From: Frankiaceae bacterium
GTDB lineage: Bacteria; Actinomycetota; Actinomycetes; BP-191
Assembly (NCBI GenBank): GCA_035556555.1
Contig: DATMES010000029.1
Location: 1 to 33,131, forward strand
Reading direction: 5' to 3'
DNA: 33,131 nt
Positions 1 to 33,131 of the stretch are shown here, piece by piece. Numbering within the stretch: the first letter of the stretch is position 1; every line of letters starts with the position of its first letter. The translations under genes and the position numbers were made by a program. Below the pieces are notes generated by a model that was given only the letters and a program-made list of their open reading frames with translations, ran no database searches and was not told where the DNA came from.

Positions 1-644
1 CGATGGCCGAGGTCTGCGAGGCCACCGGCGGTGACGTGACGCTGCTCTCGAAGGCGCTGTCGCACGACAGCCGCATCGGCGGGCGGTTCCTGCACGCCGG
101 GCTCGGCTTCGGCGGCGGTTGCCTGCCGAAGGACATCCGCGCGTTCATGGCGCGGGCCGGGGAGCTCGGCGTCGACCAGGCGCTGTCGTTCCTCAAGGAG
201 GTCGACGCGATCAACCAGCGCCGCCGCCAGCGCATGGTCGACCTCGCGCGAGAGGCGGTCGGCGGGTCGTTCGCCGGCAAGCGGGTCGCGGTGCTCGGCG
301 CGGCGTTCAAGCCGAACAGCGACGACATCCGCGACTCCCCCGCGCTCGACGTCGCGATGGCGATCCACCGCGGCGGCGGCGACGTCACCGTCTACGACCC
401 CGCCGCGATGGACAACGCGCGGGTGCGCTACCCCGACCTGTCGTACGCCGCCAGCGCCGTCGCGGCGGCCGCCGGCGCCGACGTCGTGCTGCACCTGACG
501 GAGTGGCGGGAGTTCCGCGACATGGACCCCGCGGCGCTGTCCGGCGTCGTCCGCGAACGCCGCGTCGTCGACGGCCGCAACGCCCTCGACCCCGCGCTGT
601 GGCGGGCCGCCGGGTGGACGTACCGCGCGCTGGGCCGCCCATGA
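1..644 (+). CDS. UDP-glucose 6-dehydrogenase, C-terminal part (partial)
   Basis: Oxidises UDP-glucose to UDP-glucuronate with two NAD+, supplying sugar nucleotides for surface polysaccharides. The gene is cut by the window edge; the reading frame is open from the first bases, so the ATG at 3 need not be the true start. Visible are the central helix and the catalytic cysteine in GFGGGCLPKD (Cys about 40 residues after that ATG), followed by the C-terminal UDP-binding Rossmann domain (GKRVAVLGAAFKPNSDDIRDSP, here split for length: GKRVAVLGAAFK then NSDDIRDSP), which is typical of the UDP-glucose/GDP-mannose dehydrogenase family. GDP-mannose dehydrogenase is a less likely alternative. Its stop overlaps the start of the next gene (ATGA at 641-644), so the two are translationally coupled. 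Confidence 0.93.
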   Translation, partial: MAEVCEATGGDVTLLSKALSHDSRIGGRFLHAGLGFGGGCLPKDIRAFMARAGELGVDQALSFLKEVDAINQRRRQRMVDLAREAVGGSFAGKRVAVLGAAFKPNSDDIRDSPALDVAMAIHRGGGDVTVYDPAAMDNARVRYPDLSYAASAVAAAAGADVVLHLTEWREFRDMDPAALSGVVRERRVVDGRNALDPALWRAAGWTYRALGRP

Positions 645-1252
645 CGGTCAAGGCCGTGCTGTTCGACATGGACGGCGTGATCAGGCACTGGGACGAAGAG
701 GGGGCGCGGGCCGGCGAGGAGGCCGCGGGGCTGCCCCCTGGCTCGGTCGAGCGGGTGGCGTACACGATCCCGGAGTTCTGGCAGACGCAGGTCGGCGAGG
801 TCACCGCGCGGCAGTGGGCCGACGCGGTTGGCCGCGCACTGGTCGAGGAGCACGGGCCGGGCGCGGACCTCGCGGCAGACGTCTACTTCGGGTACGCCGG
901 GCGCATCGACGCCGAGATGGTGTCGCTCGTCGCCGCCGTCCGCGAACGCACCACCGTCGCGCTGCTCTCCAACGCCACCGACCAGCTCCGCGAGCACCTC
1001 GCGCACCACGACCTCGTGGACGCGTTCGACGTGGTGTTCTGCTCGGCGGAGATCGGCGTCGCGAAGCCGGACGTCGCGATCTACCGGCACGCCGCGAAGG
1101 TCCTCGGCGTGACCGAGGCGGAGTGCTTCTTCACCGACGACCGCCCGGAGAACGTCGACGGCGCGCGCGCCGCGGGCATGCACGCGGAGGTCTTCACCGG
1201 GCGCGAGCCGCTGGTGGAGTGCCTGCGCGCGCTCGGCGTGGACGTGCCGTAG
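641..1252 (+). CDS. HAD-superfamily hydrolase
   Basis: Predicted cytoplasmic phosphatase or dehalogenase-like hydrolase of 203 residues; the substrate is unknown. All four HAD motifs are visible: the nucleophile motif DMDGV (Asp9, Asp11), motif II SNAT (Ser110), the motif III lysine in AKPD (Lys142), and the metal-binding acidic pair in FFTDDRPEN (Asp166, Asp167). The cap is the small alpha-helical type between motifs I and II. The ATG at 641 overlaps the upstream UDP-glucose dehydrogenase stop by four bases. Longer versions of this frame reaching to 119 are arginine-rich antisense-like sequence and were not used. The coupling suggests a role near sugar-nucleotide metabolism, but that is inference. 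Confidence 0.9.
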   Translation: MTVKAVLFDMDGVIRHWDEEGARAGEEAAGLPPGSVERVAYTIPEFWQTQVGEVTARQWADAVGRALVEEHGPGADLAADVYFGYAGRIDAEMVSLVAAVRERTTVALLSNATDQLREHLAHHDLVDAFDVVFCSAEIGVAKPDVAIYRHAAKVLGVTEAECFFTDDRPENVDGARAAGMHAEVFTGREPLVECLRALGVDVP

Positions 1253-1316
1253 GTCCCGGCGTCGTTCACCCGTTCGGGGTCTGACCTGGGCAAGGGGCGC
1301 CGTCGATTCGTGTGAC

Positions 1317-1955
1317 ATGTTCCGCCGCAAGCGGTCCGCTGCGACCGCCCCGCCGCCCAACCCGGCTCTCATGACGCTGGTCGAGACGACGGGTGCCGCC
1401 GCGCGCGACGCGGGATCGTTCCGCGAGGCCGTCGAACGCGTGCTCCGCGACGTCGCCGACACCTCGGGCTGGGCCGCCGGCCACGCCTGGGTGCCCGTCG
1501 GCGACGGGTGGGAGTCGATGGGCGTCTGGTACCCCGAGGACGGCCTCGCGCTGGGCGGCCTGCGCCGCGCCTGCGTCGAGTCGCCCGCGGGCCCCGTACG
1601 CGGCCATCTCGCGCTGGCGCTGCACATGGAGACGACGCAGTGGGTCGCCGACCTCGGCGGCCTCAGCGGCACGCCGATGCACGACGCCGCGCTCGCCGCC
1701 GGCGTGGTGTCGGCGCTCGCCTGCCCGGTCTACTCGCACGGCGTACCGATCGCGATCCTGGAGTGGTACGTCGCCGACGACGCCCGCCCCTCCCCCGACG
1801 TCGCGCACGTCCTCGGCCACCTGTCGACCGTCCTCACCGACGTCGCGGAACGCCCGGTTCGGGCGATCCCCGAGCAGGGCAGGATGAGGAACGTACGGGA
1901 GACCCTGCGCTGGGTCACCGAGGACGGCGTCATGGCGAGACTGCTGACCTGCTGA
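1317..1955 (+). CDS. GAF-domain-like sensory protein
   Basis: A soluble protein of 212 residues, probably a single GAF-type ligand-binding domain (about residues 15-180) with a short basic N-terminus (FRRKRS). The pattern fits GAF: an N-terminal helix with FREAVERVLRDVADTSGWAAG, a central sheet with WYPEDGL, then a conserved-looking ALACPVY-GVPIAILEWY segment near the end. No output domain (kinase, GGDEF, HTH) is attached, so it would have to act through a partner. It follows the HAD gene after 64 bases and precedes a CoA-binding protein by 38 bases, all on the same strand. No strong ribosome-binding site is visible before the ATG, so the start is only fairly secure. The ligand is unknown. 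Confidence 0.75.
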   Translation: MFRRKRSAATAPPPNPALMTLVETTGAAARDAGSFREAVERVLRDVADTSGWAAGHAWVPVGDGWESMGVWYPEDGLALGGLRRACVESPAGPVRGHLALALHMETTQWVADLGGLSGTPMHDAALAAGVVSALACPVYSHGVPIAILEWYVADDARPSPDVAHVLGHLSTVLTDVAERPVRAIPEQGRMRNVRETLRWVTEDGVMARLLTC

Positions 1956-1993
1956 CGTCCTCCTGAGCCGGCGCTCACGGTGAGGGGGCCGGT

Positions 1994-2410
1994 GTGCGGA
2001 CGGACGACGAGACCGCGCGGAAGGTGCTGGCGGAGAGCCGTACCTGGGCGGTCGTGGGCGCGTCCGACGACCCGTGGCGGTCGTCGTACGGCGTCGCCGA
2101 GCTGCTCATCGAACGCGGCTACGACGTCGTCCCCGTCAACCCCAACCACTCGCGCGTCCTCGGCCTGACCTGCTACCCGTCGCTCGCGGACGTGCCGCGG
2201 CCGGTCGACGTCGTGGACCTGTTCCGCCGCTCCGAGCTGGCCGGCGTGCACGTCGACGAGGCGATCGCGATCGGCGCGAAGGCGGTGTGGACGCAGCTCG
2301 CGGTGTTCCCCGACCCGGCGTCGCTGGAACGCGCCCGCGCGGCCGGCCTGACCGTCGTCCTCAACCGCTGCCCGGCCCAGGACCTGCCGCGGTTCTTCGG
2401 CGCCGCCTAG
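1994..2410 (+). CDS. CoA-binding domain protein (YccU-like)
   Basis: A 138-residue single-domain Rossmann-fold protein of the CoA_binding_2 family. The nucleotide-binding stretch is visible near the N-terminus (WAVVGASDDPWRSSYGVAE, about residues 18-36), followed by the family pattern GYDVVPVNPNH, then VDVVDLFRR and the late segment AVWTQLAVF. The family is related to the CoA-binding domain of succinyl-CoA synthetase and acyl-CoA synthetases but lacks catalytic domains; its cellular role is poorly defined. The GTG start at 1994 is chosen because a GAGGGGG ribosome-binding site lies just upstream. It ends 15 bases before a convergent gene. Confidence 0.88.
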   Translation: MRTDDETARKVLAESRTWAVVGASDDPWRSSYGVAELLIERGYDVVPVNPNHSRVLGLTCYPSLADVPRPVDVVDLFRRSELAGVHVDEAIAIGAKAVWTQLAVFPDPASLERARAAGLTVVLNRCPAQDLPRFFGAA

Positions 2411-2422
2411 GGGCCGCGCCCC
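2410..2422. terminator. Short hairpin between convergent genes
   Basis: GGGGC (2410-2414) pairs with GCCCC (2418-2422) across a three-base loop, between the convergent CoA-binding gene and the secreted-protein gene. There is no T-tract and the stem is only five pairs, so this is a weak terminator candidate. Confidence 0.3.
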
Positions 2423-2425
2423 GCC

Positions 2426-2866
2426 TCAGGCGTACGTGAACGTCCAGACGACCTTGCCCTGCGGCGTGCCGCCGAGGTTGCAGACCGCGATCGTCACCGT
2501 CTCCTTGGGCGAGCGCTTCTTCTTGTACGACGCCTGGCGCGTGCCGCTCGTGAGGTTCAGCTCGGCGCCGTAGCCGAGCACGCGGCCCTTGGCGTCGTAG
2601 ATCTCCACGACCCAGTCGCCCTTGAAGCCGCTCAGGGTGACCTTGAGCTGGCCGACGGCGGCGGGCAGCGTGAACTTCCGCAGGTCGCGGGACAGCCCGT
2701 CGATCCCCTCCGCGCAGTGCACGCCGCCCTCACCCTCGACGGGGTACGGCACCGGCAGCAGCACGTCGTACGTGCGGGTCACCGGCTTGCGCTTGGCGGC
2801 GTCCGCGGGGACGCCGGTCAGAGCGACGGCGCCGGCAACCGCGATGGCGACGAGGGTCCTGGTCAT
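2426..2866 (-). CDS. Small secreted protein of unknown function
   Basis: A 146-residue protein with a clear Sec signal peptide (MTRTLVAIAVAGAVALTG, cleavage likely after ADA at about residue 24). The mature part contains a predicted beta-sandwich-like segment (QLKVTLSGFKGDWVVEIYD, about residues 73-91) resembling pre-peptidase C-terminal or calcium-binding-fold modules, plus two cysteines (GGVHCAEG and IAVCNLGG) that could form a disulfide. It lies 37 bases downstream of the acyl-CoA dehydrogenase on the same strand and may be cotranscribed, though no functional link is evident. I do not recognise a specific family. Confidence 0.8.
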   Translation of the reverse strand: MTRTLVAIAVAGAVALTGVPADAAKRKPVTRTYDVLLPVPYPVEGEGGVHCAEGIDGLSRDLRKFTLPAAVGQLKVTLSGFKGDWVVEIYDAKGRVLGYGAELNLTSGTRQASYKKKRSPKETVTIAVCNLGGTPQGKVVWTFTYA

Positions 2867-2903
2867 GGCTGCGTACTTCGCTCGCGTCGCGTCGGGTCCT
2901 GCT

Positions 2904-4055
2904 CTACAGGCCGAGCTCGCGCGCGATGAGGATGCGCTGCACCTCGCTGGTGCCCTCGCCGATCTCGAGGATCTTGCAGTCGCGGTAGAAGCGCGCGACG
3001 GGGTACTCGTTGATGAAGCCGTAGCCGCCGTGCACCTGGACTGCCTCGCGGGCGTTGGTGACGGCGATCTCGGAGGAGTACAGCTTGGCGATCGCCGCCT
3101 CCTTCTTGAACGGCTCGCCGCGCAGCATCCGGTCGGCGGCGGCGTAGTACGCGAGCCGCGCGGTGTGCGTGCGCATCTCCATGTCGGCGATCTTGAACGC
3201 GATCGCCTGGTACTTGGCGATCGGCTTGCCGAACGCCTCGCGCTCCTTCGAGTACTTGACCGACTCGTCCACGCAGCCCTGCGCGAGCCCGACGCCGAGG
3301 GCGCTGATCGCGATGCGCCCCTCGTCGAGGATCGAGAGGAAGTTGGCGTAGCCGCGGCCGCGCTCGCCGAGGAGGTTCTCCTCCGGGACGCGGCAGTCGG
3401 TGAACGTGATCTCGCGGGTGTCGGACGCGTGCCAGCCGATTTTCGAGTACTTCTTCGACACCGTGAAGCCGTCGCGCGGCACGGGCACGAGGATCGACGA
3501 GATCTCCTTGCGGCCGTCGAACTCCTCGCCCGTCACGGCCGTCGCCGTGACGAGGCGCGTGATGTCGGTGCCGGAGTTGGTGATGAAGCACTTGGTGCCG
3601 TTGACGACCCAGTGCCCCGAGTCGACCTTGGCGGTGGTCCGCGTCGCGCCGGCGTCGGAGCCGCCGCCGGGCTCGGTCAGGCCGAACGCGCCCAGCGCCT
3701 CGGCGCTGCACAGCATCGGCAGCCACTCCTGCTTCTGCTCCTCGGTGCCGAAGCGGTAGACCGGCATCGCGCCGAGGGAGACGCCGGCTTCGAGCGTGAT
3801 CGCGGTCGACGAGTCGACGCGGGCCAGCTCCTCCAGCGCGAGGCAGAGCGTGAAGTAGTCGCCGCCCATGCCGCCGTACTCCTCGGGGAACGGCAGACCG
3901 AACAGCCCCAGCTCGCCCATCTGGCGGACGATGTCGTACGGGAACTCCCCCGACTCGTCCATCTCCTCGGCGCGGGGCGCGACGACGGTGCGCGCGAACT
4001 GCTCGACGGTCTTGCGGAACGTCTCCTGCTCGTCGCTGAGCCGGATGTCGACCAC
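2904..4055 (-). CDS. Acyl-CoA dehydrogenase
   Basis: FAD-dependent alpha,beta-dehydrogenation of an acyl-CoA, passing electrons to electron-transfer flavoprotein; 383 residues, normal family length. Family signatures are clear: FGLTEPGGGSDAG in the middle domain, KEREAFGKPIAKYQ, and the C-terminal VHGGYGFINEYPVARFYRD then GEGTSEVQRILIA. The catalytic base is probably Glu367 in GEGTSE, the arrangement of short-chain, isobutyryl and 2-methyl-branched dehydrogenases. Isovaleryl-CoA dehydrogenases carry a non-acidic residue there, so that identity is less likely. The GTG at 4055 is preceded by GAGGAG. The frame stays open to 4436, but the extension runs through the divergent gtrA-like gene and is spurious. 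The nearby carboxylases and mutase suggest branched-chain amino acid catabolism. Confidence 0.95.
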   Translation of the reverse strand: MVDIRLSDEQETFRKTVEQFARTVVAPRAEEMDESGEFPYDIVRQMGELGLFGLPFPEEYGGMGGDYFTLCLALEELARVDSSTAITLEAGVSLGAMPVYRFGTEEQKQEWLPMLCSAEALGAFGLTEPGGGSDAGATRTTAKVDSGHWVVNGTKCFITNSGTDITRLVTATAVTGEEFDGRKEISSILVPVPRDGFTVSKKYSKIGWHASDTREITFTDCRVPEENLLGERGRGYANFLSILDEGRIAISALGVGLAQGCVDESVKYSKEREAFGKPIAKYQAIAFKIADMEMRTHTARLAYYAAADRMLRGEPFKKEAAIAKLYSSEIAVTNAREAVQVHGGYGFINEYPVARFYRDCKILEIGEGTSEVQRILIARELGL

Positions 4056-4113
4056 GGGCGTGCTCCTCGGGACGGTGCTGGGCGTTCCGGCAGTCTCCCA
4101 TGCGAGGCGCCGG

Positions 4114-4119
4114 TAGTCT
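4114..4119 (+). promoter_or_regulatory. -10 box for a leaderless GtrA transcript
   Basis: TAGTCT (TANNNT type) ends six bases before the GTG start codon at 4126. With the usual -7 spacing, transcription would begin at or next to the start codon. No ribosome-binding site is visible upstream, which fits leaderless translation. Confidence 0.5.
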
Positions 4120-4125
4120 GAGCCG

Positions 4126-4611
4126 GTGTCGCTCGTCCGCACCGTGTACGACCGCTTCGGTGTCCTGATCCACGAGATCGCCAAGTTCGGCATCGTCGGG
4201 GCGTTCAACGCCGTCCTCGACATCGCGCTGTTCAACGTCCTGCACTTCCAGGTCGGCATCGGCCCGCTGACGTCGAAGACGCTGGCCGTCACCGTCGCGG
4301 CGACGTCGTCGTACTTCATGAACAGGCACTGGTCGTTCGCCCACCGTGCGCGCACAGGGATCAGGCGTGAGTACGTGCTCTTCATCATCCTCAGCGGCAT
4401 CGGCCTCGGCATCGCGCTGACCTGCCTCGGCTTCACCCGCTACGTCCTCGGCCGCACCGACCCGCTGTCGCTGAACATCGCCGCGAACGTCGTCGGCCTC
4501 GTCCTCGGGACCCTCTGGCGCTTCTGGTCGTTCAAGCGCTGGGTGTTCCTGCCGGCGACCGACCCCGACCTGCCCTCCCCCGTCGAAGCCGCGATCACGA
4601 CGACGACGTAA
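4126..4611 (+). CDS. GtrA-family membrane protein
   Basis: A 161-residue protein with four predicted transmembrane helices, matching the GtrA/DPMS family that helps translocate lipid-linked sugars or associates with polyprenyl-phosphate glycosyltransferases. Visible signs are the N-terminal KFGIVGAFNAVLDIALFNVL helix start, the loop SSYFMNRHWSFAH (family pattern Y-x-x-N-R-x-W-x-F), a third hydrophobic helix (LSGIGLGIALTCLGF) and the last helix ending in the family-like FWSFKRWVF. The GTG start sits immediately after a TAGTCT -10 box. It is divergent from the acyl-CoA dehydrogenase. It could cooperate with the UDP-glucose dehydrogenase at the window start in cell-envelope glycosylation, but this is inference. 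Confidence 0.9.
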   Translation: MSLVRTVYDRFGVLIHEIAKFGIVGAFNAVLDIALFNVLHFQVGIGPLTSKTLAVTVAATSSYFMNRHWSFAHRARTGIRREYVLFIILSGIGLGIALTCLGFTRYVLGRTDPLSLNIAANVVGLVLGTLWRFWSFKRWVFLPATDPDLPSPVEAAITTTT

Positions 4612-4701
4612 TTCAGGCCGGGCGTACGAGGAGCCCGCTTTCCTGCGTATATCTCCCGGCGCGTGTGCGCGCGCCGTTCTGAGAACAAGGGGGAGTTACG
4701 C

Positions 4702-5148
4702 ATGCGCAAGATCATGCTCGCGTCCGCGGCGGCGCTCACGGCGGTAGCCTTCGCGGCTCCGGCGTCGGCGATCGAGTCCGCCGACATGCTTCTGCTGGAC
4801 AGCGGGAGCGGCTACTACGGTCCGAACCGTGTCGACGGGAACTGCCAGGCCGGTCCCGGTGCGACGCTCGACCTGAACTACGTCACCTACGTCGTCCGCG
4901 GCGTGGCGCAGGCGTCGTCGACGAGCGGCGCCGTCCCTGTCGCGACGACGATCTCCTGCTGGATCAAGGACACCGTCAGCGGTGCCGTGTGGGGCCCGGC
5001 CGTGACCGGGTTCGCGCCGACGGGCACCGCTGCGGCCGCCGGCACCATCCAGGCCCGGTCGACCGGCTACCTCAAGGTGTGCACTGAGGCCTTCGCATTG
5101 TTCAACGACAACCGCCCGGCCGCGCACTACAAGACGGCGGGCTGCTAG
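4702..5148 (+). CDS. Secreted protein of unknown function
   Basis: A 148-residue protein with a textbook signal peptide (MRKIMLASAAALTAVAFAAP, cleavage after ASA at about residue 23). The mature domain is rich in small and polar residues with four cysteines (GNCQ, SCWI, VCTEA and a C-terminal Cys), suggesting a compact beta-rich, disulfide-bonded exported domain. The ATG at 4702 is chosen over 4663 because GGGGGAG lies seven bases upstream and the signal peptide begins there. An AT-rich TATATC at 4648 could be part of its -10. A strong hairpin follows the gene. I do not recognise the family. Confidence 0.85.
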   Translation: MRKIMLASAAALTAVAFAAPASAIESADMLLLDSGSGYYGPNRVDGNCQAGPGATLDLNYVTYVVRGVAQASSTSGAVPVATTISCWIKDTVSGAVWGPAVTGFAPTGTAAAAGTIQARSTGYLKVCTEAFALFNDNRPAAHYKTAGC

Positions 5149-5159
5149 TACCAGCCTTA

Positions 5160-5193
5160 GTGCGGGCAGGGGACATTGTTCGCCTGCCCGCAC
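5160..5193 (+). terminator. Hairpin terminator between two secreted-protein genes
   Basis: GTGCGGGCAGG (5160-5170) and CCTGCCCGCAC (5183-5193) are perfect 11-base inverted repeats around a 12-base loop, placed 12 bases after the upstream stop codon. Only short T runs follow, so it may attenuate rather than fully stop transcription into the next gene. Confidence 0.65.
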
Positions 5194-5229
5194 GAAGGAT
5201 TTCGGTTTCCCTTGTCGAAAGCCACGAAC

Positions 5230-6081
5230 ATGCGCGCTCGTACGGTCGTCGCGGCCGCCCTGGCCAGCGGCTTGCTCGCGCAAATGGCCGGGTCGGTGTC
5301 GGCCGCGCCCGATCGCCAGCTGGCGTTGATCGCGTACCGGACGACGACAGGTGCCGCCGCTCTCGACCTACAGGTCGACGCACCCCCGGGCAGCAAGCCG
5401 TCTGTGATCGCGATGGTCGTCGCGACGATCGACCGCAGCCGCATCGTCTCGCTCGACCTAGCGGGCGTGCTGCTCTCCGGCGAGGCCGACCGTGTCCACG
5501 TCAAGGCGAACGGCGGCGGCACCACGTTGTGCGACGAGGGTGTCTGCATGGCGGACACCAGCACGCAGTCCGCCGGCAGCGCCATCACGATCCGCAACGA
5601 CGCCGGCGACGACCGGTACAACGTGATGTTCGTCGTCGCGCGGGGCGCCTCGGTCACCTACTCCGCGAAGGCCAAGGGCTGGGCGATCAAGCGCGTCACG
5701 TTCCCGTACCGGATCACGGCCGGCGCGGACACCGCGATCGCGGCTGCCTACGGGCTCGGCTCCGGCGCCGAGGTGTTCGGCGACGTAAGCGCGCCGGGCG
5801 GAACGACGGGCAGCATCGCCGTCAGCGAGCCGCCCTGCAGCGAGTCGTACAACGGCACGGTCTCCCGCGGCGCGGGCACGCTGACGCTCGACGGCGGCGT
5901 CACACGTCCGACGTTCACCTGCCCTGCCGACCGCGGCGCACTGGCGTCGTGGTCGCGACGCAAGACCACGTGGCGAGTCCACGGCACGATGGCCGGCGAG
6001 ACGACGCAAGCGGGCGCCCGGCTGTTCGTTCTCGACCTGCCCAAGGCGCTGCCCACCCCCCGCAACTGGCCCTGGCGCTGA
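5230..6081 (+). CDS. Secreted protein of unknown function
   Basis: About 283 residues with an N-terminal signal peptide (MRARTVVAAALASGLLAQMAG, cleavage near SAA). The mature part is beta-rich with no membrane segment; four cysteines occur in two regions (TLCDEGVCMAD and PPCSES/FTCPAD), consistent with disulfides. It has a motif-poor sequence and I assign no family. The ATG at 5230 is preferred because the signal peptide starts there and GAAAG lies upstream; a TTG at 5212 or the ATG at 5176 would add residues that overlap the upstream terminator hairpin. It follows another secreted-protein gene on the same strand and ends three bases before the convergent large membrane protein gene. Confidence 0.8.
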   Translation: MRARTVVAAALASGLLAQMAGSVSAAPDRQLALIAYRTTTGAAALDLQVDAPPGSKPSVIAMVVATIDRSRIVSLDLAGVLLSGEADRVHVKANGGGTTLCDEGVCMADTSTQSAGSAITIRNDAGDDRYNVMFVVARGASVTYSAKAKGWAIKRVTFPYRITAGADTAIAAAYGLGSGAEVFGDVSAPGGTTGSIAVSEPPCSESYNGTVSRGAGTLTLDGGVTRPTFTCPADRGALASWSRRKTTWRVHGTMAGETTQAGARLFVLDLPKALPTPRNWPWR

Positions 6082-6084
6082 CCG

Positions 6085-9000
6085 CTACGCCAGCGAGTCG
6101 AACGTCTGCCGCAGCCGCGCCATGTCGCGCCGCCGGTCCTCGTACGTCACGCCGACCGCGATCACGAGCAGCCCGGTCGCGCCGATCGTCGCCCACTTCG
6201 GCAGCGCAGCCGCCATCGGCGCGAGCTGCACCAGCGCGTCCACGGCCAGCACGAAGGCACCGATCGTCAACGGCGCCTGCAGCCGTTCGCGAACACCCGC
6301 CAGCAGCACCGCGGTCCCGGCCACAGCCAGCAGCACGGGACGCGTCACGCCGGGGTCGACGAGCACGAGGTACGTCGTCGGCGCGAACGCCGCCACCGGC
6401 CCCCGCCCGTACGCCTGCCACGACCCGGTCGACGGGTCGCGGCGGCGGCGCAGGTGGCCGAGCGCCAGCGTGAGGATCGCGACCGGGGCGGCGTACGCCT
6501 CGGGCATCGTGACGTCCTCGAGCCAGAGCCTGTCCCACGTCCACGCGGTGAGCAGCACGGTCGCCGCCCAGTTGAGCCGGCGGCGGTCCTCGCGCAGCGC
6601 GTCGGCGAGACAGGTGACGCCGCCGACCGCGAGCACCCACGACAGCCAGCCGAGGTCGGGAAGGACGAGGCCGAGCGAGACGACGTACGCCGTCCCCGCC
6701 ACGACCTCGACCCGGTCGCAGTCCTCGCCGCGCAGCAAGGCGCCGATGCCCACGGCGGCCGCCGCGGCGAGCGCGACGACGAAGCCGCTGCGGTCCAGCG
6801 GCGCGCCGAGGACGTACGCCTCGACACCCGCGAAAGCGATCGCCAGCGCGACGGCGACGGGCGCCAGCACGCGGTCGCGCAACGCCGCCGCGCCGGCCGT
6901 CAGCGCGCCGATGCCGAGTGCGTACGCGAGCCACTCCAGGTCGCCCGCGGTGACGACGAGCGCGCCGGCGTAGGCGAGCGCGCCGACCGCGCTGACGTCC
7001 TCGAGCCGCAGCAGCACGCCCGCCGCGAACAGCGCGCACGCAACCGCCGCGACGACGAACGCCGCCTGCTCGGGCTCCAGCCCGTACGCCACCGGCGTCG
7101 CCGCCGCGCAGGCCGCCGTGAGCACCGCGGCGAGGCCGGCGAGGCGCCGCCGCTCGGGGCGGATCGCGTCGAGACCCACGGCGATCGCGCCGCCGCCGAG
7201 CGTCCACGCGAGCCAGCCGGTGCCGGTCATCGCGAGACCGAGGCCGACGGCGTACGCCGCGCCCGCGACGTACTCCACGGACGTCACGCGACCGCGCAGC
7301 ACGTACGCCGCGGCGAGCAGCGCGAACGACGCCGTCGCCAGCAGGAAGCCGATCCGGTCGAGCGGCGTGGCACGGGAGGCGGCGAGCGCGACGACGTACC
7401 CGGCGGCGGCGGCCGACGCGATGCCGGCCGAGGGGTCGCGCAGGGAGTCGTAGACCGCCGCGTACGCGGCGTACGCCAGCGCCACGACGAGCAGCACGAC
7501 GAGCGTCGCGTGCGTGTCGGCGAGTGACCACGCGGTCGCGACGGCGAGCACGATCGTCGCGGGCACCGCGACCACCCAGCGGCGGAAGACGTACGACGCG
7601 GCGAGGGCGGCGAGCGAGGCGGTGACGTACCAGGTCAGGGCGGCGCGGTACGACGACGCGAAGCCGAGCGGCACGAGGACGACCGCGAAGCTCGCCAGGA
7701 CGACGGCGTACCAGCGCGCGTCGCGACGGCGGTCCAGCGCCTCCGCGGTGACGAACGCCGCCAGCGTCGCGACAGCGACGACGGCGAGCGTGACGACGCT
7801 GCCGCCCCACTCGGTGCCCTCCGCGCCGAGTGCCTGACGAGCGGGCACGTCGCCGGTCAGCCCCCACGGCTCGGCGACCCAGCTCAGCGGCACGAACAGC
7901 GCCTGCACCACCCACGGCGCGACGAACGCGACGGCGACGCCGACCGTTCCCGCGCCCACGGCGACCGGGCCGCGACGCCAGGCGCGCGGGGCGCTCGCGG
8001 CGGCGACGAGCGCGAGGAGGCCGATGGCCGAGATCGCGGCGGGCAGCTGCACGAACGTCAGCGACAGCCGCGCCGGCGCGACCGCCGCGACGACGACCGC
8101 GAGCGTCGTGATGCCGGTCGTGACCGTACGGTCGCCGGGCCAGAGCAGCGCGACCGCGCCGGCCGCGACGAGCACGACAGACGCGAGGCGGACGTCGGCC
8201 TCGGCCGACGTGCCGTACGCCGTGCCTAGCGCGAGCAGCACGCCGAACGCCCAGTTGCCCAGCGCGCAGACCCTTGCGGGGAACGCCGTCCCGCCGAGCC
8301 GGTACGCGGCCACGAGCAGCACCGCGGCCTGCACGACGAGGTACGCGCCGCGTTCGGCGTCGGTGAGACCCGGCAGCCGGAACGCCGTCACGACCAGCGG
8401 TAGCTGGATGCCGGCGAGGGCGGCGTAGCGGACGCTGCGTACCGGCACGAGCCGCGCGAACCCGGCCGCGCCGGCGGCGAGGACGCCGCTCGCGATCGAC
8501 CAGTACGTCGCCGCGTCGGTGCCGGCGAGCCCGCCCAGGTTGGCGCGGCGGGCGGCGTACGCGTCGACGACGCCGAACAGCACCGTCAGCAGGCCGATGG
8601 CCTCCGCCGACGCGTCGAGGCCGCGGCGGCGCACCCAGTGCGCACTCCAGCCGGTGATGCCCGTGACCGCCAGCATGATGGCGCCGCGCGCGCCGATGGG
8701 CAGCCGCCCCCACGTGAACGCCGTGAACGCGATCGCCGCGACGACGAGCAGCAGCGCGCCGGTGGCGAGGAGGACGTTCTGGACGCGCTGCGGCGTCCAC
8801 TCCTTGCGCGGCCTCGGCGCGGGACGCGTGCGGTCCGGCGTCCAGTGGTACGCGGGCGAGGGCTCGCGGCGCTCGGCCGGCGGGGTCGCGCGCGGCGCGG
8901 GAGGACGCGGCGCGGCGTCGTACGGCGAGGTCGCCGCGGCCGCCGTCATCGCGGGCTCGCGCGCGGGCTCGTCCTGCGTGCGCAGCCTGGCCAGCAGCGC

Positions 9001-9153
9001 CACGCGCTCGCGTTCGAGGCGGTCGATGTCGTTGGAGACCTGCCAGAGGCGCAGGGCGTCAGAGCCGCGCAGCAGCAGTCCGCACCCCGTACAGCGCATC
9101 GTGCCGCGCAGCGGCTCCCCGCAGTCAGGGCAGCGGGTCGGGTCGACGTTCAT
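6085..9153 (-). CDS. Giant polytopic membrane protein, SCO7613-like
   Basis: A 1022-residue protein with a soluble N-terminus and a very long membrane region. Residues 8-24 form a zinc-ribbon (CPDC then CTGC: Cys8, Cys11, Cys21, Cys24), followed by a charged helix (about 32-60, NDIDRLERERVALLARLR), a proline/alanine-rich linker (60-118) and then, from about 126 to 1000, some thirty hydrophobic helices with regularly repeated Tyr-Ala and Gly-rich segments. This matches the actinobacterial family named after SCO7613; its function is unknown. The ATG at 9153 is chosen because GAGGGGG precedes it; the frame continues upstream to 9189 without support. The hydrophobic repeats look like internally duplicated helix pairs. 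Confidence 0.85.
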   Translation of the reverse strand: MNVDPTRCPDCGEPLRGTMRCTGCGLLLRGSDALRLWQVSNDIDRLERERVALLARLRTQDEPAREPAMTAAAATSPYDAAPRPPAPRATPPAERREPSPAYHWTPDRTRPAPRPRKEWTPQRVQNVLLATGALLLVVAAIAFTAFTWGRLPIGARGAIMLAVTGITGWSAHWVRRRGLDASAEAIGLLTVLFGVVDAYAARRANLGGLAGTDAATYWSIASGVLAAGAAGFARLVPVRSVRYAALAGIQLPLVVTAFRLPGLTDAERGAYLVVQAAVLLVAAYRLGGTAFPARVCALGNWAFGVLLALGTAYGTSAEADVRLASVVLVAAGAVALLWPGDRTVTTGITTLAVVVAAVAPARLSLTFVQLPAAISAIGLLALVAAASAPRAWRRGPVAVGAGTVGVAVAFVAPWVVQALFVPLSWVAEPWGLTGDVPARQALGAEGTEWGGSVVTLAVVAVATLAAFVTAEALDRRRDARWYAVVLASFAVVLVPLGFASSYRAALTWYVTASLAALAASYVFRRWVVAVPATIVLAVATAWSLADTHATLVVLLVVALAYAAYAAVYDSLRDPSAGIASAAAAGYVVALAASRATPLDRIGFLLATASFALLAAAYVLRGRVTSVEYVAGAAYAVGLGLAMTGTGWLAWTLGGGAIAVGLDAIRPERRRLAGLAAVLTAACAAATPVAYGLEPEQAAFVVAAVACALFAAGVLLRLEDVSAVGALAYAGALVVTAGDLEWLAYALGIGALTAGAAALRDRVLAPVAVALAIAFAGVEAYVLGAPLDRSGFVVALAAAAAVGIGALLRGEDCDRVEVVAGTAYVVSLGLVLPDLGWLSWVLAVGGVTCLADALREDRRRLNWAATVLLTAWTWDRLWLEDVTMPEAYAAPVAILTLALGHLRRRRDPSTGSWQAYGRGPVAAFAPTTYLVLVDPGVTRPVLLAVAGTAVLLAGVRERLQAPLTIGAFVLAVDALVQLAPMAAALPKWATIGATGLLVIAVGVTYEDRRRDMARLRQTFDSLA

Positions 9154-9243
9154 GGTGGTTGCCCCCTCGGACGTCATCGACCTCACCACGGCTGTGGTCG
9201 TTACGTCCGACTTTGCCGCGAACGGCCCCCCGCGCGCATCCGC

Positions 9244-9597
9244 TCAGGTACTCAACTCCAGCCGCAGCGGCAGTGCCGTCGCGCCCCACGACGCGAGCTC
9301 GCCGGGCTTCGTCTCGTACTTCGCCACCATCGCCGCGCGGACCGCCGCGTCCTCGGCGGGGTCGGTCACGAGCGCCGCTGTCGCAGGGCGCGTGTCGCCG
9401 CCCACGCGGACCGTGACGGACGGGTTGGCGCGGGCGTTGCGGATCGTGTCCGAACGCTCCCCCGACCCCGCCATCAGGTACAGCGCGCCGCCGTGCGCCA
9501 CGCACCAGATCTCGACCTCGTGCGGGTTGCCCGTACGCCGACCGGTCGTCGTGACGTAGTACAGCTCCGACTCGGCCCAGCCAGGCGGCAGCGCCAT
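9244..9597 (-). CDS. Deazaflavin (F420)-dependent nitroreductase-like protein
   Basis: A 117-residue protein of the DDN/DUF385 split-barrel family, which binds the deazaflavin cofactor F420 and reduces quinones or nitro compounds. The family signature YYVTTTGRRTGNPHEVEIWC lies at residues 13-32, followed by ALYLMAGSGERSDTIRNARANP with the usual hydrophobic-then-basic pattern and a C-terminal EDAAVRAAMVAKYE helix. It is somewhat shorter than typical members (about 130-150). Its start codon overlaps the upstream carboxyltransferase stop by one base (TGATG at 9595-9599), so the two are coupled. F420 dependence is inferred from the family. Confidence 0.85.
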   Translation of the reverse strand: MALPPGWAESELYYVTTTGRRTGNPHEVEIWCVAHGGALYLMAGSGERSDTIRNARANPSVTVRVGGDTRPATAALVTDPAEDAAVRAAMVAKYETKPGELASWGATALPLRLELST

Positions 9598-11138
9598 CAG
9601 ACCGGCGTGACGCCGTGCCTGCGGCGCGAGAACGACCGGTCCTTCGCGCGGTACGCCGCGTAGCGCTTGATGAGCTCGGCGCGCAGGTCCTCGGGCTCGA
9701 CGATGCCGTCCACGACGAGCTCGGAGGCGAGGCGTACGACGTCGATGTCGGTCTCGTACTCCTCGCGCTTGGCGCGCACGTACTCGTCGCGCTCGGCCTC
9801 GTCCTCGATGGCGGCGATCTTGTTGGCGTAGACGGCGTTGACGGCCGCCTCCGGACCCATGACGGCGATCATCGCGGTGGGCAGCGCGAGGCAGGCGTCG
9901 GGCTCGAAGCCCGGCCCCGCCATGGCGTAGAGGCCCGCGCCGTACGCCTTGCGCACGATCACCGAGACCTTCGGCACGGTGGCCTCGGAGACGGCGGTGA
10001 TCATCTTGGCGCCGTGCCGGATGATGCCCTGCCGCTCGACCGCCGAGCCGATCATGAAACCGGGGACGTCGGAGAGGAACAGCAGCGGCACGTTGAACGC
10101 GTCACAGAGCTGGATGAACTTCGTCGCCTTGTCCGCGCTGTCGACGAAGAGCACGCCGCCCTTCTGCATCGGGTTGTTGGCGACGACGCCGATCACCTCG
10201 CCGTCGAGCCGGCCGAAGCCGACGACGAGCTCGCGCGCCCAGAGCGCGTGGATCTCGTACCAGGAGTCCTCGTCGACGATGCCCTGGACGTAGCGCCGCA
10301 TGTCGAACGCCTTGCGCTCCTCGGCCGGCACCAGCGCGCGCAGGTCGATGGCCTTCGGCTCGCGCGGCTCCGCCGAGGGCGGCGTGCCGAGGTAGTTCGA
10401 CGGCAGGTACGACAAATGGCGCTTGACGACCTCGATGGCCTCGGGCTCGGTCTTCGCGAGGTGCGTGCCGCAGCCGGAGACGGAGCAGTGCATCTTCGCG
10501 CCGCCCATCTCCTCGAGCGTCGTCTTCTCGCCGACGACCATCTCGGCCATGCGCGGGCTGCCGAGGTACATCGAGGCGTTGCCCTCGACCATGACGACGA
10601 TGTCGCAGAACGCCGGGATGTACGCCCCGCCGGCCGCGCTCGGCCCGAACAGCGCGCAGACCTGGGGGATCGACCCGCTGGCGCGCACCTGCGTGTGGAA
10701 GATCTTGCCCGCGCCGCGTCGGCCGGGGAACAGGTCGACCTGGTCGGTGATGCGCGCGCCGGCGGAGTCGACGAGGTAGACCATCGGCACGCCGGTCCGG
10801 TACGCCGTCTCGATGATCCGGATGATCTTCTCGACGGTCCGCGCGCCCCACGAGCCGGCCTTGACCGTGGAGTCGTTCGCCATGACGGCCACGGGGCGGC
10901 CCGCGACGAGGCCGGTGCCGGTGACGACGCCGTCGGCGGGCAGGTCGCCGGCCATGACGTTGGCGAACTGCCCGTCCTCGACGAACGACCCCTCGTCCAG
11001 CAGCAGGTCGAGCCGCTCGCGCGCGAAGAGCTTGCCCTTCGCGGCGTTCGCCTCGTGGTACTTCGGGTGCCCACCGGCGGCGACGGTCTCGCGCAGCTCG
11101 GACAGCGGGGGATGGCCGTGGACGTTCGTCTCAGTCAC
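9597..11138 (-). CDS. Acyl-CoA carboxylase, carboxyltransferase (beta) subunit
   Basis: Transfers CO2 from carboxybiotin to an acyl-CoA; 513 residues, normal length. Both crotonase-like halves are present: the N-terminal half has KGKLFARERLDLLLDEGSF and an oxyanion-hole region GPSAAGGAYIPAFCD, and the C-terminal half has DVPGFMIG, RHGAKMI, KAYGAGLYAMAG and a TAMIAVMGPEAAVN segment. The specificity loop differs from the PccB-like copy at 20426 and also from classic methylcrotonyl-CoA carboxylase, so the substrate is unassigned. It has no adjacent biotin carboxylase; the alpha subunit at 23282 is the likely partner. The GTG at 11138 follows a TACGCT -10 box by seven bases. Confidence 0.93.
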   Translation of the reverse strand: MTETNVHGHPPLSELRETVAAGGHPKYHEANAAKGKLFARERLDLLLDEGSFVEDGQFANVMAGDLPADGVVTGTGLVAGRPVAVMANDSTVKAGSWGARTVEKIIRIIETAYRTGVPMVYLVDSAGARITDQVDLFPGRRGAGKIFHTQVRASGSIPQVCALFGPSAAGGAYIPAFCDIVVMVEGNASMYLGSPRMAEMVVGEKTTLEEMGGAKMHCSVSGCGTHLAKTEPEAIEVVKRHLSYLPSNYLGTPPSAEPREPKAIDLRALVPAEERKAFDMRRYVQGIVDEDSWYEIHALWARELVVGFGRLDGEVIGVVANNPMQKGGVLFVDSADKATKFIQLCDAFNVPLLFLSDVPGFMIGSAVERQGIIRHGAKMITAVSEATVPKVSVIVRKAYGAGLYAMAGPGFEPDACLALPTAMIAVMGPEAAVNAVYANKIAAIEDEAERDEYVRAKREEYETDIDVVRLASELVVDGIVEPEDLRAELIKRYAAYRAKDRSFSRRRHGVTPV

Positions 11139-11145
11139 ACGGCCG

Positions 11146-11151
11146 AGCGTA
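11146..11151 (-). promoter_or_regulatory. -10 box for a leaderless carboxyltransferase transcript
   Basis: On the minus strand TACGCT is followed by exactly seven bases and the GTG start at 11138. This is the leaderless arrangement common in actinobacteria, and no ribosome-binding site is visible. Confidence 0.5.
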
Positions 11152-11162
11152 CCGGCGAGCGC

Positions 11163-11534
11163 TCAGGTCGCGGGCTTCGCGTAGTCCGCGCCCATGCCGC
11201 TGGCGAAGTCGACCACGATGCAGTCCTCGTCGCCGATCGTCCACGCGTCGTGTCCCGGCGGGCAGACGAACACGTCGCCGGGGCCGACCTCGGCCTCGGT
11301 GCCGTCGTCCATCCGGATGCCCATGCGTCCCGACAGGACGTAGCCCTGGTGGTCGACCTGGCACGAGTCGGTGCCCGCGATCGGCTTGACGTCGTTCGAC
11401 CAGCGCCAGCCCGGCTGGAACGTCGCCTTCCCGAACTGGAGCCCAGGGAGATGCACGACGTCGAGCCAGCCGTGCCCCGCGAACTTCCTCGTCTCGTCCG
11501 GCGAGTCGATGCTCTTGGCAATCAGGTCGGCCAT
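11163..11534 (-). CDS. Cupin-domain protein
   Basis: A 123-residue single-domain cupin, a small beta-barrel. Visible are the two cupin motif regions: GWRWSNDVKPIAGTDSC with a following HQGYVLSGRM, and EVGPGDVFVCPPGHDAWTIGDE, with histidines that could bind a metal. The ATG at 11534 is preceded closely by GGGGTGG. An in-frame ATG at 11546 would add four residues, but a hairpin ends three bases upstream of it. The frame continues much further upstream as arginine-rich noise. It lies 24 bases before the carboxyltransferase start on the same strand. The function (binding protein, dioxygenase or isomerase) cannot be set from sequence. Confidence 0.85.
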   Translation of the reverse strand: MADLIAKSIDSPDETRKFAGHGWLDVVHLPGLQFGKATFQPGWRWSNDVKPIAGTDSCQVDHQGYVLSGRMGIRMDDGTEAEVGPGDVFVCPPGHDAWTIGDEDCIVVDFASGMGADYAKPAT

Positions 11535-11549
11535 GGTCCACCCCATTTC

Positions 11550-11565
11550 GCGCCGGTCCCGGCGC
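11550..11565 (-). terminator. Compact hairpin between FRG and cupin genes
   Basis: GCGCCG (11550-11555) pairs with CGGCGC (11560-11565) around a four-base loop, between the FRG stop and the cupin start on the same strand. Read on the minus strand it is followed by GAAAT, not a T-tract. It may be a weak terminator or a leader structure for the cupin. Confidence 0.35.
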
Positions 11566-11638
11566 ACGTCACGACCGTGGCACCGCGCGACGATCTTGCC
11601 TAGCCGTGATCTTGTGACCGTACGGGCACGGAGAGCGG

Positions 11639-12478
11639 TCAGCGTGCGGGGCGCGGGCCGTAGTAGCGGCGCAGCCAGAGCGCGAGGCCGTCGAGGCCGG
11701 GGAAGAGCACGCGTTCGGTGACGTTCGCCTGGTCGAGGCGGTCGCGGGCCTCCCACTTCAGCTCGGCCGGCACGACGACGCGCCGCGCGACGCCTGGGTG
11801 CTCGCCGAGCCACTCGTCGAGGCCGTCCCACGACCCCGCGAGCACCGAGAACACCGCGGCCTGGTTGACGATCCGGTCATCCAGCGACGGCGGCTCGAAG
11901 AACACCGCGAACGGCCCCGTCTCCCCCGCCAGCCCGTCGAACGACGCCATGTCCGGCACCGCGTCCGCGAGCAGCTCGGTCGTGAACACGTCGGCGCCCT
12001 CGTTGCGCAAAACCTCCCCGAGCTTGGCCGGCAGGTGCTGGTGTACGGAGCTGTAGTCGACGCACCACACGACGCCGTCGGTGTCGTACGCGCTCTGTAC
12101 GGCGGTGGCGAAGTGGAGCGCGACGTACGGCGAGAACGTCCAGTCCAGCAGCCGCGTCGGCAGCCCGTGGTGCTGGCCGAGCGAGAGCCAGTCCCACACC
12201 GAGTCCGTCGGCGAGAGCCACGAGCGCGCGTACTTGCGGAAGTTGCGGACGAGGTGGTGCTCGATGTCGCCAGGCGCCGCGGCGAGCCGCGAGAGGCTCG
12301 TACGCAGCGGACGGCCGGCCGACGTGAGGCCGCGGTAGACGAGCTGCGTACGCAGCCCGTGCACCTGCGGCCAGTCGGTCGCCGCGAGCACCTCGAGCAG
12401 CTCGGTCCAGGTCTCGGGACGTACCTCGGGAACGACCTCCACGCCGTCCTCAGTACCCGGCAACCGCGCGGCCCGCAC
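11639..12478 (-). CDS. FRG-domain protein
   Basis: A 279-residue protein dominated by an FRG domain, named for a conserved Phe/Tyr-Arg-Gly motif (here VYRGL, about residue 47). The strongest family block is WLSLGQHHGLPTRLLDWT followed by SPYVALHFA (about 98-125), which is highly characteristic. The biochemical activity of FRG domains is not established; they occur alone and in toxin- or phage-linked contexts. No neighbouring toxin, phage or defence gene is visible here. The GTG start at 12478 has AGGGGCGGCAG upstream, and a TAACTT -10-like box lies in the adjacent arm of a 20-base inverted repeat, suggesting that repeat may control this gene. Confidence 0.85.
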   Translation of the reverse strand: MRAARLPGTEDGVEVVPEVRPETWTELLEVLAATDWPQVHGLRTQLVYRGLTSAGRPLRTSLSRLAAAPGDIEHHLVRNFRKYARSWLSPTDSVWDWLSLGQHHGLPTRLLDWTFSPYVALHFATAVQSAYDTDGVVWCVDYSSVHQHLPAKLGEVLRNEGADVFTTELLADAVPDMASFDGLAGETGPFAVFFEPPSLDDRIVNQAAVFSVLAGSWDGLDEWLGEHPGVARRVVVPAELKWEARDRLDQANVTERVLFPGLDGLALWLRRYYGPRPAR

Positions 12479-12495
12479 CTGCCGCCCCTGGCGAA

Positions 12496-12564
12496 GTTAC
12501 CGGTGAGTACGGACCCGGCGGCACGCTCAGGCGGTGACTTTGGCGGTCCGTACCCACCGGTAAC
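12496..12564. repeat. Long intergenic inverted repeat (20-base arms)
   Basis: The left arm 12496-12515 (GTTACCGGTG-A-GTACGGACC) and the right arm 12545-12564 (its complement with one mismatch, A506 against C554) enclose a 29-base centre. It fills the gap between the start of the FRG gene and the end of the propeller gene, both on the minus strand. It could be a U-less terminator for the propeller gene, an operator over the FRG promoter, or a tiny mobile element remnant. Confidence 0.8.
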
Positions 12565-12594
12565 ATCCGCGCCCGCGCGTGCCGGGCCGGCTCG

Positions 12595-15513
12595 CTACGA
12601 CGCGGCGCTCCGACGCGCGCGGCGCGACACCACGGCGAGACCCAGCGCGAGCGCCGCGAGCACGGACACCGTGGCGTTCGCGCCGGTGGCCGGCATGCCA
12701 GGTCCGGCGGCCGGCGGCTTCGGCTTGGTCGGCTCGCCCTTGGGGCCCGGGCCGTTCGAGTTGTCGGCCGTCTTCTGGAAGTCGAACGACCAGACGCCGC
12801 GGCCGTAGACCGCCGCCGTGAGGTAGCGCCCGGTCGGGTCGAGGTGCAGGTCGTTGACCCGGACGGCAGGGAGCCCGCCGCCGAGCCGCGACCACGTCCT
12901 GCCTGTACGCGGCGCGGTGAAGACGCCGTTGTCGGTCGCGACGACGAGCTGCCCGTCGCGCACGACGACGTCGCGCGCCTGCGACCGCGGCAGGTTGCCG
13001 GTGATGTCGGTGAACGACTCGCCGGCGTCCTTGCTGACCATGACCCGCTGGGTGCCGCCGATCTTCGGGTCGTAGCCGATCTGCGAGTTGTTGTTGAGGA
13101 CGACGTAGATGGTCTTCACGTCGGCGGGGTCGATGGCGAGGTTCCAGATCGAGTTGTGCGGCAGGCCCTTGCCGGTCGCGGTGTGCCAGCACTCGGTGGA
13201 CGCCTTCGCCGGCTCGCAGCCGGACTCGCCGACGTTGGTCGCGACGGTCGCGTTGACCTGCGACGGGTCGCCGAGGGTGTTGCGGCAGAGCGAGCAGATG
13301 GCGACGTAGACCGCGGTGTCGCGCATCGCGATGGCCTGCGACTGGTACGCCGCCTTGGTGCCTGGCACCGACTCGCCCTCGCCGGTGCCCGCGTCGTACG
13401 ACTGCGTCCAGTCGGTCTGCACGATGGTGTACGCCACCGGGTCGAGGATCGTCTGCGTGTCCGCGCCCTTGGTCGTCTCGTGCACGTCGCGGCCGGCGAC
13501 GGCGAGGTGGTCGTCGTCGGTCGGGTCGATCGCCACCGGCGAGAGGAACGTCGCCCCGGTCAGCTCCGCGGGGATGGCGCGGATCGTCTTCCCGTGGTCG
13601 GTGGTGACGTAGATGATCGCGCCCTGCGCGGAGTAGTACCACGTGTCCGGATCGCTGGTGGCCAGCGCGTTCACGCCGTCGCCGCTGCTCACGAGGATGC
13701 CGGTCTTGCCGCGCTCGAAGAACCCGCCGCCGTTGTCCTGCAGCGCCGTGAGGTACTCGCCGTCCGGCTTGCGCGCGACCTTGTACGGCTGCACCGAGGC
13801 GAGGGTGTTCATCTCGGTCCAGTTGTCGTTGTCGAAGCCGTTGCGCCCGCCCTCGATCGCGTGGCTGTCCTGCCAGTAGTAGCCGCCGTCGTTCGCCGTG
13901 TACATCCGCGCGCCGTCCGCGGTGGTCACGAGCGCGCCCCAGTGCTGGTCGGGGTGGGTCGAGACGCCGCCGTAGTACGGCACCTGGTCGGGGCACGACT
14001 GCCCCTTGAAGACGTTCTCGAGGTACGTCGTCGTGCCGCAGACGTCCCAGTACCGCTGGATGACCTCGAACGCCCCCGGCTGCGGCCCTGCCTCGGTGCC
14101 CGACACCGACTGGAAGACCTCTTCGAGGCCGAAGTAGACCTGGTCGGGGTCGCGCGGGTCGGCCTCGACCCAGAGGTTGTACGACGCCTGCACGCCGACG
14201 CCGTAGCCGAGCGCCGGGTAGATGCCGAGGCCCTCGTTGACGGCGGCGGCGAGGATGTCGGGGTTGGCCTTCATGGTCCACGTCGCGCCGTTGTCGTCGG
14301 AGCGGTAGAGGCCGTTGAGCTGCGTGTTGGTGACGTTGAGGGTCTCGCCGGTGGTGCCGCCAACGAGGTCGCCGGTCTCGCCGGCGACGGCGCCGCCGTA
14401 CGCCAGCTTGGCGTCGGACACGATCGCCCAGAGGACCGACGTGTCGCCGCCGGAGTTCTTGACGTGCGACAGCATGATGCGGCCGATGGGGTCGCTCGAC
14501 GCCTTCGGGTTGGTCAGGCCGCTGGTGCTGGCCAGGAACTCGTACGGACCCATCGCACCGGTCGTCGAACGGTAGAGCCCGTTGCCCGGCGACAGGGGCT
14601 GGCCGTCAGGACCGGGCTTCTTGCCCTGCGCGAGGCCGACCGCGACGGTGACCTCCTGCGGGTCGAGCGGGTTGACGGAGACGGCGCTGATCCAGTTGGC
14701 GTACGCGCCCTTCGCCTCGCCGCTGTGGTCGGCGTTGCTGGGCAGCGCGACGCGCACGAACGTCGCGCCGTCGTCGGTCGAGACGTAGACGCCGTTGCTC
14801 GTGCCCGCGACGACGTCGCCGCCGGTGACCGCGATGTCGTGGGTGGCGTACCCGCGTATGTTCTTGGCCGGGCGCTGGAACGTCTTGCCGCGGTCGTGGC
14901 TGACCCAGAGACCCGAGCCCGGCGCGTCGCCGGACGTCGTGAGGTAGCCGATGCCGGTGCCGACGTAGAGCTTGTCGGGGTCCGCCGGGTCGACGGCGAT
15001 GGCGCCGACGGCGGCGCGGGAGAGCTTGCCGTCGGACAGCGCGGTCCACGTCTTGCCGGCGTCCTGCGAGTGCCAGAGGCCGCCCATGTTGCCGGCGTAG
15101 ACGGAGCTGCCTGTCGGGTCGGCGGGGTCCACGACGATCGTCGAGCCCATGCCCGCGCTGCGCGCGAAGCGGACGGCGCCGGTGGGGTAGTCGGCGGGGT
15201 CGTCCTGGCCGAGGGGGCCGACGTTCTCCCACGTGCGCGTGGGGTACGCCGCGGGCAGCGCGCGCGCCTGCGTCTCGTACAGGTGCTGGTTGCCTGCCGC
15301 GTCGAGGTCGGCGATGGCGGCGGACTCGACCTGCACTTGCGGCTCGTACTCACCGTGGATGCCCTGGCCGGCGGGGAGGACGACCTCGCCGGGGCCTGGC
15401 ACGCGGTACTGGCGCGCCCCCGCGACCTGCGGCGCGGGCGCCGCGAGGAGGACGAGCGCGGCGGCGGACGCGAGGCCGGCGGCGGCGCGGGAGAGAGCGG
15501 CGGAACGGGTCAT
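12595..15513 (-). CDS. Large secreted Asp-box beta-propeller, sortase-like tail
   Basis: A 972-residue exported protein. A signal peptide (MTRSAALSRAAAGLASAAAL, cleavage near VAGA) is followed by repeated BNR/Asp-box motifs of the form S-x-D-x-G-x-T-W/F: SQDAGKTW, SHDRGKTF, STDDGATF, SDDNGATW, TTDHGKTI and SKDAGESF. This marks one or two beta-propellers of the sialidase/VPS10-like fold; no sialidase FRIP motif was seen, so hydrolase activity is not supported. Six or more cysteines lie in the middle region (CGTTTY, GQSCPD, CSLCRN, GCEP, ECWH). The tail is a proline-rich linker, MPATG, a hydrophobic segment and RRARR, which is the layout of a sortase cell-wall sorting signal with an atypical first residue. 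The ATG at 15513 has AGGGGG upstream; a GTG at 15531 is the alternative. Confidence 0.9.
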   Translation of the reverse strand: MTRSAALSRAAAGLASAAALVLLAAPAPQVAGARQYRVPGPGEVVLPAGQGIHGEYEPQVQVESAAIADLDAAGNQHLYETQARALPAAYPTRTWENVGPLGQDDPADYPTGAVRFARSAGMGSTIVVDPADPTGSSVYAGNMGGLWHSQDAGKTWTALSDGKLSRAAVGAIAVDPADPDKLYVGTGIGYLTTSGDAPGSGLWVSHDRGKTFQRPAKNIRGYATHDIAVTGGDVVAGTSNGVYVSTDDGATFVRVALPSNADHSGEAKGAYANWISAVSVNPLDPQEVTVAVGLAQGKKPGPDGQPLSPGNGLYRSTTGAMGPYEFLASTSGLTNPKASSDPIGRIMLSHVKNSGGDTSVLWAIVSDAKLAYGGAVAGETGDLVGGTTGETLNVTNTQLNGLYRSDDNGATWTMKANPDILAAAVNEGLGIYPALGYGVGVQASYNLWVEADPRDPDQVYFGLEEVFQSVSGTEAGPQPGAFEVIQRYWDVCGTTTYLENVFKGQSCPDQVPYYGGVSTHPDQHWGALVTTADGARMYTANDGGYYWQDSHAIEGGRNGFDNDNWTEMNTLASVQPYKVARKPDGEYLTALQDNGGGFFERGKTGILVSSGDGVNALATSDPDTWYYSAQGAIIYVTTDHGKTIRAIPAELTGATFLSPVAIDPTDDDHLAVAGRDVHETTKGADTQTILDPVAYTIVQTDWTQSYDAGTGEGESVPGTKAAYQSQAIAMRDTAVYVAICSLCRNTLGDPSQVNATVATNVGESGCEPAKASTECWHTATGKGLPHNSIWNLAIDPADVKTIYVVLNNNSQIGYDPKIGGTQRVMVSKDAGESFTDITGNLPRSQARDVVVRDGQLVVATDNGVFTAPRTGRTWSRLGGGLPAVRVNDLHLDPTGRYLTAAVYGRGVWSFDFQKTADNSNGPGPKGEPTKPKPPAAGPGMPATGANATVSVLAALALGLAVVSRRARRSAAS

Positions 15514-15548
15514 GCGAAGGCCCCCTGGCACGAAAGCGACGTTCCGCG

Positions 15549-15554
15549 AGTCTA
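15549..15554 (-). promoter_or_regulatory. -10 box of the propeller gene
   Basis: On the minus strand TAGACT fits a TANNNT -10 element, about 36 bases upstream of the ATG at 15513, leaving a leader of about 29 bases that contains the AGGGGG ribosome-binding site. No good -35 is visible. Confidence 0.4.
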
Positions 15555-15588
15555 GGGCGGTATCAGCCCTTCGAGACGCCGAACGCCG

Positions 15589-16500
15589 TCACGCGCTACG
15601 CCGCGTGCGCGGCCCCGCGCGGAGCACCTGCGACGGCAGCGTGCGCCCGACGAGCCCCTCGGCCAGCCGCGCGGCGTCGAGCATCGCGTCGAGGTCGACA
15701 CCGGTCGCCACGCCCATGTCCTCGACCATGTGCACGAGGTCCTCGGTGCAGACGTTGCCGGTCGCGCCTGGCGCGTAGGGGCAGCCGCCGAGCCCGCCCA
15801 CCGACGCGTCGAAGTCGGTGACGCCGAGCTGGAGGGCGGCGAGGACGTTGGCGAGGCCGGTGCCGCGGGTGTTGTGGAAGTGGAGGTTCAGCGCGGCGTC
15901 GGGGTGCGCCATCCGCGTCTCGCCGACGAGCGCGGTGACGCGGCCCGGTGTCGCCATGCCGGTCGTGTCGCCGTACGAGATGCCGTCGGCGCCGTCGTTC
16001 AGCGCGCGGCCCGCGGCCCAGAGGACGCGCTCGACGGGGACGTCGCCCTCGTACGGACAGCCGAACGCCGTGCTGACGATGACCTGGCACGTGGCCTGCG
16101 CGTCGTGCGCGGCCTGGATCACCGCGGCGATGTCGTCGAGAGACTCCTCGGTGGAGCGGTTGACGTTCTTGCGGTTGTGCGTGTCGGACGCCGAGACGAC
16201 GACCTCGATCTCGCGGAAGCCCTGGGCGAGAGCGCGTTCGGCGCCGCGGAGGTTGGGCACCAGCGCGGAGTAGCGGACGTCGGCGGCGCGGTCGATGCGC
16301 TGCCACACGTCGTCGGCGTCTGCCATCTGCGGGATGGCCTTGGGGTGCACGAACGACACCGCCTCGATCCGGCCGACGCCGGTGCGGGACAGCGCGTCGA
16401 TGAGCGCGACCTTGGCCTCGGTCGGGACGGGGGCCTCGTTCTGCAGGCCGTCACGCGGTCCGACCTCGCGCAGGCTGATCGCCTTGGGTAGGTCGCTCAC
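15589..16500 (-). CDS. Hydroxymethylglutaryl-CoA lyase
   Basis: Cleaves 3-hydroxy-3-methylglutaryl-CoA to acetoacetate and acetyl-CoA, the last step of leucine catabolism; 303 residues, standard length. Motifs are complete: REVGPRDGLQNE at the N-terminus (Arg16, Asp17 catalytic/metal), the metal-binding HxH in NLHFHNTRGTGLAN, and the cysteine loop GGLGGCPYAPGATGNVCTED near the end. The GTG at 16500 starts four bases after the enoyl-CoA hydratase stop (16505), with GGGAG upstream, so the two genes form an operon. The frame is open much further upstream (to 16860) only as antisense of the hydratase gene. Confidence 0.95.
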   Translation of the reverse strand: MSDLPKAISLREVGPRDGLQNEAPVPTEAKVALIDALSRTGVGRIEAVSFVHPKAIPQMADADDVWQRIDRAADVRYSALVPNLRGAERALAQGFREIEVVVSASDTHNRKNVNRSTEESLDDIAAVIQAAHDAQATCQVIVSTAFGCPYEGDVPVERVLWAAGRALNDGADGISYGDTTGMATPGRVTALVGETRMAHPDAALNLHFHNTRGTGLANVLAALQLGVTDFDASVGGLGGCPYAPGATGNVCTEDLVHMVEDMGVATGVDLDAMLDAARLAEGLVGRTLPSQVLRAGPRTRRSA

Positions 16501-16504
16501 TCGG

Positions 16505-17284
16505 TCACTCTCCCGGCCAGTCGGGCGTCCGCTTCTCGTTGAACGCCGCCACGCCCTCGCGGCGGTCGCCGGAGAACGCCACCGTGCGCCACGCGGCGTC
16601 CTCGATGTCGAGGCCCGCGCGCAGGTCCACGCCCGCACCGAGCCGCAACGCCTGCTTCGCCGCGCGGATTCCGACCGGCGAGTTCTTCGCGATCGTCTCG
16701 GCGAGGCCCAGCGCCTCGTCGCGGGCGGTGCCGGCGGCGACGAGGCGGTTGACGATGCCGAGCTCGTACGCCTCGGCGGCCGCGACCTTCCGCCCCGTGA
16801 AGATGAGGTCGGCCGCGCGCGACCAGCCGACGCGGCGGACGAGCGTCTGGGTACCGCCACCGCCCGGCACGACGCCGACGGTGACCTCGGGGAGGCCGAA
16901 GACGGCGTTGTCCTCGGCCACGATGAGGTCGCAGGCGAGCGCGAACTCGCAGCCGCCGCCCAGCGCGAAGCCGAACACCGCCGCCACCGTCGGCTGCGGG
17001 AGGTCCATGACGCCGCCGAACGCCGCCCTGAAGTGCGGGCGCTGCCGCATCAGGTCGGCGTCGCTGAAGCCGTTGCGCTCCTTGAGGTCCGCGCCGACGC
17101 AGAACGCCTTCTCTCCGCTCGCCGACAGGACGACGGCGCGTACCCCCCGGTCGGCGCCGACCTCGGCGCACGCGGCGGCGAGGGCGCGCGCCATCTCGGT
17201 GGACAGCGCGTTGTGGGCCTGCGGCCGGTCGAGGACGATCTCGGCGACGTGGCCGTGGCGGCGTACGGAGATGGTGTCTGACAC
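16505..17284 (-). CDS. Enoyl-CoA hydratase, probably methylglutaconyl-CoA hydratase
   Basis: A 259-residue crotonase-family enzyme that hydrates a 2-enoyl-CoA. Both catalytic glutamates are present: Glu113 in GGGCEFALACD and Glu133 in GLPEVTVGVVPGGGGTQ; the oxyanion-hole segment is FCVGADLKER (61-70). The GADLKER pattern and the direct operon with HMG-CoA lyase point to 3-methylglutaconyl-CoA hydratase of leucine degradation, although a general enoyl-CoA hydratase is possible. The GTG at 17284 is seven bases downstream of a TACCCT -10 box, with no clear ribosome-binding site, suggesting a leaderless operon transcript. Confidence 0.92.
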   Translation of the reverse strand: MSDTISVRRHGHVAEIVLDRPQAHNALSTEMARALAAACAEVGADRGVRAVVLSASGEKAFCVGADLKERNGFSDADLMRQRPHFRAAFGGVMDLPQPTVAAVFGFALGGGCEFALACDLIVAEDNAVFGLPEVTVGVVPGGGGTQTLVRRVGWSRAADLIFTGRKVAAAEAYELGIVNRLVAAGTARDEALGLAETIAKNSPVGIRAAKQALRLGAGVDLRAGLDIEDAAWRTVAFSGDRREGVAAFNEKRTPDWPGE

Positions 17285-17291
17285 GGCGGGC

Positions 17292-17297
17292 AGGGTA
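17292..17297 (-). promoter_or_regulatory. -10 box for a leaderless hydratase-lyase operon
   Basis: On the minus strand TACCCT is followed by seven bases (GCCCGCC) and then the GTG start at 17284. This places the likely transcription start at the start codon. Confidence 0.5.
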
Positions 17298-17307
17298 CCC
17301 CGAGCGC

Positions 17308-17523
17308 ATGACGGAGAACGCAGGCATCGACCCGCGCGTGGCCGCGGCGGAGCAGGCCGCCACGCAGGACGCGACGGGCGCACCCGACCAGACGCAGATC
17401 GCCGAGGACCCGACGGGCGAGGCCGCGGCGTACGGCGGCGTCGCCGACGACGCGGTCGGCGAGCCGGATCAGTTGAACTCGGGAAGGACCTCGGAGAGGC
17501 ACCAGCCGCCGTCGTACGGGTAG
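17308..17523 (+). CDS. Small acidic hypothetical protein (doubtful)
   Basis: A possible 71-residue acidic, low-complexity protein (ENAGIDPRVAAAEQAATQDA, then repeated Asp/Glu/Gly/Ala). It starts 24 bases from the divergent hydratase gene with an ATG but only a weak ribosome-binding site. Its last 18 or so codons overlap, on the opposite strand, the 3' end of the cysteine-rich secreted gene and read antisense through one of its repeats, so the C-terminus is probably fortuitous. The composition of the first 50 residues is natural for a small actinobacterial protein, but no family is recognised. Confidence 0.4.
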   Translation: MTENAGIDPRVAAAEQAATQDATGAPDQTQIAEDPTGEAAAYGGVADDAVGEPDQLNSGRTSERHQPPSYG

Positions 17524-17696
17524 ACGCACACGTCGTTGATCTCGTACCCGTCGGGCAGCGGGAGGGGCGTGACGCACCAGCCGCCGTCGTACGGGTAGAC
17601 GCAGCACTGACGGACGGTGCACTCCTCCGCGCTCGCGGCCGAGGGCGTGAGGAGCGCGGCGGCCGCGAGGGAGCAGGCCAGCAGGATGCGGGTCAT
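17469..17696 (-). CDS. Tiny cysteine-rich secreted protein with tandem repeat
   Basis: A 75-residue precursor: signal peptide MTRILLACSLAAAALLTPSA with cleavage after ASA (residue 23), then about 52 mature residues with six cysteines (26, 31, 32, 41, 57, 66). The decapeptide CVYPYDGGWC occurs twice (32-41 and 57-66), and the underlying DNA repeats exactly over 30 bases. The even cysteine number suggests three disulfides in the oxidising exterior. The ATG at 17696 lies 16 bases downstream of another tiny secreted gene, forming a pair. No family is recognised; secreted peptide, toxin-like or structural roles are all open. Confidence 0.75.
   Translation of the reverse strand: MTRILLACSLAAAALLTPSAASAEECTVRQCCVYPYDGGWCVTPLPLPDGYEINDVCVYPYDGGWCLSEVLPEFN
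17499..17528. repeat. Direct repeat copy 1 within the cysteine-rich gene
   Basis: Thirty bases starting GCACCAGCCGCC and ending GTAGACGCA are repeated exactly at 17574-17603, a 75-base (25-codon) offset. They encode the duplicated YPYDGGWC motif. Confidence 0.9.
17574..17603. repeat. Direct repeat copy 2 within the cysteine-rich gene
   Basis: Exact second copy of the 30-base unit at 17499-17528. Identity at the DNA level, including third codon positions, points to a recent in-frame tandem duplication. Confidence 0.9.
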
Positions 17697-17712
17697 GAGG
17701 GGGATCTCCGGC

Positions 17713-17916
17713 TTAGTAGAGGCAGGTCGGGTAGTCGGTCCAGTAGTAGCAGCGGGCGATGCCGCACTTCTCGCCGGTCTCACCGCACGCGATCTCGCCG
17801 GCGGTGGCGCGGCAGGTCTGGACGGGGTTCTTCAGGTCGCAGAGGGCGGCCTGCGCGGAGGGGGTGGCGACCAGGGCCAGAACGGCGGTGGCGCCCGCGA
17901 GCAGGAATCGGGTCAT
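17713..17916 (-). CDS. Tiny cysteine-rich secreted protein
   Basis: A 67-residue precursor: signal peptide MTRFLLAGATAVLALVATPS with cleavage after AQA (residue 23), then about 44 mature residues with six cysteines (26, 35, 44, 51, 56, 65) and an aromatic C-terminus (RCYYWTDYPTCLY). Its signal peptide resembles that of the downstream gene (both MTR-I/F-LLA), and the two lie 16 bases apart, suggesting related or co-exported products. It starts 32 bases downstream of the PH-domain gene and may be read from the same transcript. The frame is open far upstream only as shadow. No family is recognised. Confidence 0.7.
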   Translation of the reverse strand: MTRFLLAGATAVLALVATPSAQAALCDLKNPVQTCRATAGEIACGETGEKCGIARCYYWTDYPTCLY

Positions 17917-17948
17917 AACGGGGCAGTGTAGGGCAGCCCCTCCGCCGC

Positions 17949-18479
17949 CTACTCGGGCGCGGGGTCCGGTCCCGGGGACGTACGGCGGCGGGCGTCGTCG
18001 GCGTCGATGAGAGAGTAGATCTGCCGCTGCACGTCCTCGACGTGCGGGATGTCGCTCAACGTCACCTGGCCGCGTTCGCCGGCGCTCTCCACGACGAGCG
18101 TGCCGGCGCCGAGGATGCGTTCGAGGACGGTGTGCTCGAACGTCACGTCGTTGATCCGGAAGATCGGGATGTCGCGGCCCTTGCGCGCGATGAGCCCCTC
18201 GCGCATGAGCACCCGCCGGGTCGTGAGGACGAAGTGCGTGGTCATCCACTTCACGTACGGCGCCACGACCAGCCACACGAACGCGATCACCGCCAGCAGC
18301 GCCACCACGGCGCGCAGCGTGCCCTGGTTGTCGCCCTCGGGGATCTTGCCCGCGCCGAACGTCGCCGCGAACACGATCACCGGCGCCAGCAGCGTCGGGA
18401 TGACGAGTGCCTTCCAGTGCGGGTGCAGGTCGAAGACGATGTCCTCGTCGGGGTTCAGCAGCCGCTTCGGGTAGCCCAC
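17949..18479 (-). CDS. Bacterial PH-domain membrane protein
   Basis: A 176-residue protein of the bPH2 (YdbS-like) type. Two hydrophobic helices (about 24-44 and 57-77) precede a soluble beta-domain (about 78-160) with the family pattern WMTTHFVLTTRRVLMREGLIARKGRDIPIFRINDV, here cited only in part: HFVLTTRRVLMREGL and DIPIFRINDV. The role of these proteins is membrane-associated and mostly undefined. The GTG at 18479 has no strong ribosome-binding site, but the conserved NPDEDIVFDLHPHWKAL begins eight residues in, supporting this start. It is divergent from the GerMN lipoprotein gene. Confidence 0.88.
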   Translation of the reverse strand: MGYPKRLLNPDEDIVFDLHPHWKALVIPTLLAPVIVFAATFGAGKIPEGDNQGTLRAVVALLAVIAFVWLVVAPYVKWMTTHFVLTTRRVLMREGLIARKGRDIPIFRINDVTFEHTVLERILGAGTLVVESAGERGQVTLSDIPHVEDVQRQIYSLIDADDARRRTSPGPDPAPE

Positions 18480-18594
18480 GTCGTCCCTGCCTCTCGTCGC
18501 GTATGCCGAATCGTGGCACGTCGGAGCGCAACTTCTCCCCCACCTCGCGCGTCAGTGGCGGTAGGAACTCGACAGCCGCACCGAGGAGCAACCC

Positions 18595-19494
18595 ATGAGC
18601 CGCCGCCTGATCGCCGCCGTCGTAGCCGTGCTCGCCCTCACGGCATGCGGCGAGGACGGCACCACACCGGGCGCGACCGCGACGACCCCGCCGGCCACGC
18701 AGACCCCGTCGGCGACGCCCTCGGCGACGGCGTCGGCGTCGGTCAGCCCGAGCCCGACGGCGACGTCCACCGAGAAGATGCGGGTACCCGTCTACTACCT
18801 CGGCGGTACGCAGGACCGGCCGGTGCTGTTCCGTGAGTTCCGCTCCGTGCCCAAGTCCACCGGCGTCGTCAACGCCGCCCTCGACGCGATGCTGCACCTC
18901 GCGCCGTCCGACTCCGACTACTACTCGCTCTGGCCGTCCGGCACCAAGATCGCCGGCATCGCGACGTCCGGCGCGGTGGCCACCGTCGACCTCTCCGCCA
19001 ACGCGCGGTCGGTGAAGACGACGCGCGCGATGGAGCTGGCGTCGTTGCAGCAGCTGGTCCACACCGTCACCGCGGCCGCGCCGTCGATCACGACCGTCCG
19101 CCTGCGCTTCGACGGCAAGACCGAGCCGACGCTGTGGGGGCGCGTGGACACGAGCACGACGTTGAAGCGCGCCGCGCAGATCGACACCATCGCGCCGATC
19201 TGGGTCGTCGAGCCCGCGCTCAACGCCAAGGTGACGCGCAAGTTCACGGTCACCGGCACGGCGGCGGTGTTCGAGGCGACGGTGTCGTGGGCGGTCACGC
19301 GGCCCGGCAGCAGCACGCAGCTCGCGCACGGCTTCGTCACCGCGACGAACGGCGCGCCCGCGCGCGGCAACTTCACCGTCAACGTCACGCTCCCCGCGGG
19401 CACGACCGGCGACGTCGTGTTCACGGCGTGGGAGTCGTCGGCGGAGGACGGCCGCGTGACGTTCCCGGACAGCAAGACGTACCGCGTGGGCTGA
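18595..19494 (+). CDS. GerMN and Gmad2 domain lipoprotein
   Basis: A 299-residue lipoprotein. The signal ends in a lipobox (ALTAC, Cys18), a Ser/Thr/Pro linker follows (19-60), then a GerMN domain (about 62-180, with VPVYYLGG, LAPSDSDYYSLWPSGTKI and VDLSANA) and a C-terminal immunoglobulin-like Gmad2 domain (about 195-299, with IWVVEPALNAKV and FTVTGTA). GerM-type domains are known from spore germination proteins, but in actinobacteria this pair occurs without sporulation. The ATG has GAGGAGC upstream. A possible ECF-type promoter (GCAAC, 17 bases, CGTCAG) lies in the divergent gap but is weak. The role is likely in the envelope, otherwise unknown. Confidence 0.9.
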   Translation: MSRRLIAAVVAVLALTACGEDGTTPGATATTPPATQTPSATPSATASASVSPSPTATSTEKMRVPVYYLGGTQDRPVLFREFRSVPKSTGVVNAALDAMLHLAPSDSDYYSLWPSGTKIAGIATSGAVATVDLSANARSVKTTRAMELASLQQLVHTVTAAAPSITTVRLRFDGKTEPTLWGRVDTSTTLKRAAQIDTIAPIWVVEPALNAKVTRKFTVTGTAAVFEATVSWAVTRPGSSTQLAHGFVTATNGAPARGNFTVNVTLPAGTTGDVVFTAWESSAEDGRVTFPDSKTYRVG

Positions 19495-19536
19495 GTGGGA
19501 GCGGCGCGTGAGCGCCGCCGCCGCCACCCCGAAAAT

Positions 19537-19592
19537 CGTGATCTTGGCTGCGTTTGTGTCGCTGGAGCAGCACGAACGCAGCCAAGATCACG
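19537..19592. terminator. Long hairpin between convergent lipoprotein and biotin ligase genes
   Basis: CGTGATCTTGGCTGCGTT (19537-19554) is perfectly complementary to 19575-19592, and the stem continues inward through a T-G wobble to a total of 22 pairs around a 12-base loop. On the minus strand the stem is followed by ATTTTC, so it can end biotin ligase transcription; on the plus strand there is no T-tract. Confidence 0.8.
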
Positions 19593-19617
19593 TAAGGCGG
19601 CGGCCAAGACCGGGCGC

Positions 19618-20403
19618 TCAGGCAGGGCGTACGTGCACGACGTCGCCCGCCGACACGGCGGTCGTCGTGCCGTCGGCGGCGCGGACGACGAGGCAGCCGC
19701 TCGCGTCCACGTCCACCGCCTCGCCGACCAGCGTCCGCTCGCCAGGCAGCGCCACGGACACGTCGCGGCCGATGGTGTCGCAGCGCTCCCGGTAGCGGTG
19801 CGCGGCGGCCTCCGGGTCGCCGTCCCACGTCGCGTACGCCGGCCCCATCGCCCGCAGCATCGCGAGCAGCAACGGCGTCCGGTCCACCGGCGCGCCTGTC
19901 TCCAGCGACAGCGACGTCGCGTCGGGGCGGGGCAGCTCGTCGCGGGTGTTGGCGACGTTGAGGCCCATGCCGACGATCACGGCGTCCCCCGTGGCCTCGG
20001 CGAGGACGCCGCCGGTCTTGCGGCCGCCCACGAGGAGGTCGTTCGGCCACTTGAGTACGACGTCGAGGTCGCAGCGCGCGGACACGGCCTCGGCCGCCGC
20101 GGCGGCGAGCAGCAGCGGCACCCAGGCGCGTACGGCGACCGGTACCGAGGGCCGCAGCAGCATCGAGAACGTCAGCCCCGCGCGCGGCGGCGACGCCCAG
20201 TTGCGGTCGAGCCTGCCGCGGCCGAGGAACTGGTGCTCCGCGACGACGACGAGCCCCTCGCGCTCGCCCGCGCGGGCGAGGGTGGCGACGTAGTCGTTGG
20301 TGGAGCCGATCGAGTCGAGAACGCGCACCTCGCGCCACGGCGACGGCAGTGAACGATTGAGCGCACGGGCCTGGAGCGGCGGCCGGTCCAGGTCCTCGTA
20401 CAT
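19618..20403 (-). CDS. birA: Biotin--[acyl-CoA-carboxylase] ligase
   Basis: Activates biotin to biotinyl-AMP and attaches it to the lysine of biotin carboxyl carrier domains. The 261-residue protein has the catalytic motif [20 protein letters not shown], the [19 protein letters not shown] block and GMGLNVAN, plus the C-terminal SH3-like domain ([20 protein letters not shown]). It lacks the N-terminal helix-turn-helix of repressor-type BirA, so it is the catalytic-only form. The ATG at 20403 has AGGGG upstream and lies 22 bases from the divergent pccB-like start. Its likely substrate in this window is the alpha subunit at 23282. Confidence 0.95.
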
Positions 20404-20411
20404 CGCGCCCC

Positions 20412-20418
20412 TACGATA
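20412..20418. promoter_or_regulatory. Symmetric bidirectional -10 between biotin ligase and carboxylase genes
   Basis: The seven bases TACGATA contain TACGAT on the plus strand (20412-20417) and TATCGT on the minus strand (20418-20413), both TANNNT -10 boxes. With -7 spacing the starts fall near 20424 (+) and 20406 (-), two and three bases before the respective ATGs, and 18 bases apart. Only 22 bases separate the start codons, so any -35 elements would lie inside the opposite gene. Confidence 0.5.
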
Positions 20419-20425
20419 CGGAGCC

Positions 20426-22021
20426 ATGAGCGAAGGCGCGCACGGCGTACCCCCCGTCGATCTCCACACCACCGCGGGCAAGCTCGCGCGGCTGCACCAC
20501 AAGCGCGACGAGGCGATCCACGCGGGCTCGGAGAAGGCCGTCGAGAGCCAGCACGCCAAGGGCAAGATGACCGCGCGCGAGCGGATCGAGGCGTTCCTCG
20601 ACCCTGGGTCGTTCGTCGAGACCGACGCGCTGGCTCGGCACCGCGCGCACGACTTCGGCGTCGCGAAGAACCGGCCGTACGGCGACGGCGTCGTCACCGG
20701 CTACGGCACCGTCGACGGCCGCAAGGTCTGCGTGTTCTCGCAGGACTTCACGGTGTTCGGCGGGAGCCTCGGCGAGGTGTTCGGCGAGAAGATCGTCAAG
20801 GTCATGGACCTCGCGCTGAAGACCGGCTGCCCCGTCGTCGGCATCAACGACTCGGGCGGCGCGCGCATCCAGGAGGGCGTCGTATCGCTCGGCCTCTACG
20901 GCGAGATCTTCTACCGCAACGTCATGGCGTCCGGGGTGGTCCCGCAGCTCTCGCTGATCATGGGCCCGTGCGCGGGCGGCGCGGTCTACTCGCCGGCCAT
21001 CACCGACTTCACGCTCATGGTCGACAAGACCTCGCACATGTTCATCACCGGCCCCGACGTCATCAAGACCGTCACCGGCGAGGACGTGGAGTTCGAGGAC
21101 CTCGGCGGCGCGCACACGCACAACACGAAGTCGGGCGTCGCGCACTTCGTCGCCGCCGACGAGAACGACTGCCTCGACATCGCCCGCGCGCTGCTGTCGT
21201 ACCTGCCCGACAACAACCTCGAGGACCCGCCGGCGTACGCCGAGGAGACCGACCTCGACGCACTCGACCTCGAGCTCGACACGCTGATCCCCGACTCGTC
21301 GAACCAGCCGTACGACATGCACTCCGTCATCGAGCACGTGCTCGACGAGGGCGAGTTCCTCGAGGTGCACGCGCTGTTCGCGCAGAACATGATCTGCGGC
21401 TTCGGGCGCATCGACGGCCGGTCCGTCGGCGTCGTCGCCAACCAGCCGATGCACTTCGCCGGCTGCCTCGACATCGACGCGTCGGAGAAGGCCGCGCGCT
21501 TCGTCCGGACGTGCGACGCGTTCAACGTCCCTGTCGTGACCTTCGTCGACGTACCAGGCTTCCTGCCCGGCACCGGGCAGGAGTGGGAGGGCATCATCCG
21601 GCGCGGCGCCAAGCTCATCTACGCCTACGCCGAGGCCACCGTGCCGAAGGTGACGGTCATCACGCGCAAGGCGTACGGCGGGGCGTACGACGTCATGGGC
21701 AGCAAGCACCTGCGGGCCGACGTCAACCTCGCCTGGCCGACCGCGGAGATCGCCGTCATGGGCGCGCAGGGTGCGGTGAACATCGTGTTCCGCAAGGAGC
21801 TCGCGGCGGCCGGCCCGGACGCCGCGGAGTCCAAGCGCGCGGAGCTCGTCGAGGACTACAACCTGCACTTCGCGACGCCGTACATCGCCGCCGAGCGCGG
21901 CTACGTCGACGCCGTCATCGCGCCGTCGGAGACGCGCGGCCAGGTCATCCGGGCGCTACGGCAGCTGCGTACGAAGCGCGAGTCCCTGCCCCCCAAGAAG
22001 CACGGCAACATCCCGCTATGA
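20426..22021 (+). CDS. Propionyl-CoA carboxylase-type carboxyltransferase (beta) subunit
   Basis: Transfers CO2 from carboxybiotin to propionyl-CoA to give methylmalonyl-CoA; 531 residues. Visible motifs are [19 protein letters not shown], the first-half oxyanion loop [31 protein letters not shown], and in the second half [36 protein letters not shown] and [16 protein letters not shown]. The Asp in GGAYDVMG is at the position recalled as setting propionyl- over acetyl-CoA preference in Streptomyces PccB. The next gene encodes the epsilon subunit and overlaps by four bases; the biotin ligase is divergent. Together with the mutase at the window end this supports propionate use. Confidence 0.95.
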
Positions 22022-22281
22022 GGCACCCCACCACGCCGCTGCGCGGCGCGGCGGGGACCCCGCCCGTCGAGCCGGCTCTGCGTGTGATCCGGGGAGACGC
22101 CACGACCGAGGAGGTCGCGGCGCTCGTCGCGGTGCTCGCGGCGCGCGGCGGAGACACGGAGACCGAGCCTCCGCGTACGTCCGAGTGGGCGCGCCCGCAG
22201 CCCCGCCGCGCGCTGCCCTCACCGGGGCCCGGGGCGTGGCGCGCGGCCGCCCGCGACGCCCGTACCCGCGCCGCCTGGTAG
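22018..22281 (+). CDS. Acyl-CoA carboxylase epsilon subunit
   Basis: An 87-residue actinobacteria-specific accessory subunit that stabilises the alpha-beta carboxylase complex. Family features are the N-terminal [20 protein letters not shown] helix (about 22-41), a disordered charged linker, then SEWARP and the C-terminal [12 protein letters not shown] block. The start ATG overlaps the carboxyltransferase stop (ATGA at 22018-22021), so translation is coupled. It is too short and too basic to be recognised from length alone, but the position and the GPGAWR tail are convincing. It is followed by a hairpin that touches the ribosome-binding site of the next gene. Confidence 0.9.
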
Positions 22282-22297
22282 CCACGCGCGAGCTCCA

Positions 22298-22325
22298 CCC
22301 ACTGCGGTCGGCGGCACCGAGTGGG
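22298..22325 (+). terminator. Hairpin overlapping the VOC ribosome-binding site
   Basis: CCCACT (22298-22303) with CGGT (22305-22308) pairs with ACCG (22316-22319) and AGTGGG (22320-22325), a ten-pair stem with one bulged G and a seven-base loop. Its 3' arm runs into the GGGAGGAG ribosome-binding site (22323-22330). It may end the carboxylase transcript or limit translation of the next gene. Confidence 0.4.
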
Positions 22326-22337
22326 AGGAGTCCCGAC

Positions 22338-22738
22338 ATGTCCGACTTCCCCACCATCCACCACGTCGCGCTGACCGTCGGCGACCTCGGCCGCCGCGCC
22401 CCTGGTACGAGCGCCTCTTCGGCGCCCCCGCGGTGCTTGACGAGGACACCGGGCCGTTCCGGCACGTCGTGTGGTCGATCGGCTCGACGCTGATCGGCCT
22501 GCACCAGTTCCCCGACCCCAAGCCGGAGACGTTCGACGAACGGCGCCAGGACCTCGACCACCTGTCGTTCGCCCGCGCGAACCGGGGCGAGCTGGAGAAG
22601 TGGGCGAGCCGGCTGGACGAGCTCGGCGTCACCCACGGCGGCATCGTCGACGAGGGCTACGGGTCGGGCGTGTCGTTCCGCGACCCCGACGGCATCGCGC
22701 TGGAGTTCTTCGCGCCGCCGTCGTGGAGACCCTCCTAG
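22338..22738 (+). pseudogene. VOC (glyoxalase-fold) protein gene with a frameshift
   Basis: The gene starts with a good GGGAGGAG site and ATG, encoding FPTIHHVALTVGDLGRRAP, then the frame is lost within CCCC (22399-22402). One base later the correct frame continues as WYERLFGAPAVLDEDTG and on to HGGIVDEGYGSGVSFRDPDG and ALEFF, a complete vicinal-oxygen-chelate metal-binding fold (His near the start, Glu near the end). Adding one C would restore about 133 residues. Because the break lies in a C run in GC-rich DNA, it could be a sequencing error or a real recent mutation; the rest of the gene is intact. The stop codon overlaps that of the convergent gene on a shared CTAG. Confidence 0.85.
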
Positions 22739-23184
22739 GAGACGGTGATCTTGCCTTCCATGCCGCCGGTCCGGTGGCCCTGGACGGAGCAGTAGAACGT
22801 GTACGAGCCCTTCTGCAACGTCACCGCGTGCGTCAGCTTGTCGGCCGGCGAGCCCGCCTCGGTGCCCCACAGCAGCGGGTACGGCGCGCCGGGGCCGACG
22901 AGGTTGAGGTTGTGGTTGCTGCCCGCGGGGGCGCTGAAGGAGATGTTGACGACGCCGGCCTTGGCCTCGTAGACCGACTTCTTCCACGCGGTCGCGGGGT
23001 TGGGCGCGGCCTCGACGTCGAGCGTCTCGGCGGACGCGTCCTTGGGCGCCAGCGTGGGGTACGGCTTGCCGCGCGCGGCGTGCTCGTTGGTGCGCGCCTC
23101 ACGCTCGGGCGCCTCCGGGAGGCTGCACGCCGTCGTGGCGAGCGCCAGCGCGGCAAGAGTCGTCGCGAGGCCGGACCGGGCCAC
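22735..23184 (-). CDS. Cupredoxin-like lipoprotein
   Basis: A 149-residue exported copper-protein candidate. The signal ends in a lipobox (ATTAC, Cys20). After a variable linker (21-70) comes a plastocyanin/azurin-type beta-barrel with type-1 copper ligands in the right order: His91 (SNHNL), Cys132 (YCSVQGH), His137 and Met142 (GGMEG). The C-x4-H-x4-M spacing is typical. It probably carries electrons at the membrane surface. The GTG at 23184 has AAGGAG upstream. The gene is divergent from the carboxylase alpha gene and convergent with the VOC gene, sharing a palindromic CTAG stop. Confidence 0.85.
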   Translation of the reverse strand: MARSGLATTLAALALATTACSLPEAPEREARTNEHAARGKPYPTLAPKDASAETLDVEAAPNPATAWKKSVYEAKAGVVNISFSAPAGSNHNLNLVGPGAPYPLLWGTEAGSPADKLTHAVTLQKGSYTFYCSVQGHRTGGMEGKITVS

Positions 23185-23236
23185 GGGGGTCTCCTTCGTG
23201 GGTCGTGTGCGTTCCGGGACATTCTCTCAGGCCCCC

Positions 23237-23242
23237 TAGACT
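23237..23242 (+). promoter_or_regulatory. -10 box of the carboxylase alpha gene
   Basis: TAGACT is a good TANNNT -10. A start near 23249 would give a 33-base leader containing the GGAAGGGG ribosome-binding site before the TTG at 23282. No clear -35 is visible. Confidence 0.45.
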
Positions 23243-23281
23243 TCCATCGAATCGGGCTCGGAGCCGGAAGGGGCGCGCGCT

Positions 23282-25024
23282 TTGCGCAAGGTACTCATCG
23301 CCAACCGCGGGGAGATCGCGGTGCGCGTCGCCCGCGCCTGCCGCGACCACGGCCTCGTGTCGGTCGCCGTCTACGCGGAGCCGGATCTCGACGCGGTGCA
23401 CGTCAAGGCCGCCGACGAGGCGTACGCCCTGGGCGGCAGCACGCCCGGCGAGTCGTACCTCCGCATCGACAAGGTGCTGGAGGCCGCGGCCAAGTCGGGT
23501 GCCGACGCCGTGCATCCGGGCTACGGCTTCCTCTCCGAGAACGCCGAGTTCGCGCAGGCCGTGGTCGACGCCGGGCTGACGTGGATCGGGCCGACCCCCG
23601 AGGCGATCCGCAGGCTCGGGGACAAGGTCGAGGCGCGGCACATCGCGCTGGCCGTCGGCGCGCCGCTCGTCCCCGGCACCACGGACCCGGTGTCCGGCGC
23701 CGACGAGGTCGTCGCGTTCGCGAAGAAGCACGGGCTGCCGGTCGCGATCAAGGCGGCGTTCGGCGGCGGCGGCCGCGGCCTCAAGGTCGCGCGCACGATG
23801 GAGGAGGTCCCCGAGCTGTTCGCCTCCGCGGTGCGCGAGGCGGAGGTGGCGTTCGGGCGCGGCGAGTGCTTCGTGGAGCGCTACCTCGACCGCCCGCGGC
23901 ACGTCGAGGTGCAGGTCCTCGGCGACACCCACGGCACCGTCGTCGTCGTCGGCGACCGCGACTGCTCGCTGCAGCGCCGCCACCAGAAGCTCGTCGAGGA
24001 GGCCCCCGCGCCCAACCTCACGACGGAGCAGCGCACCGCCATCCACGACGCCGCCCGCGCGATCTGCGAGAAGGCCGGCTACGTCAGCGCCGGCACCGTG
24101 GAGTTCCTCGTCGGGCAGGACGGGACGGTGTCGTTCCTCGAGGTCAACACCCGCCTCCAGGTCGAGCACCCCGTCACGGAGCTCGTCACCGGGCTCGACC
24201 TCGTGCGCGAGCAGTTCCGCATCGCCGACGGCGGACGGCTGGAGTACGGCACCCCCGAGCCGCGCGGGCACGCGTTCGAGTTCCGCATCAACGGCGAGGA
24301 CCCTGGGCGCTCGTTCCTCCCCGCGCCCGGCACCGTCACGGTGTGGTCGCCGCCCGAGGGGCCCGGCATCCGGCTCGACTCCGGCGTGACGACGGGCACG
24401 GTGATCGGGCAGGCGTTCGACTCGCTGCTCGCCAAGCTCGTCGTGTACGGCGCCACCCGTCAGGAGGCGCTGGAGCGGTCCCGCCGAGCGCTCGCGGAGT
24501 TCCGCGTCGAGGGCATGGCGACGGCACTGCCGTTCCACCGTGCGGTGGTCGAGGACCCGGCGTTCGCGGAGTCGTTCGACGTGCACACGCGGTGGATCGA
24601 GACGGAGTTCGACAACGTCATCGAGCCGTACGCCGGTGCCGCGAGCACCGAGGACGCGGCGCCGCGCGAGGCGGTCGTGGTCGAGGTCGGCGGCAAGCGG
24701 CTCGAGGTCGTGCTGCCCGCGGGCCTCGGCGCGAGCAGCGGCTCGGCCGGCCCGGCCAAGGCGGCGCCGAAGCGTTCCGGCGGCGCGAAGGCCGGTGCGG
24801 CCGCGAGCGGCGACGCGCTCGCCTCGCCGATGCAGGGCACGATCGTCAAGGTCGACGTCGCCGAGGGCGACACCGTCGCGGCCGGCGACCTCGTCGTCGT
24901 GCTGGAGGCGATGAAGATGGAGCAGCCGCTCAACGCCCACAAGGCCGGCACGATCACCAAGCTCACCGCGACGGTCGGCGAGGTCGTGACGAGCGGTGCC
25001 GTCATCTGCGAGATCAAGGACTGA
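23282..25024 (+). CDS. Acyl-CoA carboxylase alpha subunit (biotin carboxylase and BCCP)
   Basis: Carboxylates its own biotin using ATP and bicarbonate, then passes CO2 to carboxyltransferase subunits; 580 residues. Biotin carboxylase occupies about 1-445: [18 protein letters not shown] at the N-terminus, the ATP-grasp glycine loop [12 protein letters not shown], and [16 protein letters not shown] near the active site. After an Ala/Lys-rich linker comes the BCCP domain with the biotin site [10 protein letters not shown] (Lys545). The TTG start at 23282 has GGAAGGGG upstream and begins directly with [10 protein letters not shown], so it is preferred over any later ATG. It is the only alpha subunit visible here and may serve both beta subunits. 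Confidence 0.95.
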
Positions 25025-25039
25025 CCTCGCCCCGGCGGG

Positions 25040-25207
25040 TCAGGGGATGATGCCGCAGTCGACCTGACGGCGCTCGCAGACGTCGTAGACGTACGCGGGG
25101 ACGTAGCAGCCGTGCACCCAGCCGTCGCAGGGCAGGTCCGGCTGCGCGGACGCCGCGGGCTCTAGGGCGGCGGCGGCGAGGACCGTGGCGGCGAGCAGGC
25201 GGCGCAT
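25040..25207 (-). CDS. Tiny cysteine-containing secreted protein
   Basis: A 55-residue precursor with a signal peptide (MRRLLAATVLAAAALEPAAS, cleavage after ASA at residue 21) and a mature part of about 34 residues with four cysteines (27, 34, 44, 51), enough for two disulfides: CDGWVHGCYVPAYVYDVCER followed by CGIIP. A GGAG ribosome-binding site precedes the ATG. It is convergent with the carboxylase alpha gene. It resembles the pair at 17469-17916 in size, signal peptide and aromatic/cysteine content, but no family is recognised. Given its size the gene call is likely but not certain. Confidence 0.65.
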   Translation of the reverse strand: MRRLLAATVLAAAALEPAASAQPDLPCDGWVHGCYVPAYVYDVCERRQVDCGIIP

Positions 25208-25375
25208 GGGTGCTCCTGGGTGTGAGGGGTCCCCGAGGAGTACGACGCCCGCGCGGCTTTCCCTGGTGTCTCGACGATCGGCGCACCCTGACGCCGTCAC
25301 GTACCTTGCAGCCCACACAGCGGTCTCACGCGTGATGATCTTCAAGGAACGCGCGCGGTCGCGACGCCCGCGCCG

Positions 25376-26794
25376 CTACCCCTGGTGGAGCTGGCGCGCG
25401 GCCTCGGTCAGCGAGCCCGACAGCGACGGGTAGATCGAGAACGTGTGCGCCACCTGGTCGACGTTGAGCCCGAGCGACACCGCCATGGTGATCGGCAGGA
25501 TCAGCTCGGACGCGTGCGGCGCGACGACGACGCCGCCGAGCAGCTTCCCCGACTCGGGCCGGCAGATGAGCTTGACGAAGCCGTCGGTGATGCCCTGCAT
25601 CTTGGCGCGCGCGTTGGTGGCGAGCGGCAGCTTCTTGACGACGCCGTAGACCTTGCCGGCGTCGACGTCGGCCTGCCGGACGCCCACGGTCGCGATCTCG
25701 GGATCGGTGAAGATCGTGGCGGAGACGTTGCCGAGGCGGATCGGCTCGACGGCCTCGCCGAGCGCGTGCCACATCGCGATCCGCCCCTGCATCGCCGCGA
25801 CGGAGGCGAGCATGAGGACGCCGGTGCAGTCGCCGGCGGCGTAGATGTTGTGCACCGCCGTACGGCTGACCTTGTCGACGCCGATGTAGCCGCCCTCGTC
25901 GAGCTTCACGCCGACGTCCTCCAGCCCGAGGCCGGCCGTGGACGGTACGGAGCCCACGGTCATGAGCGCGTGCGAGCCCTCGACCGTACGGCCGTCCTCG
26001 AGCGTGACGACGACGCCGGAGCCGGTGTTCTGCGCGGCGACGGCGCGGGAGCCGTTGAGGATCGTCATGCCGCGCCGCGCGAAGATCGCCTCGATGACGC
26101 CGGCGGCGTCGGCGTCCTCGCCGGGCAGCACGCGGTCGCGTGACGAGACGAGCGTGACCTGCGAGCCCATCGCCTGGAACGCCCCCGCGAACTCCGCCCC
26201 CGTCACGCCCGACCCCACGACGACGAGGTGGTCGGGCAGCTCGGGCAGGTCGTACACGTCACGCCAGGTCAGGATCCGCTCGCCGTCGGGCTCGGCCCCG
26301 GGGACGATCCGCGGGTGCGCGCCGAGGGCGAGCAGCACGATGTCGGCCTCGAGCACGTCGTCGGTGTCACTGTGCGCGCGGCGTACGGCCACATGGCGGT
26401 TGTCGACGAGCCGCCCGGACCCCTGCACGACGTGGACCCCCTCGCGCGCGAGCCGCTGCGTGATGTCGAGGCTCTGCTGCAACGCCAGCGTCTTGACCCG
26501 CGCGAACACCGTCGGCGGGTCGACGGACACGGCCTCCGGCGGCGCGTCCGGGTCCTCGTCCTCCCACGTCGCGTCGCCCGCCTTGCGGAAGCGGATGCCG
26601 AGCGAGCCCGCGGTGGCGAGGTCGGTCATCGCGTCGGACGTCGCGATGAGCGTCTTCGACGGCACGCAGTCGGTGAGGACGCAGGCACCGCCGAGCCCGT
26701 CACGGTCGACGACGGTCACCTCGGCGCCGAGCTGGCGCGCGACGAGGGCCGACTCGTACCCCGCCGGACCGCCGCCGACGATGACGATGCGCAC
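25376..26794 (-). CDS. NAD(P)H-quinone dehydrogenase, LpdA-like flavoprotein
   Basis: A 472-residue FAD enzyme of the pyridine nucleotide-disulfide oxidoreductase family. The FAD motif is IVGGGPAGYESALVA (residues 5-19), the NAD(P) motif VVGSGVTGAEFAGAF, the second FAD motif IYAAGDCTG, followed by the dimerisation domain. Cys38 and Cys43 in GGACVLTDCVPSK keep the C-x4-C spacing of disulfide reductases, but the C-terminal HPTLSE active-site motif is replaced by YPSLSGS, so the catalytic His-Glu pair is missing. The best relative is the mycobacterial LpdA group that reduces quinones. The GTG at 26794 has GGGAGGAG upstream. Confidence 0.9.
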   Translation of the reverse strand: MRIVIVGGGPAGYESALVARQLGAEVTVVDRDGLGGACVLTDCVPSKTLIATSDAMTDLATAGSLGIRFRKAGDATWEDEDPDAPPEAVSVDPPTVFARVKTLALQQSLDITQRLAREGVHVVQGSGRLVDNRHVAVRRAHSDTDDVLEADIVLLALGAHPRIVPGAEPDGERILTWRDVYDLPELPDHLVVVGSGVTGAEFAGAFQAMGSQVTLVSSRDRVLPGEDADAAGVIEAIFARRGMTILNGSRAVAAQNTGSGVVVTLEDGRTVEGSHALMTVGSVPSTAGLGLEDVGVKLDEGGYIGVDKVSRTAVHNIYAAGDCTGVLMLASVAAMQGRIAMWHALGEAVEPIRLGNVSATIFTDPEIATVGVRQADVDAGKVYGVVKKLPLATNARAKMQGITDGFVKLICRPESGKLLGGVVVAPHASELILPITMAVSLGLNVDQVAHTFSIYPSLSGSLTEAARQLHQG

Positions 26795-26816
26795 GTGCTC
26801 TCCTCCCGGGTCCCGC

Positions 26817-26822
26817 TAATCT
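26817..26822 (+). promoter_or_regulatory. -10 box for a leaderless transcript
   Basis: TAATCT is followed by seven bases and the ATG at 26830; no ribosome-binding site is visible. This fits leaderless expression of the cyclotransferase-like gene. Confidence 0.55.
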
Positions 26823-26829
26823 TCGCAGC

Positions 26830-27270
26830 ATGGCCCTCTACGCGGCTTACGGCTCGAACATGGACACCGGCCAGATGAAGTTCCGGTGTCCGCACAGCCC
26901 TGCCGTCGGCACGGGGTGGCTGGTCGGCTGGCGCATCGCGTTCGGCGGCGAGTCGATCGGGTGGGAGGGCGCCCTCGCGACGATCGTCGAGGAGCCCGAG
27001 TCCCAGGTCTACGTCGTCCTCTACGACGTCGAGGCCCACGACGAGCACCGGCTCGACGACTGGGACGGCGTCAGCATGGGCCTCTACTCGAAGATCCACC
27101 TGCGCGTACAGACCCTCGACGGCGAGCAGCTCGCGTGGACGTACGTCCTCAACGACTACGAGGGCGGCCTGCCCTCGCCGGCGTACCTCGCGGCCATGGC
27201 CGACGCCGCCGAGAAGGCCGGCGCGCCCGACGACTACGTCACCGAGCTGCGGCTGCGCCCCTGCCGTTAG
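26830..27270 (+). CDS. Gamma-glutamylcyclotransferase-like protein
   Basis: A 146-residue single-domain protein of the GGCT/AIG2 fold. The defining substrate-binding motif YGSNM is at residues 7-11, directly after the first beta-strand. The later acidic segment YDVEAHDEHRLDDWDGV and a glutamate in LNDYEGGLPSPAYL are consistent with the fold, and the C-terminal helix AAMADAAEKAGAPDDYV is typical. Such enzymes cleave gamma-glutamyl amides to 5-oxoproline, but many bacterial members have unproven substrates. It is divergent from the flavoprotein gene by 35 bases. Confidence 0.88.
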   Translation: MALYAAYGSNMDTGQMKFRCPHSPAVGTGWLVGWRIAFGGESIGWEGALATIVEEPESQVYVVLYDVEAHDEHRLDDWDGVSMGLYSKIHLRVQTLDGEQLAWTYVLNDYEGGLPSPAYLAAMADAAEKAGAPDDYVTELRLRPCR

Positions 27271-27324
27271 CAGGCGTCTCTACGCCAATAGGGCCGGGCG
27301 CGTGACGCCTTCGCGCCACATCCC

Positions 27325-27351
27325 GTAATGGCGGCTCCGTTCGCTCGTACC
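27325..27351 (+). promoter_or_regulatory. ECF-type promoter candidate (site a)
   Basis: GTAAT (27325-27329), 16 bases, then CGTACC (27346-27351). The start would be near 27358, about 34 bases before the GTG of the secreted propeller gene. The same layout occurs upstream of three genes near the sigma factor. Confidence 0.5.
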
Positions 27352-27391
27352 TTCCAGACCGATCCACTTCGTCTACGGGGGTACCACCATC

Positions 27392-28642
27392 GTGCGACGC
27401 CTACGGGCTCTCGCGTGCCTGTCTCTGCTGGCCGCGCCGGCGGCGGTCCCTGCCGATGCCGCGCCGTGCGGGCGGGGGCGCGCCGACCGGTTGCGGACCT
27501 GGTACGTCTCCACGCCGAAGGCGCCGGAGAACTCGCAGGTCCACACGATCTGGCACGGCGGCGGCGGCGCGATCCGCGCGAGCGCGATCGACCCGGTCAA
27601 CCCGCGGGTCGTGTTCGCGGCGGCGGGCGCGTTCCTCCTGCGCAGCAACGACGGCGGCTGCTCGTGGACACAGGTCTACCGCCTCCCCGCGGCACCGGCC
27701 GTCACCGTCCCCGACGCCGACACCGGCGCGATCATCGGCATCGACGCCAGCCGCGCGCCCGGCAACCGCACGCGCGTGCTCCTGCTCGTGCACACCGTCC
27801 CGCAGCCGTCGCAGCCCGGGCGGCTCGTCGTCGTCCGCAGCGACGACGGCTACCGCGACTGGACGGCCGCGACGGAGTTCCCCGCGACGTTCGGCAAGCA
27901 GGGCCCCTGGGTGCCGTCACTGCACACCGCGGGCGGCGTGACGTACGCCGCGGTGCCCGGCGTCGCGGGCGGGGTGACGTACCACCGCAGCGCCGACGGC
28001 GGAAAGACGTGGGCGATGCGCACGACGCTCCCCGACCCGAAGGCCCCCGCGAGCATCGTCGGGTTCGCGGCCAGCCCGTGGCGGCCGGACGAGCTCTGGG
28101 AGTGGGGCGGCCGTACGGCCGTCGACGACGAGAGGCTCACCGGCCTGCGCCGGTCGACCGACGGCGGCGCGTCGTGGTCGCCGGTGGACCCGTGGCCGGC
28201 GTACGCGGCGGGCGACAAGCCGACGTGGGAGGTCGCCGACGTCGCGTGGCCGCGCAAGGGCGGCGCGGCACGCGTCCTCGTGCTCGGCGGGAAGAGCAAC
28301 GGGACCGGCGAGGACACTCCCGTCGCGTCGTGGTCGGGCGACGGCGGGCAGACGTTCTCCCTCGCCGTGCCCCCGACGCACACGACGCCGTTGAAGGACG
28401 CCACCGTGGCCTCCTTCGCCAACGGCGACGCCGTCATCGTGGCGACCAACCGCATGGTCTACCGGCTCGCCCACCGGGGCAGGGCGCCGCGGCGCGGGGA
28501 CTGGACGTTCCTCGCGAAGGTGCCGGAGCCGGGCGGGACCTGGCCGACGGGCAACGACCAGCCGACGCGCGCGAGCGGCACCCGCCCCGGCGTCGTCACG
28601 GTGCGGTCGGGTGCCCGGGTGCAGTTCCTGGCGGTGCCGTGA
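27392..28642 (+). CDS. Secreted Asp-box beta-propeller protein
   Basis: A 416-residue exported protein. The signal peptide (MRRLRALACLSLLAAPAAVP, cleavage near ADA) is followed by Asp-box repeats S-x-D-x-G-x-S/T-W/F: SNDGGCSW, SADGGKTW, STDGGASW and SGDGGQTF, spaced as in a six- or seven-bladed propeller. Two cysteines (APCG and GGCSW) may pair. No sorting signal or membrane anchor follows, so it is released or held non-covalently. It resembles the larger propeller at 12595 in repeat type but has no cell-wall signal. GGGGGT lies about 10 bases before the GTG. A candidate ECF promoter precedes it. Confidence 0.85.
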   Translation: MRRLRALACLSLLAAPAAVPADAAPCGRGRADRLRTWYVSTPKAPENSQVHTIWHGGGGAIRASAIDPVNPRVVFAAAGAFLLRSNDGGCSWTQVYRLPAAPAVTVPDADTGAIIGIDASRAPGNRTRVLLLVHTVPQPSQPGRLVVVRSDDGYRDWTAATEFPATFGKQGPWVPSLHTAGGVTYAAVPGVAGGVTYHRSADGGKTWAMRTTLPDPKAPASIVGFAASPWRPDELWEWGGRTAVDDERLTGLRRSTDGGASWSPVDPWPAYAAGDKPTWEVADVAWPRKGGAARVLVLGGKSNGTGEDTPVASWSGDGGQTFSLAVPPTHTTPLKDATVASFANGDAVIVATNRMVYRLAHRGRAPRRGDWTFLAKVPEPGGTWPTGNDQPTRASGTRPGVVTVRSGARVQFLAVP

Positions 28643-28785
28643 ACGCCTTCTCGACTGCCGGGCGGGGTCGCCTCCTCATGGCCCCGTCCGGCGCAGACCT
28701 CCACGCCGGAGATGTAGTGGGCACCGGCAGGGGGCGGTCGCACGAGCCCCGACGGCGAGGGCACGCCGTCTGTTGCGGCCGATGA

Positions 28786-28827
28786 CCGTGGCGCGCCTCC
28801 GGCACCCCCTCCGGGGGCGCGCCACGG
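28786..28827. terminator. Strong hairpin 1 between convergent genes
   Basis: CCGTGGCGCGCC (28786-28797) pairs perfectly with GGCGCGCCACGG (28816-28827); the stem extends inward to 17 pairs with one T-G wobble around an eight-base loop. It lies in the 258-base gap between the convergent propeller and lipoprotein genes. I see no gene in that gap. Confidence 0.75.
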
Positions 28828-28849
28828 CTCCGTACGCCTTCGTGGGTAG

Positions 28850-28886
28850 TCGCGCGGGGCGGCGATGCCCACACCGCCCCGCGCGA
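28850..28886. terminator. Strong hairpin 2 between convergent genes
   Basis: TCGCGCGGGGCGG (28850-28862) pairs perfectly with CCGCCCCGCGCGA (28874-28886) around 11 bases. It is 22 bases from hairpin 1 and 15 bases from the stop of the lipoprotein gene, which it probably terminates together with hairpin 1. Confidence 0.75.
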
Positions 28887-28900
28887 GTCTCAGCCGCCGC

Positions 28901-29491
28901 TCAGCAGCGGTCCGCGAGGCGGTAGTAGGCCATCGTGATCGCCGAACCGGTCCGCGCCGAGACGCCGACGTCGATCCGGACGCGGCCTGTCGGCGTGCCC
29001 GGCGCGACCCGCCAGGCCGCGGTGAAGCGGCCCTCGCCGTCGGCGCGGCCACGCGGCTCCGCGCCGCCGTGCACGACGCCGGTGCGGTGGTCGGGGTACA
29101 GGTTGTCGAACGCCACGAACGCCCCCGCGACCGTCACCACGACGACGTGCTGCTCGGCGCCAGGGGTGACGCAGTCGCGGGCCAGCGTGACGCGCAACGG
29201 CGCCGACGACGGCAGCCCAGAGGGCAGGGGCGGGTCGGCAGAGGGGTCCGCGCCGCGGCTGGCGGCCGGCGCGGACCGGCGGGCCGGCACGCCGGCCGGG
29301 GTCGTGCCCTGCGCGGCCGCGGCGGGGCTCGACGACAACGTCGGCGCGGCGCTGACCGGCGCGGCCGACGAACGAGCGGGAGCGGGGGACGTACGCGGCG
29401 CTGCGGTGGGTGCGGTCGTACCGCAGGCGCCGAGGCAGAGGGCCAGCAGGAGCGCCGTCCCGGTGTGCCGCGCGGTCGTCCCGCGCGGCAC
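28901..29491 (-). CDS. Lipoprotein of unknown function
   Basis: From the GTG at 29491 this is a 196-residue lipoprotein: basic n-region RGTTARHTG, hydrophobic TALLLALCL and lipobox LGAC (Cys23), then an Ala/Pro/Ser-rich linker (about 24-90) and a C-terminal beta-rich domain (LRVTLARDCVTPGAEQHVVV, then AAWRVAPGTPTGRVRIDVGV) resembling exported immunoglobulin-like domains, ending in Cys. The frame is open to 29653, which would add a Pro/Gly-rich stretch with no signal features, so the shorter start is preferred. However, an ECF-type promoter candidate lies just before 29653, leaving either a long start or a structured 190-base leader. Confidence 0.65.
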   Translation of the reverse strand: MPRGTTARHTGTALLLALCLGACGTTAPTAAPRTSPAPARSSAAPVSAAPTLSSSPAAAAQGTTPAGVPARRSAPAASRGADPSADPPLPSGLPSSAPLRVTLARDCVTPGAEQHVVVVTVAGAFVAFDNLYPDHRTGVVHGGAEPRGRADGEGRFTAAWRVAPGTPTGRVRIDVGVSARTGSAITMAYYRLADRC

Positions 29492-29496
29492 ACCGG
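29460..29496. repeat. Perfect 16-base inverted repeat at the lipoprotein start
   Basis: Positions 29460-29475 (CCGGTGTGCCGCGCGG) and 29481-29496 (CCGCGCGGCACACCGG) are perfect complements around TCGTC. The arm contains the GTG start at 29491, so in mRNA the start codon would be paired. Confidence 0.85.
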
Positions 29497-29497
29497 C

Positions 29498-29539
29498 GGA
29501 TCCGGGGGCGGCCGGCCCCCGCGCGGTCGCCCCGGATCC
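29498..29539. repeat. Inverted repeat upstream of the lipoprotein start
   Basis: GGATCCGGGG (29498-29507) and CCCCGGATCC (29530-29539) are perfect 10-base complements enclosing an inner GGGGG/CCCCC pair. They sit directly beside the 29460-29496 repeat, and CCGGGTGC/GCACCCGG arms lie just beyond (about 29548-29588). Confidence 0.7.
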
Positions 29540-29688
29540 TGGCGCCCCGGGTGCCACTCCGCCTGCGCTGTCGGAGGAGCACCCGGGTGACACCCCGCCG
29601 GCCGGCGACGGGTGGCCGCCGGTGCCCTCGAGGGGCGGGTACGGCAGCGTCACGAGTCAGCCAATCGACGATTTGGGCGTCTGGAAGC

Positions 29689-29716
29689 AGTACGCACGAA
29701 GTGCCCTGCTTGTTAC
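29689..29716 (-). promoter_or_regulatory. ECF-type promoter candidate (site b)
   Basis: On the minus strand GTAAC (29716-29712), 17 bases, then CGTACT (29694-29689). The start would fall near 29682, upstream of both possible lipoprotein start codons. Confidence 0.5.
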
Positions 29717-29746
29717 GCGTAGCGGACGGAAAAGTTCACCGGCCGT

Positions 29747-30283
29747 TCAGTACGCGAGCTCCACGGCGCCGGTCACCGCGACCGGCATCGACGCGCCGCA
29801 CGCGGGCACACCCGCGGGGGTGAACAGCGCCGCGCCCGTCGCGTCACCCGAGATGACGGCGACCAGCCCGGCCCGCGTCCACGTCGCGCGGATGTCCTCG
29901 CTCCACGCGCCCGTCACGGCGTCGTGCACCTTGCCGGTCAGCTCCGCCGAGCCGACCGGGCTCAGCCCCGTGCCGGCGGCGCAGGTCTCCGTGTACGTCG
30001 CCCGCACCTGCAGGCCGTCGACCGCCTCCGCGCCCAGCGCGGCCGCGTCGAGCGCCGTGCCGGCCGCCGCGCCGCTGGACTCCGCGGCGTTCGCGCAGGC
30101 CTTGGCCGGTCCGAAGAAGCAGACGTCGGTGATCACCTGCTGCGCGACGGCGCGCGGCGTGATCTGGATCGTTCCCGCGAACGTCACGACGCCGGTCGAG
30201 GCGGCGTCGCTCGGCTGGGCGAGCGCGAGGACGAGCGCGGGTACGACGGTGGCGAGCCCCATGGTCTTGCGGATGTTCGACAT
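29747..30283 (-). CDS. Secreted protein of unknown function
   Basis: A 178-residue protein with a signal peptide (SNIRKTMGLATVVPALVLAL, cleavage after DAA near residue 28). The mature part is beta-rich and alanine/glycine-rich with four cysteines (DVCFFG, KACANA, ETCAAG, PACGAS), suggesting two disulfides. A GAAGGAAGG ribosome-binding site precedes the ATG. It is divergent from the membrane-tethered sigma factor gene across 141 bases that contain an ECF-type promoter candidate for this gene. I assign no family; the position makes it a likely target or partner of the sigma factor. Confidence 0.8.
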   Translation of the reverse strand: MSNIRKTMGLATVVPALVLALAQPSDAASTGVVTFAGTIQITPRAVAQQVITDVCFFGPAKACANAAESSGAAAGTALDAAALGAEAVDGLQVRATYTETCAAGTGLSPVGSAELTGKVHDAVTGAWSEDIRATWTRAGLVAVISGDATGAALFTPAGVPACGASMPVAVTGAVELAY

Positions 30284-30305
30284 GCGGTTCCTTCCTTCGT
30301 GCCGG

Positions 30306-30323
30306 GCCGCGGGCCCCCGCGGC
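30306..30323 (-). other. Leader hairpin of the secreted gene
   Basis: GCCGCGGG (30306-30313) and CCCGCGGC (30316-30323) are perfect complements around two bases, flanked by GTGCCG/CGGCAC arms (30299-30304 and 30320-30325) as an alternative pairing. It would lie in the 5' leader of the gene starting at 30283 if transcription begins near 30345. Confidence 0.5.
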
Positions 30324-30351
30324 ACCGGCGTTGACGTGTGGGCGGGGGGCA

Positions 30352-30378
30352 ATACCGGTTTGGCGGCCTCCGCGTTAC
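30352..30378 (-). promoter_or_regulatory. ECF-type promoter candidate (site c)
   Basis: On the minus strand GTAAC (30378-30374), 16 bases, then CGGTAT (30357-30352). The -10 half is a weaker match than in sites a, b and d. It faces the secreted-protein gene starting at 30283 and lies in the divergent gap with the sigma factor gene. Confidence 0.45.
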
Positions 30379-30424
30379 AGGCCGGCGCGAGAAAGTGGGA
30401 AAGACTTTCGGAGAGGAGCCGCGG

Positions 30425-31492
30425 ATGACGGTCGCGCGGGTGGAGCCGGACGAGCCCGGGCCGGAGTGGAGCGGCGCGGAGTTCGCCGCGATCTGCGACA
30501 GCCACCGCGGCCGGCTCGTCCGGTGGCTCACGGCGATCTTCGGCCCCCGCGACGCCGAGGACATCGCGCAGGAGGCGCTCGTGCGTCTCTACGAGCGTCC
30601 CGGCATGCTCGACGAGGACGCCGACCCGTGGCCTTGGCTGGCCGTCGTCGCGCGCAACGTCGGGCGCGACATGGCGCGGCACAACGCGTTCTCCCTCGCG
30701 GTCGACGCCGAGACGCTCGACCGGCTGCCCGACGCGGCGCGCGTGCACGAGCAGGTCGTGGCCCGCGACGACGCCGAACGCCTTCATCTCGCCCTGCGCG
30801 CCATCACCCCGCGCGACCGGGCGCTCATCACCCTGCGCGACGTGCAGGGCGTCTCCGTCGGCGACATCGCCGAGCGGCTCGGGATGAACGACAACGCCGT
30901 ACGCCAGCAGCTGTTCCGCGCGCGCAAGCGGCTGGCGAGCGCGTACACGGAGCTCGGCGGCGACCGGCAGGCCGGTCTCCTCGCGGGGCTCGGCGTGCGG
31001 TGGCGCGAGTTCGTGCGCAAGCACGGGCACGTGTTCGACGCGCTCGGCCCGACGGCGTCGCAGATGCTGGCGCACGCCGGGCCGGTCGCCGCGGCGATCG
31101 TGGCGGGCGTGCTCGTCATCGTCACCGGTGGGCCGGAAGGCACGCCGGCCACCCCCGCCGCGTCGTCGGCGCCGTACAGCGCGCCCGCGCTCGACCCGCG
31201 CGAGAGCGTGCGACACCCGCGCGCGCTGGGCGCATCGCTCGGCGGCGTGGCGACGCGGACCGCGCCGCCCGACTCCGACCCGCCGCTGTTCGAGTACGAG
31301 AGGAAGGTCGGTCCCGCCAGCATCAGGACGACGGTGTACAAGCTGCCCGTCGGGGACGGGCAGAAGGACGACACGCACGTCCGCGTCGACGACGTCCCCG
31401 TGGTCGGCTACGTCGAGGTCACCTCGCGCCAGTCCACGTACGGCAACCGCCGCAGGGACCGGCTCTGCAAGGTCTTCTGCCGACCCTCCTAG
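30425..31492 (+). CDS. ECF-like sigma factor with C-terminal membrane anchor and exported tail
   Basis: A 355-residue sigma-70-family protein. Region 2 spans about 18-86 (FAAICDSHRGRLVRWLTAIF, PRDAEDIAQEALVRLYERP, PWPWLAVVARN) and region 4 about 122-177 (ITPRDRALITLRDVQGVSVG then DIAERLGMNDNAVRQQLFRA). Unlike ordinary ECF factors (about 180-200 residues), it continues through an amphipathic segment, one transmembrane helix (about 217-235, GPVAAAIVAGVLVIVTGG) and an outside tail of about 120 residues with CKVFC near the end (Cys348, Cys352). No separate anti-sigma gene is visible, so the anchor may itself hold the factor at the membrane. GGAGAGGAG precedes the ATG; the frame open from 30338 is noise. 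It is surrounded by secreted-protein genes. Confidence 0.9.
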   Translation: MTVARVEPDEPGPEWSGAEFAAICDSHRGRLVRWLTAIFGPRDAEDIAQEALVRLYERPGMLDEDADPWPWLAVVARNVGRDMARHNAFSLAVDAETLDRLPDAARVHEQVVARDDAERLHLALRAITPRDRALITLRDVQGVSVGDIAERLGMNDNAVRQQLFRARKRLASAYTELGGDRQAGLLAGLGVRWREFVRKHGHVFDALGPTASQMLAHAGPVAAAIVAGVLVIVTGGPEGTPATPAASSAPYSAPALDPRESVRHPRALGASLGGVATRTAPPDSDPPLFEYERKVGPASIRTTVYKLPVGDGQKDDTHVRVDDVPVVGYVEVTSRQSTYGNRRRDRLCKVFCRPS

Positions 31493-31710
31493 TCCTTGGG
31501 ATGGCAGACCACGACGCGAACGCCCCCCGCGCCCGTTCCGGTGGTGTTCTCCCGGCACTCGACCTCGTCGTCGTACGCCACGCACGGGTTGGCGAGCACG
31601 ACGTCGTCCCCCGAGCCGGTGAGGGCGACGTACTGGCAGAGGTCGGCGGCGGCGCCGGGAGCGGGAATCAGGCAGAACGCGAGCAGGACGAAACAGGCGT
31701 ACCTGGGCAT
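31489..31710 (-). CDS. Tiny cysteine-containing secreted protein
   Basis: A 73-residue precursor with a signal peptide (MPRYACFVLLAFCLIPAPGA, cleavage after AAA near residue 23) and a mature part of about 50 residues with four cysteines (25, 43, 52, 69): DLCQYVAL, NPCVAYDDEVECRENT and VVVCHPKD. It is convergent with the sigma factor gene and shares with it the palindromic CTAG at 31489-31492, which supplies both stop codons. A longer start at 31731 adds only MPVSRYR. A GTAAC-N16-CGTACT promoter candidate lies upstream. Product family unknown. Confidence 0.75.
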   Translation of the reverse strand: MPRYACFVLLAFCLIPAPGAAADLCQYVALTGSGDDVVLANPCVAYDDEVECRENTTGTGAGGVRVVVCHPKD

Positions 31711-31765
31711 GCGGTACCTCGAGACGGGCAAGGCGCAGGGCAGCGCCGGGGTAGTGGGCGCGCGC

Positions 31766-31792
31766 AGTACGGCCCAGCCCGGCCCGCGTTAC
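31766..31792 (-). promoter_or_regulatory. ECF-type promoter candidate (site d)
   Basis: On the minus strand GTAAC (31792-31788), 16 bases, then CGTACT (31771-31766). A start near 31759 gives a 49-base leader to the ATG at 31710. The -35 context CCGTAACGCGG is nearly the same as at site c. Confidence 0.55.
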
Positions 31793-31804
31793 GGCGAGCC
31801 CTCA

Positions 31805-31820
31805 CCCCTCACCCGAGGGG
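31805..31820 (-). terminator. Hairpin after the mutase gene
   Basis: CCCCTC (31805-31810) pairs with GAGGGG (31815-31820) around four bases, about 14 bases past the mutase stop codon on the minus strand. No T-tract is present. Confidence 0.45.
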
Positions 31821-31834
31821 CCCTCAGAGGTGCG

Positions 31835-33131
31835 TCAGAACGTGTCGTGGGGCTTGTACGTGCCCCACACGTCGCGCAGCGCGTCGCAGACCTCGCCGAC
31901 GGTCGCGCGGGCCCGCAGCGCCTCGCGCAGCGGGTAGAGGACGTTGTCCGTGCCGCGCGCGGCGGCGCGGACCTCGTCCAGGCGCTTGGCGACCTCGTCG
32001 CCGTCGCGCTCGGCGCGCAGCACGCGCAGCCGTTCGCGCTGCTCCGCCTCGATCGCGGGGTCGACCCGCAGCGGCTCGTACGACTCCTCGCTCGCCGCCA
32101 CGAACCTGTTGACGCCCACGACGGTCCGCGAGCCGTCCTCGACGCCCTGCGCGACGGCGTACGCCGACCGCTCGATCTCGGCCTTCTGGAAGCCCTGCTC
32201 GATCGCGGCCACCGCGCCGCCGCGCTCGGCCACCTCCGCCATGAGCCGGCGCGCCTCTGCCTCGAGCTCGTCGGTCATCGACTCGACGGCGTACGACCCG
32301 GCGAACGGGTCGACCGTGGCCGTCACGTCGGTCTCGTACGCGAGCACCTGCTGGGTCCGCAGCGCCAGCGTCGCCGCCTTGACCGTCGGCAGCGCGATCG
32401 CCTCGTCGTACGAGTTGGTGTGCAGCGACTGCGTCCCGCCCAGCACGGCCGCCAGTGCCTGCACCGCGACGCGGACGAGGTTGACCTCGGGCTGCTGCGC
32501 GGTGAGCTGCACGCCGGCGGTCTGCGTGTGGAAGCGCAGCATCATCGACTTCGGGTTCTTGGCGCCGAACTCCTCGCGCATCACCTGCGCCCAGATGCGG
32601 CGCGCGGCGCGGAACTTCGCGACCTCCTCCAGCAGCGTCGTCCGCGCCACGAAGAAGAACGCCAGCCGCGGCGCGAACTCGTCGACGTCCTGCCCGCTGC
32701 GCACCGCCGCGCGGACGTACTCGATGCCGTCGGCCAGCGTGAACGCGACCTCCTGCGCCGGCGTCGCCCCCGCCTCGGCCATGTGGTAGCCGGAGATCGA
32801 GATGGTGTTCCAGCGGGGGATCTCGGCGCGGCAGTAGCTGAAGATGTCGGTGATGAGCCGCAGCGACTCCGCCGGCGGGTAGATGTACGTCCCGCGCGCG
32901 ATGTACTCCTTGAGGACGTCGTTCTGGATGGTGCCGTTGAGCCTGTCGCCGGGGACGCCCTGCTCCTCCGCCACCAGTTGGTAGAGCAGCAGGAGGACGG
33001 CGGCGGGCGCGTTGATCGTCATCGACGTCGACACCGTGTCGAGCGGGATGCCGTCGAAGAGCGTGCGCATGTCGTCGATCGAGTCGATCGCGACGCCGAC
33101 CTTGCCGACCTCGCCGGACGCCGTCGGCGAG
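31835..33131 (-). CDS. Methylmalonyl-CoA mutase large subunit, catalytic domain (partial)
   Basis: The gene enters from beyond the window end; 431 residues and the stop are visible. It interconverts methylmalonyl-CoA and succinyl-CoA with adenosylcobalamin. Key features: [20 protein letters not shown], with Gln and, ten residues on, Arg (equivalent to Gln197 and Arg207 of the Propionibacterium enzyme), and the active-site Tyr-His in [12 protein letters not shown] (His244 equivalent, at the expected spacing). Arg rather than Gln at that position favours methylmalonyl-CoA over isobutyryl-CoA as substrate. The protein ends soon after the barrel ([10 protein letters not shown]) with no B12-binding domain, so a separate small cobalamin subunit is expected elsewhere. 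Confidence 0.93.

Follow-up and report, generated by a model that had tools for sequence, protein, structure and literature searches.

Most ECF sigma factors are held by separate anti-sigma proteins. The described systems closest to the one reported here carry a regulatory or anchoring part within the sigma chain. The actinobacterial groups ECF48, ECF52, and ECF53 have C-terminal extensions that include a zinc-finger anti-sigma domain, and proteolytic release has been proposed for them (PMC8999054). In the ECF52 protein SCO4117 of Streptomyces coelicolor, the chain comprises the sigma part, a zinc finger, a membrane helix, a proline-rich region, and a carbohydrate-binding domain (PMC5826349). 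IutY of Pseudomonas putida (ECF243), a sigma factor fused to a membrane anchor, becomes active when Prc and RseP cleave it (PMC8999054). For about 15 further ECF groups, the C-terminal extensions have been rated unstudied (PMC8999054).

The window analyzed in this study, a stretch of 33,131 nucleotides from a Frankiaceae bacterium, encodes an ECF sigma factor of 355 residues which appears to be self-anchored (30425-31492, plus strand; ATG at 30425, TAG at 31490-31492). A preliminary description of this DNA had proposed sigma regions 2 and 4, one transmembrane helix, and an outside tail of about 120 residues ending in a C-x3-C pair, and all of these elements are borne out. Region 2 (residues 25-87, 30497-30685; Pfam PF04542, Sigma70_r2, E 9.6e-9) and region 4 with its helix-turn-helix (residues 118-170, 30776-30934; PF08281, Sigma70_r4_2, E 3.1e-15) both exceed the curated Pfam cut-offs. 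The same two domains are found in 18/18 members of the family described below, and regions 1 and 3 are absent, as expected for an ECF factor. The AlphaFold2 model, built with an 18-sequence alignment, is confident for both sigma domains (pLDDT ~90 and ~95, respectively) and places two further helices at residues 181-199 and 210-233. The matches of the model in Foldseek cover the sigma domains only, the best being ECF sigma factors such as SigL and SigH of M. tuberculosis.

The transmembrane helix, at about residues 213-233 (31061-31123), coincides with the second of these helices and with the single hydrophobic helix of the protein (residues 215-233, Kyte-Doolittle mean of 2.25 over 19 residues). 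Summed over the 33 proteins of the family, Lys and Arg number 152 in the 25 residues before the helix and 59 after it. This positive-inside bias, together with the hydrophobicity, supports a topology in which the sigma part lies inside and the tail outside, as read from these two properties. The exported tail (residues 234-355, 31124-31489) measures 122 residues and consists of a linker rich in proline and alanine, predicted to be disordered up to about residue 287, and a small beta-rich domain modeled as five strands (residues 289-353, pLDDT ~70); the AlphaFold2 confidence is low for the membrane helix, the linker, and the tail domain. The chain terminates in LCKVFCRPS, which holds the C348-x3-C352 pair (31466-31480). 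Pfam shows no match past residue 175, and the tail matches no family in Pfam or NCBIfam. Sensing of the outside state is the natural reading of such a tail.

The preliminary description was also right that no separate anti-sigma gene lies nearby: among the window neighbors of the sigma gene, called with a simple codon-usage caller, we find secreted-protein genes, a putative lipoprotein gene, and a methylmalonyl-CoA mutase gene, none of them anti-sigma-like. Elsewhere in the window (6085-9153, minus strand), a protein of 1022 residues combines an N-terminal zinc-ribbon-like motif with about 27 predicted membrane helices.

Like ECF48, ECF52, and ECF53, the protein is an actinobacterial ECF sigma factor that contains a membrane helix of its own and, after it, a proline-rich exported tail. 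Unlike them, it has no zinc-finger (ZAS-like) domain, and it also lacks the carbohydrate-binding domain of ECF52; conversely, it has a cysteine pair at its C-terminus and a linked gene for a small secreted cysteine protein, both described below. None of 18 members matches a zinc-finger family at E ≤ 0.01, and no ECF52-type C-terminal carbohydrate-binding domain is matched by Pfam in the tail. Because both domains were sought and not found, we did not file the protein as ECF52. The preliminary description was correct that some actinobacterial ECF groups have C-terminal extensions, as ECF48, ECF52, and ECF53 do (PMC8999054), but their zinc-finger anti-sigma domain is missing from the present family. 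The family may nevertheless work like ECF52.

Other systems share single features with the family. IutY also has a sigma part fused to its own membrane anchor, but it carries a FecR-type, iron-starvation anti-sigma moiety and works with an outer-membrane receptor; the members show no FecR-type domain, and the genes listed for the window include none for a receptor. As with RseA/RpoE and RsiW/SigW, an outside state would govern a sigma factor across the membrane, with envelope or secreted functions as targets, except that here there is no separate anti-sigma and both the anchor and the outside domain belong to the sigma chain. The groups ECF41, ECF42, ECF56, and ECF238 likewise have a C-terminal regulatory extension and no anti-sigma, but their extensions (SnoaL, TPR, metal-binding) are cytoplasmic, and no domain of the SnoaL, TPR, or metal type was found in the family members. 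A literature search, mostly of open-access papers, returned no description of a membrane-anchored sigma factor associated with a small secreted cysteine protein.

The same architecture is found in 33 proteins, the window sigma included, from five actinobacterial families. Full-length relatives in families f1, f11, f13, f21, and f35 were retrieved by a profile search over 198 genomes of the class, which also turned up a variant in f22. The source genome (G000, 4.0 Mb) encodes six anchored sigmas and twelve plain ECF sigmas, and more anchored sigmas are present in two congeneric genomes. The terminal cysteine pair occurs in all 33 members, and C348 and C352 are present in every sequence of the 18-sequence alignment, although its mean column identity is only 31%. 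The recurrence of this architecture in 33 proteins and five families, with cysteines kept in a fast-evolving tail, places it beyond chance. Two types can be distinguished. Type II (21/33 proteins) ends in C-x(3-8)-C, 0-6 residues from the C-terminus, whereas type I (12/33) has C-x(10-13)-C, its loci lying in a conserved YlbL neighborhood. Between orthologues, identity is 41-91% in the sigma core, 32-58% in the tail, and 22-72% in the small protein; judged from these values, both outside parts diverge fast and at similar rates.

Related arrangements are also seen outside the family. L305, a locus from another class that was counted outside the family, combines the sigma with the small gene in a type I-like overlap, and L300, also outside, has a cysteine-pair tail and lacks the small gene. 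At L146, L224-L226, L301-L303, and L306, ECF sigmas carry a membrane helix near the C-terminus and a long tail without the terminal cysteine pair, some of them in genomes of 1.2-1.5 Mb (family f25). Self-anchoring of ECF sigmas therefore looks widespread across the phylum.

The feature overlooked in the preliminary description is the gene that adjoins every member. In the window, this gene (31489-31710, minus strand) encodes a protein of 73 residues with a signal peptide and four cysteines in its mature part, and its stop codon overlaps that of the sigma gene (CTAG). Inspection by hand showed a gene for a signal-peptide protein of 55-95 residues adjoining the sigma stop codon in 33/33 loci, with two cysteines in type I and usually four in type II. 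An automated adjacency rule found such a gene beside 29/32 called anchored sigmas, 0/13 plain sigmas, and 29/177 other genes (Fisher p 3e-16), the last count being inflated by the genes that flank the same small genes on the opposite side. The rule failed on L128, L138, and L219, where gene calling or the choice of start codon hid the small gene; all three were confirmed by eye. Within the source genome, the small gene lies beside 6/6 anchored sigmas and 0/12 plain ECF sigmas (p 5e-5), the latter being followed by other genes, mostly anti-sigma-like. In type I loci, where both genes are on the same strand, the start codon of the small gene lies inside the sigma stop (ATGA) in 10/12 cases, in the usual place of an anti-sigma gene; this overlap is found in none of the convergent loci.

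Every small protein has cysteines 1 and 2, and L133 and L138 lack both cysteine 3 and cysteine 4; this joint loss suggests disulfide pairing of 1 with 2 and of 3 with 4. AlphaFold2 models the small protein of the window as a small beta sheet (pLDDT 77), and neither Pfam nor NCBIfam offers a convincing family match. Homology between the tail and the small protein was considered and rejected (hhalign probability ~0.1%), and the two show no correlated divergence over all paralogues (Mantel p 0.73), a test weakened by short, diverged sequences. Since there is neither similarity nor a distance correlation, linkage is the one feature of the sequences that points to a possible direct interaction between tail and small protein.

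Several genes of this kind are found in other settings. At L227 (1890-2123, plus strand), an orphan small-family gene lies between ribF-like and truB-like genes and the sigma is absent, while the counterpart site in the source genome (L145) has an anchored sigma plus the small gene. At L223, an anchored sigma cut by the contig end (2-598) and a small gene (3321-3500) flank a histidine kinase/response regulator pair. The window itself contains further genes for small secreted cysteine-rich proteins with no adjoining sigma (17469-17696, 17713-17916, and 25040-25207, all on the minus strand); a congeneric genome (L162) encodes a relative of the last product. Such proteins are numerous in the genus, with three in tandem at L167.

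A second feature absent from the preliminary description is a putative ECF-type promoter motif, GTAAC-N16/17-CGTA, that recurs before the small genes and before those transcribed divergently from the sigma. At the loci from which it was defined, the motif precedes 13/21 small genes and 9/16 divergent genes, together 22/37 (p 3e-19), compared with 0/20 sigma genes, 2/203 other genes, and 0.6% of simulated upstream regions. One of the two matches among other genes is a small gene already counted, taken with a different start, and the other is a secreted protein two genes from its sigma. The motif is absent before 8/21 small genes (e.g., L131, L132, L133, L135, L145, and L218-L220). Autoregulation of the sigma through this motif was rejected, as none of the 20 sigma genes has it. 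In the orthologue trio L134, L136, and L137, GTCCC replaces GTAAC before both genes in all three species, which indicates that the -35 element follows the sigma.

Because, save for the genome-wide control and the case of G069, the motif was read off the loci in which it was counted, the further checks in congeneric genomes, other families, and f13 genomes matter. The strict motif occurs 28 times in three congeneric genomes and its reversed control 0 times; 24/28 sites lie outside called genes, many of them before secreted-protein genes. In ten genomes of other families, the 30-odd matches equal the control, and in six f13 genomes there are 40 matches versus 17 for the control. In G069, the motif alone led to a previously unseen pair of sites between a secreted-protein gene and a new gene for a four-cysteine small protein.

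In the window, a promoter-like site GTAAC-N16-CGTAC (31767-31792, minus strand) lies 57 bp upstream of the small gene. The divergently transcribed gene (29747-30283, minus strand) encodes a secreted protein of 178 residues conserved beside the orthologous sigma in L128, L129, and L130, and is preceded by a degenerate site, GTAAC ... CGGTAT (30352-30378, minus strand), which is weak here and has exact copies in the L128 and L129 orthologues. Another promoter-like site, GTAAC-N17-CGTAC (29690-29716, minus strand), stands before the third gene of the locus (28901-29653, minus strand; start codon at 29653 or 29491), which encodes a putative secreted protein or lipoprotein with a relative near the orthologous sigma in L128, L129, and L130.

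The identity of the divergent gene varies from locus to locus and includes secreted proteins, VWA or BNR proteins, and GAF/histidine-kinase proteins. In L138, this neighbor (3589-5595) is a GAF-domain histidine kinase according to Pfam, and the divergent neighbors in L215 (88-2178, minus strand) and L216 (82-2148, minus strand) look similar to it. These kinase neighbors suggest cross-talk with two-component systems. At L289 (1501-2816), three GTAAC-N17-CGTA sites follow one another, of which at least two precede copies of a secreted-protein gene, with no sigma seen close by; from its sequence, this is a probable remote target cluster.

We propose, with somewhat more confidence than doubt, that these proteins are one-protein transmembrane signaling devices in which the tail senses the outside, the anchor is probably cleaved, and the freed sigma directs transcription of its small partner and of other secreted proteins. 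The whole account is derived from sequence. Regions 2 and 4 would be tethered at the inner face of the membrane by their own helix, and the linker would hold outside a small beta-rich domain, closed by the C-terminal cysteine pair, that reads the outside state. The small secreted cysteine protein, present in the same compartment as the tail, would most likely be its partner or feedback ligand. A change outside would then free the sigma part, most likely through cleavage first in the tail and next in the membrane helix. The freed sigma would bring RNA polymerase to the GTAAC-N16/17-CGTA promoters, its targets being the small gene and genes for secreted proteins, among them the divergent one.

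We prefer a partner or feedback-ligand role for the small protein because it shares the compartment of the tail and no other gene is so constantly linked to the sigma. The chief rival is a mere-target role, in which the small protein is the main output of the sigma only, as a secreted effector or wall protein, and the tail senses something else. We regard this as a serious possibility, although a less probable one. Presence of the motif before 13 of the 21 type II small genes, and also before non-adjacent secreted-protein genes, would fit an output, as would the convergent orientation of the type II small gene, which must therefore be transcribed separately, and the persistence of the sigma-less orphan at L227. 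Against it, the small gene accompanies the sigma in every locus, a closer tie than that of the divergent gene, whose identity varies, and in type I the small gene is translationally coupled to the sigma gene. A stronger version of the partner role is that the small disulfide-type protein, exported by the cell itself, binds the tail of its own sigma and gates its release, several insulated pairs coexisting per genome with matching promoter specificity. This version is tentative, and we consider it rather doubtful. If true, such a ligand/sigma pair would let the cell monitor export, disulfide formation, the state of its surface, or its neighbors.

The release step of the proposed mechanism is the point at which a second alternative differs. 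ToxR and CadC are membrane-bound regulators. The sigma might be active in the membrane in a similar manner, the tail altering its oligomeric state or exposing the sigma domains with no cleavage. The members have no detectable anti-sigma domain that would need removal and no conserved cleavage motif was found, both in keeping with this alternative, but a tethered sigma would have to draw RNA polymerase to the membrane. We infer proteolytic release instead, because the anchored sigma IutY is switched on through cleavage by Prc and RseP and the same is proposed for ECF48, ECF52, and ECF53 (PMC8999054), and we judge activity in the membrane to be unlikely. The source genome contains a gene for an M50 site-2-type protease. 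Such proteases are near-universal among genomes. The YlbL PDZ protease encoded near the type I loci, considered as a dedicated site-1 protease for their sigmas, was rejected as evidence, the YlbL neighborhood being present in sigma-less genomes as well.

That the family is an ordinary ECF48/52/53-type sigma/anti-sigma fusion whose anti-sigma domain has diverged beyond recognition is already improbable from the sequences, and we give it little credence: the order of sigma part, membrane helix, and proline-rich outside part and the phylum are alike (PMC8999054, PMC5826349) and the predicted helix at 181-199 lies between region 4 and the membrane helix, but only about 40 residues separate these two, the zinc finger is matched in 0/18 members with no conserved H-x3-C-x2-C, and the tail has no carbohydrate-binding domain.

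The self-anchored sigma with its small secreted protein appears to be a means, not described so far, by which a cell can sense its surroundings and dispense with a separate anti-sigma factor. With six copies in the source genome, a linked small secreted protein, and a candidate promoter, the proposal is directly testable, and such proteins might be of use in synthetic biology as insulated sigma switches that sense the outside. Uniting an outside domain, a membrane helix, and a sigma factor in a single protein, the family would be the shortest path from the outside of the cell to a promoter.
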